Positions 1 to 64,000 of a stretch of DNA of 64,000 bases are shown here, piece after piece. Position 1 is the first letter of the stretch; every line of letters begins with the position of its first letter. The position numbers were made by a program, and so were the translations under genes. The notes under the pieces are model-generated. The model did no database searches. It was not told the DNA's origin and was given only the letters and a program-made list of their open reading frames with translations. The DNA is from Chitinophagaceae bacterium (GTDB lineage Bacteria > Bacteroidota > Bacteroidia > Chitinophagales > Chitinophagaceae), in assembly GCA_025923075.1 (NCBI GenBank), contig JAICGN010000001.1, positions 1 through 64,000 of the forward strand, in the 5' to 3' direction.

Positions 1-135
1 AAAAAGCTTGGAACAGAAGCAAGGAAATCAATTGAAGATTTTTTACAGCAAAAGATTTTTTTAGAGCTTTTTGTAAAAGTAAGAGATAAATGGAGGGATA
101 ATGAAAATTGGTTAAAGGAATATGGGTATCATTAA
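1..135 (+). CDS. era: GTPase Era, C-terminal fragment (5' end outside window)
   Basis: The window opens inside a reading frame that gives 44 residues and ends in TAA. The residues fit the end of the KH RNA-binding domain of Era: an [13 protein letters not shown] segment, then [14 protein letters not shown] and a terminal GYH. Era is a GTPase that binds the 3' end of 16S rRNA during 30S assembly. The GTPase domain lies upstream of the window, so the gene appears cut only by the window edge. The following gene, der, is another ribosome-assembly GTPase on the same strand 122 bases on, so the two may be co-transcribed. Confidence 0.85.
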
Positions 136-257
136 CCTCCTGTACCCCTAATGGAGGAACTTAGGGCTGAAGAAATCTTTTTATTGATTCAAAAGACAAG
201 TATAAGCAAATATATTATTAACAATTAAATTTAAGTTCCCCTTTAGGGGACAGGGGT
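136..257. repeat. C-rich inverted-repeat unit between era and der
   Basis: This fills the whole era-der gap. The left copy (CCTGTACCCC...GGAGGAACTTAG) begins at the base after the era stop codon. The inverted right copy (AAGTTCCCCTTTAGGGGACA) ends directly before the der ATG. The AT-rich middle holds no ORF. The same family recurs near 11580, 11743, 13172, 25431, 26783, 54597, 62176 and 63579. I read it as an intergenic repeat family; function unknown. Confidence 0.75.
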
Positions 258-1571
258 ATGGGATTTACATTAGCAATAACAGGAAGGCCTAACGTAGGCA
301 AGAGCACACTCTTTAATCGCTTATTAGAGCAACGCAAAGCTATTGTAGATGACATAAGTGGCGTAACTCGTGACAGGCAGTATGGTGTAACCGATTGGAA
401 TGGGAAAAGCTTTAACGTCATAGACACGGGAGGATTTGTCCCTAACAGCGATGATGTGTTCGAAATAGAAATAAGAAAGCAGGTGACGATCGCAATCGAA
501 GAAGCCAATGCAATTATTTTTATGACTGACGCAGCTACGGGCATTACCCATCTCGATGATGCGATGGCGCAGTTGCTTCGCCGAAGCTCAAAACCGGTGT
601 TCCTGGTAGTGAATAAAGTCGATAACAATGAAAGGATGCTGGCGGCTTCAGAATTTTACAGTCTTGGATTTGACAAAATATTTTTCATTTCTTCAGTCAG
701 CGGGAGTGGTACGGGTGAATTGCTGGATGCAGTAGCCGAATTGATTCCCGTGGCGGACGATGATCTGTTTGATGTTGCTGAATCGTTGCCAAAATTTGCC
801 ATTATTGGTCAACCAAATGTTGGTAAATCTTCCTTACTAAATTCTTTGATAGGGCAGGAGCGTACGATTGTAAGCGAAATTGCAGGTACTACAAGAGATT
901 CTATTCATACACACTATAAACTCTTTCAAAAAGAATTCGTATTGATCGATACCGCCGGAATTCGTAAAAAAACCAAAGTGCATGAGGACCTTGAATTTTA
1001 TTCTGTCATCCGCGCTATCAAAGCGATGGATGAAGCCGATGTTTGTTTATTACTTATCGATGCAACAAAAGGAATCTCCGCACAGGATGTCAGCATATTC
1101 AGTCTTGCAACAAGAAAAGGCAAGGGTATCGTTGTTCTTGTTAACAAATGGGATCTTGCAGAAAAAGAAACAAATACCGCCCGTGATTATGAAATAAAGC
1201 TCAAACAAAAGCTGGCGCCATTTACAGACGTTCCAATACTGTTTATTTCTGCAAAAGAGAAAACAAGAATTTTTAAGGCGATAGAAATTGCATTGGAAGT
1301 GGCGGAAAGCAAGAAAAGAAAAATACCTACTTCAGAGTTAAATGAAACGATTTTAAAGGCGATTGAATCATACCATCCGCCGGTAGTAAGAGGTAACCCG
1401 GTCAAGATCAAATATGTTACGCAATTGCCAACGGCTGTTCCTTCGTTTGCCTTCTTTTGTAATTTTCCTGATGATGTAAAACAGCCCTATAAAAACTACC
1501 TTGAAAACCAACTCCGGGAAAATTTTAATCTCAAAGGCGTTCCGATCAGGCTATTCTTCAGAAAAAAATAG
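258..1571 (+). CDS. der: Ribosome biogenesis GTPase Der (EngA)
   Basis: Der is a tandem GTPase needed for late 50S subunit assembly. Two complete G domains are visible. The first has P-loop GRPNVGKS at residues 9-16, a DTGG switch II and NKVD near 118. The second has P-loop GQPNVGKS near 184, DTAG and NKWD. A KH-like C-terminal domain follows from about residue 350. The 437-residue length is normal for the family. The ATG directly follows a C-rich repeat, and no clear Shine-Dalgarno sequence is visible. The gene ends 14 bases before the convergent DUF4954 gene. Confidence 0.97.
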   Translation: MGFTLAITGRPNVGKSTLFNRLLEQRKAIVDDISGVTRDRQYGVTDWNGKSFNVIDTGGFVPNSDDVFEIEIRKQVTIAIEEANAIIFMTDAATGITHLDDAMAQLLRRSSKPVFLVVNKVDNNERMLAASEFYSLGFDKIFFISSVSGSGTGELLDAVAELIPVADDDLFDVAESLPKFAIIGQPNVGKSSLLNSLIGQERTIVSEIAGTTRDSIHTHYKLFQKEFVLIDTAGIRKKTKVHEDLEFYSVIRAIKAMDEADVCLLLIDATKGISAQDVSIFSLATRKGKGIVVLVNKWDLAEKETNTARDYEIKLKQKLAPFTDVPILFISAKEKTRIFKAIEIALEVAESKKRKIPTSELNETILKAIESYHPPVVRGNPVKIKYVTQLPTAVPSFAFFCNFPDDVKQPYKNYLENQLRENFNLKGVPIRLFFRKK

Positions 1572-1585
1572 ATCGGGAAAATTGA

Positions 1586-3793
1586 TCAGAGCTTCAACTT
1601 TTTTATGAGAACTTTTGTTTTTTCCCGGTAATCTTTCATCTCCGCCATTCTGTTATTTATAAAGCTATTTTCATCAAGTTTACCGATCACCTTTTCCATT
1701 TGTCTGCGATTATCATAGACCATTTTACGAAATGGATTATGATAATCTTTTGCTCTTGACTCAACTATACCTTTGACCATCCATTCACGGGTAGCCAGCG
1801 CTTGCTGAACGAGTTCCCTAAATATTTTTTTATCAAGGTCCGAAGGTTTCAGCTCCAGAATTTCAAGTAGCGAAGCAAAGGAGTGCTGCAGTTTTTGTTC
1901 CTGATAAATTTGTGCATTGAGGCGGTAAAACCCATGCACATCATCCCAGTTTTTTATTATACCTGAATAAATCTCTTTTTTAAATGTATTGACTGCGGGC
2001 TGGGGGAATAACTGGCCGCCAATATTTAACCAACTACTTCTTCTTGCTCTCAGGGGCAGTGCCACATAAAAGTTTTCCCAATCATTGATCTTATGGTTCC
2101 AGGCAAAATGCAGCAATTGATTAACCCCATAATAGACCACCAGTTCTTTAAAAATTGTATACGATTGCAGCACTTTAGTAAGCTGCACCTTTCTGCCTGC
2201 ATTTTCAAATTCATTCGCTAAGATCTCCAGCTCCTCAACTATTGGTTCTCTTGCTTCCAATAATTTCCCGCCTAAAGAAACCAATTGGCTTTCGTCGAGT
2301 TTTTTATTTTGTTTTTTGGCAAGAGCCTGGCCCGTAAATTTTTTCAGCAAATAAATGGAATCAAAGATCTCATTCACACTGTCAGGCGCAAGAAAATCAT
2401 ACTCAATATGGTGAAGTTTATTTCCCCGCTTATCTCTTGCTTCATATTTTTCTTCATTTCTTGCTAAGGCATACATGTTATACATAAACCAGTAAGCCGG
2501 CATTATAACCAGTTTGTCATTACTTACATCATTGCTTACTAATGAAAACGGGATGGGGATATTTAGCTCGGCAGGATAATCACCTTTTGCAATGATGGTA
2601 AATGATGCAAACTTCGAGTTGTGCTTTAGACTCACACAGAGTCCCGGCCAAAATCCCCTGCCAGCAATGATTTCTCCGTCTGCACCGCGACTATTATGAT
2701 TTGAACCAATTGTAGCACCGGCAGCCATATTGCTTTGTCCTAATACCAACGCAGCGCAGAGAAAAGAATTGTTATGATGCTGTTCATGTGCAGGAAAAAT
2801 AAGTGAGTTCAAAACTTCGCAGCAGGAAATAGTTGAATTATAACCAAGATAAGAGTTGATAAGTCTTGCGCCATACTTTAATTGAGAATGATCAGAGAGG
2901 ATGAAGCGAACAGCCTTTACACCATAAAAGATCCGGCAACCAAAGCCAATGATACCATTTACTAATTCACATCCTTCGCCGATCTGTGTTTTGCCTTCAT
3001 CGCCGGAATTGATAGTAAGGTTTTTTAACTTGTTTGCCCCTTTTATATAAGCTTCCTTCCCGATCCAGGTGTCTTTAATGATCTGGCAATTTTTTATAAC
3101 TGTTCCATCACCGATCTTACCATAATAACCTCTTTTCTTATCAAATTGCTTTTCAGTAAACTGTTTGAATTTTTTCATCAGTGTCTCATCATCCCGGTAG
3201 CGGCTCCAAAGCCATGCATCGCCGGGCAACATACCATTAAAAGGCATAATGGCCCGGCCGGCATTTTCATTGCAGATTTCCAGCCAAATGCGAATATTTT
3301 CTTTCTCACCTTCCCTGATAATTCCATTTCCAAATTTTGAATGGTCGGAAACAGAAAGTTCATTTACATTGACAATAATCACTTCATTGCCGGCAATGTA
3401 ATGGCTCATATAATTAACATTATTCACAACCACATTATCACCAAAATCACAACTGACAATGGTGCTGTCATAAAGGCCAACCTGTAAGCGGATATCATGA
3501 TATTCAAGGAAGAGGTTTTCGAGTTTACCGATACGGTTCAAACCAAAAAAATTACAGTTCTTAATGAGGTTTGAGTTAAAAGGTTCAGCCACCAGCAATT
3601 TGCTCCAATCGTCAGCAGTATTGTTATGCTGTTGCAGTGCTTTAATCTCTGATTTTGTTAATTGGCGGTAAACAATGCCGCTCCGGTTTTGAAGATTGCG
3701 GAGATAATATTCATCTTTCCCTTTTGGAATAAATTCTTTTGAAACAAAATTGTAACCGAGGGAGCTAACCGGTTTTTTCTTTATATCACTCAT
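1586..3793 (-). CDS. DUF4954 family protein, predicted left-handed beta-helix
   Basis: This 735-residue soluble protein matches the DUF4954 family, best known from Bacteroidota and spirochaetes and without an established function. The middle (roughly residues 90-400) is full of short hexapeptide-like turns such as IGDGTVIKNC, IGKEAYIKGA and IGEGCELVNG. That pattern resembles the left-handed beta-helix of GlmU and other acyl- or nucleotidyl-sugar enzymes. The C-terminal 250 residues look helical. No signal peptide or membrane segment is seen. It starts 23 bases after the glmS stop on the same strand, so it is probably the second gene of a glmS operon, which hints at amino-sugar metabolism. That link is inference. 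Confidence 0.85.
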   Translation of the reverse strand: MSDIKKKPVSSLGYNFVSKEFIPKGKDEYYLRNLQNRSGIVYRQLTKSEIKALQQHNNTADDWSKLLVAEPFNSNLIKNCNFFGLNRIGKLENLFLEYHDIRLQVGLYDSTIVSCDFGDNVVVNNVNYMSHYIAGNEVIIVNVNELSVSDHSKFGNGIIREGEKENIRIWLEICNENAGRAIMPFNGMLPGDAWLWSRYRDDETLMKKFKQFTEKQFDKKRGYYGKIGDGTVIKNCQIIKDTWIGKEAYIKGANKLKNLTINSGDEGKTQIGEGCELVNGIIGFGCRIFYGVKAVRFILSDHSQLKYGARLINSYLGYNSTISCCEVLNSLIFPAHEQHHNNSFLCAALVLGQSNMAAGATIGSNHNSRGADGEIIAGRGFWPGLCVSLKHNSKFASFTIIAKGDYPAELNIPIPFSLVSNDVSNDKLVIMPAYWFMYNMYALARNEEKYEARDKRGNKLHHIEYDFLAPDSVNEIFDSIYLLKKFTGQALAKKQNKKLDESQLVSLGGKLLEAREPIVEELEILANEFENAGRKVQLTKVLQSYTIFKELVVYYGVNQLLHFAWNHKINDWENFYVALPLRARRSSWLNIGGQLFPQPAVNTFKKEIYSGIIKNWDDVHGFYRLNAQIYQEQKLQHSFASLLEILELKPSDLDKKIFRELVQQALATREWMVKGIVESRAKDYHNPFRKMVYDNRRQMEKVIGKLDENSFINNRMAEMKDYREKTKVLIKKLKL

Positions 3794-3816
3794 GTTGCTG
3801 GTTCAGATTATGGTTT

Positions 3817-5652
3817 TTATTCAACCGTTACACTTTTTGCCAAATTCCTCGGTTTATCAACATCGCAGCCTTTCATTACGCCAATATAATAAGCAAGTAA
3901 TTGTAAAGGAACAACGCTCAGCATTGGGGCAACAATTTCATCGGCCGCAGGCACCGACATTATCGATTCGGAAAGTGAAGAAGAATGTTCGTCGCCTTCT
4001 GTTATCACCGAGATCACTCTTCCTTTTCTGGCTTTTATCTCCTGCATATTGCTGACCACCTTCTCATGATAGCTATCTCGTGTTGCTACGAACACCACAG
4101 GAAGATTTTCATCAACCAAGGCTATCGGCCCGTGTTTCATTTCAGCAGCCGGATAACCTTCAGCATGTATGTACGAGATTTCTTTTAGTTTCAAGGCTCC
4201 TTCAAGAGCAACCGGAAAATTATAACCGCGACCGAGATAAAGAAAATCTCGTGCATCTTTATATTTTGCTGCCAGTTTCCTGACCTGGTCCGCATTTTTT
4301 AAAACCTCGGCGATTTTATGAGGCACATCATGAAGTTCCTGTAACAGGTGCATATACCTTTCTTCATCAATAGTACCTTTTTGTTTTGCAATCTTTAATG
4401 CCACCATTGTCAACACGGCAAGCTGTGCTGTAAATGCTTTTGTACTTGCCACGCCAATTTCGGGCCCGGCATGCGTGTAAGCACCGGCATGTGAGGTACG
4501 GGCAATGGAAGAACCAACAACGTTTACGATGCCAAAAATAAATGCGCCTTGTTGTTTTGCCTTTTCAATTGCCACAAGGGTGTCCGCCGTTTCTCCGCTT
4601 TGCGAAATAGCAAAGATCACATCACCCCGGTGAATGACAGGATTGCGATACCTGAATTCAGATGCATACTCCACCTCAACCGGTATCCGGCAGAGTTCTT
4701 CAAAAATATATTCAGCAACAAGTCCCGCATGCCAGCTGGTACCACAAGCAATAATGATGATGCGCTTTGCATCGACAAGCTTATCCATATTATTTTCTAC
4801 ACCTGCCATTATGATCGTTCCTTTCTCTGCATCCAGTCTTCCACGTAAACAATCAAACACCGTGTCCGCCTGTTCATTGATCTCTTTGAGCATGAAGTGG
4901 TCATAACCGCCCTTTTCAATTGCCGCTAATTCGATATCCAGCTTTTGTACAAATGGCGTCAGCTTTTCATTGCCGAGATTTTTTAAAATGAGCTCATTAG
5001 GCTTCACTATTGCAAGTTCATAATCGTTTACATACACAACTTCTTTTGTGTACTCAAGCATCGGTGATGCATCAGAACCTAGAAAATGTTCGCCTTTTCC
5101 TATACCGATAACTAATGGACTTCCCTTTCTTGCTGCAATGATTGTTTCGGGATCGTCCTCATCGATCAATAAAATAACATAGGCACCGGTTACCCGTTTC
5201 AAGGCTACTCGGATCGCTTCTTCCAGATTGCACTGGTTATTCTTTTTTATTTCCTCAACAAAATTCAGCAATACCTCAGTATCGGTGTCACTTTTAAAGT
5301 GGTATCCTTTGTTTGTCAGCTCTTGTTTTAGTTGCGCATAATTTTCAATTATACCATTATGGATCATTGCAAGTTTACCGCTCGCAGATGTATGAGGATG
5401 TGCGTTGCGATCACTGGGTTCACCATGTGTGGCCCATCGGGTATGCCCAATACCAATATTTGCATGAAGATTTTCACCTACTAGCGTATCGGCCAATTCT
5501 GCGACTTTCCCTTTTTTCTTATAAACATTAAGGCCGCCATTTAGTAAGGCGACACCAGTGCTGTCGTAACCGCGGTATTCAAGTCGTTGGAGTCCTTTTA
5601 TAATAATGGGATATGCTTCTCTTGGGCCGGTATAACCAACTATTCCACACAT
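3817..5652 (-). CDS. glmS: Glutamine--fructose-6-phosphate aminotransferase (isomerizing)
   Basis: GlmS makes glucosamine-6-phosphate from fructose-6-phosphate and glutamine, the first step to UDP-GlcNAc for peptidoglycan and LPS. The N-terminus MCGIVGYTG gives the N-terminal nucleophile Cys2 of the glutaminase domain (about 1-240). Two SIS domains follow, with IACGTSWHAG and ISQSGETADT. The tail DKPRNLAKSVTVE is the family's characteristic ending. The 611-residue length is full size. The 128 bases upstream, shared with the mgtE 3' side, show no riboswitch or glmS ribozyme that I can recognise. DUF4954 follows closely downstream. Confidence 0.98.
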   Translation of the reverse strand: MCGIVGYTGPREAYPIIIKGLQRLEYRGYDSTGVALLNGGLNVYKKKGKVAELADTLVGENLHANIGIGHTRWATHGEPSDRNAHPHTSASGKLAMIHNGIIENYAQLKQELTNKGYHFKSDTDTEVLLNFVEEIKKNNQCNLEEAIRVALKRVTGAYVILLIDEDDPETIIAARKGSPLVIGIGKGEHFLGSDASPMLEYTKEVVYVNDYELAIVKPNELILKNLGNEKLTPFVQKLDIELAAIEKGGYDHFMLKEINEQADTVFDCLRGRLDAEKGTIIMAGVENNMDKLVDAKRIIIIACGTSWHAGLVAEYIFEELCRIPVEVEYASEFRYRNPVIHRGDVIFAISQSGETADTLVAIEKAKQQGAFIFGIVNVVGSSIARTSHAGAYTHAGPEIGVASTKAFTAQLAVLTMVALKIAKQKGTIDEERYMHLLQELHDVPHKIAEVLKNADQVRKLAAKYKDARDFLYLGRGYNFPVALEGALKLKEISYIHAEGYPAAEMKHGPIALVDENLPVVFVATRDSYHEKVVSNMQEIKARKGRVISVITEGDEHSSSLSESIMSVPAADEIVAPMLSVVPLQLLAYYIGVMKGCDVDKPRNLAKSVTVE

Positions 5653-5780
5653 AAGATTAGGTTAGATTTTATCATTTATTGGAGAATGTGCAAACGATTG
5701 AGCGGTTGCAAAAAACGAAATTGCACAAAAATGCTCAGACGACAAAAAGCGGTGGCGATCCTGGATCTCCACTATGAGTG

Positions 5781-7166
5781 TTATAAAAGAACACCTTTAA
5801 GGAGAAGAAATGCTGTACCGAAATAAATCAATAAACCTGTTACATCAACTAATGTTGCAATAAAGGGAGTTGACGATGCCGCAGGATCAGCGCCAAGTTT
5901 TTTCAATAATAGCGGCAGCATGGATCCCATTATTGTTCCCCATATGACTACTCCAACGACAGCAAACCCGATTGCAAAGCCGATACGGATAAAATGTTCG
6001 CCAAATAATCCGAATATCCGGTAACCTCCAAAGACGATAAAGAAGCCAAGGATGCCAAGGGTTGTCCCCATTAACAATCCAGAGATAATTTCTCTGCTTG
6101 CAATCCGCCACCAGTCTTTTATTTCTACTTCACCCAGTGCCATTGCCTGTATGATCAGTGTTGCCGCCTGTGATCCACTGTTGCCCCCGCTTGAAATGAT
6201 CAATGGAATAAAAGTAGAAAGTACTAGGACCTGCTCAAGTGTTTCCTGAAAATTCGACATAGCCGCTATCGTTAATGTTTCGCCGACGAATAAGATCAAT
6301 AGCCAGATAATTCTTTTTCTATAAAGTTTATGTAACGGTACTTCAAGATAGGGTTGCTCCAATGCTTCAGTTCCCCCCATTTTTTGCATATCCTCACTGA
6401 ATTCTTCTTCAGCAACCCACAGTATATCATCAATTGTTACAATACCCAGTAACTTGTTACTGTTGCTTACTACCGGCAACGCTACGCGATTTTCTCTTTT
6501 AAAAATTTCACTGGCTTTTTCCTGGTCATCATACGCGTTAAGTGAGGTCACACGATTGTCGACGAGGTCAGCAACTTTTTTATTTGGCTGGCTTAAGATA
6601 AAATCCCTGATACGGATATCATCGATCAACTCACCTTTTTCATTGATAACATAGATTACATTGATCGTTTCGCTATCCTTACCATGTTTACGAATAGTTG
6701 TGAAGACTTCTTCTACAGTATTGTGTGGATATACATAAACATAGTCCGGGGTCATCAAACGACCAATACTGTCTTCGGGGTAACCCAATAATGAGAGCGT
6801 GGTCTTTCTTTCTTCTGGTTCAAGTAGCTTTATCAATTCACGTACTGCATTGCTGGGAAGTTCTTCTAAAAAATCTGTACGATCATCAGGTGAAAGTACA
6901 TTTAACAGTTCGGCTGTTTTATAGGGAGGCAATTCCCGAATGATCTGTTTTTGCGCGGAAAGATCAAGGATCTTGAACACACTTGCTGCCCGATGAACAC
7001 TCATGTGAGTGATGATATACCCCTCCTGTTCAGGGAATTCATTTATCAGATCAGCCACATCGCTTATATTCTGATGATCGAGAAACTGACGTGCAGCCGT
7101 TTCATTCCCGCTTTCAAGCAGGTAATTAAAATGCTGTTGTATATTTCCACCAAGATAGTCTGACAT
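5781..7166 (-). CDS. mgtE: Magnesium transporter MgtE
   Basis: MgtE is a homodimeric inner-membrane Mg2+ channel gated by its cytoplasmic domains. Visible in order are the superhelical MgtE N domain (about 25-130, with ELPPYKTAELLNVLSPDDRTDFLEELP), two CBS domains (about 135-255, starting at RLMTPDYVYV), a connecting helix and five C-terminal membrane helices (about 285-461). The pore region carries the GGNSGSQAATLIIQAMALGE signature. The 461 residues are full length. A TAnnTTTG promoter lies 15 bases upstream of the start, back to back with that of the SET-domain gene. Confidence 0.97.
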   Translation of the reverse strand: MSDYLGGNIQQHFNYLLESGNETAARQFLDHQNISDVADLINEFPEQEGYIITHMSVHRAASVFKILDLSAQKQIIRELPPYKTAELLNVLSPDDRTDFLEELPSNAVRELIKLLEPEERKTTLSLLGYPEDSIGRLMTPDYVYVYPHNTVEEVFTTIRKHGKDSETINVIYVINEKGELIDDIRIRDFILSQPNKKVADLVDNRVTSLNAYDDQEKASEIFKRENRVALPVVSNSNKLLGIVTIDDILWVAEEEFSEDMQKMGGTEALEQPYLEVPLHKLYRKRIIWLLILFVGETLTIAAMSNFQETLEQVLVLSTFIPLIISSGGNSGSQAATLIIQAMALGEVEIKDWWRIASREIISGLLMGTTLGILGFFIVFGGYRIFGLFGEHFIRIGFAIGFAVVGVVIWGTIMGSMLPLLLKKLGADPAASSTPFIATLVDVTGLLIYFGTAFLLLKGVLL

Positions 7167-7180
7167 AAAAATCCGGGTGG

Positions 7181-7188
7181 CAAAATTA
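7181..7188 (-). promoter_or_regulatory. Bacteroidota -7 promoter element for mgtE
   Basis: Read on the minus strand this is TAATTTTG followed by C, a full match to TAnnTTTG. Its last base is 15 nt from the mgtE ATG, implying a 5' leader of about 10 nt. Confidence 0.6.
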
Positions 7189-7214
7189 AGTTGTGATTCT
7201 GAAAGCGGGATTTA

Positions 7215-7222
7215 TATTTTTG
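7215..7222 (+). promoter_or_regulatory. -7 promoter element for the SET-domain gene
   Basis: TATTTTTG matches TAnnTTTG. Its G is 7 nt from the ATG at 7229, so the transcript should have at most about 2 leader bases. It lies divergent from the mgtE promoter. Confidence 0.6.
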
Positions 7223-7228
7223 CCATTG

Positions 7229-7612
7229 ATGATCCATCCTTCAATATATATTGATAAATCTGATGGAATAGGGAGAGGTGTTTTTACAAAGGAGTCAATT
7301 CCGGCGAATACTATAATAGAAGCATCCCCGGTGATCGTGATGTCGTCTGAAGAAAGAAAATTACTCGATCAGACTCTCCTTCATGATTATATTTTTGAAT
7401 GGGGAGCAGATAGCAAACAATGCTGCATGGCGCTGGGATTTGTTCCTGTCTACAATCATTCATATAAATCGAACTGTGAATATGAAATGAATTTTGAAAG
7501 TGAAACGATCAAAATAAAAACTGTTCGTAATATTGAAGCAGGCGAAGAACTTTTCATTAATTACAACGGCGATTGGAATAATGATAAAAAGCTTTGGTTT
7601 GATGCGAAATAA
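7229..7612 (+). CDS. Small SET-domain protein (putative lysine methyltransferase)
   Basis: The protein has 127 residues from the chosen ATG (MIHPSIYID). It shows the core SET motifs: GRGVFTKESIPANTIIEASP at the start, YNHSYKSNCEYE (the NHS/C motif for the AdoMet and substrate pocket), and the terminal GEELFINYNGDW matching the GEELTxxY signature. Stand-alone bacterial SET proteins of this size are presumed protein lysine methyltransferases; the substrate is unknown. A longer frame begins at 7193, but the promoter at 7215-7222 lies inside that extension, so the shorter start is preferred. There is no signal peptide. Confidence 0.85.
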   Translation: MIHPSIYIDKSDGIGRGVFTKESIPANTIIEASPVIVMSSEERKLLDQTLLHDYIFEWGADSKQCCMALGFVPVYNHSYKSNCEYEMNFESETIKIKTVRNIEAGEELFINYNGDWNNDKKLWFDAK

Positions 7613-7643
7613 AAAGCCCCCTTGCCATAGGGAAGGGGGTTTG
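7612..7643. terminator. Bidirectional terminator between convergent genes
   Basis: The stem CCCCCTT (7617-7623) pairs with AAGGGGG (7633-7639) over a 9-nt loop, preceded by A residues and followed by TTT. It lies between the SET gene and the convergent CHRD gene. Confidence 0.6.
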
Positions 7644-7661
7644 TATCTGGAAGTTTTGGCT

Positions 7662-8132
7662 TTACTGTTTGTTAAGAATCAACTGGCCCCTGATTTCTCC
7701 TCCTGCATGTGTTTTTGAATGGATATTTATATAATATCGTTGGGCAAGCAGATCTGATTCAGTGAATTTTATTCCGTCAATAAACAAAGAACCAGTGTAT
7801 GTGCCTGCCTTTCTTCTGGGAAAATTGTTAAACGTTTGCATCACAGGGGCCAAAATTCCTACTTCACCCAACCCATGAATATGCGCAGCAACTGCACTGT
7901 CAGAAAGGCCACTGAATGTTACGGTATAATTGAGTGTTTTTGAAAGCCGGTTATAATTCGCATCAATAGTGCCGGTGGCACTGGTTGTTACGGGCGGTGT
8001 TTCCTGGGCCCCGGTCATGGTGATGGTGCCATAGTAAATGTTCTCTTTTTCAACTTCGTCACTACTCTTGCAAGAGGTCATAAATACAGTTGAGAGGCAT
8101 AGAAAAAAAGCAGTTAGTTTTGGAAGCTTCAT
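7662..8132 (-). CDS. CHRD domain lipoprotein
   Basis: The 156-residue protein begins with a lipoprotein signal (MKLPKLTAFFLCLSTVFMTSCK, Cys about residue 21). It continues into a CHRD domain: GAQETPPVTTSATGT, VTFSGLSDSAVAAHIHG and the ending NIHSKTHAGGEIRGQL. CHRD domains were defined in chordin and occur widely in secreted bacterial proteins; no enzymatic activity is known. An upstream ATG at 8171 exists, but the 13 residues it adds precede an obvious signal peptide, so 8132 is used. It is probably exported and lipid-anchored. Confidence 0.88.
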   Translation of the reverse strand: MKLPKLTAFFLCLSTVFMTSCKSSDEVEKENIYYGTITMTGAQETPPVTTSATGTIDANYNRLSKTLNYTVTFSGLSDSAVAAHIHGLGEVGILAPVMQTFNNFPRRKAGTYTGSLFIDGIKFTESDLLAQRYYINIHSKTHAGGEIRGQLILNKQ

Positions 8133-8240
8133 ACTTTTAGTATTTGTGATAAAAGTAAGAAGTTTTTGCATTTGAAAAGCACGGTGCTGCCTTTTTGGAA
8201 AAACCTACTGGATTTTGTGGATAAACCTGATGACACCTCT

Positions 8241-10877
8241 CTATTTCAATTTGTTTTTTATCTCCTGCAGCTTTAAAAGTGCCTCCACCGGCGTCAGTCT
8301 GTTAATATCTATATCAGCAAGCAATTTCCTAATCTCATCAAACGTTTCGCTGTGCGCATCAAAAATTGAAAGTTGCATTTGAGGCAACGATAGATTCTTT
8401 ACTTTTTTATCAAGACTCAGAACTTCTGACTCCTGACCCTTGACTCCTGGCTCATCAACATGCTTAGTTTCCAGCTGTTTTAAAATATCATTTGCTCTTT
8501 CGATCAAAGAGGGCGGCATGCCCGCCATTCTTGCAACATGAATTCCAAAACTGTGGGTGCTTCCGCCTCTTGCCAGCTTTCTTAAAAAAATAATTTTGTT
8601 ACCAACTTCTTTATTGGTGATGTGATAATTCTTAATACCGGAAAACTTTTCTTCTAATTCATTGAGTTCATGGTAGTGCGTAGCAAAAAGTGTTTTTGGT
8701 TTTTGCATACAGTTGTGTAAATGCTCTGCAATGCTCCATGCAATTGAAATGCCATCATAAGTTGAAGTGCCACGACCGATCTCATCAAGTAATATCAGGC
8801 TGCGATTCGTTACATTATTGATGATGCTTGCTGTTTCGTTCATCTCAACCATAAAAGTGGATTCGCCCCCGCTCAAATTATCAGAAGCACCTACACGGGT
8901 AAAGATTTTATCTGTCAAAGAGATGAACGTTTCATCAGCAGGTACAAAACTTCCGACATGAGCCATTAATGTGATCAGGGCGGTTTGACGAAGCAACGCT
9001 GATTTGCCACTCATATTTGGACCGGTAAGAATGATGATCTGTTGCTCAGTTTTATTTAATTCAAGATCATTGGTAATATAAGTTTCGCCAAATGGTAAAT
9101 TTCTTTCGATCACAGGATGACGTCCCTTCTTAATCACCAATTCATCACCGTCATGCAGGGTTGGTTTTTTATAATGATACTGTATCGTATTGTTGGCAAA
9201 ACAGCTGATGCAATCAAGAACAGCAATAATATTTCCATTCGTTTGTACCGGTGCCAGGTAGTCCATCAGTTCATTCAGCAGGGCCTCATATACTTCCAGC
9301 TCGATTTTTAAAATTTTTTCTTCGGCGCCGGTGATCTTTTCTTCATACTCTTTTAATTCAGGAGTGATATAGCGTTCGGCATTGGTTAGTGTTTGTTTTC
9401 GCATCCATTCAGCCGGCACCTTGTGTTTATGCGAATGTGTCACTTCGAGATAATAGCCGAAAACATTAGTAAAACCAATTTTTAATGAAGAGATACCGGT
9501 TACCTCGGCTTCTTTTTGCTGCAATTGGGTTAAATAAGATTTACCATCATAGGCAATACGTCTTAATTCATCCAGCTCGTTATTCACACCACTATTGATC
9601 ATCCCGCCTTTAATGGCAAGTGCCGGAGGGTTGTCAACGATCTCTTTGAAAATTTTATCGGCAATATAAACACATGGATTCAGCGCATCACCTAATCGCT
9701 TTAAATATGCGTTGCTGGCTGTGGTACAAACCATTTTTATTTCGGCCACCTGTCTTAATCCCCGGGCCATGTGTAAAAGTTCCCGAGGATTAATTTTTTT
9801 CAAAGGGATTTTCGAAACCAGTCTTTCGATATCACCACAAAGTTTGATGGCATGAATGATCTTATTTCTTATGTCAGTGTTGAGAATAAAAAACTCAACG
9901 AGCTCAAGACGTTCATTTATTTTCTGAATATCTTTTAAGGGAAAAACGATCCACCGCTTTAGTAATCTTGCGCCCATGGGAGAAACTGTGTTATCCAGGA
10001 CATCCAATAAGGTATGTCCTGCTTCCGAATTCCTGGATACTAATTCTAAGTTTCTTATGGTAAACCGGTCCATCCATAAAAAATCATCCCGGTTGATACG
10101 TTGCAAATTCGTAATATGCTGCAGGTTCGGATGCTCGGTGTCTTTCAGGTAGTGCATGACGGCGCCGGCTGCAGTGATACCTTTGCGGAGATCATCAATG
10201 CCAAAGCCTTTTAATGAAATGGTCTGAAAATGTTTCAGTAATGTTTCTTCTGCATAGGATTCAGTAAAGATCCACGCATCAAGTGTGTAAGAATATGTTT
10301 TTGCGCCAAAATATTCTTTAAATTTTTTTTGCTGGTGGCGTTGGAAAATAACTTCAGCCGGTTTAAAACTCTGCAATAATTTATCTGCATATTCACGATC
10401 GCCTTCAGAAATAAAGAATTCACCCGTGCTGATATCGAGGAAAGCAAGTCCATATTCGTCATTTTCGGCAAAATGAATTCCTGCTAAGAAATTATTGCTA
10501 TGGTGTTCGAGAAGCTTGTCATTTACCGCGGTGCCTGGTGTCACCATTTCAGTCACACCTCGTTTTACAATTCCTTTCGCAAGTTTTGGATCTTCCAGTT
10601 GGTCGCAGATGGCAACCCGGTAACCGGCTTTTACCAGCTTATGCAAATAAGTGTCCAGTGCATGATGTGGAAAACCGGCAAGATCAGAAGAAGCCGCTGC
10701 TCCGTTATTTCTTTTTGTAAGTGTAATACCCAGCACCTGTGAGGCAATAACAGCGTCCTGTCCAAATGTTTCATAAAAATCCCCCACGCGGAAAAGCAAT
10801 ATGGCATCCGGGTATTTTTGTTTTATAACCCGGTGTTGCTGCATTAAGGGGGTTTCATCTGTCTTCGTTTTTGCCAT
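8241..10877 (-). CDS. mutS: DNA mismatch repair protein MutS
   Basis: MutS recognises mismatches and recruits MutL. The N-terminal mismatch-binding domain carries the Phe-x-Glu wedge in GDFYETFG. The connector, lever and clamp follow. The ATPase domain has Walker A GPNMSGKS, Walker B with DEIGRGTSTYDG and the ATHYHEL motif. The 878 residues are typical. Between the ATPase core and the short C-terminal helices, an in-frame stretch (VDEPGVKGQESEVLSLD) is encoded by a repeat-like sequence at 8414-8453. This region is variable in MutS proteins, so activity is probably intact. A -7 box lies 36 nt upstream. Confidence 0.98.
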   Translation of the reverse strand: MAKTKTDETPLMQQHRVIKQKYPDAILLFRVGDFYETFGQDAVIASQVLGITLTKRNNGAAASSDLAGFPHHALDTYLHKLVKAGYRVAICDQLEDPKLAKGIVKRGVTEMVTPGTAVNDKLLEHHSNNFLAGIHFAENDEYGLAFLDISTGEFFISEGDREYADKLLQSFKPAEVIFQRHQQKKFKEYFGAKTYSYTLDAWIFTESYAEETLLKHFQTISLKGFGIDDLRKGITAAGAVMHYLKDTEHPNLQHITNLQRINRDDFLWMDRFTIRNLELVSRNSEAGHTLLDVLDNTVSPMGARLLKRWIVFPLKDIQKINERLELVEFFILNTDIRNKIIHAIKLCGDIERLVSKIPLKKINPRELLHMARGLRQVAEIKMVCTTASNAYLKRLGDALNPCVYIADKIFKEIVDNPPALAIKGGMINSGVNNELDELRRIAYDGKSYLTQLQQKEAEVTGISSLKIGFTNVFGYYLEVTHSHKHKVPAEWMRKQTLTNAERYITPELKEYEEKITGAEEKILKIELEVYEALLNELMDYLAPVQTNGNIIAVLDCISCFANNTIQYHYKKPTLHDGDELVIKKGRHPVIERNLPFGETYITNDLELNKTEQQIIILTGPNMSGKSALLRQTALITLMAHVGSFVPADETFISLTDKIFTRVGASDNLSGGESTFMVEMNETASIINNVTNRSLILLDEIGRGTSTYDGISIAWSIAEHLHNCMQKPKTLFATHYHELNELEEKFSGIKNYHITNKEVGNKIIFLRKLARGGSTHSFGIHVARMAGMPPSLIERANDILKQLETKHVDEPGVKGQESEVLSLDKKVKNLSLPQMQLSIFDAHSETFDEIRKLLADIDINRLTPVEALLKLQEIKNKLK
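8414..8453. repeat. GAGTC/GAAGTTC repeat inside mutS
   Basis: On the coding strand this reads as clustered GAGTC-type words around GAGTCAGAAGTTCTGAGTC. The same 19-base core with two base changes (GAGTCGGAAGTTCGGAGTC on the minus strand) lies inside lipB near 16671-16692. It keeps the reading frame. Confidence 0.6.
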
Positions 10878-10912
10878 GCTGCCCCGGTTTATTCGGGAGA
10901 GGCAAATATACT

Positions 10913-10920
10913 CAACGGTA
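10913..10920 (-). promoter_or_regulatory. -7 promoter element for mutS
   Basis: The minus strand reads TATATTTG then C, matching TAnnTTTG. Its last base is 36 nt from the mutS ATG, giving a leader of about 31 nt. Confidence 0.6.
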
Positions 10921-11009
10921 AGGGTTTGTATCCCTGTGAAATCCTTATGTGTATAAATACGAATTAGAACTATGGTTCTGAATATTCATGATAGAAATTT
11001 TCCTGCCAT

Positions 11010-11017
11010 TACCTTTG
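11010..11017 (+). promoter_or_regulatory. -7 promoter element, leaderless RNA methyltransferase
   Basis: TACCTTTG followed by C matches the consensus. The ATG starts exactly 5 nt after its G, the same offset that separates the SRP RNA 5' end from its -7 box. The transcript is therefore predicted to be leaderless. Confidence 0.65.
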
Positions 11018-11021
11018 CGCC

Positions 11022-11579
11022 ATGCGAAAATTGAGCATGGAAGAGTTAGGCCGTAAGTCAGTGGATGAGTTCAAAGGGTCCGATAAATTTCCCATTATTG
11101 TTGTATTGGAAAATATCCGCAGTGCCTATAATGTGGGCAGTGTCTTCCGCACGAGCGATGCTTTTTTGATCGAAGCAATTTATATAATAGGCTATTCTGC
11201 AAAACCACCGCATAAGGAAATAAAAAAGACGGCGCTTGGAGCCGAGGAGACCGTTTTTTGGAAATATTTTAAAACTTCAGCTGAAGCAATCGATGAATTA
11301 AAAATCAAAAAATATAAAGTATATGCCGTGGAGCAGGCTGAAGGAAGCTACAAGCTGCATGCTGCAAACTTCAGGCAAAATGAAAAGATTGCGGTGGTTT
11401 TTGGTAATGAAGTGACCGGTATCGAGCAATCAACGATTCATTTATGTAACGGTTGTATAGAAATTCCTCAATTCGGGATGAAACATTCGCTGAATATTGC
11501 AACGGCTGCAGGGGTTGTGTTGTGGGAATTGGTAAAAAGCAAAATGCGTCCGGCAGTGAAAGGAAGAACTGAACATTAG
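11022..11579 (+). CDS. TrmH/SpoU-family RNA 2'-O-methyltransferase
   Basis: The 185-residue SPOUT methyltransferase transfers a methyl group from AdoMet to a ribose 2'-OH of tRNA or rRNA. The three SpoU motifs are visible: LENIRSAYNVGSVFRTSDAF (motif 1, with N and R), VVFGNEVTGIE (motif 2) and IPQFGMKHSLNIATAAGVVLWEL (motif 3). The size is close to the TrmL/TrmH catalytic domain alone, with no N-terminal substrate-binding domain. The exact target nucleotide cannot be assigned. The promoter overlaps the start, so it looks independently transcribed. A C-rich repeat begins right after its TAG. Confidence 0.93.
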   Translation: MRKLSMEELGRKSVDEFKGSDKFPIIVVLENIRSAYNVGSVFRTSDAFLIEAIYIIGYSAKPPHKEIKKTALGAEETVFWKYFKTSAEAIDELKIKKYKVYAVEQAEGSYKLHAANFRQNEKIAVVFGNEVTGIEQSTIHLCNGCIEIPQFGMKHSLNIATAAGVVLWELVKSKMRPAVKGRTEH

Positions 11580-11609
11580 GCCCCCTGTCCCCCCAAGGGG
11601 GAACTTAGT
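11580..11609 (+). repeat. C-rich intergenic repeat, left-type copy
   Basis: CCCCCTGTCCCCCC...GGGGGAACTTAG directly follows the methyltransferase stop codon. It is the same family and orientation as the copies at 11743, 26783 and 54597. Confidence 0.7.
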
Positions 11610-11659
11610 TTGAAAAACAGTTTTTGATGACGATTAGGAAAGCAAAAAGCACCTGGCCA

Positions 11660-11695
11660 TTGATATTTGAATATTGAACATTGAATATTTAAGAA
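11660..11695 (+). repeat. TTGAATATT-type degenerate tandem repeat
   Basis: Overlapping TTGATATTTGAATATTGAAC and TTGAATATT words form an imperfect short-period repeat directly before the remnant ATG at 11696. No coding capacity is apparent. Confidence 0.45.
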
Positions 11696-11743
11696 ATGAG
11701 CACAGTAAAAAGTTATTTAAGTCTTATAAAATTTTCTCATACA
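11696..11743 (+). pseudogene. Remnant of a second UbiA 5' end, cut by a repeat
   Basis: An ATG opens MSTVKSYLSLIKFSHT, which matches residues 1-16 of the intact prenyltransferase just downstream (MPKLKSYLSLIKFSHT). The bases differ at several synonymous positions. After the 16th codon the frame runs into a C-rich repeat and stops at 11807-11809, across the real ubiA start. I read this as the leftover 5' end of a paralogous copy whose body was lost, not as a functional gene. Confidence 0.6.
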
Positions 11744-11775
11744 GGCCCCCCTGTCCCCCAAAGGGGGAACTTAGC
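11743..11775 (+). repeat. C-rich repeat interrupting the UbiA remnant
   Basis: GGCCCCCCTGTCCCCCAAAG followed by GGGGAACTTAG is a left-type copy of the family. It starts directly after the 16th codon of the truncated UbiA-like frame. Confidence 0.7.
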
Positions 11776-11789
11776 CAAGATGTTTCGAT

Positions 11790-11797
11790 TAATTTTG
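11790..11797 (+). promoter_or_regulatory. -7 promoter element, leaderless ubiA
   Basis: TAATTTTG followed by C. The ATG at 11802 is 5 nt after the G, so the mRNA is predicted to begin at or next to the start codon. The element lies between the repeat and the gene. Confidence 0.6.
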
Positions 11798-11801
11798 CCA
11801 A

Positions 11802-12749
11802 ATGCCTAAACTAAAGAGCTACCTATCTCTTATAAAGTTCTCTCACACCATTTTCGCAATGCCGTTTGCGTTGATTGGATTTGTTTTGGGATTAAATTCT
11901 GGCCATACAGATTTCGGAGTGGGTGCATGGATTCTTAGTGGAACCGATAATTATAGTTATTCGTTACAACGAAAAATGGATATTGCTATATTACAGCAAA
12001 TAGGGTTTAGGTTTTTACTTGTTATCCTCTGCATGATCTTTGCCCGAAGCGCGGCAATGGCATTCAATCGTTATCTCGATAGAAGTTTTGATGCAAAAAA
12101 TCCAAGAACTGCTATTAGAGAAATTCCTGCTGGAATTTTAAAAGCGAACAATGTTTTATTTTTCACGATTGTCAGTTGCATATTGTTTATTGTCTGTACC
12201 TTCTTCATTAATAAATTGTGTTTTTATCTTTCACCGGTTGCCTTACTTGTTGTACTTGGTTACAGCTATACAAAAAGATTTACCCCGCTTTGTCATTTGA
12301 TACTTGGGTTGGGATTAAGCCTGGCACCAATTGGTGCATATCTTGCGGTCACTGGTCGGTTTGATCTCTTACCAATTCTTTTCTCACTAACAGTTTTATT
12401 TTGGGTTAGCGGTTTCGATATCATTTATGCGTTACAAGATGAAGAGTTCGATAAAGAGAACAAACTCTATTCTATCCCGGCATGGCTAGGCAAAGCAAAA
12501 GCATTAAGAGTGTCGGAATTATTGCATGTATTTAGTGCTGCTTGTGTATTGTATGCTGGTTGGTCTGGAAATTTTGGCTGGCTTTATTGGGTTGGAGCCG
12601 CTATTTTTATTGGCATGCTTACTTACCAGCATTCCATTGTTAAGCCAAATGATCTGAAACGAGTGAATCTCGCTTTTATGACCGCAAACGGGCTTGCATC
12701 GGTTGTTTTTGCCATCTTTGTAATCGCTGACTTGTTTTTGTATTCTTAA
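11802..12749 (+). CDS. UbiA-family aromatic prenyltransferase (4-hydroxybenzoate type or MqnP-like)
   Basis: This integral membrane prenyltransferase attaches a polyprenyl chain to an aromatic acid in quinone biosynthesis. The 315 residues contain the two Asp-rich UbiA motifs, NRYLDRSFDAKNPRT (about 85-100) and YALQDEEFDKENKLYSIP (about 205-222), and eight or so hydrophobic segments. In menaquinone-only Bacteroidota such proteins are often MqnP of the futalosine route; no other mqn or men gene is in the window, so the substrate is open. The loop between the first two helices (residues about 31-66) looks longer than usual. A broken copy of the 5' end lies just upstream. Confidence 0.88.
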   Translation: MPKLKSYLSLIKFSHTIFAMPFALIGFVLGLNSGHTDFGVGAWILSGTDNYSYSLQRKMDIAILQQIGFRFLLVILCMIFARSAAMAFNRYLDRSFDAKNPRTAIREIPAGILKANNVLFFTIVSCILFIVCTFFINKLCFYLSPVALLVVLGYSYTKRFTPLCHLILGLGLSLAPIGAYLAVTGRFDLLPILFSLTVLFWVSGFDIIYALQDEEFDKENKLYSIPAWLGKAKALRVSELLHVFSAACVLYAGWSGNFGWLYWVGAAIFIGMLTYQHSIVKPNDLKRVNLAFMTANGLASVVFAIFVIADLFLYS

Positions 12750-12769
12750 TTTTAATTCTTAATTTTTAA

Positions 12770-13180
12770 TTGCCAAGAATCATTTCAATAGACTACGGTG
12801 CAAAACGGACAGGTCTCGCAGTCACAGATCCGTTACAAATAATTGCTACGGGATTAACAACAGTTGAATCAAAGCAACTGATCCCTTTTCTTAAAGATTA
12901 TTTTGCAAGAGAAGAAGTAGAACTGATCATCATTGGCGAACCAAAAAACTGGGATGATAGTGACACACATGCTACGCCATTGGTTGAGAAATTCATTAAA
13001 CAATTGCAAAAGAACTTTCCGAACATCCCGGTCAAAAAAGTAGATGAACGTTACACTTCCAAAATGGCAAAAGATGCAATGCTTGAAATGGGATTAAAAA
13101 AAATCCAGCGCAGGAATAAAAAGCTCGTTGATGAGATTGCTGCCACCATTATGTTGCAGGAATACATGAGAACCCCCTAA
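12770..13180 (+). CDS. ruvX: Holliday junction resolvase RuvX / YqgF family
   Basis: The 136-residue YqgF/RuvX RNase H-fold protein is implicated in pre-16S rRNA 5'-end processing or Holliday junction resolution. Family motifs are IISIDYGAKRTGLAVTDP with the first catalytic Asp, EPKNWDDSDTH, VDERYTSKMA and DEIAATIMLQEY. The start is a TTG, because no ATG precedes the conserved RIISIDYG; an AT-rich repeat of the TTAATTCTTAATT type lies immediately upstream. The last two residues and the stop (Thr-Pro-stop, ACCCCCTAA) are encoded by a C-rich intergenic repeat. Confidence 0.93.
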   Translation: MPRIISIDYGAKRTGLAVTDPLQIIATGLTTVESKQLIPFLKDYFAREEVELIIIGEPKNWDDSDTHATPLVEKFIKQLQKNFPNIPVKKVDERYTSKMAKDAMLEMGLKKIQRRNKKLVDEIAATIMLQEYMRTP

Positions 13181-13270
13181 CCCCGTAAAGGGGGAATTAT
13201 TGAAAGCATCAATTAAATTTGCATCTTAATTATTAAACAATTTTTACACTCCCTTTAGGGAGATGGAGGG
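13172..13270. repeat. C-rich inverted-repeat unit between ruvX and def
   Basis: The left copy (ACCCCCTAACCCCGTAAAGG...) includes the ruvX stop codon. The right copy (CTCCCTTTAGGGAG, 13249-13262) ends next to GATGGAGGG, which provides a GGAGG sequence just ahead of the def start. The AT-rich centre contains a TAAATTTG promoter element at 13214-13221. Confidence 0.65.
13214..13221 (+). promoter_or_regulatory. -7 promoter element for def
   Basis: TAAATTTG followed by C matches TAnnTTTG. It would give a transcript start near 13226 and a leader of about 49 nt containing the repeat hairpin. Confidence 0.5.
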
Positions 13271-13274
13271 TTTT

Positions 13275-13856
13275 ATGATTTTACCAATTGTAGCATATGG
13301 CAACCCGGTTTTGAGGAAAATTAGCAAGGATATCAACCCTGATTATCCTGGCCTGCCCAAACTTATTGAAGATATGTGGGAAACGCTGTATGCCAGTACT
13401 GGTGTAGGTTTGGCGGCTCCGCAGGTCAATAAAGAGATTCGTCTTTTCGTCGTTGATTCCGAGCAAATTTTCCGGCAAATGAAAGAGGATAAGGACCAGG
13501 AAAATTACCCCGATGCTCCCGGCATAAAACAGGTATTTATTAATGCACATATCAAGGAACTTGATGGTTTTGAATGGAATTATAACGAAGGCTGTCTAAG
13601 CATCCCGAAAATCCGGGAAGATATTAAAAGGCAATCCGTCGTAACGATAGAATACCTGGATGAAGACTTCCAACATCACATGCGGACCTACCAGGGGCTC
13701 ACAGCAAGAATCATTCTTCATGAATATGATCATATTGAAGGAAAACTCTTTATTGATCACATTTCGCCTTTAAAAAGAAAATTGTTGAAAGGAAAGCTAA
13801 AAGATATTTCAAAAGGGAAAGTAAAAGTGGATTACAAAATGTTATTCCCTGCTTAG
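13275..13856 (+). CDS. def: Peptide deformylase
   Basis: Def removes the formyl group from nascent N-termini using a bound metal. The three signature motifs are present: GVGLAAPQ, EGCLSIP (metal-binding Cys) and HEYDHIEG (HExxH, two metal-binding His and catalytic Glu). The protein has 193 residues. I chose the ATG at 13275 (MILPIVAYGNPVLRKI) because the IVAYG start is conserved; a second ATG 12 bases upstream adds only MEGF and comes from the repeat. GGAGGG sits 6-10 bases ahead of the chosen start. Confidence 0.95.
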   Translation: MILPIVAYGNPVLRKISKDINPDYPGLPKLIEDMWETLYASTGVGLAAPQVNKEIRLFVVDSEQIFRQMKEDKDQENYPDAPGIKQVFINAHIKELDGFEWNYNEGCLSIPKIREDIKRQSVVTIEYLDEDFQHHMRTYQGLTARIILHEYDHIEGKLFIDHISPLKRKLLKGKLKDISKGKVKVDYKMLFPA

Positions 13857-13881
13857 ATCTTTTCACGTTACAATAGTCCGT

Positions 13882-14837
<956 letters not shown>

Positions 14838-14888
14838 TTGCAGTTTGAAAATAGCTATTCTCATTTTATTTAACCAATAAATTTTACT

Positions 14889-15253
14889 ATGGCATCGTAT
14901 AAAGACATGATTGTTTATAAAAAGGCTTTCGAACTTGCGATGGATATTTTTGAAATATCCAAACGGTTCCCAAGAGAGGAAACTTATAGTCTTACTGACC
15001 AAATAAGAAAAAGTTCAAGATCAGTTTGTGCCAATTTTGCTGAACATATAGGAGAAGAAAATATGTTGCTCATTTTGTAAGTAAGCTAACTGATTCGGAC
15101 AGTGAAAATTCTGAAACACAAGTTTGGATTGATTTTGCCTTTGCCTGCAAGTACATCAGCTCTGAAGAACATTTATCCCTATCTGCTAAAAATGCTGAAG
15201 TAGGTAAAATATTGGGTAGTATGATTCAGAATCCTGAGAAATTTATGAACTGA
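14889..15253 (+). pseudogene. Four-helix-bundle (S23/IVP) protein gene with a -1 frameshift
   Basis: The first frame encodes MASYKDMIVYKKAFELAMDI... to SVCANFAE and then stops early at 15080. Restoring one base after 15044 (GAA|CAT to GAA GCA T) gives AEAYRRRKYVAHFVSKLTDS and an open frame to TGA at 15251-15253 that includes ETQVWIDFAFACKYIS. This is the full pattern of the S23 ribosomal-intervening-sequence four-helix-bundle family, about 120 residues. The gene is therefore a recent single-base-deletion pseudogene, or it uses recoding. It sits alone between inverted heptamer repeats and between the 3' ends of two convergent genes. Confidence 0.85.
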
Positions 15254-15265
15254 TGGTCTTTTCCG

Positions 15266-15290
15266 ACTGCCTACTGCCTACTGCCTACTG
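15266..15290 (-). repeat. CAGTAGG heptamer tandem repeat (right arm, inverted)
   Basis: Three CCTACTG units in register (15270-15290), preceded by a partial ACTG: the reverse complement of the left-arm heptamer. It contains the stop codon and the last codons of rluD. Confidence 0.85.
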
Positions 15291-16329
15291 AACTAATATA
15301 CCCTCTCCACTTTTCAATCACCTCCTTCATATCATTTGGCAATTCAGTATCGAAAAACATTTCTTGCCTCGTTGAGGGATGAATAAAGCCAAGCGTTTTT
15401 GCATGCAGTGCCTGCCTTGGACAAATGGAAAAACAATTGTCAACAAACTGGCGATATTTAGCAAATACAGTTCCCTTTACAATTTTATCGCCACCATAGG
15501 TATCATCATTGAATAATGGATGGCCAATATATTTCATATGCACCCGTATCTGGTGCGTACGGCCGGTTTCCAAAACGCATTCGACTAATGTTACATAATT
15601 GAACCGTTCGAGGACCTTATAATGTGTAATTGCTTCTTTGCCATGGTCACCTTCGGGATAGGCTTCAAATAATTTTCTGAATCGAAGATTGCGGCCAACA
15701 TGGGCCACAATCGTTCCGGTATCATTTTTCAGATCTCCCCATACCAGCGCAATATATTTTCTTTTTACACTATGGTCGTAAAATTGTTTAGCAAGATGCG
15801 TCATGGCTTTACTGTTTTTGGCCATTAGTAACAGCCCGCTTGTATTTTTATCGATTCGATGAACCAAGCCGAATCTCGGGAGTGTTTCTTCAGTGATTAA
15901 CGGATCTTTTTGTTGCAGATACCATGCAACTCCGTTCAATAATGTGCCCGTATAATTTCCGCTTCCAGGGTGTACAACCATGCCGGCGGCTTTATTTATT
16001 ATCATTACATCATCATCCTCATAAAAAATATCGAGATCAAGTTTTTCGGGCAAAACTTCGGTGTCTTCGGGGCTCATGTCGCTGTACACAATTATCTCGT
16101 CAAGCCCCTTCACTTTATAATTTTGTTTCACAGTGTTCTTATTCACTGTTACCATTCCGGCATTTATCGCTTGCTGAATTTTGTTTCTTGTACCCTTTTC
16201 AATTCGTCGCATTAGGAATTTATCAATGCGCAGCGGCTCCTGGCCTTTATCAATTTTTATGACTAATCTTTCGTACAGCTCGTCGCTGCCGTCCTGTTGG
16301 TCATCTTTCTGTTGGCCATCTCCGGTCAT
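15271..16329 (-). CDS. rluD: RluA/RluD-family 23S rRNA pseudouridine synthase
   Basis: The enzyme isomerises uridines to pseudouridine in 23S rRNA. The N-terminal S4 RNA-binding domain is visible (PLRIDKFLMRRIEKGTRNKIQQAI, about 35-60). The catalytic domain carries HRIDKNTSGLLLMAKN with the catalytic Asp, and the later motif TGRTHQIRVHMKYIGHPLFND. The length of 352 is typical for RluD. The C-terminal residues VGSRQ are read from the inverted heptamer repeat, so the tail is probably not ancestral. RluD is the best assignment among RluA/C/D paralogs because of the S4 domain and length. Confidence 0.93.
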   Translation of the reverse strand: MTGDGQQKDDQQDGSDELYERLVIKIDKGQEPLRIDKFLMRRIEKGTRNKIQQAINAGMVTVNKNTVKQNYKVKGLDEIIVYSDMSPEDTEVLPEKLDLDIFYEDDDVMIINKAAGMVVHPGSGNYTGTLLNGVAWYLQQKDPLITEETLPRFGLVHRIDKNTSGLLLMAKNSKAMTHLAKQFYDHSVKRKYIALVWGDLKNDTGTIVAHVGRNLRFRKLFEAYPEGDHGKEAITHYKVLERFNYVTLVECVLETGRTHQIRVHMKYIGHPLFNDDTYGGDKIVKGTVFAKYRQFVDNCFSICPRQALHAKTLGFIHPSTRQEMFFDTELPNDMKEVIEKWRGYISSVGSRQ

Positions 16330-16354
16330 AAGTTACTTGCGAGGCGAAGCCGTA

Positions 16355-16376
16355 GCCTGCCTGCCGACAGGCAGGC
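16355..16376. repeat. GCCTGCCTG palindromic intergenic repeat
   Basis: GCCTGCCTG (16355-16363) and CAGGCAGGC (16368-16376) form a perfect 9-bp stem with a 4-nt loop in the rluD-lipB divergent gap. It lacks a clear T-run and faces both 5' ends, so it is not a normal terminator. Confidence 0.6.
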
Positions 16377-16504
16377 AATCTCCTCTTTTTTTTTACCGGC
16401 GTCAGTTCCTTGATTCATCGTCCCTTGCAACGCAAAGCCTGCACTGAGCGAAGCGAATTGTTCAAATGCACGACTCCGGTTTTGCCTGATTGAAGATGCA
16501 AAAG

Positions 16505-16512
16505 TACATTTG
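16505..16512 (+). promoter_or_regulatory. -7 promoter element, leaderless lipB
   Basis: TACATTTG followed by C, with the ATG 5 nt after the G. It shows that lipB starts at 16517 and not at an in-frame TTG at 16490, which would lie upstream of the transcript start. Confidence 0.65.
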
Positions 16513-16516
16513 CAGA

Positions 16517-17263
16517 ATGGATAAACAGCAGGTCATATTCCGGGATTTGGGAAATATGGATTATAAGGAGGCATGGGACTACCAGGAAAGCCTTTTAAAA
16601 GAAAACACAAGAAGAAAGTCTTTAGTCTATAGTCGGGAGCCCGCAGTAAACGAAAATACGCTCCCGGCGCCCGACTCCGAACTTCCGACTCAGCATTATC
16701 TTTTATTTGTGGAGCATCCACCGGTTTATACACTGGGCAAAAGCGGTAACATTGAGAATGTTTTAATGAGCGAAAAGCAGCTCGAAGAAAACGGTATTCA
16801 ATTTTTCAGAACCAACCGCGGCGGTGATATTACCTTTCATGGCGATCAGCAGATCGTTGGATATCCGATTCTCGACCTGGAAAAATTTTACACAGATATT
16901 GGGAAATACCTCCGCAATCTTGAAGAAGTGATCATAACAAGTCTTGCTGATTATGGATTAAAAGGAGCGAGGTCTGCAGGCGAAACCGGGGTCTGGCTCG
17001 ATCCGGATGTTCCGGGAAGAGAGAGGAAGATATGTGCGATGGGTGTACGAACGAGCCGCTGGATCACTATGCATGGTTTTGCTTTTAATGTAAATACGGA
17101 CCTTTCTTATTTTAATAATATCATTCCCTGCGGTATCCAAAACAAGCAGGTCACATCACTTGAAAAAGAATTAGGAAAAAAGATTGATTTTGAAGCAGCC
17201 AAAGAAGTGGTGAAAAAGAATTTTGAAAAAGTATTTGAAGTGGAGTTGTTGAGTAGCCAGTAG
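16517..17263 (+). CDS. lipB: Octanoyltransferase LipB
   Basis: LipB moves octanoate from acyl carrier protein to lipoyl domains. Motifs seen are [33 protein letters not shown], and the region around [38 protein letters not shown] with the Lys/Cys acyl-transfer pair. The 248-residue protein carries an in-frame stretch of about 25 residues ([20 protein letters not shown] and on) between the first helix and the HYLLFVEHP strand; its DNA is a repeat related to the one in mutS. The last residues (LLSSQ) and the stop are read from a heptamer repeat. The enzyme should still fold because the insert is in a surface loop region. Confidence 0.94.
16617..16692. repeat. Repeat insertion inside lipB
   Basis: A roughly 76-base in-frame segment containing AGTCGGGAGCCCG and GACTCCGAACTTCCGACTC. 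The latter is the reverse complement of the mutS repeat core with two changes. The codons it adds are absent from the conserved LipB pattern. Confidence 0.6.
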
Positions 17264-17272
17264 CCAGTAGCA
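17252..17272 (+). repeat. AGTAGCC heptamer repeat at the lipB 3' end
   Basis: Three heptamers, AGTAGCC, AGTAGCC and AGTAGCA. The lipB stop codon lies within the second unit. Confidence 0.65.
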
Positions 17273-17326
17273 AAGAAAATAAAATGATAAAGCTACTATT
17301 TACCATGCACCGCTGACCACTCACCA

Positions 17327-18145
17327 TCAGAAATCTTTGGGAATAAAAAACCTGTTTTTCTCAACCAGTTTTTCATTTTCATATAACTCAGATTTGAACC
17401 AGCCTGAGTGATAAAAATTTGATTTCTCCAGCATCAACGAAGCTTCTTTAATATCCTTTAGTTCAAAAAGAAACGTGTCGTCGTCTTCATAAAACTTTAT
17501 TGAATATTTTCTATTGGCAGCGTCTGCCAGTGAAATTCTTACCAGCCCATCCTTATTGGCGACAATTCGATACATAGGTATCGCAACATCACCATTTCTT
17601 TTATTTTTTACGACCGCATCTAACTTTCTTGATATCGAATCGGGCAGCACAGCCTGTCTGCCGTTTCTATATCTTCTAAGAATGATCAGTTCTTCGGATG
17701 TTAATGCACTATCTGGCAAATTTTGGTTAATGATCTTTTCAACTATTTTCAAATAAACACTATCCGTAATTTTTTGTGAAGCTGTATCGGACAGCAAAGC
17801 TGTCCGGATGCTGTCATTTGCCGGTCTTTTTGATTTTGAAAAAACAAAATTGGTGCCATCAACAAGAATATATAGCCGGTAAAACATCCTGTCGTTTGGC
17901 GCTTTTGAATCAAGATAACCGTTTTGTTTGTTATTGGGATCAGGAACCGTGAGCAGTGTTTTGAAATTAGAAAGACTATCGGGTGATCGCTGGATACTTA
18001 TCTGTTTCAGATGTGGATATTTATTATTCCAGCTGATAACAACACGATTGTTCCCTTTATTTACGACTGAAAAAGCAGGCAATGAATCCTGTGCATGTGC
18101 AAAGGCAGCAATACATATCAAGAGGGACAGGATGATTTTTCGCAT
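17327..18145 (-). CDS. Secreted protein of unknown function with a fibronectin III-like N-terminal region
   Basis: The 272-residue protein has a signal peptide (MRKIILSLLICIAAFAHAQ). Residues about 25-110 resemble a fibronectin type III-like beta-sandwich (NRVVISWNNKYPHLKQISIQRS, then MFYRLYILVDGTNFVFSK). A low-similarity helical linker follows with several Asp-Ser pairs, and then a C-terminal beta-rich region (DDTFLFELKDIKEASLMLEKSNF). No catalytic motif is visible. It is likely periplasmic or cell-surface. It stands alone on the minus strand between lipB and the PLP enzyme. Confidence 0.75.
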   Translation of the reverse strand: MRKIILSLLICIAAFAHAQDSLPAFSVVNKGNNRVVISWNNKYPHLKQISIQRSPDSLSNFKTLLTVPDPNNKQNGYLDSKAPNDRMFYRLYILVDGTNFVFSKSKRPANDSIRTALLSDTASQKITDSVYLKIVEKIINQNLPDSALTSEELIILRRYRNGRQAVLPDSISRKLDAVVKNKRNGDVAIPMYRIVANKDGLVRISLADAANRKYSIKFYEDDDTFLFELKDIKEASLMLEKSNFYHSGWFKSELYENEKLVEKNRFFIPKDF

Positions 18146-18216
18146 GGATATAGAACGTTAAGACAAAAAATTTCGTTTGGTCTACAAAGACAAAGATAGG
18201 AATGCAGGGCGCAAAC

Positions 18217-19095
18217 TTAAAAGATTAACGAACCTTTTTGCAATGATGCATTTCCCTGCAATCCTCCGCTATGGATAATTAGGATCTTACTTGCCGGATA
18301 GAAATGATTGTTTTTGATCATATCGAAAATCGCATAGGCGAGTTTGCCGGTATACACTATATCCGTAGGAATGCCGGTTGAACTAAAAAGATCATTCATA
18401 AAATCCAAAAGAACCGCATTAAATTTTGCATACCCGCCAAAATGATAATCACAGATCAACTTGGCGCCATTTGTTTTCTTTTCATCTTTCCACCCTTTTA
18501 ACACCACAATGCCAGTTAACTGCTGATCCGGCGAAAGGGCATTTTGAATGCCATTGAACATAGTTCCGGTACCGACAGCACAAGCAATATGGGTATAATT
18601 CTTCCGATCAATGTGTTGAAGAATTTCGCCTGCTCCTTTTTCTCCTTCGGGGCCTGCACCTCCTTCGGGAATAATATAATAAAGCGGGAATTCTTTTTTG
18701 ACTGACTCAAGAAATTCATCAGTTTTTCGACGGCTATAGTCTTGGCGGGGTATAAACTTTAGTTCCATTCCATATTTGATCGCCTCATATAATGTCGCAG
18801 AAGGGGATCCTGGGCTTTCTCCACGGATTATACCGATACAATTTATCCTTTGCAAATAACAGGCACAGGCAGTCGCCAAAACATGGTTTGACCAGGCTCC
18901 GCCGAACGTGACAATGCCTTCATAATTACCGGCATTAAAATTGTCAAGGTGATATTTTAGTTTAAACCATTTATTACCTGAAATGACCGGGTGGATTTTG
19001 TCAAGACGCAATACATCTAATTCAACTTTTTTATCTTGTAAAAAGTACCCATGTATTTTATCAGTCGTAATGTTTTTCAGATCCGGAGTTTGCAT
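18217..19095 (-). CDS. PLP-dependent deaminase, ACC deaminase / D-cysteine desulfhydrase family
   Basis: The 292-residue fold-type II PLP enzyme has the lysine motif SGNKWFKLKYHL, followed by the YEGIVTFGGAWSNHVLATA segment that binds substrate and cofactor. VGTGTMFNGI supplies the Gly-rich phosphate loop. The family includes 1-aminocyclopropane-1-carboxylate deaminase and D-cysteine desulfhydrase; annotation alone does not separate them, and most Bacteroidota members are untested. It is somewhat shorter than typical ACC deaminases (about 335). It is divergent from the nucleotidyltransferase gene. Confidence 0.88.
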   Translation of the reverse strand: MQTPDLKNITTDKIHGYFLQDKKVELDVLRLDKIHPVISGNKWFKLKYHLDNFNAGNYEGIVTFGGAWSNHVLATACACYLQRINCIGIIRGESPGSPSATLYEAIKYGMELKFIPRQDYSRRKTDEFLESVKKEFPLYYIIPEGGAGPEGEKGAGEILQHIDRKNYTHIACAVGTGTMFNGIQNALSPDQQLTGIVVLKGWKDEKKTNGAKLICDYHFGGYAKFNAVLLDFMNDLFSSTGIPTDIVYTGKLAYAIFDMIKNNHFYPASKILIIHSGGLQGNASLQKGSLIF

Positions 19096-19158
19096 GTAAT
19101 AAATATGAATGGAAAGTAGCTAATTTATTTATTTTCGCATCTTGATTAAAATTATTTG

Positions 19159-20082
19159 ATGAAACCAACATTGGTGATACTCGCAGCAGGCATGGCTTCA
19201 CGTTATGGAAGCATGAAACAGGTGGAAGGTTTTGGCCCATCAGCTGAAACAATTATGGATTATTCAATTTATGATGCTATACGGGCAGGCTTTGGGAAAG
19301 TGGTGTTTATTATCCGCAAAGAATTTGAAAAGAATTTCCGGGAGATAATAGGAAAGGACATCGTGGGACGAATCGACGTGGAATATGTTTTCCAGGAGTT
19401 ACATAAATATGCAGAAGGAGTTGAAATTCCTGGTCAGAGAACAAAGCCCTGGGGCACAGCACATGCTGTTCTTTGTGCTGACGAAAAAGTAAACGAACCT
19501 TTCGCTGTCATCAATGCCGATGACTTTTATGGAAGAGACGGATTTGAGAAGGCTTACCGCTTTCTTTTGAATGACTGCAAAAAGGATGTATATGCCATTA
19601 TCGGGTATGAGTTATTGAAAACACTTTCGGAGCATGGCACTGTAAACCGCGGCGTTTGCGAAGTAGATAAGAAGGGCAACCTGGTTTCGGTAGTTGAAAG
19701 ACTAAATGTTTCGAAGGTTGGAGCCAAGATTGTTTGTAATGATGACCATTTCCCTAAAGAACTTCCGCTGGATACACATGTATCCATGAATTTTTGGTGT
19801 TTCCATCCGGAGGTTTTTGATTATACCAGAAAGGTATTTAAGGAATTTCTTTCCCAAAACGCATCCAATCCAAAGGCTGAATTTTTTATACCAATTGTTG
19901 CGGATAAATACATTAAGGATGGGGAAGGAGTAATAAAAGTAATTCCTACTTCCTCAAAATGGTTTGGCGTTACGTATAAAGAAGATGCACCCATGGTGAG
20001 AGAAAGCTTACAAAAACTCGTTGATGCGGGTGAATATCCACAGAACCTTTGGGCAAAACAAAAGCTGCCGAAGCAGCTTTGA
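19159..20082 (+). CDS. NTP-dependent sugar nucleotidyltransferase-like protein
   Basis: The 307-residue protein starts with a nucleotidyltransferase signature, LVILAAGMASRYGSMKQ, where Lys follows the usual Gly-rich loop. An Asp pair (VINADDFYGRDGFEKAY) provides the metal-binding site. These features place it among NTP_transferase proteins that activate sugar phosphates, but the exact sugar is unknown and no hexapeptide acyltransferase domain follows. The ATG at 19159 is preferred over the adjacent TTG. A TATTTTCG sequence about 25 bases upstream is a weak promoter candidate. Confidence 0.88.
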   Translation: MKPTLVILAAGMASRYGSMKQVEGFGPSAETIMDYSIYDAIRAGFGKVVFIIRKEFEKNFREIIGKDIVGRIDVEYVFQELHKYAEGVEIPGQRTKPWGTAHAVLCADEKVNEPFAVINADDFYGRDGFEKAYRFLLNDCKKDVYAIIGYELLKTLSEHGTVNRGVCEVDKKGNLVSVVERLNVSKVGAKIVCNDDHFPKELPLDTHVSMNFWCFHPEVFDYTRKVFKEFLSQNASNPKAEFFIPIVADKYIKDGEGVIKVIPTSSKWFGVTYKEDAPMVRESLQKLVDAGEYPQNLWAKQKLPKQL

Positions 20083-20106
20083 ATAATAACATAAGATCGG
20101 GTATTT

Positions 20107-21219
20107 CTAATTTACTTTAACCATAAAGACATAATCTTCGATCTTTTTTACCTGATGCGTACGATCCATCCCTTTCAACGAGGAAGCCGCAGGGGTTTTT
20201 AATTTTACGTAAGATGTATCCGATTTTTTTAATTCAGTTAATACACTATGAATATATTTCGATTGTATTGCAAAAACAACTCCTTCAGCTGAGACCTGCC
20301 GGGTGCTGAGTATTCCAATCACTTCCCCATTATTATTCAGAACGGGTCCTCCACTATTTCCGGGATTTGCCGCAATAGCTATCTGGCAACTCAACGTATC
20401 TCCTTTGTAGCCAGTGTTTGCACTTAAGTACCCCTGGCCATAGACAATAGAATCACGGGGATAACCAAGTGTAAAAATAGGTTCAGCCAAATCAGCAGAT
20501 GTTTTACTGATATTATAAGGAATAGCAGTCAGCGATTTGAAATTATCATCATCTACTTTTAGGATCGCAATATCTTTTTGAACGTCAGTAAAAACAACTT
20601 TTGCATTGAAGATTGCGCCTTTCCTGTTTTGAATTGCAATATTTCTTGCATTTCTTACAACATGGAGATTTGTTATCAATAAGCCTTTGCCATCAATTAA
20701 AAATCCAGAGCCGCCGGATTTATAGTCAATACTGGGATTGTATTGCGTCTTAATGTCATTCTGTAAATTATTTACCGCAGCTTTTGTAACGATTTGATCT
20801 TTCTTTACTTTATCCAAATCACGGCTAAGATCCTTGATTATCTTGGCATCAGGATTTGGGGAAAGTGACCATACCAACAAACTGATAGTAACGGTGGTAA
20901 TACCTGCAATGGTTGCCGCAATAGCAGCCACTCTCTTATAACGTTTCCAGAGATAAACCACTTTTGCTTTGCCTTTTAACCTGTCCGAGTTTATCAATCC
21001 TCTTTCAGCAAGATCAGTATGTATTTCATTTAAGGCAGACTTAAACTTACGCAATTCACCCACCTCATTCATTTGATGAATGAAAAGGGTATGTTCCACC
21101 ACCATTTGATCTACATCGGGATTCGTTTTACGCAATTGTTCAAAATGGACCCTTTCATCCGGTCTCATTTCGCCGCGAATGTATCGTTCAACAGCTTCCA
21201 GCATTTGAATGTCTTCCAT
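20107..21219 (-). CDS. Membrane-anchored trypsin-like protease with anti-sigma-like N-terminus
   Basis: Domains in order: a cytoplasmic helical region (about 1-110) with EAVERYIRGEMRPDERVHFEQLRK, similar to the start of Bacteroidota anti-sigma factors; one membrane helix (about 118-138, IAATIAGITTVTISLLVWSL); a coiled segment; and a periplasmic S1-type protease domain (about 165-350). The triad is readable as His in LLITNLHVV, Asp in QKDIAILKV and Ser in NPGNSGGPV. No PDZ domain follows. The ATG at 21219 overlaps the sigma-factor stop (TGATG), so the two are translationally coupled. It plausibly senses envelope state and regulates the adjacent sigma factor; this is inference. Confidence 0.88.
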   Translation of the reverse strand: MEDIQMLEAVERYIRGEMRPDERVHFEQLRKTNPDVDQMVVEHTLFIHQMNEVGELRKFKSALNEIHTDLAERGLINSDRLKGKAKVVYLWKRYKRVAAIAATIAGITTVTISLLVWSLSPNPDAKIIKDLSRDLDKVKKDQIVTKAAVNNLQNDIKTQYNPSIDYKSGGSGFLIDGKGLLITNLHVVRNARNIAIQNRKGAIFNAKVVFTDVQKDIAILKVDDDNFKSLTAIPYNISKTSADLAEPIFTLGYPRDSIVYGQGYLSANTGYKGDTLSCQIAIAANPGNSGGPVLNNNGEVIGILSTRQVSAEGVVFAIQSKYIHSVLTELKKSDTSYVKLKTPAASSLKGMDRTHQVKKIEDYVFMVKVN

Positions 21220-21785
21220 CACTTACCGTTTTTATATTGAGCGAAAAATAATTTCTTTAATCGCATAAGACACTTGTACTTTTGGTTTTTTGCATTGTCT
21301 GCATTGGTATATCCAAACTGGCTGGCGATGTCCTGCATGTTCCGCTTTTGGATGTAAAAGGCTTCAATAAGGCTCTTACAAGGTTCACCAAGACTGCCTA
21401 TCGCCTTTTCCATCATCACAAATTCCTGGTCCCGCTTTTCGTATTCTTCCACATCTTCCTCGACCGGCACCGTACTCACCATGCTTTCCACTTCATTTGA
21501 ATACCGGTTATACTGCTGCAATTTCTTTAACCAAATCCGCCGGCAAACTGAATAAACGTAGGTTTTGATCTGGCAATTCAACTCAAAATTACCTGAACGG
21601 GCCTTTTCCAGCAGTACGATCATCGCTTCCTGGAAAATATCTTTTGCTTCCTGAGCAGAGCCGTTGTTATTGATAACCAGGCTTTGAACCATATTATAGT
21701 TGTCTTTGTAGATGGTTTCAACCGCCTTTTTATCCCCGAGCGCCAATCCTTTCAGCAACTCTTTTTCTTTCAAATCAGGGTTCAA
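21219..21785 (-). CDS. ECF-type RNA polymerase sigma factor
   Basis: The protein has sigma-70 region 2 (about 25-90, with SAQEAKDIFQEAMIVLLEKA and KTYVYSVCRRIWLKKLQQYN) and region 4 (about 120-185, ending LIEAFYIQKRNMQDIASQFGYTNADNAKNQKYKCLMRLKK). I chose a TTG start (then NPDLKEKELLKGLALGDKKA). The in-frame ATG at 21836 adds 17 unconserved residues and lies upstream of a TACTATTTG promoter-like sequence (minus strand, 21812-21820). The gene runs into the protease gene with a one-base overlap. Its regulon is unknown. Confidence 0.9.
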   Translation of the reverse strand: MNPDLKEKELLKGLALGDKKAVETIYKDNYNMVQSLVINNNGSAQEAKDIFQEAMIVLLEKARSGNFELNCQIKTYVYSVCRRIWLKKLQQYNRYSNEVESMVSTVPVEEDVEEYEKRDQEFVMMEKAIGSLGEPCKSLIEAFYIQKRNMQDIASQFGYTNADNAKNQKYKCLMRLKKLFFAQYKNGK

Positions 21786-21927
21786 TCTGCAAGTTTTAAT
21801 ACAATTATTGACAAATAGTAACCCAAAGAAAACCAAAAAAAACTATTTAACACCGGGTTACCTTTTTTTAAAACGGGTATAAATGCCGAATTCTATTTGT
21901 TTAAACAAACTCTAAAAAACAGAAAAC

Positions 21928-22119
21928 ATGAAAAAGCTTTTTTTTGTATTCGTAATTGCAGCAGCTTTCGCAGCTTGCAACGGTAACGAGGAAACAACAA
22001 CTTCAACTGAAACAACAGCTCCAGCACCTGATACAACAATTGTAACTCCGGCTCCGACTGATACAACAGTTGTCGCTCCGTCTACAACAGATGCAGCGCC
22101 TTCAACTACAGCGAAGTAA
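21928..22119 (+). CDS. Small Thr/Pro/Ala-rich lipoprotein
   Basis: The 63-residue protein opens with MKKLFFVFVIAAAFAAC, a short lipoprotein signal with Cys about residue 17. The rest is low complexity: Thr, Pro, Ala and Asp in repeated TTxxPAPTDTT-like words. There is no fold or known domain. Such tails may act as spacers on the outer membrane surface. It has its own region: a TCTATTTG promoter-like sequence upstream (one mismatch) and a strong terminator downstream, so it is likely an abundant monocistronic transcript. Confidence 0.8.
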   Translation: MKKLFFVFVIAAAFAACNGNEETTTSTETTAPAPDTTIVTPAPTDTTVVAPSTTDAAPSTTAK

Positions 22120-22152
22120 GATTTTTTTCAATATGGCAAGCAATCGTTAGAG

Positions 22153-22185
22153 GCCACCCCGGTTATTCGGGGTGGCTGTTTTTTT
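22153..22185 (+). terminator. Rho-independent terminator of the small lipoprotein gene
   Basis: GCCACCCCG (22153-22161) pairs perfectly with CGGGGTGGC (22168-22176) over a GTTATT loop, followed by TGTTTTTTT. Confidence 0.9.
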
Positions 22186-22251
22186 GGTACAAACAGTTGT
22201 TTTCAATTATAGTTTTTTGTGTCAAAATCTTGCTTGTTAAAAATGAATACT

Positions 22252-22259
22252 TATTTTTG
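22252..22259 (+). promoter_or_regulatory. -7 promoter element of the aromatic operon
   Basis: TATTTTTG matches TAnnTTTG, with TTG at 22234-22236 as a possible -33 element. The start of transcription should fall at about 22264, three bases before the leader-peptide ATG. Confidence 0.65.
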
Positions 22260-22266
22260 AAATGAA

Positions 22267-22353
22267 ATGACTATCGCAAAAGCATACCGTTGGTTTTATT
22301 TTTATTACTTCTTTAGCCAGAAGCCGGGATTGCTTTTGTTGAAAACTTATTAA
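22267..22353 (+). CDS. Aromatic-rich attenuator leader peptide
   Basis: A 28-codon ORF starts ATG ACT ATC and ends TAT TAA. Residues 7-16 are YRWFYFYYFF, nine aromatic residues out of ten, including one Trp, four Phe and four Tyr. That density is not expected by chance and matches control-codon runs of attenuator leader peptides. The ORF ends 53 bases before the pheA start. The codon run overlaps and follows RNA segment 1 and precedes segment 2 of the attenuator described at 22277-22406. The peptide itself is probably non-functional; its translation is the sensor. Confidence 0.85.
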   Translation: MTIAKAYRWFYFYYFFSQKPGLLLLKTY

Positions 22354-22406
22354 GTTCAAGAAATTAAATCAACATAGGTCCCGGCAAAAAGCCGGGATTT
22401 TTTTTT
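22277..22406 (+). promoter_or_regulatory. Transcription attenuator of the aromatic amino acid operon
   Basis: Four segments are readable. Segment 1 (22277-22288, CAAAAGCATACC) pairs with segment 2 (22327-22338, GGATTGCTTTTG), with eight continuous pairs plus three. Segment 2 also contains GCCGGGA (22323-22329), which pairs with segment 3 (TCCCGGC, 22379-22385) as antiterminator. Segment 3 alternatively pairs with segment 4 (GCCGGGA, 22391-22397), giving a terminator with an AAAAA loop and nine T residues that run up to the pheA ATG. Segments 2 and 4 share the 11-base direct repeat AAGCCGGGATT. A ribosome stalled at the Tyr/Phe/Trp codons would cover segment 1, allow 2:3 and permit read-through. 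Confidence 0.85.
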
Positions 22407-23231
22407 ATGAGGGTCTCAATACAAGGTTATGAAGGGAGCTTTCACCAGGTGGCAGCGCAGCAGTTTTTTGGAAAAGATGTCCACGTGCTGCCTTGCGCTA
22501 CTTTCCGTGATGTGATAAAGATTGCTTCCAATAAAAAAGAAAGTGATGGTGGCGTGATGGCTATTGAGAATTCAATTGCCGGAAGCATTCTTGCTAACTA
22601 TAATCTTCTTCAAAAATCCAACCTTGTAATTATTGGTGAGATCTATCTCCAGATCAGACAAAATCTTCTTGTGAACCCGGGAGTTAAGTTGGAGGACATT
22701 CGCGAGGTACACTCACATACCATGGCATTACAACAATGCTATGATTTTCTTGATAAGTACAAATGGAAATTGGTAGAGACAGATGATACAGCTTTAAGTG
22801 CTAAGCATGTTCATCAGCATAAGAGCAAACATATTGCTGCAATTGCAAGCAAGCTTGCAGCGGAATTATTTCAATTGGAAGTTTTAGCTCCAAATATCCA
22901 AACATTGAAAAATAATTACACCAGGTTTCTAGTATTGCAAAAACAAGATGTCGCTCAACCGGTGAATGACGCCAATAAAGCCTCGGTGAATTTTCATACT
23001 GATCACTCAAGAGGCAGCCTGGCAAAGGTGCTGACTAAAATTGCCGAGGGCGGTATTAACCTTAGCAAACTCCAAAGCTTTCCGATACCGGGCAGCGATT
23101 TCAAATATAGTTTTCATGCGGATATGGAATTTGACACAGTCGATCAGTTTGATAAAGTGATTGATCAGATAAAACCGCTAACAGCAGAGGTGAAGATATA
23201 TGGTGTGTATCGTCGTGGATTATGGAAATAA
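22407..23231 (+). CDS. pheA: Prephenate dehydratase
   Basis: The enzyme converts prephenate to phenylpyruvate for phenylalanine synthesis. The PDT domain (about 1-180) begins VSIQGYEGSFHQVAA and shows VMAIENSIAGS and the NNYTRFLVL motif with the catalytic Thr. A C-terminal ACT domain (about 195-270, GSLAKVLTKIAEGGINLSKL...) normally binds phenylalanine for feedback inhibition; the ESRP motif is changed to QSFPIPG here. There is no fused chorismate mutase; that domain is on the DAHP synthase of the same operon. The ATG directly follows the terminator T-run of the attenuator, so there is no room for a conventional ribosome-binding site. Confidence 0.95.
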   Translation: MRVSIQGYEGSFHQVAAQQFFGKDVHVLPCATFRDVIKIASNKKESDGGVMAIENSIAGSILANYNLLQKSNLVIIGEIYLQIRQNLLVNPGVKLEDIREVHSHTMALQQCYDFLDKYKWKLVETDDTALSAKHVHQHKSKHIAAIASKLAAELFQLEVLAPNIQTLKNNYTRFLVLQKQDVAQPVNDANKASVNFHTDHSRGSLAKVLTKIAEGGINLSKLQSFPIPGSDFKYSFHADMEFDTVDQFDKVIDQIKPLTAEVKIYGVYRRGLWK

Positions 23232-23238
23232 CTTAAAT

Positions 23239-23367
23239 AAATTTCAAATGACAAATAACAAGATCCAAATAAATCTCAACTTTCAAATTAAAATAGCGGC
23301 GAATTTGAATTTTTTGATTTGGATTTTATTTGATGCTTGGAATTTGGTTCTTGAGATTTTTAAATAA
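23239..23367. repeat. Intergenic inverted repeat of CAAATTTC/ATTTGGAATT type
   Basis: The left half has TTTCAAATGACAAATAAC and AAATCTCAA. The right half has TTTGGATTTTATTTGATGC and TTGAGATTT. The halves are roughly reverse-complementary and fill the pheA-aminotransferase gap. No ORF, promoter or terminator is evident; it is probably transcribed as part of the operon. Confidence 0.55.
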
Positions 23368-23372
23368 AACGT

Positions 23373-24557
23373 ATGCAACTAGCAAAACGACTTGATGGAA
23401 TTGGCGAGTATTATTTTTCTCAGAAACTGAGGGAGATAGATGAGTTGAACAAACAGGGAAAAAATATTATCAATCTTGGTATTGGCAGTCCGGATATGCC
23501 ACCCCATCCGGATGTGATAAAAACGCTACAGGATGAAAGTGCAAAACCCAACGTGCATGCATATCAATCTTACAAAGGCTCCCCGGTTTTAAGAAAGGCA
23601 ATAAGCGAATGGTATAAGGAATGGTATGGAGTTGAGCTGGATCCTGGCACAGAAATTTTGCCATTGATAGGAAGTAAAGAAGGCATCATGCATATCTGCA
23701 TGACGTATTTAAACAAAGGAGATGAAGCATTGGTACCAAACCCGGGTTATCCAACTTACAGAAGTGCGATCATGCTGGCCGGCGGAAAATGCAAGGAATA
23801 TAAACTGCGAGAGAAAAACAATTATCAACCAGACTTTGATAAGCTGTCCAAAAAAAGCCTGAAAAAAGTGAAACTGATGTTTGTGAATTATCCGCAAATG
23901 CCAACCGGGCAACTCCCATCAAAAGAGTTATTTGAAAGGCTGGTTGTATTTGGTAAGGAGAATGAAATTCTCATTGTTCATGATAACCCTTACAGTTTTA
24001 TTTTGAATGAGAATCCCACGAGTTTGTTGAGCATTGAGAGGGCAAAAGATTGTGTACTCGAATTAAATTCATTAAGCAAGTCGCAGAATATGGCTGGATG
24101 GAGAGTAGGGATGCTTTGCGGAGCAAAAGAAAGAATTGATGAAGTATTGCGATTCAAAAGTAACATGGATAGTGGAATGTTTTTACCGGTTCAATTGGCC
24201 GCTGCAAAGGCATTGACTCTTGGAAAAGAATGGTATGATGAAGTAAATAAGGTATATAAAGTAAGAAGGGAAAAAGTATTTGATTTACTTGATCTGTTAG
24301 AATGTAAGTATTCAAAAGACCAGGCTGGCATGTTTGTCTGGGCAAAAGTCCCTGAAAAATATTTAAAGTATGCAGACACTTCCAAAATCCCCTCCTTGGG
24401 GGGTGGGGGGGCTTTAAGTGATGATGTATTGTATAATTCAAATGTATTTATCACTCCCGGGGGAATATTTGGTGACGCAGGCGAAAAATATGTAAGAGTG
24501 AGCTTATGTGCGCCGGCCGAAAAGTTTGAAGAAGCAATTAGCAGGATTAAGAATTAA
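23373..24557 (+). CDS. Class I/II aminotransferase of the aromatic operon
   Basis: This 394-residue fold-type I PLP aminotransferase carries the Schiff-base Lys in LNSLSKSQNMAGWRVGM and the NPGYPTYRS and DNPYSF motifs. By position between pheA and tyrA it most likely transaminates phenylpyruvate or 4-hydroxyphenylpyruvate, although the sequence also resembles aspartate and LL-diaminopimelate aminotransferases. Near residues 338-345 the protein contains KIPSLGGGG, encoded by a C/G-rich repeat; the flanking YADTS and ALSDDVLYNSNVF would otherwise join directly. The insertion is in frame and lies in the small C-terminal domain. Confidence 0.9.
   Translation: MQLAKRLDGIGEYYFSQKLREIDELNKQGKNIINLGIGSPDMPPHPDVIKTLQDESAKPNVHAYQSYKGSPVLRKAISEWYKEWYGVELDPGTEILPLIGSKEGIMHICMTYLNKGDEALVPNPGYPTYRSAIMLAGGKCKEYKLREKNNYQPDFDKLSKKSLKKVKLMFVNYPQMPTGQLPSKELFERLVVFGKENEILIVHDNPYSFILNENPTSLLSIERAKDCVLELNSLSKSQNMAGWRVGMLCGAKERIDEVLRFKSNMDSGMFLPVQLAAAKALTLGKEWYDEVNKVYKVRREKVFDLLDLLECKYSKDQAGMFVWAKVPEKYLKYADTSKIPSLGGGGALSDDVLYNSNVFITPGGIFGDAGEKYVRVSLCAPAEKFEEAISRIKN
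24383..24417 (+). repeat. C/G-rich repeat in frame inside the aminotransferase gene
   Basis: AAAATCCCCTCCTTGG followed by GGGGTGGGGGGGCTTT is a hairpin-like repeat of a Bacteroidota intergenic type, here within a coding region and adding about nine codons. Confidence 0.65.
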
Positions 24558-24581
24558 TAATTATGAATTAAGAATTGTTTT

Positions 24582-25430
24582 ATGGAACGAAAACGTATTG
24601 CAATAGTTGGTATCGGGCTGATTGGCGGTTCCTTGGCTCTGCAGTTGAATGAAAAGGGGCTGGCTAGCAAACTCACCGGGGTTGATTCGAACAGGGACCA
24701 TCAAAAAAAAGCATTGGAATTGGGATTAGTAGATGAGATAATGGAATTGGATGATGCTATTGAAAGTTCCGAGGTGATCATTCTTGCTATTCCCGTGGAC
24801 AGCATGGTAAAAATATTGCCGGCAATTCTTGATAAAATAGACAAGCAGATCGTCGTTGATCTTGGATCTACAAAAGAACAATTAATTGCTATCACAAAAG
24901 ATCATCAAAAAAGGGGAAGACTGGTAGCTACTCACCCGATGTGGGGAACGGAGTATAGCGGCCCGCAGGCGGCGGTGCACGGTGCCTTTGAAAATACAGC
25001 CGTAATCATATGCAATCCCAATGAAAGCGATGCTGATGCATTAGAATGGACAAAGAATATGTATAAAAAGATCGGGATGCATTTATTGGAAATGGATGCA
25101 GTATCGCATGATCTGCATGCCGCGTATGTAAGTCATATTTCTCACATCACATCATTTGCCTTGGCGAATACGGTTTTGGAGAAAGAAAAGGAAGATGAAG
25201 CCATTTTTGAACTAGCCTCTGCCGGCTTTGCGAGTACTGTTCGGTTGGCAAAGAGCAATCCTTCTATGTGGGTACCCATTTTTATGCAGAACAGGGAAAA
25301 CGTTTTGGATGTCTTGAATGAACATATTTCGCAATTAAGAAAGTTTAAGAGTTGTTTGGAAAAAGAAAATTATGAGTATTTGCAGGAGCTGATTGAAAAT
25401 GCGAATAAGATCAGGAGGATAATAAAGTAA
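24582..25430 (+). CDS. tyrA: Prephenate dehydrogenase
   Basis: TyrA oxidatively decarboxylates prephenate to 4-hydroxyphenylpyruvate. An N-terminal Rossmann fold is clear (RIAIVGIGLIGGSLALQL, with GxGxxGG and a following VDSN that favours NAD). The catalytic region shows VATHPMWGTEYSGP with His and the later HDLHAAYVSHISHITSFAL. The length of 282 is typical for a monofunctional TyrA without an ACT domain. Upstream is an AATTAAGAATTAATAATTATG-like intergenic repeat; downstream a C-rich repeat begins right after TAA. Confidence 0.94.
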   Translation: MERKRIAIVGIGLIGGSLALQLNEKGLASKLTGVDSNRDHQKKALELGLVDEIMELDDAIESSEVIILAIPVDSMVKILPAILDKIDKQIVVDLGSTKEQLIAITKDHQKRGRLVATHPMWGTEYSGPQAAVHGAFENTAVIICNPNESDADALEWTKNMYKKIGMHLLEMDAVSHDLHAAYVSHISHITSFALANTVLEKEKEDEAIFELASAGFASTVRLAKSNPSMWVPIFMQNRENVLDVLNEHISQLRKFKSCLEKENYEYLQELIENANKIRRIIK

Positions 25431-25682
25431 AACCCCCTGTGCCCTGTACCCCTAAAGGGGCAACTTAGGACGAAAGGTATGCTATGAATTGCCTCGGGCT
25501 TTAGCCGGGGCATCGAAAGAAAAAATGAGGAATCGAAAGCGAAGTAAAATAGTCCCATAGAATTGTTGAAGTACAAGTGTTCGACGCAACGAAAGCTTAA
25601 TAATATTGGAAAAGATGGGTACATAAAAAATATAAATAAATAAAAAACACTTCCTTACACCCCTTTAGGGGAAGGGGGTATA
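25431..25682. repeat. Composite intergenic repeat unit, tyrA to DAHP synthase
   Basis: A left C-rich copy starts at the base after the tyrA stop; an inverted right copy (ACCCCTTTAGGGGAAGGGGG) ends near the next gene. Between them are a GCCTCGGGCTTTAGCC element (similar to 63652-63677) and a block with TTCGACGCAACGAAAG...GGGTACATAAAA (25571-25630) that resembles 54690-54750. No ORF is credible. Confidence 0.65.
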
Positions 25683-25688
25683 AATTTG
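25681..25688 (+). promoter_or_regulatory. Internal -7 promoter element before DAHP synthase
   Basis: TAAATTTG matches TAnnTTTG. The ATG at 25694 is 6 nt past the G, so a leaderless transcript from inside the operon is predicted. Confidence 0.5.
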
Positions 25689-25693
25689 TAACA

Positions 25694-26782
25694 ATGCAAA
25701 CAATCGAACAGGCAAAGAATGAAGCAGGACAAAAAGCATGGACCAAGCGACCGCTGATCATCAGCGGGCCATGCAGCGCCGAAACAGAAGAGCAAGTGGT
25801 ACAGACGGCGCAACGACTTGCGGCTACTGGCAAAGTAGATATGTTGCGTGCCGGCATCTGGAAACCGAGAACAAAACCCGGTATGTTTGAAGGCATAGGT
25901 GTAAAAGGTTTGCCCTGGTTGTTGCAGGCAAAAAAACTGACGGGTATACCGACTACGGTTGAAGTAGCGACTGGCAAACAAGTGCAGGATGCATTGCACT
26001 TTGATGTGGATGTGTTGTGGATCGGGGCGAGAACAACTGTGAATCCTTTCAGTGTGCAGGAAGTGGCCGATGCGTTGCGTGGAGTGGATGTGCCGGTGCT
26101 AATAAAGAACCCGATCAATCCTGATCTTGAATTGTGGAGCGGCGCCGTGGAAAGGGTTGCCCGTTCGGGAATTAAACAGATCGGTCTTATTCATCGCGGG
26201 TTTTCTTCTTATGGGAATACCGAATATCGTAATGCGCCGATGTGGCACCTGGCCATCGAGATGAAGCGTCGTAATCCTGAGTTGTTACTCATCAATGATC
26301 CTTCACATATTTGTGGCCGTCGTGATATACTGATGGATGTGGCGCAAAAAGCAATTGATCTTGACTTTGATGGACTAATGATCGAAAGCCATATCGATCC
26401 TGATAATGCATGGAGTGATGCAAAGCAACAAGTGACGCCTGAGAAACTTGCCGAGATGCTTGGGGAGATCAAATGGCGTCATGAATCAGCGGAAGAAATT
26501 GAATTCATCACCGCGTTGGAAAAATTGCGCGAGCAAATCAATCATCTGGATGATGAATTGATACAGTTGCTTGGCCAGCGAATGAAGATTGCGGATAAGA
26601 TCGGTGAATACAAGAAGAATAATAACGTTACGATTTTGCAAACGAGTCGCTGGAACCAGATACTGGAAAGAGCATTTGCAAAAGGTGACGCACTTGGATT
26701 AAGCCGTGAGTTTATCACCAAGTATTTTGATGCGGTGCACATGGAAAGTATCAATCATCAGAATAAGATCATGAATAGTTAA
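25694..26782 (+). CDS. Bifunctional DAHP synthase / chorismate mutase
   Basis: The N-terminal part (about 1-260) is a type I-beta 3-deoxy-7-phosphoheptulonate synthase, the entry step of the shikimate pathway: PLIISGPCSAETEEQ, LRAGIWKPRTKPGMFEG, IGARTTVNPFSVQE, GLIHRGFSSYG and INDPSHICGRRD. The C-terminal 95 residues (LEKLREQINHLDDELIQLLGQRMKIADKIGEYKK...) form an AroQ-type chorismate mutase. The fusion is common in Bacteroidota and allows the mutase domain to confer feedback control by prephenate or aromatic amino acids. It lies fourth in the operon and has its own promoter-like element. Confidence 0.95.
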   Translation: MQTIEQAKNEAGQKAWTKRPLIISGPCSAETEEQVVQTAQRLAATGKVDMLRAGIWKPRTKPGMFEGIGVKGLPWLLQAKKLTGIPTTVEVATGKQVQDALHFDVDVLWIGARTTVNPFSVQEVADALRGVDVPVLIKNPINPDLELWSGAVERVARSGIKQIGLIHRGFSSYGNTEYRNAPMWHLAIEMKRRNPELLLINDPSHICGRRDILMDVAQKAIDLDFDGLMIESHIDPDNAWSDAKQQVTPEKLAEMLGEIKWRHESAEEIEFITALEKLREQINHLDDELIQLLGQRMKIADKIGEYKKNNNVTILQTSRWNQILERAFAKGDALGLSREFITKYFDAVHMESINHQNKIMNS

Positions 26783-26980
26783 CCCCCTGTCCCCCTAAAG
26801 GGGGAACGTAGGTTGGACATCCATTACTTATTTGGTGTGTTCTTTAATTTATTGATTGTTGTTTTTATGATAATAACAAAAGTAATACGTTGAGCTTTCG
26901 TTGTATCACTCAATTGTGCGGATTGTAATTCTATTCGACATTAAATAATTTTCCAAATTCCCCCTTTAGGGGGTTAGGGG
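26783..26980. repeat. Composite intergenic repeat unit, DAHP synthase to aroB
   Basis: The left copy CCCCCTGTCCCCCTAAAGGG begins at the base after the stop codon. The right copy CCCCCTTTAGGGGG (26960-26973) ends next to the aroB ATG. The middle has GAGCTTTCGTTGTATCACTC, resembling the inverted GACGCAACGAAAGC block seen in the 25431 unit. Confidence 0.7.
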
Positions 26981-26982
26981 GC

Positions 26983-28002
26983 ATGAAGAAACTGACATAT
27001 AAATTTTCTAACAGTTCTGTTGACTATTACTTCGCAGGAGGCATTTCTCATTTAAAAGAGATTGTCGATAAGAACAATGCAATCATCATAACAGATGAAA
27101 ATGTTTACAATGCCCATGTAAAAAGATTTAAGAACTGGAATTGCATCGTAATAAAACCAGGGGAAGAATTTAAGGTGCAATCAACTGTCGATGACCTGAT
27201 CAACCAACTGATAGAAATGGAAGCCGACCGGAAAACAATTTTAGTCGGCGTTGGGGGAGGCGTCATTACAGATCTTACCGGTTACGTTGCATCGGTTTAT
27301 ATGCGGGGAATAAGTTTTGGATTTATTCCAACCTCGTTGCTTGCCATGGTTGATGCGTCTATTGGTGGTAAGAATGGAATTGATGTTGGAGTTTACAAAA
27401 ACATGGTTGGCGTTATCCGTCAACCCAGGTTTATTCTGCATGATATGGTTTTCCTGAATTCGTTGCCTGAAAATGAGTGGAACAATGGGTTTGCAGAAAT
27501 GGTTAAGCATGCTGCTATAAAAGATGCAACCATGTTCAAAGAATTAGAATCAGGCACATTAAAAAAATATCAAAGGAGTCAAACCGCAATTTGCGAGTTG
27601 GTAAGGCGCAATGCAATCATAAAAACCAAAGTTGTGCAGAATGATGAATTTGAAAAAGGCGAGAGAAGATTGTTGAATTTTGGTCATACACTCGGGCATG
27701 CTTTAGAAAATCAGTATGAATTATCACATGGCCAGGCAATTTCAATAGGCATGACCTATGCTTCAGTGATCTCACAAAGGATATTAGGGTTTAAAGAACC
27801 TGGCAGGGTCGCAACTCTCTTGTTGAAATATGGGCTGCCAACATTTGCCGACTTTGATAAGGGAAAAGTATTTGAAGTGCTGAAAATGGATAAGAAGCGG
27901 GAAAGAAAAGAAATGAATTATGTGATGCTGGAGAAAATAGGGAAAGGAGTTGTAAAGTCTATTCAACTTGATGAACTGGAACAAATAATTAAAAATCTTT
28001 AA
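26983..28002 (+). CDS. aroB: 3-dehydroquinate synthase
   Basis: AroB cyclises DAHP to 3-dehydroquinate using NAD and Zn2+. Present are GVGGGVITDLTGYVASVYMRGI (NAD-binding), PTSLLAMVDASIGGKNGID with catalytic Lys, and the metal-ligand region NEWNNGFAEMVKHAAIKD plus NFGHTLGHALE and LSHGQAISIGM. The 339 residues are slightly shorter than the usual 350-360 but all motifs are intact. The ATG lies 2 bases after a C-rich repeat; no Shine-Dalgarno sequence is seen. Confidence 0.96.
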   Translation: MKKLTYKFSNSSVDYYFAGGISHLKEIVDKNNAIIITDENVYNAHVKRFKNWNCIVIKPGEEFKVQSTVDDLINQLIEMEADRKTILVGVGGGVITDLTGYVASVYMRGISFGFIPTSLLAMVDASIGGKNGIDVGVYKNMVGVIRQPRFILHDMVFLNSLPENEWNNGFAEMVKHAAIKDATMFKELESGTLKKYQRSQTAICELVRRNAIIKTKVVQNDEFEKGERRLLNFGHTLGHALENQYELSHGQAISIGMTYASVISQRILGFKEPGRVATLLLKYGLPTFADFDKGKVFEVLKMDKKRERKEMNYVMLEKIGKGVVKSIQLDELEQIIKNL

Positions 28003-28026
28003 AAAGCCCACTTAGGGGTTTGGAAC
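28003..28026 (+). repeat. Short C-rich repeat between aroB and aroA
   Basis: AAAAGCCCACTTAGGGGTTT occupies the 24 bases between the aroB stop and the aroA ATG; a degenerate or truncated member of the C-rich family. Confidence 0.4.
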
Positions 28027-29322
28027 ATGAAAGTGACAATACATCCGTCGGAATTAAAAGGCATTATTCAGGCGCCGGCTTCCAAGAGTTCCATGCAAAG
28101 AGCTTGTGCAGCGGCATTATTATCAAAAGGAACGAGCACTATTAATAATCCGGGGCATAGCAATGATGATAAAGCGGCTTTGGATATAATCCAAAAACTT
28201 GGAGCTATCATTGAAGTTGATAGTTCAGAATTAAGAGTTCAGAGTCAGGGAATCAATCCGATTTCAAATGAGATTGATTGCGGGGAAAGTGGACTAAGCA
28301 TTCGAATGTTCACTCCAATCGTTGCTTTAAGCGATAAAGAAATTACAATTAATGGCTCAGGTAGTTTGACCACAAGACCCATGGATTTCTTTGATGAGAT
28401 ACTACCAAAACTTGGAGTGAAAATAAAAAGCAATGAGGGCAAACTGCCAATGGTCGTGCAGGGTCCTTTAGTTCCGGCAACTATTGAAGTTGATGGCTCA
28501 TTAAGTTCTCAATTTCTTACGGGGTTATTAATGGCATATTCGGCCGCTGGCGCAAAAAATGTTTCGATCAGGGTTAATGATCTTAAAAGCAAACCTTACA
28601 TCGATCTTACATTGGATGTGATGAAGCAATTCGGAATGAATGTGCCGGAGAATAAGAATTATGAAGAATTTATCTTTCACGGTATACCGACTCTGCACGC
28701 TGAGCTCGTGACTCGTAAGTACACCGTGGAAGGCGATTGGAGCGGTGGAGCTTTCCTTCTTGTGGCTGGCGCAATTGCCGGTCCGCTAACAGTCAGAGGT
28801 CTTGATCTTTCTTCAACACAGGCTGATAAGGCAATAGTAGATGCGCTGATGGATGCGAACGCTTCCATCGCCATGGAAGCAAAAGGTATTAAAATTCATC
28901 CGGGTGGGTTAAAAGGGTTTCAATTTGATGCAAATGATTGTCCTGACCTTTTTCCCCCGCTTGTAGCATTGGCTGCTTATTGTAAAGGAAGAACAACGAT
29001 CAAAGGAGTAAATAGATTGCTGCATAAAGAAAGCAATCGTGCCCTGACACTCCAGGACGAATTCGATAAGATGGGAGTCCTGGTCAAACTGGAACGAGAC
29101 GAAATGCTTATCCAGGGGAATGGTTTCGTTAAAGGAGCAGATGTTCATTCACATCATGATCATCGGATTGCCATGGCCTGTGCGGTGGCCGGCTTAAAGG
29201 CAAATAGTGAAATGGTAATTGAAGAAGCAATGGCTGTAAAAAAATCTTATCCTGATTTTTATAATGATCTTAAATCATTGGGTGCATCAGTATCTTTACC
29301 CTTTCAACATTTAAATTTATAA
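28027..29322 (+). CDS. aroA: 3-phosphoshikimate 1-carboxyvinyltransferase (EPSP synthase)
   Basis: AroA makes EPSP from shikimate-3-phosphate and PEP. The N-terminal PASKSSMQRACAAALLSKGTS holds the substrate Lys-Ser; DCGESGLSIRMFTPI is the PEP-loop region, here with Ser where GNAGT is usual in class I enzymes. Further motifs are DGSLSSQFLTGLLMA, DCPDLFPPLVALA and HDHRIAMACAVAGLK with KKSYPDFY near the end. A short repeat-like insert (GTTCAGAATTAAGAGTTCAG, about 28223-28250) adds residues in a surface strand connection. The 431 residues are typical. Confidence 0.95.
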   Translation: MKVTIHPSELKGIIQAPASKSSMQRACAAALLSKGTSTINNPGHSNDDKAALDIIQKLGAIIEVDSSELRVQSQGINPISNEIDCGESGLSIRMFTPIVALSDKEITINGSGSLTTRPMDFFDEILPKLGVKIKSNEGKLPMVVQGPLVPATIEVDGSLSSQFLTGLLMAYSAAGAKNVSIRVNDLKSKPYIDLTLDVMKQFGMNVPENKNYEEFIFHGIPTLHAELVTRKYTVEGDWSGGAFLLVAGAIAGPLTVRGLDLSSTQADKAIVDALMDANASIAMEAKGIKIHPGGLKGFQFDANDCPDLFPPLVALAAYCKGRTTIKGVNRLLHKESNRALTLQDEFDKMGVLVKLERDEMLIQGNGFVKGADVHSHHDHRIAMACAVAGLKANSEMVIEEAMAVKKSYPDFYNDLKSLGASVSLPFQHLNL

Positions 29323-29323
29323 A

Positions 29324-30319
29324 GTGAATTCATTCGGCCGCCTATTTCGTGTTTCCATTTTTGGTGAATCGCATGGCGAATGTGTAGGAATAACTATCGA
29401 CGGTTGTCCGGCAGGATTATCATTATCACCCGAAGACCTGGCTGCCGATCTTGAAAGAAGAAAAGGCGGTAAACAAAAAGGAACTACACCCAGGCAGGAA
29501 GAAGATTTTCCAATTTTCAAAAGCGGAATATTTAATGGAAAGACAACGGGCTTCCCTATTACAATACTTTTTGAAAATAAAAATATCCGCAGCGAAGACT
29601 ATACAAAACAGAGAAGTATTCCACGTCCCGGTCATGCAGATTGGGTGGCACATCAAAAGTTTGGCGGCTATGAAGATTATCGCGGTGGCGGACATTTTAG
29701 TGCAAGATTGACCGCAGGAATCGTTGCCGCAGCAGCCATTGCTAAAAAGCTAATGAAGGATGTCAGCATTCATGCAGAGGTCGTCGAGATCGGCGGTGAA
29801 AAAGATCTTGAAAAAGGATTGCAAAATGCCATTGATGCAAAAGATTCAGTTGGCGGAATTGTTGAATGCCGTGTAAATGGGTTACCCGTTGGTTTAGGCG
29901 AACCATGGTTTGATTCAGTGGAATCGGTTTTGGCTCATCTTGTTTTTGCAATCCCGGCAGTAAGAGGTGTTGAGTTTGGAACTGGTTTTGCAGCGGCAAG
30001 GATGTTTGGCAGCGAACACAATGATGCTATTGTGGAAATGAGTGGTAAAACAAAAACAAACCATGCGGGTGGTGTAGTGGGAGGAATTACTAATGGAAAT
30101 GAATTGGTATTTCGGTTAGCAATAAAACCAACTTCATCTACTCCTAAAGAGCAGGAAAGTTTGAACTGGGATACAGAACAAGTAGAAAAATTTTCGATCA
30201 AGGGGCGTCATGATCTTTGCGTGGCATTAAGGGCGCCGGTGATTGTTGAGGCGGTAGCTGCATTGGTGCTTGTTGATTTTATGATGCTGGAGCAGAAAAT
30301 TCCCACCGTGCTTTCCTAA
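29324..30319 (+). CDS. aroC: Chorismate synthase
   Basis: AroC eliminates phosphate from EPSP to give chorismate, using reduced FMN. The conserved start NSFGRLFRVSIFGESHGECVG is complete, so the GTG at 29324 is taken as the start; it lies one base after the aroA stop. Other motifs are RPGHADWVAHQKFGGYEDYRGGGHFSARLTAG and GRHDLCVALRAPVIVEA. The 331-residue length is somewhat shorter than the common 350-360. This is the last gene of the operon; its stop codon overlaps the 3' end of the convergent hydrolase gene by four bases. Confidence 0.96.
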   Translation: MNSFGRLFRVSIFGESHGECVGITIDGCPAGLSLSPEDLAADLERRKGGKQKGTTPRQEEDFPIFKSGIFNGKTTGFPITILFENKNIRSEDYTKQRSIPRPGHADWVAHQKFGGYEDYRGGGHFSARLTAGIVAAAAIAKKLMKDVSIHAEVVEIGGEKDLEKGLQNAIDAKDSVGGIVECRVNGLPVGLGEPWFDSVESVLAHLVFAIPAVRGVEFGTGFAAARMFGSEHNDAIVEMSGKTKTNHAGGVVGGITNGNELVFRLAIKPTSSTPKEQESLNWDTEQVEKFSIKGRHDLCVALRAPVIVEAVAALVLVDFMMLEQKIPTVLS

Positions 30320-31323
30320 TCACTTATATATTTCTCATATGCTCTTTCTCCGAAATAGGTAAAGTATTCTCTTTCATCAAATTTGGTATTTGAAAGCAGG
30401 CTATAAATAAATCCATTCTTTTCAACCTGGATGGTATGATAAATTAATCCACCGGGATTCTCTTTTAAAATGATTCGTACTCTTCCATTTAGAGCCTGAT
30501 GAGTAATAAAACCCGTATCGGCAACAGTTCTAAATGGAAATGTTTCTGCTAGTTTTCTTTGCATCAAACGACTTCTGTACCAGGTGCCGCCGGTTGGACT
30601 TACCAATGGCCTCCCGTTATAAATAACCAGGCTGTCATTATAAGCGAGTACAAATAATTTATGCTTGTCATTTTGCAACCAATCGACAATTTTTCTTGTG
30701 TGCAAATTGTCTTCATAGCCATAGTTACTATCAAGAAATGCGATGCGTTCGACATTCTCCGGAATCTTTTCAACCGCATCCAGGTAGCCGAAGAGAAAAC
30801 TGCCCCCGCCGCTATGTCCATTTAATACGATTTTCGTCTGGTGCTCTTTAAAAAGATCAGACAAACTATCAACAATATTCTTTATTAGCTGCAATGAACC
30901 AGGATTCGCTCTCTTCCATGCGGGCCAACTCTTTTGTTCAGCCATTAAATAAGCAACGATATAATTATTCCTTTTATCAAGATTTCTTATAAATCTTGTT
31001 TGCGCACCGATATGCTGTATATCAAAATGCCAATCGTCACCTGCCTTCATTTTCTTTCCTTTTGTCCATTCAATACTATTGCCATTTGGTAAAGCAAATA
31101 AAATAAGATAGGTATTTCCTTTTTTGTTGAAATGCAACGGTGCGTTAATACAAATCGTCACATCTTTAGGCTCGTTTTTAATCCATAATTCCTGCTCATG
31201 AAAACGTTCTGTTGCAGTAAAACCGTTGCGTAACTGGGCACAAGTTGGTAATACACAGTTTGTTGAAAAAATAACGGTCAGGATGATTTTAAAACAAGAA
31301 CGATTCCTTATTTTGTTTTTCAT
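30316..31323 (-). CDS. Secreted alpha/beta-hydrolase-fold protein
   Basis: The 335-residue protein begins with a Sec signal (about 1-29, ending PTCAQ). The centre has IVLNGHSGGGSFLFGYLDAV, a nucleophile elbow G-H-S-G-G with Ser as nucleophile near residue 178. Possible partners are the Asp in FLDSNYG or LAYNDS and a late His (HQALNG or YHTIQV). It resembles secreted esterase-type hydrolases, but no substrate can be assigned. The 3' end overlaps that of aroC. Confidence 0.75.
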   Translation of the reverse strand: MKNKIRNRSCFKIILTVIFSTNCVLPTCAQLRNGFTATERFHEQELWIKNEPKDVTICINAPLHFNKKGNTYLILFALPNGNSIEWTKGKKMKAGDDWHFDIQHIGAQTRFIRNLDKRNNYIVAYLMAEQKSWPAWKRANPGSLQLIKNIVDSLSDLFKEHQTKIVLNGHSGGGSFLFGYLDAVEKIPENVERIAFLDSNYGYEDNLHTRKIVDWLQNDKHKLFVLAYNDSLVIYNGRPLVSPTGGTWYRSRLMQRKLAETFPFRTVADTGFITHQALNGRVRIILKENPGGLIYHTIQVEKNGFIYSLLSNTKFDEREYFTYFGERAYEKYISD

Positions 31324-31362
31324 ATCACAATTGCTGCCGGGGAAATTAGTATAAAAAATTCT

Positions 31363-33102
31363 ATGAACAGCCCAGTCAAAGTTTTTTTTGTATCAGGAAA
31401 ATATTATTGGATTTTTTTCGCAGGATTGATTTTTTGCGGGATGAATTTTACTTCCTGCAAAGAGCGAAAATCGCCTGAAGAAAAAGTAATTGTGGAAGTG
31501 CCGGAAAAAATGGATGATAAAGTAAAAGAGCTTCTTAAAAGCTTTCTTGCTTATTCGGCCTCAGAAAATGGGAAGATCGATGATTCAACAGTCCTGCACC
31601 AGTTGCCGTTGCTGATCGATCTATATAAACAAAAGACATTTTCTGCCCAGTGGAGCAGTTCCCAAAAATGGCTGCCGCAGGGGGATTCCCTTTTATTATT
31701 TATTGAGAAAGCAAGACGCTATGGACTCTTTCCAGCAGATTATCACTGGCCTCAATTGCTTAAGTTAAAAAGCTCATTTGCTGCTGACGCTTTTAAAGAT
31801 AAAGAAACGAAGGATGCTGCAAGCTGGGCCCGGGCTGACCTGATGTTAAGCGATGCATTGATTAGTATTTTCCATGACATCAAATTGGGCCGCTTGCCTA
31901 ATGACAGTATTACGATGCGTAAAGATTCGGTCTTGACACAGGATTTTGTCTCTTCTAAATTCAATGCAGCTGCATCAGGGCTTTCACTGGATATGATCAT
32001 TCCAACACTTGAACCCAAACACGAGGGCTACCGTGAATTAAAGGAAGCGGTAAGAAATTTTCTTGACAGTGCTGACTTTAGACCGATTATTCCGATTGTC
32101 TTTCCAAATAAGGATCCTCACGAACTAAAGACCGCAGTTATAAAAAGACTTTTTGAGTCAGGTTATATTGATTCACTAACTATTCAACCCGACTCGTTAA
32201 AGTTTGTCGCGATCCTGAAAAAGTACCAACGGGACAAAAAACTTACAGCAGATGGCAAAATTGGTGCACAGACAATACGCATGTTGAATTTATCTGACCA
32301 GGAAAAATTCAATCGTATTGCGATTACAATGGATCGGTATAAAATGTTGCCCGAAAAGATGCCCGAGAAGTACATATGGGTAAACATTCCTTCATTTTCA
32401 TTAAAGCTGCTGAGTAATGATACGTTAATAGTAAGCAGCAAGGTCGTTGTGGGTAAACCACAGACAAGGACTCCGGTACTGACCAGCGCTGTGTCAGAAA
32501 TGATCACTTATCCGCAATGGACAATTCCGGAAAGTATTATTGAAAAAGAAATCTTACCGGGAATAAAAAAAGACACCGCATATCTTACAAAAAAAGGATA
32601 CAGTTTGTTGAATAGTAAAAACGAAGAAGTAGATCCGGATTCTGTCGATTGGTCAAAGTATAAAAAACGGATCCCGTATAAAGTTATCCAGGGCAGCGGG
32701 GATGACAATGCACTTGGCGTTTTGAAATTCAATTTTTACAATAAATATTCCGTCTATCTGCATGATACAAATCAACGCTCTTTTTTTGGTTCGGATTCAC
32801 GGGCACTAAGTCATGGTTGCGTTCGCGTGCAGGAATGGGAAAAAATGGCATACTACATAATGGAAAATGAAAACAGCGTCACGGTTGCGAACAAATCAAA
32901 GCAAATTCCAGTAGATTCACTTACTCATTGGCTGGCAATAAAAGAAAAACACAGCATACCAATACGTTCCAAAGTGCCGGTTTTTATCAGGTATTTTACC
33001 TGTGAAGCAACTAGTGGACAAATCAGTTTTTTTGAAGATATTTATGGCGAGGATAAGAAAATCAGTGAGCTGCTTTTTGCTAACAAAAAGAATGGCCAAT
33101 GA
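31363..33102 (+). CDS. L,D-transpeptidase (YcbB/LdtD-like) lipoprotein
   Basis: The 579-residue protein makes 3-3 cross-links or protein attachments in peptidoglycan. A lipoprotein-type signal ends at FTSCK (Cys about residue 32). An N-terminal scaffold domain is followed by a peptidoglycan-binding region (LKFVAILKKYQRDKKLTADGKIGAQTIRMLN, about 285-315). The YkuD domain follows, with HDTNQRSFFGSDSRALSHGCVRVQEWE: catalytic Cys in SHGCVR and the upstream His. The gene overlaps rlpA by four bases (ATGA), so the two envelope genes form an operon. Confidence 0.93.
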   Translation: MNSPVKVFFVSGKYYWIFFAGLIFCGMNFTSCKERKSPEEKVIVEVPEKMDDKVKELLKSFLAYSASENGKIDDSTVLHQLPLLIDLYKQKTFSAQWSSSQKWLPQGDSLLLFIEKARRYGLFPADYHWPQLLKLKSSFAADAFKDKETKDAASWARADLMLSDALISIFHDIKLGRLPNDSITMRKDSVLTQDFVSSKFNAAASGLSLDMIIPTLEPKHEGYRELKEAVRNFLDSADFRPIIPIVFPNKDPHELKTAVIKRLFESGYIDSLTIQPDSLKFVAILKKYQRDKKLTADGKIGAQTIRMLNLSDQEKFNRIAITMDRYKMLPEKMPEKYIWVNIPSFSLKLLSNDTLIVSSKVVVGKPQTRTPVLTSAVSEMITYPQWTIPESIIEKEILPGIKKDTAYLTKKGYSLLNSKNEEVDPDSVDWSKYKKRIPYKVIQGSGDDNALGVLKFNFYNKYSVYLHDTNQRSFFGSDSRALSHGCVRVQEWEKMAYYIMENENSVTVANKSKQIPVDSLTHWLAIKEKHSIPIRSKVPVFIRYFTCEATSGQISFFEDIYGEDKKISELLFANKKNGQ

Positions 33103-33494
33103 GATTAATCTTAGCTATTACTCTGTTATTTATTGGTGTCAATCTTGTTGCTACTGATACTACAAAAACTGTAGCGTCAAAGCCAAAAATCATATACGGA
33201 ACTGCAAGCTTTTATGCAAACAGCTTTAATGGAAAGAAAACTGCAAACGGCGAGACTTTCTCTCAGAAAAAAATGACGGCCGCCTGTAATGTATTGCCGC
33301 TCGGCACATGGATAAGAGTTACAAACCTTCGCAATGGCCGCACTGTTTTGGTCAGAACAAATGACAGACTCCACGCAAGGATGAAAAGAGTTGTTGATCT
33401 TTCAAGAAGCGCTGCCGAAAAATTGAATTATGTAAAATCCGGTCTTACCCAGGTAAAGGTTGAAGTGCTTGGTAAGAAAAAGCCTGAAGAATAG
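33099..33494 (+). CDS. RlpA-like double-psi beta-barrel protein
   Basis: The 131-residue protein has a short signal peptide and a single RlpA/DPBB domain: IYGTASFYANSFNGKKTANGETFSQKKMTAACNVLPLGTWIRVTNL, then VRTNDRLHARMKRVVDLSRSAAEKL. The Asp of NDR and the His and Asp residues near it correspond to the active-site cluster of septal-ring lytic transglycosylases. No SPOR domain is present. The ATG overlaps the L,D-transpeptidase stop, suggesting joint peptidoglycan remodelling. Confidence 0.9.
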   Translation: MRLILAITLLFIGVNLVATDTTKTVASKPKIIYGTASFYANSFNGKKTANGETFSQKKMTAACNVLPLGTWIRVTNLRNGRTVLVRTNDRLHARMKRVVDLSRSAAEKLNYVKSGLTQVKVEVLGKKKPEE

Positions 33495-33541
33495 GTGGAA
33501 ATCAAAGTAATATTTTATTTCCGGATGTACTATAGAGCAGT

Positions 33542-33549
33542 TATTTTTG
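33542..33549 (+). promoter_or_regulatory. -7 promoter element for the OmpA-family gene
   Basis: TATTTTTG matches TAnnTTTG; its G is 21 nt before the ATG at 33570. It lies inside the longest open frame, which supports the later start. Confidence 0.6.
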
Positions 33550-33569
33550 TTAAAACCAAACTACTCTTT

Positions 33570-34892
33570 ATGAAGCATGTATTTGTTTCACTGCTTGCCA
33601 CAATACTTATCACACCTGTAGCTCTGGGACAGAATGGAGACGAGATTAGGGGTACGGACATAGGCGTAAGCTTCAACCTTTATGATTTTAAAACGGCAGA
33701 ATTGATACGCTCAAATTCCTTAAGTGTCGTACTAAGGGATAAACAATTTGGCAACATAAGCGACATGTCTCCTGGTATTGGTTTGCATTATTTCAGGGGA
33801 TTAAAAAAACACATTGATTTTGGCGGTTCATTGAATGCATCATTCCTCAATCACCCATTTCCTGATAAACCTGATAATGGCATTGATCGTCTTTTGCTTC
33901 AGTTGGAGGCTACCGCACAATTTAAAATGGTTTCTGATAAATATTGGGTTCAACCATTTCTAATTGGCGGTCTTGGTGGTCAGAAATATTATATTCACTA
34001 CGGTGCATATGTTCCGCTTGGTGTAGGATTGAATGTAAACTTCTTCGATGAAGGCAGGTTATTTATTAACTCAACTTACAGAGTTCCAATCACTACTGCT
34101 ACCGCAAATTATCATTTTATGCATGCACTGGGAATTGCAGGCCGTATTAGCAAAAAGAAAGAACCTGTAGTAATTACTCCGCCACCTCCGCCGCCTCCAC
34201 CGCCAAAAGACAGCGATAATGATGGCATTATCGACGATAACGATAAATGTCCTACCGTTCCCGGTGTGGCTAAGTATGAAGGATGTCCCGTCCCTGATAC
34301 TGATAAAGATGGTATCAATGATGAGAACGATAAATGTCCTACTGTTGCAGGTCTGGCAAAATACGAGGGCTGTCCCATACCTGACACTGACAAAGACGGT
34401 ATAAACGATGAAGAAGATAAATGTATATCTGTACCAGGGGTTGCTCGTTATGGCGGCTGCCCGGTACCGGATAGTGATGGTGACACAGTAAATGATGAAG
34501 AAGACAAATGTCCTAGAGTGGCAGGTCCGGTTGATAACTTCGGATGCCCGATAATCGGGATTAAATCGTTTGAAATTGTCTTTAGGACGGGAAGCGCCGT
34601 TTTGCTTCCCAGGGGAAAATCTGTTTTAGACACTGTTGCTGCTTATTTGAATAGAAATCCTGATGTTAGCGTAACCATTGACGGGCACACCGACAATACC
34701 GGTTCTGATAAAGTCAATAATCCATTGTCGGTCAGGAGAGCCGAGGCCAGTAAAGCCTATCTTGTAAAAAAAGGAATTAGTGCCGATAGAATGACGACAG
34801 CTGGATTTGGATCTACGCAACCTGTTGCTGACAACAAAACCGCAGAGGGAAGACAAAAGAACCGCCGGATTGAGGTTAAGATAAAAGGGTAG
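33570..34892 (+). CDS. OmpA-family protein with thrombospondin type 3 repeats
   Basis: From the chosen ATG (MKHVFVSLLATILITPVALGQ, a signal peptide) the protein has 440 residues. A beta-rich N-terminal part of about 190 residues could form an outer-membrane barrel. A poly-Pro linker follows, then four calcium-binding TSP3 units such as DTDKDGINDENDKCPTVAGL. A C-terminal OmpA domain contains TIDGHTDNTGSDKVNNPLSVRRAE, which binds peptidoglycan diaminopimelate. It would anchor the outer membrane to the wall. An open frame extends upstream to 33495, but it has no signal peptide at its N-terminus and overlaps the promoter. Confidence 0.93.
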   Translation: MKHVFVSLLATILITPVALGQNGDEIRGTDIGVSFNLYDFKTAELIRSNSLSVVLRDKQFGNISDMSPGIGLHYFRGLKKHIDFGGSLNASFLNHPFPDKPDNGIDRLLLQLEATAQFKMVSDKYWVQPFLIGGLGGQKYYIHYGAYVPLGVGLNVNFFDEGRLFINSTYRVPITTATANYHFMHALGIAGRISKKKEPVVITPPPPPPPPPKDSDNDGIIDDNDKCPTVPGVAKYEGCPVPDTDKDGINDENDKCPTVAGLAKYEGCPIPDTDKDGINDEEDKCISVPGVARYGGCPVPDSDGDTVNDEEDKCPRVAGPVDNFGCPIIGIKSFEIVFRTGSAVLLPRGKSVLDTVAAYLNRNPDVSVTIDGHTDNTGSDKVNNPLSVRRAEASKAYLVKKGISADRMTTAGFGSTQPVADNKTAEGRQKNRRIEVKIKG

Positions 34893-35011
34893 TATCAATT
34901 TTGCTTAGCTGCAAAAATGAAAATATTCTGCTAAAACCAACTGCTCTGAGATAAGGAAGCGTTTTGCGATAATGCATGACGCTTTTTTATTGAGGTATAA
35001 GTATAAATTCG

Positions 35012-35320
35012 TTAAATAAGTTTATCTAATTCTTCTTTTGATAAGATAGTTTCTAAGCCTGCACCAATAGCTAGGCTTAATTCAGATTCCTTTTCAGAAT
35101 CCTTGTGGACCCAGGCAAAGGATCCATCCCGTTTTATCCGTTTTATTTCCTGGTCGGGCAACATGGAATGATGGCTTCGATCATTCTTATTATCTGCCAG
35201 GTAAAAATTGTGAACAACAAAATAGGGTTCAGAGTGGTGAAGTTTCGCAGTGGCGTTAAGAGAAATTTTTAAGTTTGAAGAGGCCACAGGGAAATCAAAT
35301 TTGACTTCAAAAGGTCTCAT
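35012..35320 (-). CDS. Small protein of unknown function
   Basis: The 102-residue protein has no signal peptide or membrane segment. The first 45 residues alternate in beta fashion (FEVKFDFPVASSNLKISLNATAKLHHSEPYFVV). The C-terminal half is charged and helical (DQEIKRIKRDGSFAWVHKDSEKESELSLAIGAGLE). I do not recognise a family. It is flanked by intergenic DNA on both sides and is likely real because it has a full-length frame with ordinary codon use. No terminator is obvious. Confidence 0.6.
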   Translation of the reverse strand: MRPFEVKFDFPVASSNLKISLNATAKLHHSEPYFVVHNFYLADNKNDRSHHSMLPDQEIKRIKRDGSFAWVHKDSEKESELSLAIGAGLETILSKEELDKLI

Positions 35321-35454
35321 AGCTTTAAATTTTCTTTTGTAATTCCGGTTTTACTAAATCTGTGCCAATGCTTTTTTTTGAAGACAGTTAGCTTAAAAGA
35401 AGACGAATGCTGACAGAAGTTAATACGCCGACTGACAATTTTTCTTTTTGCGCT

Positions 35455-35481
35455 AAATAAAAAGAGCTCCATTGGAGCTCT
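35455..35481 (-). terminator. Terminator of the FadL-like porin gene
   Basis: AGAGCTCC (35463-35470) and GGAGCTCT (35474-35481) form an 8-bp stem with a 3-nt loop. On the minus strand it is followed by TTTTTATTT. The porin gene ends 30 bases upstream. Confidence 0.75.
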
Positions 35482-35510
35482 GGTGACAAACAAGTTAGTA
35501 TGATTGCGAC

Positions 35511-37058
35511 TCAGATCTTGAAGCCAACTGTAAGGATCACATTGCCACCGTTTTCTTTCAGATCGGCAAATGTATTGGCTCTTGGAGGATTAACGCGATA
35601 CGGAAAGCTTACATCTTTATTCAACCGTTGTACATAAGTCAGATCAACAAACACACCTTTATTCCTGTAGCCCACGCCACCGCTTGCAAACATTTTCCTG
35701 GCTTTTAACTCTTTGTCTTTGTAGGGACTGGTGTAATAAGCAAAACCTGCACGAGCCATAATAGTTTTGAATTTCAATTCGCCGCCTAAGCGGAAATTAA
35801 ATGTGCCCTTATACAAGGCATCGATGGCTTCATTATAAGGTTCGTAAGGCGCTTTAGTAAAGTCATTCACATCGCCATCGTATGGACCATAATTCAACCA
35901 TTTGTAATTAGTATATTCAATATCTGCAGTAATAAATCCTTTCTGGTTTCTGATATCTTCCACCTCCCTGAAAACATAAGATCCACTGATCATGATTTTT
36001 GTCGGGGAGCTCAATGTATATTCAGTCTCCGTTTGCTGACCACCTCCTGTTATGGTAGCCATACCCACGCTATCATAACCATTCCCGGGGCCAAACAGGT
36101 TTTCAAGGTCGGCTGCAAAGCCAGAGCTTAGTGTTTCTTTTAATGGCATCCATGTTGGTGAATGGACTGCGAATCCCAGACGGATATATTCTTTTGGCCG
36201 GTAAATCAATCCGCCGCGAAGGTTCAATCCATAACCTTTTACTGTAAATTGTTCATCGTATGTCAGAAAACTAAAATCGTTGTCTGTATCTTCAGTCGCA
36301 TCTGACTCATGGAAGTAAGTTCTTCTCTCTTGTTTAATAATATTCACTCCCAAACTAATACCTCCCATAAATTTTTTGCTAAACTCAGAACCCCATCCAA
36401 AATTTATTTCCGTGATCCCACCACTTGATTCTACGCGGTTCTCCTGTTCACGAACCGATGGGTTTTCAGAACGAGCTATTACCTGCAAATTACCATTTAC
36501 ACTTGCCGTGTCAACCACGTACGTATACAACGCCATTCTCGTGGGTATTGAAATACTTGAAGTGTATGCCAATGCCTGATCAATTGTAAGGTTGGACGCT
36601 GCAAATTCATCAGCTAATGGTTCTGCAAAACTGCTGTAATCATTCAGGCCTTTGTAGTACGTATTATAATTAAAGTCGGCTTGTTGTGTAACCGTAAGGG
36701 CAAAAGAATTTTGTGCCCTGCGTCCAAAACCACCGAATACTAAACCCGATGTTCCAAGACCAAACTGAGTTTGACCTGTTCCTGTAGTTTTTGTTTCTCT
36801 GAAAGTACTTTTAGCTTTTCCAAATTGTATCCCCGGGGTAAGAATAAAATCAGATGTTTTAAAAAACGCAAGTCCTGCAGGGTTAATATGATTTGCAGTT
36901 GCATCACCCCCGAGAGACGCCATTGCGCCGCCTATCGCCTGGTTTCTTGCGGTTCCTCTTAGTTGGAACCATGATAACCGTAAGGCATCTTCAGGTGATT
37001 GGGAAAAAGATATATACGAAGAAAGTAGAAAAATGAGAGTGTATATTTTTCTTTTCAT
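35511..37058 (-). CDS. OmpP1/FadL/TodX-family outer membrane transporter
   Basis: This 515-residue outer membrane barrel imports hydrophobic compounds. The signal peptide is MKRKIYTLIFLLSSYISFSQ. The N-terminal hatch-like part has the family pattern (ARNQAIGGAMASLGGDATANHINPAGLAFF, followed by FILTPGIQFGKAKSTF). The rest is a chain of amphipathic strands, ending in a short C-terminal strand (NVILTVGFKI). The substrate is not evident. It is transcribed away from proS together with, or just after, the Tyr/Asn-rich lipoprotein gene 88 bases upstream. Confidence 0.9.
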   Translation of the reverse strand: MKRKIYTLIFLLSSYISFSQSPEDALRLSWFQLRGTARNQAIGGAMASLGGDATANHINPAGLAFFKTSDFILTPGIQFGKAKSTFRETKTTGTGQTQFGLGTSGLVFGGFGRRAQNSFALTVTQQADFNYNTYYKGLNDYSSFAEPLADEFAASNLTIDQALAYTSSISIPTRMALYTYVVDTASVNGNLQVIARSENPSVREQENRVESSGGITEINFGWGSEFSKKFMGGISLGVNIIKQERRTYFHESDATEDTDNDFSFLTYDEQFTVKGYGLNLRGGLIYRPKEYIRLGFAVHSPTWMPLKETLSSGFAADLENLFGPGNGYDSVGMATITGGGQQTETEYTLSSPTKIMISGSYVFREVEDIRNQKGFITADIEYTNYKWLNYGPYDGDVNDFTKAPYEPYNEAIDALYKGTFNFRLGGELKFKTIMARAGFAYYTSPYKDKELKARKMFASGGVGYRNKGVFVDLTYVQRLNKDVSFPYRVNPPRANTFADLKENGGNVILTVGFKI

Positions 37059-37145
37059 AAAGAAGTGTATAAGAGTTTAGACAATATAAAGGAGGAAACA
37101 TTGAAAAAAATGCTTCGATTTTTAATCCTCCTTCATTGTTATGAT

Positions 37146-37856
37146 TTAATTGCCCCTGCTTGGCCGACTTGCTCCACTACTGCTGCCGGAAGAACCTGAA
37201 CTGCCACTGCTTCCTGATGAGCTGGGACTGGTCGAAGGGGTATAGCTCCTTGTCGGGGAGCCGGATGAACTATTGTTACCGACGTTAATATTGCTCCCGC
37301 TAAAGATCTGCTTTATCGTATTGCTAAAACCATTATTGGAATTTGAATTATTGTATACCGGTTTGACAACAACGCCGGATTTATACGAATTCATTCGAAA
37401 GTTGTTATTGGCATTATTATAATTTGTATTCGTATATGCTGTCAGGTTAAAATTCCTTGGTTTCTGAACATTCGCAACTGTGGCTGTTTGCTTAGGATTA
37501 TATATAATAACATTATTGTTATGGCAATAAGGATTATTATAATAGTTCCATGAAGTATACGGATTGTAATAAGATCCGTAATAATAATTGGCGCGGTAAC
37601 TGTAGCGATCATAAGCATACCAGTCATCAAGCGCATACCACTGAGTGCGGTTTTGAACTTTCATTCGCAGGTAGCGGTCATCATAGTATGTATCATCGTA
37701 CCTGTAATCATCCTTTTCTTCTACACGCACATATTCATCTTGCGGGCGGGTAGGAGAAAAATAAACATCGTCAGGTGTTTGACCGGTTTTGTATGCGGTA
37801 GTACAACTGCTTAATGCTGCTGCGGTAATTGCCAAAAGTAAAATTTGACGTTTCAT
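37146..37856 (-). CDS. Low-complexity Tyr/Asn/Ser-rich lipoprotein
   Basis: The 236-residue protein has a lipobox (MKRQILLLAITAAALSSCTT, Cys about residue 18). The next 90 residues are rich in Tyr, Asp and Arg (DDYRYDDTYYDDRYLRMKV, SYRANYYYGSYYNPYTSW). Then comes an Asn-rich part, and a Ser/Gly tail. No enzymatic domain is seen. Similar proteins in Bacteroidota are annotated only as hypothetical lipoproteins. It may be a surface or matrix component, but that is a guess. Confidence 0.75.
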   Translation of the reverse strand: MKRQILLLAITAAALSSCTTAYKTGQTPDDVYFSPTRPQDEYVRVEEKDDYRYDDTYYDDRYLRMKVQNRTQWYALDDWYAYDRYSYRANYYYGSYYNPYTSWNYYNNPYCHNNNVIIYNPKQTATVANVQKPRNFNLTAYTNTNYNNANNNFRMNSYKSGVVVKPVYNNSNSNNGFSNTIKQIFSGSNINVGNNSSSGSPTRSYTPSTSPSSSGSSGSSGSSGSSSGASRPSRGN

Positions 37857-38142
37857 GGCAGGGAGTTTAAGTGGTTTATAAAATTGAAGTTACTACATTT
37901 GCGCCGGATTTCCGACACATATATTTGAGCATCAAATATTTTGCCGCTCGATGTAAAATTGTGAAATCCGTTGTTAATTAAAACGTAAGATTCAACCGTT
38001 CGTTATTTTGACGATGTTAAAGTTTTCATTGGCAAATACAGGTATTGTGACCGATTCTTTGTTCCGATGCGTCAATGATCTCTACAAACCCGGTTGATCC
38101 ATTTGTAATAAAAAAATTTCCGCCTGAGCGGATCGTTTATTT
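37857..38142 (+). promoter_or_regulatory. Long leader region of proS with hairpin at the start codon
   Basis: TACATTTG at 37894-37901 and TATATTTG near 37920 are candidate -7 elements, giving a leader of roughly 210-240 nt. A hairpin TCCGC/GCGGA (38119-38132) lies 10 bases before the proS ATG. A 23-codon frame (38075-38146) starts MISTNPVDPF, includes four Pro codons with one Pro-Pro pair, and overlaps the proS ATG as ATGA. No known riboswitch is recognised. Confidence 0.35.
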
Positions 38143-39621
38143 ATGAGTAAAGGGATTACAACAAGAGCTGAAGACTATTCACAATGGTATAATGACCTGG
38201 TATTAAAAGGTGGATTAGCTGATTATTCGGCTGTCAGGGGATGTATGGTAATAAAACCATACGGATTTGCACTATGGGAAAATATGCAGGCCGCATTAGA
38301 CAAAATGTTTAAAGATACCGGGCATCAGAACGCTTATTTCCCCTTGTTCGTGCCTAAAAGTTTTTTAGAAAAAGAAGAAGGCCATGCCGAAGGATTTGCA
38401 AAAGAATGCGCGGTTGTGACCCATTACCGGTTAAAAGCAAATCCTGATAAGAAAGGAACCTTAATGGTCGATCCGGAGTCCAAGTTGGACGAAGAACTTA
38501 TCATTCGTCCCACCAGCGAAGCAATAATCTGGAATACGTATAAAGACTGGATCCAATCATATCGTGACCTTCCTTTATTGATAAATCAATGGGCGAATGT
38601 GGTGCGTTGGGAAATGAGAACAAGATTGTTTTTACGTACTGCAGAATTTCTTTGGCAGGAAGGTCATACCGCACATGCAACTGCCGAAGAAGCAACCGAA
38701 GAAGCAAAAAGAATGCTTGAGGTGTACGCAACCTTTGCAGAAGAGTTTATGGCTTTGCCGGTAATACGAGGCATAAAATCGGCAAGTGAAAGATTTGCCG
38801 GCGCGGTCGATACTTATTGCATTGAAGCATTGATGCAGGATGGAAAAGCATTGCAATCAGGTACGTCACATTTTCTAGGACAAAATTTTGCCAAAGCATT
38901 TGATGTAAAATTTTTAACCAAAGAAAATCAGCAGGAATATGTTTGGGCTACAAGCTGGGGACTCAGCACAAGAATGATCGGCGCACTCGTGATGGCGCAT
39001 GGCGATGACCAGGGGCTTATAATGCCTCCGAAGCTTGCACCTATCCAGGTTGTTATCGTACCGATCTATAAAGGTGAAGAATCAAAGCCTGTCATTGATG
39101 CGAAAGCTGACGAAATAATAAAAGAACTCAAAGCAGCTGGTATTAGAGTTAAGTATGATAATAATGATAATGCAAGACCAGGATGGAAGTTTGCGGAATA
39201 CGAACTAAAGGGTGTCCCCGTACGACTTGCCTTGGGTCTTCGTGATCTTGAAAACAATGTGGTCGAATTGGCGAGGAGAGACACAAGAGAAAAACAACCG
39301 GTAAGCATTGCGGGGTTATCCGGCTATATCGAAAAATTGTTGAAGGAAATTCAGCAGCAACTTTTCAATAATGCTTTGAAGTACAGGGAGGATCATATTA
39401 CCCCTGTAAATAGTTGGCATGAATTTGTAAAAACTCTCAATGAAAAAGGCGGGTTTGTTTCAGCACACTGGGATGGTACATCGGAAACGGAAGCGGAGAT
39501 AAAAGAAAAAACAAAAGCAACCATACGGTGCATACCGTTGAATAATGCTCCCGAAGAAGGAAAGTGTATTTTAAGTGGAAAGCCAAGTAAAGAAAGAGTT
39601 TTATTCGCCCTTGCATATTAG
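38143..39621 (+). CDS. proS: Prolyl-tRNA synthetase (archaeal/eukaryotic-type)
   Basis: The class II synthetase charges tRNA-Pro. The 492 residues lack the editing INS domain of the bacterial type and fit the shorter archaeal/eukaryotic class. Motif 2 region is [26 protein letters not shown]; motif 3 is [25 protein letters not shown]. The anticodon-binding domain starts near 300 ([13 protein letters not shown]), and a C-terminal zinc-binding-like part ends in a terminal Tyr (RVLFALAY), also typical of this class. Confidence 0.97.
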
Positions 39622-39669
39622 AATTTGCTTTTTATATTTAGGACTCATTAATTAAACCAAACTAACATT

Positions 39670-39975
39670 ATGGAAAATTTAAACCTGGTTCCTCCCGGAC
39701 CTAAGGGGCCATTTACCGAAAATTGGCTTGCTGAAGCCATATTAGTAACGATACTTTGTTGTCTGCCTTTCGGCGTGGTTGGAATTATTTACGCGGCACA
39801 GGTAAACACTAAATTAACGGCGGGCGATACTGATGGCGCGGAAAAAGCAAGAACAGAAGCCGCAAAATGGACAAAAATTGGTTTCTGGATTGGCATTGGA
39901 TGGATTATTTTAATGTGCTTGTTTTATTTTGTTTTAGGTGTCAGCCTTTTTGGCGTCGCAACCCGTATGGATTAA
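39670..39975 (+). CDS. CD225/dispanin-family small membrane protein
   Basis: The 101-residue protein has two membrane helices. The first (NWLAEAILVTILCCLPFGVVGIIYAAQV) matches the CD225/dispanin signature of a double-Cys re-entrant helix with PFG. A basic-acidic loop (KARTEAAKWTKIGFW) leads to the second helix. Eukaryotic members such as IFITMs alter membrane stiffness; bacterial functions are unknown. It is the first of three small membrane-protein genes with tight spacing (3 bases to the next). Confidence 0.85.
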   Translation: MENLNLVPPGPKGPFTENWLAEAILVTILCCLPFGVVGIIYAAQVNTKLTAGDTDGAEKARTEAAKWTKIGFWIGIGWIILMCLFYFVLGVSLFGVATRMD

Positions 39976-39978
39976 GAT

Positions 39979-40374
39979 ATGCATGAACATAAATTTCTGA
40001 GAATTTCAATTTTTATAATGGCAGCAGGGTGCATCCTGCTGCTTTATTTTTTTGTCGAGCCAAAGAATGGGAATTTACCAACATGTTTTTTTCACCAGAT
40101 CACAGGTCTTTTTTGTCCAGGTTGTGGTGTTCAACGATCCTTTCATGCACTTTTGCATGGATATATCTCCGCAGCTATGGGTTATAATTTATTGTTTGTA
40201 TTGTGCCTGCCGCTTATTATTTATTTTGTGCTTGGCTATGTCCTGGGAAAAAAACATTCGTCGTCGTCTTTTATTTACAGACCAGGTTTTTCATTAATGG
40301 TTTTAATTGTAGTTATTTCTTTCTGGGTGTTACGAAATCTTCCATTTACACCATTCTCGTGGCTGGCACCATGA
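39979..40374 (+). CDS. DUF2752 membrane protein
   Basis: The 131-residue protein has three predicted membrane helices. The DUF2752 hallmark is TCFFHQITGLFCPGCGVQRSFHALLHG, with the CPGCG motif and Arg two residues on. The function is unknown. DUF2752 genes often stand next to CD225 genes, as here. Confidence 0.88.
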   Translation: MHEHKFLRISIFIMAAGCILLLYFFVEPKNGNLPTCFFHQITGLFCPGCGVQRSFHALLHGYISAAMGYNLLFVLCLPLIIYFVLGYVLGKKHSSSSFIYRPGFSLMVLIVVISFWVLRNLPFTPFSWLAP

Positions 40375-40450
40375 GGAATTTAATTATCCTCCTATCGTTA
40401 TCATTAATCAAATTGTTTTTTACTTTTATTAAACATTAAAACGAATAGAC

Positions 40451-40927
40451 ATGGACCAGAACCAGGAAACCACTTTATTTGGGTTTGGAATTGATACTGC
40501 ATCAAGAGCACATCTCGCTGAGGCTGCAAAATGGGCAAGGTTCCTTGCCATTGTAGGGTTTGTTGTATGTGGTTTAATAGTCATCATCGGAATTTTTGCA
40601 GGGTCTTTTCTCTCAATGATGTCCGGTGCATACAGCGATGAGTATCGTGGGTCAACAGCTTTGGCCAGTGGCATGGGGGCCTTTATGGCAGTCTTATATA
40701 TTGCCATGGCTATCTTGTTTTTTTTTCCTTACTTATTTCTTTTTCGATTTGCCAATCACATGAAGTCAGCTTTGAATACAAATGATCAACATACCCTGAA
40801 CAATTCATTCCAAAACTTAAAGATCATGTTCAGGTATGTTGGAATTCTTACAATTGTTTTGCTTTCATTTTATGCCCTGGTTATTCTGATGATAATTGTA
40901 ACGGCAGCATCGGGAAATTATCAGTAA
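40451..40927 (+). CDS. DUF5362 family membrane protein
   Basis: The 158-residue protein has three to four hydrophobic segments (WARFLAIVGFVVCGLIVIIGIF, GAFMAVLYIAMAILFFFPYLFLF, VGILTIVLLSFYALVILMIIV). The LAEAAKWARFLAIVGF start and FRFANHMKSALNTNDQHTLNNSFQNLKIMFRYVGI region match DUF5362. The function is unknown. It is the third member of the CD225-DUF2752-DUF5362 cluster. Confidence 0.8.
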   Translation: MDQNQETTLFGFGIDTASRAHLAEAAKWARFLAIVGFVVCGLIVIIGIFAGSFLSMMSGAYSDEYRGSTALASGMGAFMAVLYIAMAILFFFPYLFLFRFANHMKSALNTNDQHTLNNSFQNLKIMFRYVGILTIVLLSFYALVILMIIVTAASGNYQ

Positions 40928-40962
40928 TTTTTTTGGGTAAAAATTATCCGCTATACCCGTTA

Positions 40963-41739
40963 TTACTTAGTAGAGATATAATTGTAATCCATCAGGACTT
41001 TTTCGAGGAAATCAAATGGGTACAACGAACTTTGTATTTTTAAATGCATCTTAATTTTTTCTGCAGCAGATGTAGCAAGCTTAAAATCTCCTTTTCGCGA
41101 AGCCACATCCAAAATACTTTTAATTGTATTGATATCGCGGTCTGTGAGTTTCATTACCTCTGGAAATTGCACAATGTAATCTTTCGCGGAGACATCGAGA
41201 AAGATCGTTTCATGTAAGTAAGTTTTGCTTTTGACATCAACCACTACGGTTCCGGCGCCGAGATCGCCGAGTCGCTGGTTTGCTTTTGAAATGGCAATAA
41301 TAATAACGACGAAGACGCCAAAAAAACCAACAAAAAATAACTGAACAAGGATGCCGAAACCGGGCATTACTGTACTAAAAACCAGTGGCCATTCAAAAAA
41401 CCGGGTAGCCCAGCGAAGCAGGTACTGGCTCATCGTGGGTTCGCCGCCTTCGAGGCTCATCACACGAATACCCAACATCTTTTTTCCGAGCGACTGTCCA
41501 TGCAACGATATTTCGCAAACAAAAGAATAAAGCAGCATTGGTATTGATACCAACAAGATATCAATCCCATATTTATTATTTTCAACATTAACTACGTCAG
41601 CCAAAAATGCTTTCATGCCCCAGGAGTAGATCACAAGAATGAAGAGATCGATGAAGTAAGCGAGGATTCTTTTGTGCAAACCCGCCACTTCAAAATCAAG
41701 CGCCAGGTTAAAAGGAGTATTTATTTGAATTGACGGCAT
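40963..41739 (-). CDS. RDD-family membrane protein
   Basis: The 258-residue protein from MPSIQINTPFNLALDF has the RDD signature (AGLHKRILAYFIDLFILVIYSWG with the Arg-Asp-Asp type arrangement). Three further helices and the SLGKKMLGIRVMSLEGGEPTMSQYLLRW segment follow. A soluble C-terminal tail of about 100 residues is predicted helical. Seven residues can be added at the N-terminus by an upstream ATG, but these are poorly conserved. It is divergent from the SpoIIM-MoxR cluster, with which RDD genes commonly associate. Confidence 0.88.
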   Translation of the reverse strand: MPSIQINTPFNLALDFEVAGLHKRILAYFIDLFILVIYSWGMKAFLADVVNVENNKYGIDILLVSIPMLLYSFVCEISLHGQSLGKKMLGIRVMSLEGGEPTMSQYLLRWATRFFEWPLVFSTVMPGFGILVQLFFVGFFGVFVVIIIAISKANQRLGDLGAGTVVVDVKSKTYLHETIFLDVSAKDYIVQFPEVMKLTDRDINTIKSILDVASRKGDFKLATSAAEKIKMHLKIQSSLYPFDFLEKVLMDYNYISTK

Positions 41740-41864
41740 ACTATAAATGCAAAATAACAAAAAACCGCGGGACGGATATGCCAGCCCCTTTAAAATAAAA
41801 AAGAAGAATTACAAGACGTCTTTAAGAAATTACTTCTTAATATTGAAGAACCATTTTATTGATT

Positions 41865-42884
41865 ATGCGTGAAGCCTTATTCATTAAAAAGAATGCACAA
41901 AAATGGCAGGAATACGAGCATTTTGAAACCGATGATCCTGATGAAATGGCCAACCGGTTCACTACACTTGTTGATGACCTGGCTTATGCCAAAACCTTTT
42001 ATCCTCACAGCAAAGTAACCCAGCTAATTAACGGCCACGCCGTTGCTATTTATCAGTCTATTTACCAAAATAAAAAAGAGAAGTACACCCGGCTTATGAG
42101 TTTTTGGAAAACTGAACTGCCACTGGTTATACGGAAGAATCACAAAACATTTCTTTTCACATTTATCGTATTTGCTGTTTGTTTTTTAATGGCGGTGATT
42201 TCATCCATGCGGGATTTTGAATTTGTAAAAGGAGTGATGGGAGAAGACTACGTTTCGCTCACAGAAGAAAACATTGCCAATGGCGATCCGTTCGGTATTT
42301 ATAAAAATACAAGCGAAGGAGGTTATTTTTCCAATTTTATCAAGCTGTTTTATCATAATGTCCGTATCGACTTTCTCATGTTTATCTGTGGCTTGTTCTT
42401 CGGGGTTTTTACCTTGCACCTTTTATTTCAGAATAGCGTGATGGTTGGATGTTTTCAATACATGTTTTTTGCAAAGGGTCTTGGTATCAAATCGGTAATG
42501 GTGATCTGGATCCACGGCACACTTGAGATTTCTGCAATGATCATTTCTGCAACGGCCGGGTTTATCATTGCAAAAGGAATTTTATTTCCTGGTTCATACA
42601 AACGTCTTGCGTCTTTTAAAAAAGGATTAAAGGATGCCCTTAAGATCATGATCATTTTTGTGCCGATGACCTTATGTGCCGCCTTTCTTGAAAGTTATGT
42701 TACTCACCTTATGTCAGAATCTTTTGATAAAGATGGAAAAGGGGGCATTCCTGTTTGGGCGAGCATATCGATACTTGGTGGTTCACTTGGTTTTATTATT
42801 TGGTATTTTGTTCTCTACCCTATTTTGGTGGAAAGAAGATTGAAACGCCGGTATATTGCTGCATCTAATTCACTTATTAGTTGA
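41865..42884 (+). CDS. SpoIIM-like (stage II sporulation protein M family) membrane protein
   Basis: The 339-residue protein starts MREALFIKKNAQKW. Its six or so hydrophobic segments and the RIDFLMFICGLFFGVFTLHLLFQNSVMVG and IWIHGTLEISAMIISATAGF motifs match the SpoIIM family. In non-sporulating Bacteroidota the protein is a membrane component linked to MoxR-DUF58 clusters, with no link to sporulation. The ATG at 41865 is preferred over a TTG two codons upstream. Its stop overlaps the next gene. Confidence 0.88.
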   Translation: MREALFIKKNAQKWQEYEHFETDDPDEMANRFTTLVDDLAYAKTFYPHSKVTQLINGHAVAIYQSIYQNKKEKYTRLMSFWKTELPLVIRKNHKTFLFTFIVFAVCFLMAVISSMRDFEFVKGVMGEDYVSLTEENIANGDPFGIYKNTSEGGYFSNFIKLFYHNVRIDFLMFICGLFFGVFTLHLLFQNSVMVGCFQYMFFAKGLGIKSVMVIWIHGTLEISAMIISATAGFIIAKGILFPGSYKRLASFKKGLKDALKIMIIFVPMTLCAAFLESYVTHLMSESFDKDGKGGIPVWASISILGGSLGFIIWYFVLYPILVERRLKRRYIAASNSLIS

Positions 42885-43717
42885 AAAAAATATCATCATA
42901 TCGGTTTCTATTATTATTTGCAGTGGCAATTTTATTTGCGATCAATTCTTATAATCAGGAAACAGAAACCGTTGATTCGTTAACTGAAGCCATACCAGCT
43001 GATGATGAATCTGTGGACGAAGAGGACGCTTATTATCCTGATACCTTGAAACAGGATTATCGTTCTATTGATTACGACAGTGTGCGGGCAATTAATAATG
43101 ACAAAGGGTTTTATTACAAAAAGTATATGGATAGCTTATTGAGGGCTATAGAAGCAAGGCTGAAAAACATGGAGGAGAGAAGAAACCGGGATAGCATCCG
43201 GAGGTCGGGTCAATCAGGAAAAGGTCAATTACGAAGAGAAACTTATATTGATGACGGTATTTTTTCAGGTTCCGGGTTAGGAATCATTTTTTGGATCTTG
43301 GCGATTGCTTTATTCGGTTATATTGTTTTCAAATTGTTTTTAAGTAACGCTTCATTTTTTTCAGGAAACAGGAAGAATATTGCTGCCAGTATCAAAGCAG
43401 ACGCTGAAGAAAACACCAGTGACCCTGACGCTATGATTCGAAATGCGATAAGAAATGGAAACTACCGAATTGCTGTTCGTTACCTGTACCTGCAAACCCT
43501 GATCCGGCTGTCTGAAAAAAAGTTTATCCGTGTAAATAGCAATAAAACGAACTATGAATATGTAACGGAAGTAAAGAATCAGAAGTTCGCCAATGAATTT
43601 GCGTCGTTGACGCTTAAGTATGAATATGTGTGGTATGGCGAATATCCGGTTGATGAAAAATTATTTGAGCAGATCCATGGAAGCTTCACGCAGTTCAATA
43701 AAAGTTTTTTAAAGTAA
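42881..43717 (+). CDS. DUF4129 domain membrane protein
   Basis: The 278-residue protein has an N-terminal signal or anchor helix, an acidic region (ADDESVDEEDAYYPDTLK), a membrane helix near 128-148 (GLGIIFWILAIALFGYIVFKLFL) and a cytoplasmic C-terminal DUF4129 domain (AIRNGNYRIAVRYLYLQTLIRLSEKK...YEYVWYGEYPVD). It starts with TTG, overlapping the SpoIIM stop (TTGA). DUF4129 proteins typically accompany MoxR and DUF58 genes. Confidence 0.85.
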   Translation: MKKISSYRFLLLFAVAILFAINSYNQETETVDSLTEAIPADDESVDEEDAYYPDTLKQDYRSIDYDSVRAINNDKGFYYKKYMDSLLRAIEARLKNMEERRNRDSIRRSGQSGKGQLRRETYIDDGIFSGSGLGIIFWILAIALFGYIVFKLFLSNASFFSGNRKNIAASIKADAEENTSDPDAMIRNAIRNGNYRIAVRYLYLQTLIRLSEKKFIRVNSNKTNYEYVTEVKNQKFANEFASLTLKYEYVWYGEYPVDEKLFEQIHGSFTQFNKSFLK

Positions 43718-44941
43718 TTGAAAAATAAATTAAAATATTATAATACTGTGCTTGCGATATTAGCATGCATTATTTTTTTGGTTGGATGCGACAACGAAAA
43801 AGGAGGAATTAAGATCCCGAGGCTGGATCCGAAGTATGGTTATAAGGATAAAGAACCCATGGGCGGCTATATCGCTTATCACTATATTAATTCACTATTT
43901 AATTACGGAGTAACCGAGATCATTAATAAATCATTTTCAGATCTCCGGTACGAGATCAATTATAGTAATTCACTTTATATCATTATTGCCAAATCGGTTT
44001 TTATGAGGGATGATGATATGGAAAGCATGATGAATTATGTCAGCAGCGGAAATACTCTCTTTATAAGCGCCGATTTTATTGATCAACGACTGTTGGATAC
44101 ACTGGGTGCAAAGACAAGCTTTGACCTTACTTCTTTTTTTTCGATAAACGAGTACCAGATGGATAAAAAAGATACATGGCTTTCGCTTGCACATGAAACA
44201 TCTATCAATGCAAAAAAGTATGGATTCTTTTTTGTCCCATTTGACAATAAAGTTGTTTCTTTTGATACGTCCGCTACACAGGTGCTGGGCTATAATGAAA
44301 ACAAAGAACCAAACTTTATTGCCGTAGATTATGGACAGGGTAAATTTATTTTCCATACTGCACCCGCTGCATTCAGTAATTACTTTCTGCTTACCAACGG
44401 GAATAAAGAATACCTGGAAAAGGTTTTTTCCTACTTTAGTTCCGAGATCAACTCCGTTTACTGGGATAATTATTACAGGCTACGCAGAAGCGCTGACAAC
44501 AATTTCTCTATTGTCGGGTTTTTCAAAAAACATCTGCCTTTGTACTATGCGTTTTTACTTGTGTTGGCCTTGTTGTTACTTTTTATTGCATTTGGTGGGA
44601 AGCGAAGACAACGATTTGTTCCGGAAAAGATCCCACCCGCAAATTCTACGGTGTCTTATACAGAGACAATTGGTCGCCTTTATCTTCAAAAAAAAGATAA
44701 CAGGAACATTGCATTGAAAATGTTTACTTACTTTCTGGAGCAGGTTAGAAATAGTTATTACCTGAATACACAAAATCTGGATAATGAATTTGTGGAAGCG
44801 TTATCAAGAAAAAGCGGCGTACCCGAAACAAAAGTCAATCACCTGTTGCACCTGATGACGCAAACCGAGCAGGCAGATAAGATCAGCGATTTGCGGTTAC
44901 TGGAATTGCATAACCTTATACAAGAGTATTTTAAAAAATAA
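43718..44941 (+). CDS. DUF4350 domain membrane protein
   Basis: The 407-residue protein starts with TTG directly after the upstream stop. A lipobox-like Cys lies at LVGCD (about 23). The N-terminal 240 residues contain GGYIAYHYINSLFNYG and SGNTLFISADFIDQRLLDTLG, the DUF4350 glutamine-amidotransferase-like fold. A membrane helix lies at about 270-290 (LPLYYAFLLVLALLLLFIAFG). A helical cytoplasmic tail follows. The function is unknown; it belongs to the MoxR cluster. Confidence 0.82.
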   Translation: MKNKLKYYNTVLAILACIIFLVGCDNEKGGIKIPRLDPKYGYKDKEPMGGYIAYHYINSLFNYGVTEIINKSFSDLRYEINYSNSLYIIIAKSVFMRDDDMESMMNYVSSGNTLFISADFIDQRLLDTLGAKTSFDLTSFFSINEYQMDKKDTWLSLAHETSINAKKYGFFFVPFDNKVVSFDTSATQVLGYNENKEPNFIAVDYGQGKFIFHTAPAAFSNYFLLTNGNKEYLEKVFSYFSSEINSVYWDNYYRLRRSADNNFSIVGFFKKHLPLYYAFLLVLALLLLFIAFGGKRRQRFVPEKIPPANSTVSYTETIGRLYLQKKDNRNIALKMFTYFLEQVRNSYYLNTQNLDNEFVEALSRKSGVPETKVNHLLHLMTQTEQADKISDLRLLELHNLIQEYFKK

Positions 44942-44944
44942 AGC

Positions 44945-45922
44945 ATGGAAGAAACAGTTTTTCAGCAAAGAACAGATCTTACAAAACTAAATGAAGCCGT
45001 CAGCTTAATCCGTGACACTGTAGGAAAGGTGATCGTTGGTCAGCATAAAATGGTTGACCTGATGATCGCGGGACTTTTATCTGACGGTCATATTTTAATT
45101 GAAGGAGTGCCTGGTGTTGCCAAAACACTCAGTGCAAAATTGCTTGCAAAAATCATTGATGTAAACTTTTCGCGTATACAATTTACCCCCGACCTGATGC
45201 CGTCTGATGTATTGGGAACATCAGTTTTTAATCCCGGCGATGCGAAGTTCCATTTCAAAGCTGGTCCGGTTTTCAGCAATATTGTTTTGATCGATGAAAT
45301 AAACAGGGCCCCCGCAAAAACACAAGCCGCTTTATTTGAGGTAATGGAAGAAAGACAAGTGACTATTGATGGCCACACTTATATGATGAAGCCCCCATTT
45401 CTTGTATTAGCTACGCAAAATCCTATTGAGCAGGAGGGAACCTATCGTTTGCCTGAAGCACAGCTGGATCGCTTTCTTTTCAAGATCGATGTAGGTTATC
45501 CATCGTTGCAGGAGGAAGTGACTATTCTTGAACGGCAACACCACGTTAATCAAAAAGACCTGTTAAAGGACATCCCTAGTGTTTTGTCGGCGGCTGATAT
45601 TGAGGCGTACAGGAATACGGTAATGCAGATAAACGTGGAGACAAAGCTGCTTGAATTCATTGCAACGATCGTAAACGAGACACGCAATAATCCTTCCTTA
45701 TATCTTGGTGCATCACCACGGGCTTCACTTAATATTTTGAAAGCAGCTAAATCAATGGGAGCGATCAACGGCCGGGATTTTATAACTCCTGAAGATATCA
45801 TTGAAGTTGCGCCTCACGTTATGCGGCATCGTATTATATTGTCACCTGAAAAGGAAATGGAAGGAATAACTGCAGATGAGTTGATTGAAAAAATTATTAA
45901 ATCAATTGAAATTCCCCGATAA
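44945..45922 (+). CDS. MoxR-family AAA+ ATPase
   Basis: The 325-residue AAA+ protein shows Walker A GVPGVAKT, Walker B VLIDEINRAP, sensor 1 ATQNPIEQEG, the Arg-finger region LPEAQLDRFLFKIDVGYP and sensor 2 GASPRASLNILKAAKSMG. MoxR ATPases act as chaperones that load cofactors or remodel partners, usually together with DUF58/VWA proteins. The ATG is 3 bases after the DUF4350 stop. Confidence 0.95.
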   Translation: MEETVFQQRTDLTKLNEAVSLIRDTVGKVIVGQHKMVDLMIAGLLSDGHILIEGVPGVAKTLSAKLLAKIIDVNFSRIQFTPDLMPSDVLGTSVFNPGDAKFHFKAGPVFSNIVLIDEINRAPAKTQAALFEVMEERQVTIDGHTYMMKPPFLVLATQNPIEQEGTYRLPEAQLDRFLFKIDVGYPSLQEEVTILERQHHVNQKDLLKDIPSVLSAADIEAYRNTVMQINVETKLLEFIATIVNETRNNPSLYLGASPRASLNILKAAKSMGAINGRDFITPEDIIEVAPHVMRHRIILSPEKEMEGITADELIEKIIKSIEIPR

Positions 45923-45924
45923 GC

Positions 45925-47304
45925 ATGATCTTTCTTTTGATTCTTGCGGGTGTTGCATTGTGGGTGATCGCCAATTACTGGTTGAAGGACGTTTTTGTGA
46001 GTAATCGTCTGTTTTGGGTGAGTGGAACAATTGTTATTCTATTTCTTACCTCGTTTTTTTATCCCGTCCTTTTTCAGCCGGTTAAAATAATTCTTGTTAT
46101 TTTTCTATTGCTGCTTGTTACTGATGCGCTATTCTTATTTGCATACAATGGAAATCCTGGCGCAAAACGAATAATTGCTGAACGGATGAGCAACGGTGAT
46201 AATAACCCCGTTGTGCTACAGGTTAAAAATTCTTATCCGTTTGCAATCAGGATGCGGATAATTGATGAATTGCCCGAACAGTTTCAATCAAGAAGTAATT
46301 TTTTTGATGCAACGTTTAAATCGGGCGAAGAAAAGAACTTCAGGTTTTCACTCAGGCCCGTAGAAAGAGGAGAGTATCATTTTGGAGACATACTTATTTA
46401 TGCAAAGTCATTGCTCGGGTTTCTCAGCAGGCGATTTGCTGCAAATGCGGCTCAAATGGTTCCTGTATACCCTTCTTTTTTCCAGATGCGGAAACATGAC
46501 CTGATTGCAAGAGATGCCGAAACAAATGAGACGGGGACAAAAAAACTAAGAAAACTCGGGCTCAGTCTTGAATTTGAACACGTAAAAGAATATACAAGGG
46601 GCGATGATATACGGATCATTAATTGGAAGGCTACTGCCCGGAAAGGTGGGCTGATGGTAAACAATTATTTGGATGAAAGATCACAACAGGTGTTCTGTAT
46701 TATTGATAAAGGTCGGCTGATGAAAATGCCTTTTAATAAACTCTCGTTACTCGATTATGCTGTTAATTCCTCGCTGGTCATGTGCAATGTGAGTTTGCGT
46801 CGCCACGATCGCTTCGGTCTCATCACTTTTGCCGAGAAGATCGGGACAATCTTACCTGCTGATAAAAAAGCCACACAATTACAGAATGTATTACAGATCC
46901 TCTACAATCAGCGTACGAGATTTTTAGAGAGTGATTTTGAAATGCTCTACAAACAAATAAGGACAAATGTTCGTCATCGCAGCCTTTTAATCCTGTTTAC
47001 AAATTTTGAATCGTTTGGGGGAATGCAGCGACAATTGCCCTACTTGCGTATGATCGCCAGGCATCATCTGTTGATGGTCGTATTTTTTGAAAACACAGAA
47101 CTAAAGGATCTATCGGCAAAAAGAGCAAAAGATATCGAAGGAGTCTATATAAAAACCGTGGCTGAGAAATTCATGCATGAAAAAAGGCTGATAGTAAAAG
47201 AGCTTCAGAATTACGGTATACTCTCCATGCTGACCACACCGGAAAACCTAACGGTGAATACTGTGAATAAATACCTTGAATTAAAAGCACGACAGGCAAT
47301 ATAG
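45925..47304 (+). CDS. DUF58 domain protein (VWA-like, MoxR partner)
   Basis: The 459-residue protein starts with two membrane helices and a beta-rich region. A DUF58 domain follows, with GLSLEFEHVKEYTRGDDIRIINWKATARKGGLMVNNYLDERSQQVFCIIDKGR. The last segment includes a VWA-like MIDAS remnant. It is the last gene of the SpoIIM-DUF4129-DUF4350-MoxR-DUF58 operon. It probably presents substrate to MoxR at the inner membrane. This is inferred from the family context. Confidence 0.9.
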   Translation: MIFLLILAGVALWVIANYWLKDVFVSNRLFWVSGTIVILFLTSFFYPVLFQPVKIILVIFLLLLVTDALFLFAYNGNPGAKRIIAERMSNGDNNPVVLQVKNSYPFAIRMRIIDELPEQFQSRSNFFDATFKSGEEKNFRFSLRPVERGEYHFGDILIYAKSLLGFLSRRFAANAAQMVPVYPSFFQMRKHDLIARDAETNETGTKKLRKLGLSLEFEHVKEYTRGDDIRIINWKATARKGGLMVNNYLDERSQQVFCIIDKGRLMKMPFNKLSLLDYAVNSSLVMCNVSLRRHDRFGLITFAEKIGTILPADKKATQLQNVLQILYNQRTRFLESDFEMLYKQIRTNVRHRSLLILFTNFESFGGMQRQLPYLRMIARHHLLMVVFFENTELKDLSAKRAKDIEGVYIKTVAEKFMHEKRLIVKELQNYGILSMLTTPENLTVNTVNKYLELKARQAI

Positions 47305-47308
47305 TGTG

Positions 47309-47395
47309 ATGTACAAAGTTTGGAGTTTGAGGTTTTTAAAATTGGAGGTTGATCCTGTAACGTCGAACTTCGAACCTCAAACCTTAAAACCACTA
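47309..47395. repeat. Intergenic inverted repeat ahead of truB
   Basis: GTTTGAGGTT (47325-47334) and AACCTCAAAC (47373-47382) form a perfect 10-bp stem; GTCGAACTTCGAAC lies between. It reads in frame with truB as about 30 residues of low plausibility, so I place the truB start downstream. Confidence 0.6.
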
Positions 47396-47398
47396 ATA

Positions 47399-48082
47399 GT
47401 GAATGTTTTTGAAGAAGGAAAAGTCATGTTGGTTAACAAGCCAATTGAATGGACTTCATTTGATGTAGTAAGAAAGATCAGGAATTTGATTCGGATAAAA
47501 AAAGTTGGTCATGCCGGTACGCTTGATCCGTTGGCAACGGGACTTCTGATAGTTTGCACAGGAAAGTTCACTAAAAAGATAAATGAATATATGACCCAGG
47601 AAAAGGAGTACACCGGTACGTTTACGCTGGGCGCCACCACTCCAACATATGATCTTGAAAGTGATCCTGAAAATTTCAAAGACATTGGGTCAATAACAAA
47701 AGAAAAAATTTTAAATGCTACTGAACAATTTGTTGGCGAAATAATGCAGGTGCCACCTGCACATTCAGCAATAAAAATTGATGGCAAAAGGGTTTATGAA
47801 TTGGCCCGGCAGGGGAAAGAAGTAAAAATTGAGCCAAGAAAAATTATAATAAATGAGTTTGAAATCACAGCCATTGAAATGCCTGTGGTTTCTTTTCGTG
47901 TCGTGTGCGGTACGGGAACTTATATCCGGAGTCTTGCCAATGATTTTGGAGCTGCGCTTGGTTGTGGCGCTTATCTTAGCAGTCTTTGCCGTACCCGGAT
48001 TGGTGATTCAAAACTTGAAGATGCCTTGTCAATGCAGGAGTGGGAAGAAGAAATAAAGAAAGGTCAAAATGTAAATGGATAG
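47399..48082 (+). CDS. truB: tRNA pseudouridine(55) synthase TruB
   Basis: TruB makes pseudouridine 55 in the T-arm of tRNAs. The motifs are VNKPIEWTSFDVVRKIRN, the catalytic-Asp motif KVGHAGTLDPLATGLLIV, QVPPAHSAIKIDGKRVYELARQG and RVVCGTGTYIRSLANDFG. The GTG at 47399 (MNVFEEGKVMLVNKPIEW) gives 227 residues, matching the usual Bacteroidota form. An open frame continues upstream to 47306, but those 31 residues come from an inverted repeat. The 3' end overlaps the convergent TamL gene by 19 bases. Confidence 0.94.
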   Translation: MNVFEEGKVMLVNKPIEWTSFDVVRKIRNLIRIKKVGHAGTLDPLATGLLIVCTGKFTKKINEYMTQEKEYTGTFTLGATTPTYDLESDPENFKDIGSITKEKILNATEQFVGEIMQVPPAHSAIKIDGKRVYELARQGKEVKIEPRKIIINEFEITAIEMPVVSFRVVCGTGTYIRSLANDFGAALGCGAYLSSLCRTRIGDSKLEDALSMQEWEEEIKKGQNVNG

Positions 48083-50406
48083 TTGATGCCGAGCTGTACA
48101 ATACCACCCCAGGGATTGAAATTATAAAACCATTTATTTTGTCCGGCAGCATTCACAGGTTCGGGAGTAGGGTTCTTTACTTTTAAGCCATAGTCCAGTC
48201 GAACTTTCAGGAAGTCGAAATCAACGCGAACACCGGTTCCTATGCCAACCGCAAGATCTTTCAAAAATTTATCCGCCGTAAGATGTCCATCAGGAAAGTC
48301 AGCATTCTTTCTGATGAACCAAACATTACCAATGTCAGTAAAAAGACAACTGCTCACGTGATAGCCCCATAATTTTACCAAAGGAAAACGATATTCAGCA
48401 TTTGTTTCAAATTGAAAATCACCGAATCGAAACGGCACCGAATCTCTGTATTGCAAGGTAGATCCGGGCCCAAGTAATCTTATTCCCCATGCCCGCATAC
48501 TATAAGGCCCGCCTGCCGTAAATTGTTTAAAAAATGGAAGTTGCGGATTGGTAGGTTTTTCCCTGGTAGTCATCGCAAACCCTGCACCCATATAACCACG
48601 AACCAAAAGTGATTTTTTTCCAAATTGCATGTTCCTGATAAATTCAGCATCGATTTTGACGAATTTCCAAAGACTGTCAAACACTTTGATGTCAATCAAA
48701 CTGGCAAGCATACCAGATGATTCGATATTGGTTCGGAATATTTGTGTAACATTTCCCTTTCCACCACGAACAGCAAAGCCAGCTTGTATTGATAGAACCA
48801 ATCCGTTCTCAGGGAACACGTTTTTTAATGTTGGGTTTTCCTCCAGAAATTTGCGAAGGCTATCTCTTTTTATAATATGCGCATATTCTATATTGGGTAA
48901 TTTTATTGATGCGGATTTATTTTGCCATTGAAAGTTATAACCCCATGAGGCATTTAATGAAGTCGTATTAAAAAGATCTTTACGGTCGGTGTTTGCCAGG
49001 GTAAATGTCAGGTTGGTTCTAAAATTATCTCTGAATTTTTCGGGTATCCATTTTGAATTTGGTATTGGCTTGGGAAAAATAATTGTATGGCTGACGGCTG
49101 TTTGAATTGTTTTTACAAATTCTCCTTTTGTATCTAATTCGGTTGCATACCGTGCCGTGGTGGCAGACCTGTTAGCAGACCTTCCAAAATTATTGTTTAT
49201 TACCTGCACATTTGCCCCGACACCTAACAGGTTTTCTGTAAAATTAATGCTGTTACTGTTATTGTAACTTCCTTCAATATTTGCAGTAAAAGAATATTTA
49301 TTGGCAGGAGTCAGATATATCTCAACATCTACGGTATCGACTAAGCCTCTGGGTATTTGTTCAATATTCACTACGCGCCATGCGCCCAGCCCGTTAAACC
49401 TATTGATTGTTTTTACAAACCTTCTCTCGTTATAAAGATCGCCTCGTTTAAAATATATGTTTTGGGTGATAAATTTTTGCTTGAATAAATTCCGGTAACT
49501 CAGGAAGGTGAAATTACTGTCATATACAAACCTGGTTGGGTTTTTCCCGGAGGTATCGATAATTGTGTAATCAGGATAAATTGTTGTATTGCCAACAAAG
49601 TATTTTTTCAACTTCTCGACATCATATCCTGGTCGCAATCTTATTTCAACATCTGCTGTTGGCGAATCTCTTCTTTTTCTTAGTTCTTCCAGCATTTGGA
49701 TTTGTTCAAAAGGATCAACGGTAGGACGAAGTAACTCAAGATTGAGTGTGTCCCAAACGCCGGCAAGTTCCTCAAAACTGAATTTGAGATAGCCATTTTC
49801 ACGATAGACCTCAACCAGCCTGTTTAATTCTTCTGAGATCAATTGCTGTGCAAAAGGATTCCCCTTTTTTAAAATTGATTTCGGTTTTGAAATATCCGTC
49901 AAGGCCTGCAATTCATTGTTGTTGATCACATGACTTATGGAATCAATAGTAAAAAGCTGGTTGGGAACCACATTAAAGTTTACAGTTGTTCTGAGTTGAG
50001 GAGGATTTGCTTCAGCTTTTACCACCAGTGTTGTGTCATAAGAAATTGAGCTGCGTAAGTAGCCAACTTTGTTAAGTAGTGCTTTCATAAAGAGAATGGA
50101 TTGATCGGCGCTGGCGCTGTCAAAAACAGGTGGCCTTACTAATACTGATCGGTTAAACCCTTTATAAAACAGTTTGTAAACTGTTCTTACTTTCATGCTA
50201 TCAGCAAGCTGGTTTTCCAATTGAGAAGTCAAAACAGCCTTTTCTTCTTTGGAGAAGTTGCCTTCAATATTGATATTTGTTTCATATACGAAAGGCTTGT
50301 CACGCGGATAATCTTTTGGCACGACGCCACAGGAAGCGAGCAAAAGAACGAAAGATGCTACTAAAATTAATGTAATATGAGAACTTAGTGGATTGGCGTC
50401 TAACAT
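48064..50406 (-). CDS. TamL-like lipoprotein Omp85 (BamA/TamA family)
   Basis: The 780-residue outer membrane protein begins with a lipoprotein signal (MLDANPLSSHITLILVASFV, then LLLASC with Cys about residue 27). That feature marks the TamL variant of TamA found in Bacteroidota. POTRA-like domains occupy about 40-400 and the C-terminal 380 residues form the barrel, with the Omp85 region FKQFTAGGPYSMRAWGIRLLGPG and final strand LGINYPFTF. It would assemble outer membrane or surface proteins. An in-frame ATG 51 bases upstream is less plausible because it buries the signal peptide. Confidence 0.92.
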   Translation of the reverse strand: MLDANPLSSHITLILVASFVLLLASCGVVPKDYPRDKPFVYETNINIEGNFSKEEKAVLTSQLENQLADSMKVRTVYKLFYKGFNRSVLVRPPVFDSASADQSILFMKALLNKVGYLRSSISYDTTLVVKAEANPPQLRTTVNFNVVPNQLFTIDSISHVINNNELQALTDISKPKSILKKGNPFAQQLISEELNRLVEVYRENGYLKFSFEELAGVWDTLNLELLRPTVDPFEQIQMLEELRKRRDSPTADVEIRLRPGYDVEKLKKYFVGNTTIYPDYTIIDTSGKNPTRFVYDSNFTFLSYRNLFKQKFITQNIYFKRGDLYNERRFVKTINRFNGLGAWRVVNIEQIPRGLVDTVDVEIYLTPANKYSFTANIEGSYNNSNSINFTENLLGVGANVQVINNNFGRSANRSATTARYATELDTKGEFVKTIQTAVSHTIIFPKPIPNSKWIPEKFRDNFRTNLTFTLANTDRKDLFNTTSLNASWGYNFQWQNKSASIKLPNIEYAHIIKRDSLRKFLEENPTLKNVFPENGLVLSIQAGFAVRGGKGNVTQIFRTNIESSGMLASLIDIKVFDSLWKFVKIDAEFIRNMQFGKKSLLVRGYMGAGFAMTTREKPTNPQLPFFKQFTAGGPYSMRAWGIRLLGPGSTLQYRDSVPFRFGDFQFETNAEYRFPLVKLWGYHVSSCLFTDIGNVWFIRKNADFPDGHLTADKFLKDLAVGIGTGVRVDFDFLKVRLDYGLKVKNPTPEPVNAAGQNKWFYNFNPWGGIVQLGINYPFTF

Positions 50407-50424
50407 GATAAAATAGCGGAAATA

Positions 50425-51150
50425 ATGATTACGAAAAATCAGGTCAAATATATTCAAAGTTTAGGCCAGAAAAAATGGAGAGATAGCGAACACGTTTTTA
50501 TTGCCGAAGGCCCCAAGTTAGTGAATGAACTGCTGACTGCCGCGAATTGTAAGATAATTCAATTATATGCGTTGAAAGAATGGATCGATCAAATAAAACC
50601 TGGTGGTGAAGTAATAGAAGTAACAATCGATGAATTGCAAAAAATTTCACAATTAAGCACGCCCAACCAGGTAGTGGCGATCGCTAAAAAAATAACATGG
50701 GAGAGTGAAGCTGTGCTTGAAGGCAACATATCACTGGCATTAGATGAGATACAGGATCCTGGTAACATGGGAACAATTATCAGGCTGGCTGATTGGTTTG
50801 GAGTAAAGAATATTTTTTGCAGCATGAATTGTGCAGACTCCTATAATCCGAAAGTTGTACAGGCTTCTATGGGCAGCATTACAAGAATAAGGATAGAATA
50901 CAACGACCTTCCGATGTGGCTAAAAAAAAATAATGGCCTGTCCGTGTATGCAAGTGTTTTAAATGGAGACGATGTAACTAAAATGGAAAAAATCAATGAA
51001 GGGATCCTTATCATTGGGAATGAATCGAAAGGTATAAGCGATCAAGTTCTTCGGCTTGCTAATGCCCGGATCACAATACCCCGAAGGGGAAAAGCTGAAT
51101 CATTAAATGCAGCAGTAGCGACAGGGATCATCTTGTCACATCTGATATAA
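50425..51150 (+). CDS. SpoU/TrmH-family RNA methyltransferase with N-terminal domain
   Basis: The 241-residue protein has the N-terminal substrate-binding domain of TrmH/RlmB-like enzymes (VKYIQSLGQKKWRDSEHVFIAEGPKLVNELL). The SPOUT domain carries the three motifs LALDEIQDPGNMGTIIRLADWFG, ILIIGNESKGI and IPRRGKAESLNAAVATGIIL. It likely methylates a 2'-OH in rRNA. It is divergent from tamL with 18 bases between the starts. Confidence 0.92.
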   Translation: MITKNQVKYIQSLGQKKWRDSEHVFIAEGPKLVNELLTAANCKIIQLYALKEWIDQIKPGGEVIEVTIDELQKISQLSTPNQVVAIAKKITWESEAVLEGNISLALDEIQDPGNMGTIIRLADWFGVKNIFCSMNCADSYNPKVVQASMGSITRIRIEYNDLPMWLKKNNGLSVYASVLNGDDVTKMEKINEGILIIGNESKGISDQVLRLANARITIPRRGKAESLNAAVATGIILSHLI

Positions 51151-51158
51151 AAAAGCTT

Positions 51159-52394
51159 CTATTTAAACTGGATGGCTTTAACAGGTTTTACTTTCTTTAC
51201 AATATAAGTAGGGATCGTTAAAACAAGCAGGCTGACAAGAAAGGTAAGTGCACAAACAAGCAACACCTGCCACCACACAATCTTTACAGCGGCTTCGCTC
51301 ATATAATACGCCTCTTCTTTAAGTTGTATAAAACCCGTTGTTTTCTGAATATATAAGAGAAAAAGACCAAATATTGTTCCTAACAGGATGCCTGCCGAGG
51401 TGATCAGGATCGAGTGACGAAGAAAGATCTTTTGTATCATCCAGTCAGTAGCACCAAGTGCTTTTAGCACTCCAACCATTCGAATTCTTTCGAGAACCAA
51501 AATGATCAAACAGGTAATTAAGTTAATAAGAGCGACACCACCCATAAAACCGATCAATACGTTCCGGGTAAGATCCTGCAGGTTTAACCAATCGAAAATA
51601 TTTGGATAGATGCTCCGGATCGGCTGCGTATCCCAGGTTTCAGGGAAATCGGTCATTGCATAGAGATCTTCGCTTGTTTTTTCCATCTGATTGAAATCAG
51701 TAAGAAAAACCTCATAACCGCCAATTTCGGTTTCTTTCCAATCGTTGAGTCTTCTTATTAGTTTCAGGTCACCGATAGAAATATTCTTATCATAATCATC
51801 GATCCCGGTTTTATAAATGCCCACTACATCCAGTTTGTCCGGTCTCAATGATCCGTCAGGACGGATAAAATAGATCAGTATTTTATCATTGAGCTTTACC
51901 TGTAGTTGTTTTGCTGTGTGAGCAGAAACGATTATGTCGCGGGAATAGCTGCTATCATTAAAATTTATCCAATGTCCCTCTTTTAAAAAAGGTTTCAAAA
52001 GAGTAAAATCAAATTCTCTATTAAGCCCTTTTAATAAAACACCTTCCATTGCATCAACATTTTTTAGAATGGCATAGCGGGTAGCATAAGGGTGCATGCT
52101 TTTAACACGGGAATCTTTTCTGATCGCTGCCTCAGCAGCTGCATTTATTTCGATCGGGATCTCTTCTGTAACAGGCCCCCTGAGTGCTTGTTTGTATTGC
52201 ACACGGATATGGCCGGAAAAGCTAAATACTTTATTGCTTACCGTTTCCTGGAAGCCATTTACAAGCGCCAGCGCAACTATCATTGCTGCCACACTGATAA
52301 TAGTGGCAGCAACAGAAAGCCTGATAATAAACCGCGAAAAGGAATTCTGGCGGTTAAATGCTATCCGATTTGCTATAAAGCTTGCAACGTCCAA
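51159..52394 (-). CDS. ABC transporter permease of the LolC/LolE-FtsX type
   Basis: The 411-residue inner-membrane protein has one N-terminal helix (FIIRLSVAATIISVAAMIVALALV), a periplasmic MacB/LolC core domain of about 220 residues and three C-terminal helices (NVLIGFMGGVALINLITCLIILVLE; IVWWQVLLVCALTFLVSLLV). The FtsX-like motif VLERIRMVGVLKALGATDWMIQKIFL is present. It fits the lipoprotein-release permeases LolC/E. No ATPase gene is adjacent. The start is a TTG (MDVASFIANRIAF). Confidence 0.88.
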   Translation of the reverse strand: MDVASFIANRIAFNRQNSFSRFIIRLSVAATIISVAAMIVALALVNGFQETVSNKVFSFSGHIRVQYKQALRGPVTEEIPIEINAAAEAAIRKDSRVKSMHPYATRYAILKNVDAMEGVLLKGLNREFDFTLLKPFLKEGHWINFNDSSYSRDIIVSAHTAKQLQVKLNDKILIYFIRPDGSLRPDKLDVVGIYKTGIDDYDKNISIGDLKLIRRLNDWKETEIGGYEVFLTDFNQMEKTSEDLYAMTDFPETWDTQPIRSIYPNIFDWLNLQDLTRNVLIGFMGGVALINLITCLIILVLERIRMVGVLKALGATDWMIQKIFLRHSILITSAGILLGTIFGLFLLYIQKTTGFIQLKEEAYYMSEAAVKIVWWQVLLVCALTFLVSLLVLTIPTYIVKKVKPVKAIQFK

Positions 52395-52412
52395 GGATTA
52401 AATTTTGTCTGT

Positions 52413-52420
52413 CAAAAGTA
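52413..52420 (-). promoter_or_regulatory. -7 promoter element for the ABC permease
   Basis: The minus strand reads TACTTTTG followed by A, matching TAnnTTTG. It is 19 nt from the TTG start. Confidence 0.5.
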
Positions 52421-52503
52421 ATCGGAGAAAGAGATTTATTCTCTTTTTCATCATAATTTCACAATAATGTAGACAATTTCCGGTTTTTACTTATACGATC
52501 CCA

Positions 52504-53775
52504 ATGAAACATACAATTCTGTTTTTCTTGTTGTCGATTACATTGGCTTTAAATGGCCAGTTGCCGGATCATATCTATAAATCAAACGTCCGATCCGTCA
52601 GGTTGCATAGGGCCGGTGATCCTTACAGCTATCCCATTATCAGGCTTAATAGTTCAGATGACCTTGATTTGTATTTTGACGACCTGGATGCCGATAATAA
52701 AAACTACTATTACAGTTTCCAATTATGCAATTCGGATTGGACGCCATCAACTCTTCATGTTTTCGATTATACAAAAGGGTTTCAGAACAATCGCATCACT
52801 ACATATAGAAATTCTTCAATTGCTTTCACGAGGTACACAAACTATTATGCAAGGGTTCCGGACAAGAATTGTTTCCCCACCCGGTCAGGTAATTATTTAT
52901 TAAGAGTATTTCTTGACAGTGATACTTCAAAGCTTGTTTTTACAAAACGGTTTCTTGTTGTCGAGGTCAAGTCTGCCATTAGCGGGAAGGTATTGCAACC
53001 GTTTAGTGCAAGCATTTTCCGAACTCATCAAAAGCTTCACGTGGCTGTTAATTTAAATTCTACATTAAATGTTTTTAACCAGGAGGAGGTAAAAGTTGTA
53101 TTGTTGCAAAATTATACATGGGCAACGGCGTCTTATTTACAGCGACCGACGATCTATAGGGGAAATTATTTTGAATATACCGATGAAGGCACCAATTCTT
53201 TTCCGGCGGGTAGAGAATGGCGATGGATCGATCTGCGTAGCATTCGCCTGATGAGTGAACGGATGCATAGACTCGATAAACAACCTACACGCACTGATGT
53301 ATATGTAAAACCTGATAATGAAAGAAAACAACAGATCTATCATTATTATCGTGATCTCAACGGTCAATTCGTGATTGAGACAACGGACAAGGTAAATCCC
53401 TTTTGGCAGTCAGATTACTCATATGTTCATTTTACTTTTTTCCCTCCCAACAACCTGCAATATCCCGGGCGTGATATTTATATTTTCGGTGAACTAACCA
53501 ACTACGCAGCGAATGAAAATTCAAAAATGGAGTTTAACGCGGAAAAGGGAGCTTATGAAAAAACGCTTTTGCTAAAACAGGGCTCTTATGATTATTCTTA
53601 TGTCACACTGCCGGTAAAAAGATCAAATGAACCGGTAAATTTTGAAAACACGGAAGGAAATTATATGGGCACCGAGAATACATATCTTGTTTTGGTTTAT
53701 TACCGTCCCTTCGGAGGCCGATCCGATGAACTGATCGGGTTTGCTATGATCAATTCGTTGGTTGAAAGACTGTAG
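52504..53775 (+). CDS. Type IX secretion system plug-domain protein (DUF5103)
   Basis: The 423-residue protein has a signal peptide (MKHTILFFLLSITLALNGQ). It matches the family formerly called DUF5103, now named after the Plug protein that closes the SprA translocon of the type IX secretion system in Flavobacterium. Visible family segments are DHIYKSNVRSVRLHRAGDPYSYPIIRLNSSDDLDLYFDDLD, YYYSFQLCNSDW and LLRVFLDSD, with a C-terminal beta-sandwich (GRDIYIFGELTNYAANENSKMEF...). No other T9SS gene is in the window, and no secretion-signal C-terminal domain was recognised on neighbours. Confidence 0.87.
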   Translation: MKHTILFFLLSITLALNGQLPDHIYKSNVRSVRLHRAGDPYSYPIIRLNSSDDLDLYFDDLDADNKNYYYSFQLCNSDWTPSTLHVFDYTKGFQNNRITTYRNSSIAFTRYTNYYARVPDKNCFPTRSGNYLLRVFLDSDTSKLVFTKRFLVVEVKSAISGKVLQPFSASIFRTHQKLHVAVNLNSTLNVFNQEEVKVVLLQNYTWATASYLQRPTIYRGNYFEYTDEGTNSFPAGREWRWIDLRSIRLMSERMHRLDKQPTRTDVYVKPDNERKQQIYHYYRDLNGQFVIETTDKVNPFWQSDYSYVHFTFFPPNNLQYPGRDIYIFGELTNYAANENSKMEFNAEKGAYEKTLLLKQGSYDYSYVTLPVKRSNEPVNFENTEGNYMGTENTYLVLVYYRPFGGRSDELIGFAMINSLVERL

Positions 53776-53885
53776 GTTGCTTATTTCTATTGTTGGCTGT
53801 ATCGCATCGATTAAGTGGTCATTACGCCGCAGAGCCTGCAATTGTCGAAGCGAAGTCTTCATGTGTAAGAAATGAGCTCATGTTT

Positions 53886-53930
53886 CACCTTTCACGTCTC
53901 ACCTTTCACGTCTCACCTTTCACGTCTCAC
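53886..53930 (+). repeat. 14-bp tandem repeat
   Basis: Three tandem copies of CACCTTTCACGTCT (53886-53899, 53900-53913, 53914-53927) plus three more bases. It lies between the T9SS plug gene and the transaldolase 3' end. No spacers are present, so it is not a CRISPR array. Confidence 0.85.
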
Positions 53931-53942
53931 ATTTGATTGCAC

Positions 53943-54593
53943 TCACATCTTCTTTGCGTCTTCTAAAAATTTAGCCAGTCCAATATCTGTAAGCGGATGT
54001 TTTAATAAACCAAGAATTGAATCAAGCGGGCAGGTGCAGACGTCGGCGCCTGCCTGAGCACACTGAACAATATGGTTAGGATTACGAATTGAAGCAGCAA
54101 GTACTTCCGTTTTATACCCCTGTATCGAATAGATCTGTACGATTTGTTCTATCAATTGAACACCATCCCAGCCGCTATCATCAATACGGCCAATAAACGG
54201 AGAGATGTAAGCGGCGCCTGCTTTGGCTGCAAGAATGGCCTGGCCTGCAGAAAAGCACAATGTACAGTTGGTACGAATGCCATTATCTGTAAACCATTTT
54301 ATGGCTTTTACGCCATCTTTTATCATTGGCACTTTCACAACAATATTCGCATGAATAGCCGCCAGTTTTTTTCCTTCTTCCACTATTCCTTTAAAATCTG
54401 TAGAGATGACTTCCGCACTGATATCGCCATTTACCATTTCACAAATGGTTTTATAGTGAGCCATCACGGCATCATTCCCTTTTATGCCCTCTTTAGCCAT
54501 TAGTGAAGGGTTGGTCGTTACACCATCAAGAATACCGAGTTCATTTGCTTCTTTAATTTGAGCAAGGTTGGCTGTATCAATAAAAAACTTCAT
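53943..54593 (-). CDS. Transaldolase / fructose-6-phosphate aldolase family (short form)
   Basis: The 216-residue class I aldolase matches the short transaldolase/FSA group. Signs are MKFFIDTANLAQIKEANELGILDGVTTNPSLM, the Schiff-base Lys in ANIVVKVPMIKDGVKAIK, and TNCTLCFSAGQAILAAKAGAAYISPFIGRIDD. Short forms act as transaldolase in the pentose phosphate pathway or as FSA; these cannot be separated without the active-site Phe/Gln comparison. On the minus strand a C-rich repeat abuts its ATG. Confidence 0.92.
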   Translation of the reverse strand: MKFFIDTANLAQIKEANELGILDGVTTNPSLMAKEGIKGNDAVMAHYKTICEMVNGDISAEVISTDFKGIVEEGKKLAAIHANIVVKVPMIKDGVKAIKWFTDNGIRTNCTLCFSAGQAILAAKAGAAYISPFIGRIDDSGWDGVQLIEQIVQIYSIQGYKTEVLAASIRNPNHIVQCAQAGADVCTCPLDSILGLLKHPLTDIGLAKFLEDAKKM

Positions 54594-54596
54594 GCT

Positions 54597-54750
54597 ACCC
54601 CCCTGTCCCCCTAAAGGGGGAACCTAGTTCGACACCCTTCAGCATGGGAAAATTTAGTAAATAAAAATTGTTGAATAAAGAACTGAACCCTGAAGTGTGC
54701 GACGCAACAAAAGTCTAGTAGAAATTCTTTTGTTGGGTACAAAAAAATCA
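54597..54750. repeat. Composite intergenic repeat unit upstream of the transaldolase
   Basis: CCCCCTGTCCCCCTAAAGGG lies next to the transaldolase start. A second block at 54690-54750 has GTGCGACGCAACAAAAG and TTGGGTAC; CAACAAAAG (54705-54713) and CTTTTGTTG (54727-54735) form a perfect 9-bp stem. The block resembles 25571-25630. Confidence 0.65.
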
Positions 54751-54800
54751 AAATTCAATTTGAGCGCTGCAATATAATTAAAAGAGAGTTATCAAAATTC

Positions 54801-54815
54801 TCCGCCTCAGGCGGA
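54801..54815 (-). terminator. Hairpin after the SRP RNA
   Basis: TCCGCC (54801-54806) and GGCGGA (54810-54815) form a 6-bp stem with 3-nt loop, 17 bases past the SRP RNA 3' end. On the minus strand it is followed by GAATTTT, a weak T-run. Confidence 0.45.
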
Positions 54816-54832
54816 TTAGGGGTAAAAAAAAT

Positions 54833-54927
54833 GGCAGGCTCCTCACATCGCACCGCTACAACCACTTATCCTTGCTGCCTTCCGGCCCTGGGGAGGTTCA
54901 GCAGGAGCTGGTCGTGTAAGACCTGCC
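54833..54927 (-). ncRNA. ffs: Signal recognition particle RNA (small bacterial type)
   Basis: On the minus strand the 95-nt RNA begins GGCAGG and ends CCTGCC, closing the stem. Its apical part contains the conserved SRP helix 8 sequence: GCTGAACCTCCCCAGG, then GCCGGAAGGCAGCAAGG with the GGAA tetraloop and the asymmetric loop bases bound by Ffh. It is about the size of E. coli 4.5S RNA and lacks the Alu domain of Bacillus-type RNAs. A TATCTTTG promoter element sits exactly 5 nt upstream of the predicted 5' end. Confidence 0.95.
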
Positions 54928-54931
54928 GCCG

Positions 54932-54939
54932 CAAAGATA
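54932..54939 (-). promoter_or_regulatory. -7 promoter element of the SRP RNA
   Basis: The minus strand reads TATCTTTG followed by C. The RNA 5' end, fixed by the GGCAGG/CCTGCC closing stem, falls 5 nt after the G. This gives a reference for reading the other promoters in the window. Confidence 0.75.
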
Positions 54940-54985
54940 GGGGTCTGCGTCGAGTCGCGAAGATGGAATCTGTATTGTTAAAAAA

Positions 54986-55396
54986 TTAATTGCCGCGTTT
55001 AGACTTGCCTGTTTTTTGCGGTTTGTTTTTTAGCACTTCTTCATTGGTTGGCAATAATTCATTGTCTGGCTTTTTCTTTATCCAGATCGTTATTTCTTTC
55101 CATAACCGGGGATCAGATTTTAAGACGGCTTTAATCGTGAGTTTTTCAACAGTAGGTTCATCGGGAAGAATTAATTCAGTGCCTTCAAATTTGCCATAAC
55201 TCGAAGTAAAGGTCAGATCTTTTGCTGTCAACGGTTTCCATTTGCCGTCCGACGTTTTGCCATCAACATTTATATAATTGTGTGTGCCCTTTTTCAGGCT
55301 ATCCGTATAAAGATGAAATGAAATGCTGTCGATTTTTTGGGCATTACTCAAAAAACCAAACCCGAGACATAGCATTACTAAAAAGACTTGTTTCAT
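54986..55396 (-). CDS. Secreted protein of unknown function
   Basis: The 136-residue protein from MKQVFLVMLCLGFGFLSNAQ has a clear signal peptide. The mature part is one beta-rich domain (ISFHLYTDSLKKGTHNYINVDGKTSDGKWKPLTAKDLTFTSSYGKFEG) that resembles an Ig-like or Big-type sandwich. It ends in a basic Lys-rich tail (NKPQKTGKSKRGN). An ATG 18 bases upstream is possible. No family was recognised. Confidence 0.7.
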   Translation of the reverse strand: MKQVFLVMLCLGFGFLSNAQKIDSISFHLYTDSLKKGTHNYINVDGKTSDGKWKPLTAKDLTFTSSYGKFEGTELILPDEPTVEKLTIKAVLKSDPRLWKEITIWIKKKPDNELLPTNEEVLKNKPQKTGKSKRGN

Positions 55397-55467
55397 GGTC
55401 TTATTAAGTCGCAAATTTGATACAAAGAGTTGGAAGCGGATGTTAAAATTTTATGGCTTACTGCCCT

Positions 55468-55475
55468 TAGCTTTG
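55468..55475 (+). promoter_or_regulatory. -7 promoter element of the hydroxyproline-type cluster
   Basis: TAGCTTTG matches TAnnTTTG. Its G is 17 nt before the ATG of the DHDPS-family gene, implying a leader of about 12 nt. No operator could be recognised. Confidence 0.55.
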
Positions 55476-55491
55476 TGCAAAACCAAAATTT

Positions 55492-56388
55492 ATGTCTTTT
55501 GAATGGAAAGGCGTTTTTCCGGCATTGCTCACACCGTTTACTGATAAAGAAGAGCTTGACCTGGATATGTTTGAAAAGAATCTTGCTGCACAAGTGGCCG
55601 CGGGCGTTCATGGGGTCATTATTGGCGGTTCATTAGGAGAAGCCAGTACTATTACCGAAAAAGAGAAAGAAGAATTAGTGGAATTTTCGGTTGAATATCT
55701 TAACGAAGACATACCGGTAATCTTAAATATTGCGGAAAGTACAACAAGAGATGCGGTACGGCAGACTGCGAATGCCAGGAAATGGGGTGCTGATGGGATC
55801 ATGCTGCTTCCACCAATGCGGTATAAAACTGACGACAGGGAGACCATCACCTATTTTACAACGGTGGCTAAGTCAACCGATCTTCCGATCATGATCTATA
55901 ACAATCCTCCTGACTACAGAATTGATACGCGACCCGATATGTTTGATGAATTGATTGAATGTGAAAATATCACTGCACTCAAAGAAAGTTCACGGGATGT
56001 GACCAACCTTACCAGGATGAAAAATCGCTTTGGCAATCGGGTAAAAATTCTGTGCGGGGTGGATACGCTTGCAATGGAAGAACTTTGCCTTGGGGCTGAT
56101 GGCTGGGTGGCCGGGTTGGTTGATGCATTTCCAAGAGAAACAACGGCCATTTACAATTTGGTTAAATCAGGTAAGATAGAGGAATCGACAACGATCTATC
56201 GCTGGTTCATGCCGTTGCTTGAGTTGGATATTCATCCAAAGCTGGTTCAATATATTAAGCTCGCCGCCAAACAAACAGGCATCGGCAGCGAATACGTAAG
56301 AGCGCCGAGGTTAACTTTGGCTGGTGAGGAAAGAGAAAGGATCCTGAAGATCATTAATGACGCAATAAGCAAAAGACCTTCGTTATAA
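55492..56388 (+). CDS. DHDPS/NAL-family enzyme, likely pyrroline-4-hydroxy-2-carboxylate deaminase
   Basis: The 298-residue TIM-barrel class I aldolase-type enzyme shows GVFPALLTPFTDKEELD, GVHGVIIGGSLGEASTIT (with Ser where DapA has Thr-Thr), the Tyr motif PIMIYNNPPDYRIDTRPD and the Schiff-base Lys in ENITALKESSRDVTN. True DapA usually has GTTGE; here GGSLGE argues against lysine synthesis. Grouped with a hydroxyproline epimerase and an alpha-ketoglutarate-semialdehyde-type dehydrogenase, it fits the deaminase of trans-4-hydroxyproline catabolism. A 2-keto-3-deoxy-sugar acid dehydratase is the main alternative. Confidence 0.8.
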   Translation: MSFEWKGVFPALLTPFTDKEELDLDMFEKNLAAQVAAGVHGVIIGGSLGEASTITEKEKEELVEFSVEYLNEDIPVILNIAESTTRDAVRQTANARKWGADGIMLLPPMRYKTDDRETITYFTTVAKSTDLPIMIYNNPPDYRIDTRPDMFDELIECENITALKESSRDVTNLTRMKNRFGNRVKILCGVDTLAMEELCLGADGWVAGLVDAFPRETTAIYNLVKSGKIEESTTIYRWFMPLLELDIHPKLVQYIKLAAKQTGIGSEYVRAPRLTLAGEERERILKIINDAISKRPSL

Positions 56389-57776
56389 TGTCTATGTATA
56401 AAAATATTGGAATAACCTTTTTTCTCATAATCATAGGAATTACTGTTTTTGCCCAGCAGCAGTGGAAACATGGAAGGTTGCAGGTAACTAAAGATGGTCA
56501 TTACCTGCAATTTGAAGATGGAGCGCCTTTTTTTTGGCTGGGTGACACTGGTTGGGAGTTGTTCCATCGGTTAAGCAAAGAAGAGATTGAAAGGTATTTA
56601 CAAAACCGAAAACAAAAAGGGTTTAATGTAATACAAGCTGTTATTCTCGCGGAATTTGATGGTTTGAAAAAGCCAAACCGATATGGAGAAATTCCATTGA
56701 ATGACCTGGACCCGACAAAACCTAATGAAAAATATTTTGAGCTTATTGATTGGACGGTTCAGCAGGCGATGAAAAACAAGATGTTCATGGGTTTGTTGCC
56801 CACATGGGGAGATAAGGTAATTAAAATGTGGGGGCAAGGACCAGTAATTTTTAATGAAAGCAATTCATACATATATGGTAAATGGTTAGGCAACCGGTAT
56901 AAAGATTTTCCAAATATTATCTGGATACTTGGCGGTGATCGTCCGCCGGTAAATGATTCAGCTGATAAAAAAGAACTTTGGCGGGCAATGGCCAAAGGAA
57001 TTATCGAAGGAACAAATAGAAAAGCGATCATCACCTATCATCCTTCCGGCGAATCAAGTTCAGCAACATTCTGGCCCAACGAATCATGGCTTGATATTCA
57101 AATGCTCCAATCCGGTCATGCAAAAAAAGATAATCCCGTTTGGGAATGGATAAAAAGGGACCGGGCAATAGTACCTTCAAAGCCTATCCTTGACGGTGAA
57201 CCAAATTATGAAGATCATCCAATCAATTGGAATAAGAACAATGGATATTTCCGTGACTACGATGTAAGAAGACAATGTTATCGTTCGGTTTTTTCAGGAG
57301 CATGTGGAGTTACATACGGTAATCAGGCAATGTGGCAATTTTACAGCGATAGAGAAGAACCCGTTGCATTTCCTGAACGTTCATGGATTGAAACACTCGA
57401 TCGTCCTGGTGCATTCCAGGTTGGTTATTTAAGAAAATTAATTGAATCAAGATCAATTAACGATAGAATTCCCGATCAATCAATTATCACTGGAGGGCAG
57501 GGCGAAAAAATGGAATATGCTACTGCGTTCCGGGGAAATAAATATTGCATGATTTACTTTCCAACGACCAAAGGCCTTACTTTGAACCTTTCATTCTTAC
57601 CTGCCACGCAAATTCGTATATGGTGGTATCATCCTGGAAAAGGACAGGCAGGAAAGCCGGAAGTAATGCAAAAACATACAACGATGATTTTTACTCCTCC
57701 TTCGACTGAAATCGAAACCGATTGGGTACTGATAATTGACGATGCAAGTACAAAATTTTCACAACCAGGAAAATAA
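56388..57776 (+). CDS. Secreted DUF4038 (apiosidase-like) glycoside hydrolase family protein
   Basis: The 462-residue protein has a signal peptide (MSMYKNIGITFFLIIIGITVFAQ). A (beta/alpha)8 catalytic region of the DUF4038 type follows: GHYLQFEDGAPFFWLGDTGWELFHRLSKEEIERYL, NIIWILGGDRPP with a possible catalytic acid, and PSKPILDGEPNYEDHP with a second Glu. The last 90 residues fit the putative collagen-binding-type beta domain that often follows DUF4038. GH140 apiosidases are related. Its start codon overlaps the previous stop by one base (TAATG). Confidence 0.85.
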   Translation: MSMYKNIGITFFLIIIGITVFAQQQWKHGRLQVTKDGHYLQFEDGAPFFWLGDTGWELFHRLSKEEIERYLQNRKQKGFNVIQAVILAEFDGLKKPNRYGEIPLNDLDPTKPNEKYFELIDWTVQQAMKNKMFMGLLPTWGDKVIKMWGQGPVIFNESNSYIYGKWLGNRYKDFPNIIWILGGDRPPVNDSADKKELWRAMAKGIIEGTNRKAIITYHPSGESSSATFWPNESWLDIQMLQSGHAKKDNPVWEWIKRDRAIVPSKPILDGEPNYEDHPINWNKNNGYFRDYDVRRQCYRSVFSGACGVTYGNQAMWQFYSDREEPVAFPERSWIETLDRPGAFQVGYLRKLIESRSINDRIPDQSIITGGQGEKMEYATAFRGNKYCMIYFPTTKGLTLNLSFLPATQIRIWWYHPGKGQAGKPEVMQKHTTMIFTPPSTEIETDWVLIIDDASTKFSQPGK

Positions 57777-57782
57777 AATAAT

Positions 57783-59255
57783 ATGTTTAAAGATGCAACA
57801 GCTGATGAGATCAATGAAGTGATGCAACAGTCATGGAACGCATTTCATGTTTACAGGAAAATGAATTTAAAGCAGCGGGCAAATTTCATGCGGGCAATAG
57901 CTTTTGAGCTTGAGAATTCCTGCGTTGATTTGATCCCGGTCGCCATGAAAGAAACGAATTTGGCTGAGGCAAGACTAAGAAATGAAAGAGCAAGGACAAT
58001 ATTTCAATTAAATTCTTATGCCGATGCATGTGAAAGAGGTGAGTGGCTGGAAGCGAGGATTGATACCGCTATCCCTGATAAAAACCCTCCCAAACCGGAT
58101 ATAAGAAAAATGTTGGTACCACTTGGACCGGTGGTTGTTTTTGGTTCTTCTAATTTTCCATTTGCGTACTCTACTGCCGGTGGCGATGTTGCCTGTGCTT
58201 TTGCTGCAGGCTGCCCCGTTATTGTAAAAGCTCATCCTGCACATCCCGAAACAAGCGAGTTAGTCGCAAACGCTATTTTAAATGCAGTAAGATTGTGCGA
58301 CATGCCCAAAGGAATTTTTGCTCATGTGCATGGTGCTTCTTTTGAAGTTGGTAAAGCATTGGTGATGCATCCCTATACAAAAGCTGTTGGTTTTACAGGT
58401 TCATTTATTGGAGGCAAACAGCTATTCGATTGGGCTAACCAACGCAAAGAGCCAATCCCGGTTTTTTCTGAAATGGGAAGTGTCAACCCGGTTTTTTTGT
58501 TGCCGGAAAAACTTCAGGATGCGGCAATGGATATAGCAAGATCCTATGCCGGTTCTATAACGCTTGGGGTTGGACAATTTTGTACCAATCCAGGAATTAT
58601 CATTGGTATTCAAAATATGTATCTTGACATTTTTGTTGCAGCATTAAAGGAGGAAATTAAAAAAGTATCACCCGGCGAAATGTTACATACAGGTATATTT
58701 AAAAGCTATGTGGAGAATAGGGGAAATGCGCTTGCACAGGAGGGTGTTGAAATGGTAGCCGTTTCCGATACCGAGCCGATGATTAACCAGGGAGCGCCAA
58801 CGATTGCTTCGGCATCGGCCCAGGCTTTCTTAACCAACCCGGTTTTACACAAAGAAGTTTTCGGACCCTACTCATTGGTTATTCGCTGCCAGGACATGGG
58901 CGAAATGATTGAAGTGGCTAAACACCTGGAAGGACAGCTTACGTCTACTTTAATGGCAACAGAAAACGAGATAAGAAACAGTGGCGATTTGGTGGAAGCA
59001 GTAAAAAACATTTGCGGCCGGTTTATTTTAAATGGTGTGCCAACGGGTGTGGAAGTTTGCCTGAGCATGCATCATGGGGGCCCTTTTCCCGCAACCACCG
59101 ATCCACGATTTACAAGTGTTGGTGCTGATGGAATAAAAAGATTTGCCAGGCCAATTTGTTTTCAGAACTGGCCAAATGATTTGTTGCCGGATGAATTGAA
59201 GGATGAGAATCCGTTGAGAATTTGGAGAACGGTTAATAATGAATTGAAAAAATAA
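57783..59255 (+). CDS. Aldehyde dehydrogenase, 2,5-dioxopentanoate (alpha-ketoglutarate semialdehyde) type
   Basis: The 490-residue NAD(P)+ aldehyde dehydrogenase shows the cofactor region PVVVFGSSNFPFAYSTAGGD, the general base Glu in PIPVFSEMGSVNP and the catalytic Cys in GQFCTNPGIIIG. The FPFAYS and FCTNPG motifs are those of alpha-ketoglutarate semialdehyde dehydrogenases. It would convert the deaminase product to alpha-ketoglutarate, the final step of hydroxyproline or uronate catabolism. It starts 6 bases after the previous gene. Confidence 0.9.
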   Translation: MFKDATADEINEVMQQSWNAFHVYRKMNLKQRANFMRAIAFELENSCVDLIPVAMKETNLAEARLRNERARTIFQLNSYADACERGEWLEARIDTAIPDKNPPKPDIRKMLVPLGPVVVFGSSNFPFAYSTAGGDVACAFAAGCPVIVKAHPAHPETSELVANAILNAVRLCDMPKGIFAHVHGASFEVGKALVMHPYTKAVGFTGSFIGGKQLFDWANQRKEPIPVFSEMGSVNPVFLLPEKLQDAAMDIARSYAGSITLGVGQFCTNPGIIIGIQNMYLDIFVAALKEEIKKVSPGEMLHTGIFKSYVENRGNALAQEGVEMVAVSDTEPMINQGAPTIASASAQAFLTNPVLHKEVFGPYSLVIRCQDMGEMIEVAKHLEGQLTSTLMATENEIRNSGDLVEAVKNICGRFILNGVPTGVEVCLSMHHGGPFPATTDPRFTSVGADGIKRFARPICFQNWPNDLLPDELKDENPLRIWRTVNNELKK

Positions 59256-59269
59256 CCAAAGAGTTTAAG

Positions 59270-59310
59270 AGAGAAAAGGAGGCAAAGAGAAATACTAACT
59301 CCTTTTCTCT
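59270..59310. repeat. Intergenic inverted repeat
   Basis: AGAGAAAAGGAG (59270-59281) and CTCCTTTTCTCT (59299-59310) form a perfect 12-bp stem with a 17-nt loop in the gap before the BNR-repeat gene. No T-run follows. Confidence 0.6.
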
Positions 59311-59343
59311 TTCTATCTTTCATTCTCTTAGCTAAAAAAAAGT

Positions 59344-61650
59344 ATGAGAAAACTTGCATTGTTACTGCTGCCAATCTCTTTATTTGCTCAACAAAACAAA
59401 CCAACTACCGGCGCACAAAAACTTTCTGCATTTGCCAAACAAAAACAAATGTTGCAGCAGTCACCTTATAAGGACTTGCAATGGCGATTAACCGGCCCCG
59501 ATATCCGAAGCGGACGCAGTACAGATGTAGAAGGCATAACTGGAAATCCAAATATCATCTATGCGGCATTTGCAACTGGTGGCTTATGGAAAACTGAAGA
59601 TGCAGGAAATACATGGAAGCCACTTTTCGACAACGAAGCAACTCTGTCTATAGGGGATATTGCGCTTGCCCCATCTGATAAAAACATTTTATATGTCGGC
59701 ACGGGTGAAGCAAATATTTTCCGGGCATCATTGCCCGGTTCTGGCATGTATAAATCGGTTGATGCCGGAAAGACATTTACACATATTGGATTAGAAAGCA
59801 CCGGGACTATTGCAAGGATCATTGTTCATCCAAAGAATCCCAACATCGTTTACGTGGCTGCCAGTGGTAATGAATGGACTTATAATAATGATCGTGGCGT
59901 TTACCAAACGACAGATGGCGGAAAAACATGGAAAAAGATTTTGTTCGATAATGAGAAAAGCGGTTGCATTGACCTGGTAATTGACCCATCCGATCCGAAA
60001 ACATTGTATGCTTCATTCTGGAACAGGGTAAGAAAAAGATGGAGCGATCCAATGCCGGAGGATGGTGATTATATTTATAAAACAACAGATGGTGGAAAGA
60101 CATGGAGGAAGATTGTAAAACGATTACCACATACAAAATTCACAGGCAGGATTGGAATTGCGATTGCAAGATCAAATCCAAATGTGTTGTACGCATTTGT
60201 TGATGATCATAATAAGAAACGAGATCCGAAACCAAATGAAACGGATAGCTATGAAAGACAAGTGCAAAAGGTAGTGATTGGAGGCGCTATTTACAGAAGT
60301 GATGACAAGGGTGAAACGTGGAAGAAACAGGCAGAGATACATGATTTTTTTACACCATTCTCAGGGACTTATGGTTGGGTATTTGGACAAATACTTGTTG
60401 ATCCCAAAGATGAAAATGAAGTGTATGCTTTTGGTGTTTCAAAGGCGATCAGCAGGGATGGAGGCAAAACCTGGGAAAAATGGGAGCCAAGCGATACAAC
60501 CGGTGATTGGACACATGGCGATAATCATGCGATGTGGTTTGATGAAGAAGATCCTGACCGCATGATCGTCGGCAACGATGGCGGTATTACGATCACATAT
60601 AATGGCGGTGTAAGATGGAAAAATTTTTTCGACAAAATTCCAACTACTCAATTTTACACGGTGAGTTATGATATGAAAACACCATTTAATGTTTTTGGAT
60701 CGGTACAGGATGAAGGAACGATGAGTGGAAATGAAACAAATATTTTTGGAAAAGATCCCGACACAACGCTTCGGCCGTGGCGAATGGCGCCGGGTGGTGA
60801 AGGAACACAAATCCAAATCGATCCGGTAAGCCCGAATATTATTTATTCATCTTCTTTTTACGGACGATTGATGAAAACAGATATGGACAAGCCGCGCAGG
60901 CAGGGTGTAAAAAGAATGAGCTTATTTGATGTAGGTCGGATTGATTCGTTGCGTGGTGAATGGTTGGCCGGAACGTTGATCAGTAGATTTGATAACAAAG
61001 TAATTTATCATGGACTTCAGCACTTATATAAAACAACTGATGCCGGCGACAACTGGCAAAGGATCAGTCCCGATCTCTCATATAATAAAGCATCAGCAAA
61101 AGGGGTTTATCCTTACCTTATCTATCATCAAACGATCACGGCAATTGCAGAAGGAGACAAACAAGGTATAATTTATGCCGGTACGGATGATGGCCGTGTT
61201 TGGCTTACAAAAGATGATGGAGCCAACTGGAAAGAAATCACTAAAGGACTTCCTTTTAATAAGCATGTGGCAAAGATCACGGCTTCGATACATCATCCTG
61301 CCCGTGTTTATGTTGTGCTGAATGATCGCCGGCAGGATAATCACACACCGTATGCATACCGTTCGGATGATTTTGGTTCTACCTGGCTGGCAATAGCAGG
61401 TAATTTGCCTGCATCACCGGTGAATGTAATTATTGAACATCCTGAACAGCTGAATATTATTTTTTGCGGAACAGATATGGGAGTTTATATAAGTTCCCAA
61501 CGCGGGAAAACATGGGTAGCGATGAATGGGAATATCCCGGCTGCTGTTTCGGTAAATGATATGTTTGTTCATCCGCGGGATAAAAAATTGGTGATCGGAA
61601 CTTATGGACGAGGTGTATATATTCTTGATGATATTTCTTTATTCAGATAA
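59344..61650 (+). CDS. Secreted BNR/sortilin-type beta-propeller protein
   Basis: The 768-residue protein has a signal peptide (MRKLALLLLPISLFAQ). Many BNR/Asp-box turns are present, of the type S/T-x-D-x-G-x-T-W: TEDAGNTWKPLF, SVDAGKTFTHIG, TTDGGKTWKKI, SDDKGETWKKQ, SRDGGKTWEKW, TTDAGDNWQRI and TKDDGANWKEI. These fit one or two beta-propellers of the VPS10/sortilin or xyloglucanase type. Related Bacteroidota proteins often exceed 1000 residues with a C-terminal extension, which is absent here. No catalytic activity can be assigned. Confidence 0.88.
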   Translation: MRKLALLLLPISLFAQQNKPTTGAQKLSAFAKQKQMLQQSPYKDLQWRLTGPDIRSGRSTDVEGITGNPNIIYAAFATGGLWKTEDAGNTWKPLFDNEATLSIGDIALAPSDKNILYVGTGEANIFRASLPGSGMYKSVDAGKTFTHIGLESTGTIARIIVHPKNPNIVYVAASGNEWTYNNDRGVYQTTDGGKTWKKILFDNEKSGCIDLVIDPSDPKTLYASFWNRVRKRWSDPMPEDGDYIYKTTDGGKTWRKIVKRLPHTKFTGRIGIAIARSNPNVLYAFVDDHNKKRDPKPNETDSYERQVQKVVIGGAIYRSDDKGETWKKQAEIHDFFTPFSGTYGWVFGQILVDPKDENEVYAFGVSKAISRDGGKTWEKWEPSDTTGDWTHGDNHAMWFDEEDPDRMIVGNDGGITITYNGGVRWKNFFDKIPTTQFYTVSYDMKTPFNVFGSVQDEGTMSGNETNIFGKDPDTTLRPWRMAPGGEGTQIQIDPVSPNIIYSSSFYGRLMKTDMDKPRRQGVKRMSLFDVGRIDSLRGEWLAGTLISRFDNKVIYHGLQHLYKTTDAGDNWQRISPDLSYNKASAKGVYPYLIYHQTITAIAEGDKQGIIYAGTDDGRVWLTKDDGANWKEITKGLPFNKHVAKITASIHHPARVYVVLNDRRQDNHTPYAYRSDDFGSTWLAIAGNLPASPVNVIIEHPEQLNIIFCGTDMGVYISSQRGKTWVAMNGNIPAAVSVNDMFVHPRDKKLVIGTYGRGVYILDDISLFR

Positions 61651-61659
61651 ATATCAAAT

Positions 61660-62124
61660 ATGATAAAATATGTCGGGTTGTTAGTTATTGCAGTTTTTTG
61701 TTTTGGATGTAAAGAAAGAGCTGAAAAGCCGGCTTTGGAAACTGCATTGACTGAAAAAGAAGTCAGAGATTTCGTAAACGATTATGATACTATGTGGGCA
61801 AATCGTGACACTTCTGCAATGAAAGAAGCAATGGCGGAGGAATATATTTATTTTACGTCTGTTGGAAGCACTACTGACAGAAAAAAAATATTAGGTTGGT
61901 TTGTGCCGGCGGATAAATATAAAGTTGATACTGCAATACGTAGTGAGATCGATGTCACTATTCACGGAAACACGGCTATTGTCAGCAGCCGATGGGTCGG
62001 TAGTGGAAGTTTTGATGGTGAAAAGTTCAGGGATGATCAGCGATGCAGTCTTACTATTCAAAAAGAGAATGGAAAAATTAAGCTCATCTCAGAACATTGT
62101 ACTCAAATTGTCAACCAGCATTAA
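61660..62124 (+). CDS. NTF2-like (SnoaL/DUF4440-type) lipoprotein
   Basis: The 154-residue protein starts with MIKYVGLLVIAVFCFGC, a lipoprotein signal with Cys about residue 17. The rest is an NTF2-like cone: VRDFVNDYDTMWANRDTSAMKEAMAEEYIYFTSVGSTTDRKKILGWF, then HGNTAIVSSRWVGSG and DDQRCSLTIQKENGKIKLISEHC. Such domains are small ligand-binding or enzymatic pockets. It lies 9 bases after the BNR gene. Its 3' end is close to or overlaps the epimerase frame. Confidence 0.8.
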   Translation: MIKYVGLLVIAVFCFGCKERAEKPALETALTEKEVRDFVNDYDTMWANRDTSAMKEAMAEEYIYFTSVGSTTDRKKILGWFVPADKYKVDTAIRSEIDVTIHGNTAIVSSRWVGSGSFDGEKFRDDQRCSLTIQKENGKIKLISEHCTQIVNQH

Positions 62125-62138
62125 TTCATTTGCAATTC

Positions 62139-63194
62139 GTGAAAAACAAACCAATAACAAAATCCTTTCCCGGTGCGCCCTTTAGGGGATTAGGGGGCTG
62201 GACATTTCATTGTATAGATGCGCATACCTGTGGTAATCCGGTCAGACTAGTTGCGGAAGGTGGACCCGAGCTGGAAGGAAATAATATGAGTGAGAAGCGG
62301 CAACATTTTTTAAAAGCATATGACTGGATAAGGAAAGGATTAATGTTCGAGCCCCGCGGTCATGATATGATGAGTGGAAGTATTCTCTATCCACCTCATG
62401 ATCCGCAAAATGATTTTGCAGTGTTGTTTATTGAAACAAGTGGTTGTCTCCCGATGTGCGGCCATGGTACGATTGGGACAATTACAATGGCAATTGAAGA
62501 AGGATTGATAATTCCAAAAACGCCTGGTACGATAAAAATGGAAGCACCAGCCGGTCTTGTTAATATCACTTACAAACAAGAAGGAAAGAAAGTGAGTTCA
62601 GTTAAACTTATCAACGTTCCGGCTTTTCTGGACAGAGAGGGAATAACTGCTCAATGTCCTGAATTGGGTGAATTGGTAATCGATGTTTCTTATGGAGGAA
62701 ATTTTTATGCGATCGTTGATGTTCAAAAAAACTTTAAAGGTCTTCAACATTATCCCGCAGATAAATTAATTGGATGGGCAAGGGAGCTTCGTAAAAATAT
62801 CAATGCCAACTATGAATTTGTGCATCCTGGAGATCCAACGATCAATGGTTGTTCGCACATTCTTTGGACTGGCGCCGTACTTGATAAAATATCAACTGCA
62901 CGCAACGCGGTATTCTACGGCGATAAAGCCATTGATCGTTCTCCATGCGGTACGGGAACTTCAGCAAGAATGGCGCAATGGTATGCAAAAGGAAAATTGA
63001 AAAAAGGTGATGTATTTGTCCATGAAAGTATAATTGGTAGTAAATTCAATGGCACAATTGAAGAGGAGTTAAAGGTGAATGGAAAGCCGGCAATACGACC
63101 GGGTATCGAAGGATGGGCAAAGATTTATGGATACAATACAATTAGCATAGATAAAGATGATGATCCGTATGCGTATGGGTTCCAGGTCGTATAA
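62139..63194 (+). CDS. 4-hydroxyproline epimerase (proline racemase family)
   Basis: The enzyme epimerises trans-4-hydroxy-L-proline to cis-4-hydroxy-D-proline. The two catalytic Cys are in CLPMCGHGTIG and RSPCGTGTSARMA. The segment FHCIDAHTCGNPVRLVAEGGP and DPTINGCSHILWTG are also conserved. The GTG at 62139 gives MKNKPITKSFPGAPFRGLGGWTFHCIDAHT..., 351 residues. Homologs begin just before the TFHCIDAHT stretch. A C-rich repeat at 62176-62200 lies where the native start would be expected and reads in frame as about eight codons. A TTCATTTG element (one mismatch) is 7 nt before the GTG. Confidence 0.92.
   Translation: MKNKPITKSFPGAPFRGLGGWTFHCIDAHTCGNPVRLVAEGGPELEGNNMSEKRQHFLKAYDWIRKGLMFEPRGHDMMSGSILYPPHDPQNDFAVLFIETSGCLPMCGHGTIGTITMAIEEGLIIPKTPGTIKMEAPAGLVNITYKQEGKKVSSVKLINVPAFLDREGITAQCPELGELVIDVSYGGNFYAIVDVQKNFKGLQHYPADKLIGWARELRKNINANYEFVHPGDPTINGCSHILWTGAVLDKISTARNAVFYGDKAIDRSPCGTGTSARMAQWYAKGKLKKGDVFVHESIIGSKFNGTIEEELKVNGKPAIRPGIEGWAKIYGYNTISIDKDDDPYAYGFQVV
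62176..62200 (+). repeat. C-rich repeat inside the 5' end of the epimerase gene
   Basis: CGCCCTTTAGGGGATTAGGG followed by GGCTG is a right-type copy, in frame, immediately before the conserved N-terminal strand. Copies at 233, 25657 and 26957 lie just before the ATG of their genes; this one is within the frame. Confidence 0.65.
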
Positions 63195-63213
63195 ATTTGA
63201 ACAGTGAAAATAT

Positions 63214-63276
63214 ATCTCACAGATGGCACGGATTTTCACGGATTAAATTCTGTTTGAATCTGTGAAATCTGTGAGA
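63214..63276. repeat. Inverted repeat of ATCTCACAGAT type
   Basis: TCTCACAGAT (63215-63224) and ATCTGTGAGA (63267-63276) pair perfectly, with CACGGATTTTCACGGATT and AATCTGTGAAATCTGTGAG as internal repeats. It fills the gap between the epimerase and YciI genes. Confidence 0.65.
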
Positions 63277-63287
63277 AAAGAATAATA

Positions 63288-63578
63288 ATGAACCAGTATT
63301 TGATTATAGCGCAGGATGGGAAAGATGGTGAGGCTTTGAACAGGCGAAAACAAGTAAGGCCATTGCATCTTGCCGGTGCAAAAAAATTAAAGGAGAATAA
63401 CAACTTTGTTATCGGAGGTGCTATGCTGGATGACGAGGGCAATATGCGCGGGTCAATTATGATCGTTCAGTTTGAAACGCAAGACGAATTTCAAAAGTGG
63501 TATGATAACGAACCATATATTACAGGTGGAGTTTGGAGAGAGATCGAATTGAAGCCGTTCAGGGTAGCAGATGTGTAA
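63288..63578 (+). CDS. YciI-family protein
   Basis: The 96-residue YciI-like ferredoxin-fold protein shows YLIIAQDGKDGEALNRRKQVRPLHLAGAKKLKE, VIGGAMLDDEGNMRGSIMIVQFETQDEFQKWYDNEPYITGGVW. The His and Asp at the family's putative active site (RPLHL and the YDNEPY tail) are present. Specific function unknown. It follows the hydroxyproline epimerase and may be part of the same unit. Confidence 0.87.
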   Translation: MNQYLIIAQDGKDGEALNRRKQVRPLHLAGAKKLKENNNFVIGGAMLDDEGNMRGSIMIVQFETQDEFQKWYDNEPYITGGVWREIELKPFRVADV

Positions 63579-63875
63579 CCCCCAAACCCCCTAAAGGGGG
63601 CTTGCCGGGACACAAGGCACAGTGGTTTATAAATCCCGTAGGGATTAATTATGAATAGCCCCGGGCTAAAGCCCGGGGAATAAGAATCCAGAGAGTACAA
63701 GAACTCCGTAGAAGTTCAACATTTGATCGACAAAAAAATAGAATTGGTAAGAGCTTTCGGAGAATGCCGAATAGATTTTTTTGGCGCACAAGAGCGCGTC
63801 CCTTCGACAAGCTCAGGGTAAACTGCACAAAAGGTTAATAATACTCCGATAGTTATCGGAACAAAAACGGGCTAC
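63579..63875. repeat. Cluster of intergenic repeats upstream of the last gene
   Basis: About 300 bases without a gene. They contain a left-type C-rich copy at the YciI stop (CCCCCAAACCCCCTAAAGGG), an AATCCCGTAGGGATT palindrome (63634-63648), GCCCCGGGCTAAAGCCCGGG (63657-63676), AACTCCGTAGAAGTT and the TCCCTTCGACAAGCTCAGGG element (63799-63818). TCCGATAGTTATCGGA (63845-63860) is a further palindrome. No promoter could be identified with confidence. Confidence 0.6.
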
Positions 63876-64000
63876 ATGAAAAAAATATATTTCGTATTTA
63901 TTGCGGGGGCCATATCTGTAAAAGGTTTTTCTCAAACGAAATTGCAGAAAATTGAACCTATAAGTTTTTCGCAGGTAAATATCACCGATGAATTCTGGAA
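63876..64000 (+). CDS. DUF1680/GH127-like enzyme, N-terminal fragment (runs off the window)
   Basis: The first 41 residues are visible: a signal peptide (MKKIYFVFIAGAISVKGFSQ) and then the start of the mature protein with IEPISFSQVNITDEFW. The pattern (V/I)-x-(I/L)-x-D-x-FW a few residues after a Pro is typical of the N-terminus of DUF1680 family beta-L-arabinofuranosidases (GH127, GH146 and relatives). The rest of the gene is beyond the window, so the call rests on a short motif. Its position beside the hydroxyproline genes makes GH127 attractive. Confidence 0.55.
   Translation, partial: MKKIYFVFIAGAISVKGFSQTKLQKIEPISFSQVNITDEFW

Follow-up and report, generated by a model that had tools for sequence, protein, structure and literature searches.

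In this work, we analyzed a window of 64,000 nt of genomic DNA from a Chitinophagaceae bacterium (GCA_025923075.1, contig JAICGN010000001.1, positions 1-64,000 of the forward strand; the source genome comprises 4.98 Mb in 274 contigs) and the leader region that precedes its pheA gene. We hold with high confidence that this leader acts as a ribosome-mediated transcription attenuator sensing charged tRNA-Phe and tRNA-Tyr, and that, very probably, the Phe/Tyr-rich leader turns the aromatic amino acid genes on only under Phe/Tyr shortage. The parts of the attenuator, their conservation, the compensating changes in their helices and their geometry were all observed directly. An attenuator ahead of the aromatic operon had been originally predicted, and conservation of the leader ORF, the compensating changes and the content of the operon lend support to that prediction.

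The leader region and the operon that it precedes

Re-reading and folding the sequence recovered every element of the original prediction exactly where it had been placed (Table 1), and the leader elements ahead of pheA are real and far beyond chance. A TTG located 19 nt upstream of the -7 box adds to the elements previously recognized, and the box itself agrees with the consensus TAHHTTTG; this consensus and its spacing to the start site were taken from Flavobacterium johnsoniae (PMC6847099). Codons 7-16 of the leader ORF read YRWFYFYYFF, that is, nine F/Y/W, and among the ATG ORFs of 8-50 codons on both strands of the 64-kb window it is the sole one with at least eight F/Y/W in ten codons. 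The 11-base direct repeat that had been noticed, AAGCCGGGATT, is present at 22321-22331 and again at 22389-22399, and a second antiterminator block, beyond the one predicted, is formed by the pairing of TGTTGA in segment 2 with TCAACA in segment 3. An intrinsic terminator sits between the leader ORF and the first gene, pheA; its stem starts at about 22377, its T-run ends at 22406, touching the pheA ATG at 22407, and its hairpin folds with -16.4 kcal/mol. The leader RNA was more stable than its dinucleotide shuffles (z -2.55; 3 of 200 shuffles as good).

According to Pfam, seven genes on the same strand follow the leader in the order pheA-aminotransferase-tyrA-DAHPS/CM-aroB-aroA-aroC, and the next ORF of at least 100 aa after aroC is on the opposite strand. 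The products of this operon, Phe and Tyr, match the codons enriched in the leader ORF.

Table 1. Features of the window, with positions counted from its first nucleotide.
Feature	Position	Strand	Description
Bacteroidota-type promoter	22230-22259	+	TTG at 22230-22232, 19 nt, -7 box TATTTTTG at 22252-22259
Predicted transcript start and 5'UTR	22264-22266	+	Start at 22264 or 22265 plus 2-3 nt of 5'UTR, from the spacing rule of the -7 box
Leader ORF, 28 codons	22267-22353	+	MTIAKAYRWFYFYYFFSQKPGLLLLKTY; control codons 7-16 at 22285-22314
Segment 1, CAAAAGCA	22277-22284	+	Codons 4-6; complementary to TGCTTTTG at 22331-22338
Segment 2	22321-22343	+	Within the leader ORF; core GCCGGGA at 22323-22329 plus TGTTGA at 22337-22342; complement of segment 3
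Segment 3	22369-22385	+	TCAACA at 22369-22374 plus GGTCCCGGC at 22377-22385; partner is segment 2 (antiterminator) or segment 4 (terminator)
Segment 4, GCCGGGATT, and T-run	22389-22406	+	Copy of the segment 2 core; intrinsic terminator with segment 3
pheA, prephenate dehydratase	22407-23231	+	PF00800, E 3.4e-58
Class I/II aminotransferase	23373-24557	+	PF00155
tyrA, prephenate dehydrogenase	24582-25430	+	PF02153, PF20463
DAHP synthase fused to chorismate mutase	25694-26782	+	PF00793, PF01817
aroB, 3-dehydroquinate synthase	26983-28002	+	PF01761, PF24621
aroA, EPSP synthase	28027-29322	+	PF00275
aroC, chorismate synthase	29324-30319	+	PF01264
Small SRP RNA, Bacteroidales-type	54828-54935	-	RF04183, 90 bits

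Conservation of the leader ORF

Loci for comparison were selected by the PheA protein alone in three sets: relatives (PheA match in 35 of 59 genomes, 30 loci taken), named genomes (the best 80 of at least 579 PheA matches) and the phylum (PheA match in 337 of 392, 30 loci taken, 25 of them new). From the total of 135 loci, one without upstream sequence (L099) and five exact duplicates were removed, leaving 129 upstream regions. An ATG ORF with at least seven F/Y/W in ten codons was found within 450 nt upstream of pheA in 124 of these 129 regions, and in 1 of 747 control upstreams, which were those of other ORFs of at least 150 aa in the named loci (six-frame ORFs, some of them not genes). Among the five exceptions, two (L036 and L119) show by eye an aromatic leader that starts with GTG, not ATG, and is followed by a terminator, and a third (L132) has a weaker Tyr-containing leader with a terminator present, also by eye; in L029 and L078 (2 of the 129 regions) no leader was visible upstream of pheA. 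As the compared leaders are related by descent, these counts are not counts of independent cases, and the shuffle counts given below are not to be read as probabilities.

A terminator was detected by script for 119 of 130 leaders (the 119 lie in 115 loci), and none was found by the script's rule for the other 11. The aromatic runs of these 119 leaders contain 589 F, 414 Y and 22 W codons, Tyr accounting for about two fifths of the F/Y/W codons. Judged by codon composition, the conserved signal is Phe plus Tyr, with Trp minor. Of the joint Phe/Tyr/Trp input originally proposed, the dominance of Phe and Tyr codons upholds the first two, whereas Trp as a general input was not borne out, W being present in or before the run in 22 of the 119 leaders.

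We also inspected 36 regions from a wider range, taking between one and three from each family. Thirteen leaders were accepted (L136-L142, L145-L147 and L158-L160), three were doubtful (L144, L150 and L167), and in 20 regions the script found no leader; where genes are long or fused, however, the sequence examined may not reach the start of the operon. The presence of the leader throughout the phylum is unsupported by these numbers. In L158, L159, L160, L120, L121 and L124, leaders precede pheA in families outside the window's class. The PheA proteins of these loci match the window's group with E values of 1e-96 to 1e-122, compared with approximately 1e-24 to 1e-80 for most others outside the class, and these closer scores suggest that gene and leader may travel together.

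Antiterminator and terminator helices

To assess the 2:3 helix, we searched the stretch from the aromatic run to the terminator for complementarity to segment 3, the terminator's 5' arm, using 200 dinucleotide shuffles for each leader. Complementarity reached p ≤ 0.05 in 97 of the 119 leaders and p ≤ 0.01 in 45 of them. The segment cores are mostly of the GCCGGG type, and distant leaders with several compensating changes (L025, L027, L028, L112, L127, L129 and L131) retain the logic of segments 2, 3 and 4. The altered sets, written 2/3/4, include CTGAGG/CCTCAG/CTGAAG in L027, CGAGAC/GTCTCG/CGAGAC in L028, CGAGGCTTT/AAAGCCTCG/CGAGGCTTT in L131 and CCGGAG/CTCCGG/CCGGGG in L112; in such sets segments 2 and 4 stay nearly alike, both complementary to segment 3.

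Two alignments were built, A2 with 28 leaders of the KPG/RPG+LLL group and A3 with 25 leaders of the SSRVVF group (5 of the 30 listed members were left out, three cut or atypical and two near-copies). In A2, the 2:3 helix was paired in 94.2% of cells, against 29-48% when the partner was shifted, and four of its pairs comprised 10 cells changed on both sides, a figure that 0 of 500 shuffles reached; further pair types did not exceed the shuffles (483 of 500 as high). The 3:4 helix of the same alignment had four pairs with 16 cells changed on both sides (1 and 0 of 500 shuffles as high). In A3, the 2:3 helix was paired in 95.2% of cells with little variation, and its covariation score was not above the shuffles (79 of 500 as high). 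The reading frame of segment 2 differs between the groups, KPG/RPG+LLL in one and SSRVVF in the other, and it is thus the RNA, not the peptide, that is kept. On this comparative evidence, the antiterminator 2:3 excludes the terminator 3:4 and both are kept by compensating changes, which are weak in A3. Conservation in relatives, by which the original prediction was to be judged, was found for the aromatic codons and for the 2:3 and 3:4 pairs alike.

Complementarity between segments 1 and 2 had p ≤ 0.05 in 43 of the 119 leaders, with 6 expected; for the window leader alone p was 0.08, which is not significant. The pairs are of the CAAAAGCA:TGCTTTTG type in one group and of the GCAAATACA:TGTATTTGC type in the other. 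The 1:2 covariation was not significant in the KPG/RPG+LLL group (class I), where 83 of 500 shuffles reached the both-sides count, and the SSRVVF group gave modest signals, with 31 of 500 shuffles reaching the covariation score. For the 1:2 hairpin proposed originally, the complement is present and carries a signal across the family, but it is statistically weaker than 2:3, and this helix appears to be a conserved but least certain part of the attenuator.

In four loci (L026, L030, L122 and L123), a single pheA is preceded by a tandem pair of aromatic leader ORFs, both with a terminator of their own, and these are possibly two attenuators in series; the 2:3 test gave p > 0.05 in four of the eight leaders (the second of L030, the second of L122 and both of L123).

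Geometry and modelled ribosome positions

In 114 of the 119 leaders, 7-16 nt lie between the end of the aromatic run and segment 2, with a mode of 10, a distribution given without a separate spacing control. We folded the RNA as it would be when segment 3 has just been made, hiding 30 nt under the ribosome, a mask that is a simplification. In the window leader, the 2:3 core formed at the tested ribosome positions 4-15, was lost at codons 16-26 and came back at codon 27. Across the 97 leaders with significant 2:3, the mean P(2:3) was 0.96 for a ribosome on the run and 0.00 for one at +3 to +8 codons; at the stop codon it was 0.72, and with no ribosome 0.93. All 97 tested leaders had 2:3 free to form with the ribosome on the run and abolished 3-8 codons beyond it, a result that partly reflects construction because the 22 leaders with 2:3 p > 0.05 were omitted and the search for segment 2 was confined by definition to the region downstream of the run.

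In the finished window leader RNA, the terminator won at every ribosome position on folding; the choice between 2:3 and 3:4 must therefore be kinetic, resting on timing. Stalling over segment 1 had been thought to favor 2:3, a point that the segment positions and the mask folding correct, as coverage of segment 1 by the stalled ribosome is not required. With segment 2 lying within the leader ORF, a ribosome that has moved beyond the aromatic run blocks segment 2 directly. In the model 2:3 is free to form without a ribosome, so that read-through of an untranslated leader would be expected unless 1:2 stands in its way kinetically. The opposite is established for the untranslated leader of E. coli trp.

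Predicted start of the message

Many start sites of F. johnsoniae are found 4-5 nt past a TAHHTTTG, the -33 motif is much less evident, and 87% of the transcripts with a probable promoter have leaders longer than 10 nt (PMC6847099); the same work describes the messages of the phylum as lacking Shine-Dalgarno sequences and mostly having leaders. In Bacteroides thetaiotaomicron about 3.7% of the 5'UTRs are shorter than 10 nt (PMC7366714). The -7 box of the window ends 7 nt before the leader ATG, hence the predicted 5'UTR of 2-3 nt; the message would thus open almost directly with the leader ORF, which is predicted to be leaderless. Of 108 family leaders, 80 have an exact box at a distance of 3-9 nt from the ATG, compared with 27 of 982 control ORF starts; among starts with an exact box within 60 nt, the figures are 80 of 91 and 27 of 123. 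These family leaders come from the G genomes of the same family and from named loci, whose family was assumed from 65-84% PheA identity and some of whose titles differ. Outside the family a leaderless design was not seen: 0 of 20 leaders had an exact -7 box at 3-9 nt, and the five exact boxes present in them lie 18-34 nt away. The leaderless layout, as predicted from promoter spacing, looks like a family trait.

Leaders of other amino acid operons

In the genome of the window, MINRTHNHHHFLPDQGRP is encoded upstream of hisG (L172, at 1142) and MKQVNQYWWWHTNSVGVL upstream of trpE (L173, at 1264), with a terminator after each; by eye, the 3' arm of this terminator is similar to a segment at the end of the respective ORF. 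Within the window's family (L181-L239 included), a His-run ORF was present in 29 of 31 his loci, which were the best 30 of 49 matching genomes plus the window's own, and a Trp-run ORF in 28 of 30 trp loci, the best 30 of 48 matching genomes with its own among them, 60 genomes being searched in both cases; the reverse-strand controls gave 1 and 2, respectively. An exact box lies at 3-9 nt from 12 of 29 his ORFs and from 6 of 32 trp ORFs, four of these 32 being chance ORFs on reading, and the predicted leaderless layout is less clear for the his and trp leaders. Upstream of the two leuA-like genes examined there was no leu leader. In L178 (around G000:C54:18588-18640), a thrA-like homoserine dehydrogenase gene is preceded, at a distance of about 95 nt, by a frame ending in SISTTTTTTIR and a short hairpin; this frame, without a clear ATG start or T-run, is a possible Thr leader.

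Discussion

From these observations we infer how the leader would be started and translated, how its events would be timed and how the operon would respond to starvation. Transcription is predicted to start 2-3 nt before the leader AUG, and a ribosome would load once the 5' end emerges. When Phe-tRNA or Tyr-tRNA is scarce, the ribosome would stall somewhere in codons 7-15, leaving segment 2 (codons 19-26) exposed to pair with segment 3 as soon as the latter is made; with 2:3 formed, the terminator could not form and RNA polymerase would read into pheA-aroC. When both charged tRNAs are plentiful, the ribosome would be at codons 16-26 by the time segment 3 emerges and would mask segment 2, in which case 3:4 would pair and transcription would stop before pheA. 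Segment 1 would pair with part of segment 2, perhaps as a guard against read-through of an untranslated leader.

Ribosome-mediated attenuation is a classical mechanism. Like the window leader, the E. coli pheA, trp and his attenuators combine a short ORF bearing control codons with antiterminator and terminator helices that exclude each other and with an operon for the sensed amino acid, whereas the window leader is predicted to be leaderless and mixes Phe and Tyr codons. A further difference from the E. coli layout is the position of segment 1 ahead of the control codons and of segment 2 within the ORF. In Rfam searches, the window leader scored 29.2 bits with Phe_leader (RF01859; E 0.0032, 231-base search), below the gathering score of 55, and 22.5 bits with Trp_leader (RF00513), below the gathering score of 41, and no T-box model appeared among its 29 matches up to E 10. 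With these scores under gathering, and with none at gathering in 20 further loci, assignment to a known Rfam leader family was discarded. The Bacteroid-trp motif (RF01692) is linked to trp genes. This motif, listed as a candidate cis-regulatory RNA of Bacteroidetes (PMC2864571, Table 1), was absent from the matches of the window leader (E up to 10) and from those of the genome's trp leader (E up to 1).

Several rival explanations of the locus must be weighed. TTT/TAT-rich sequence easily encodes F and Y, and terminators are common between genes, so a constitutive terminator next to a chance AT-rich ORF, without any regulation, was considered; this is very improbable in view of the excess of aromatic ORFs upstream of pheA (124 of 129 regions versus 1 of 747 controls, on which the chance ORF was rejected), the narrow spacing between run and segment 2 and the compensating changes in 2:3 and 3:4. 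We give equally little credence to a different signal, be it a T-box-like tRNA-binding RNA, a riboswitch or a protein-bound attenuator, with the ORF being incidental: the leader is indeed structured and has a terminator at its end, but it matches no Rfam family at gathering score, T-box included, and the codons and the 2/3/4 logic stay constant between distant genomes whereas the helix sequences change.

An action in trans of the attenuated transcript or of the leader peptide, with attenuation being secondary, has a precedent in rnTrpL/peTrpL of Sinorhizobium meliloti (PMC7298713), and the roughly 140-nt product of termination could itself be a small RNA. The peptide tails, however, differ between groups and are read in different frames, which fits poorly with a conserved peptide function, and we regard this explanation as improbable too, if slightly less so than the former two. 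Less improbable, yet still unlikely, is an attenuator that senses mainly Phe or mainly Tyr, the other codon being incidental, which is a variant of the main reading and not exclusive of it. The excess of F over Y codons speaks in its favor, while the share of Tyr in the runs and the presence of tyrA in the operon speak for joint sensing of charged tRNA-Phe and tRNA-Tyr.

Within the Bacteroidota, structured 5' transcripts have been described before pheA and hisG in Flavobacterium psychrophilum, and in other Flavobacteriaceae genera as well, together with strong clues for leader-peptide attenuation before amino acid operons; in the available part of that report no mechanism is stated for pheA itself (PMC9723704). 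The type found in the window differs from that element in its occurrence in Chitinophagaceae and more widely, and in its segments, compensating changes and predicted leaderless start. Small ORFs reminiscent of leader peptides have also been noted in Bacteroidota (PMC7366714). Leaderless attenuator peptides in Streptomyces (PMC8079986) and the leaderless leader peptide of S. meliloti trpL (PMC7298713) share with the window a leader ORF at or near the 5' end of the transcript, as predicted for the latter, and the aroF leader of Corynebacterium glutamicum contains Phe-Tyr-Phe (PMC4046766); these systems belong to other phyla than the window and are likened to it by description. As far as the available part of a 2010 survey goes, before its own Firmicutes case no leader-peptide system had been shown outside Proteobacteria and Actinobacteria (PMC2965389). 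Among the matches listed in our literature searches, which left most subscription journals uncovered, there was no leaderless or Phe/Tyr attenuator in Chitinophagaceae. A comparative study of attenuation by Lopatovskaya from 2010 reportedly may predict attenuators in Bacteroidetes, and for this reason we claim no priority for them. The window leader is an unusually well supported member of an already known mechanism, with a leaderless layout for which no report was found in the phylum.

Looking beyond the window, we see about even chances that leader-peptide attenuation is general for amino acid operons (Phe/Tyr, His, Trp and perhaps Thr) in this class of Bacteroidota, and that Chitinophagaceae have remodelled it on a leaderless leader ORF that supplies the antiterminator arm with its own 3' half; the untranslated leader would then be ON by default and a ribosome passing the control codons would switch the operon off. 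If so, transcription and translation would be tightly coupled in the phylum. Already in its main reading, the attenuator takes a textbook control mechanism, backed by comparison, across a large bacterial group with hardly any documented cases, and the leader could serve in Bacteroidota as a natural reporter of the coupling between RNA polymerase and ribosome and of how leaderless messages are translated.

A conserved element upstream of the promoter

A near-invariant stretch, TGGCAAGCAATCGTTAGAGGCC, has its core at 22134-22155 of the window and a hairpin extending to about 22187. As a rule TTTTCATA stands before it. Directly after it comes a terminator hairpin, the sequence of which varies while its pairing, judged by eye, is kept. 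The stretch also occurs in L003, L014, L019, L031, L036, L041, L083, L119, L240 and L243-L249 and, allowing at most one mismatch, in 38 of 60 family genomes with one to eight copies each, a reversed control pattern giving 0. The element had no Rfam match at gathering (the best sub-threshold score was 22 bits), and its letters had no match in the literature searched. In 7 of 23 copies, a small Thr-rich, lipoprotein-like ORF lies just upstream (230 nt inspected), and the element looks like a 3'-end-derived small RNA family or a 3'UTR element.
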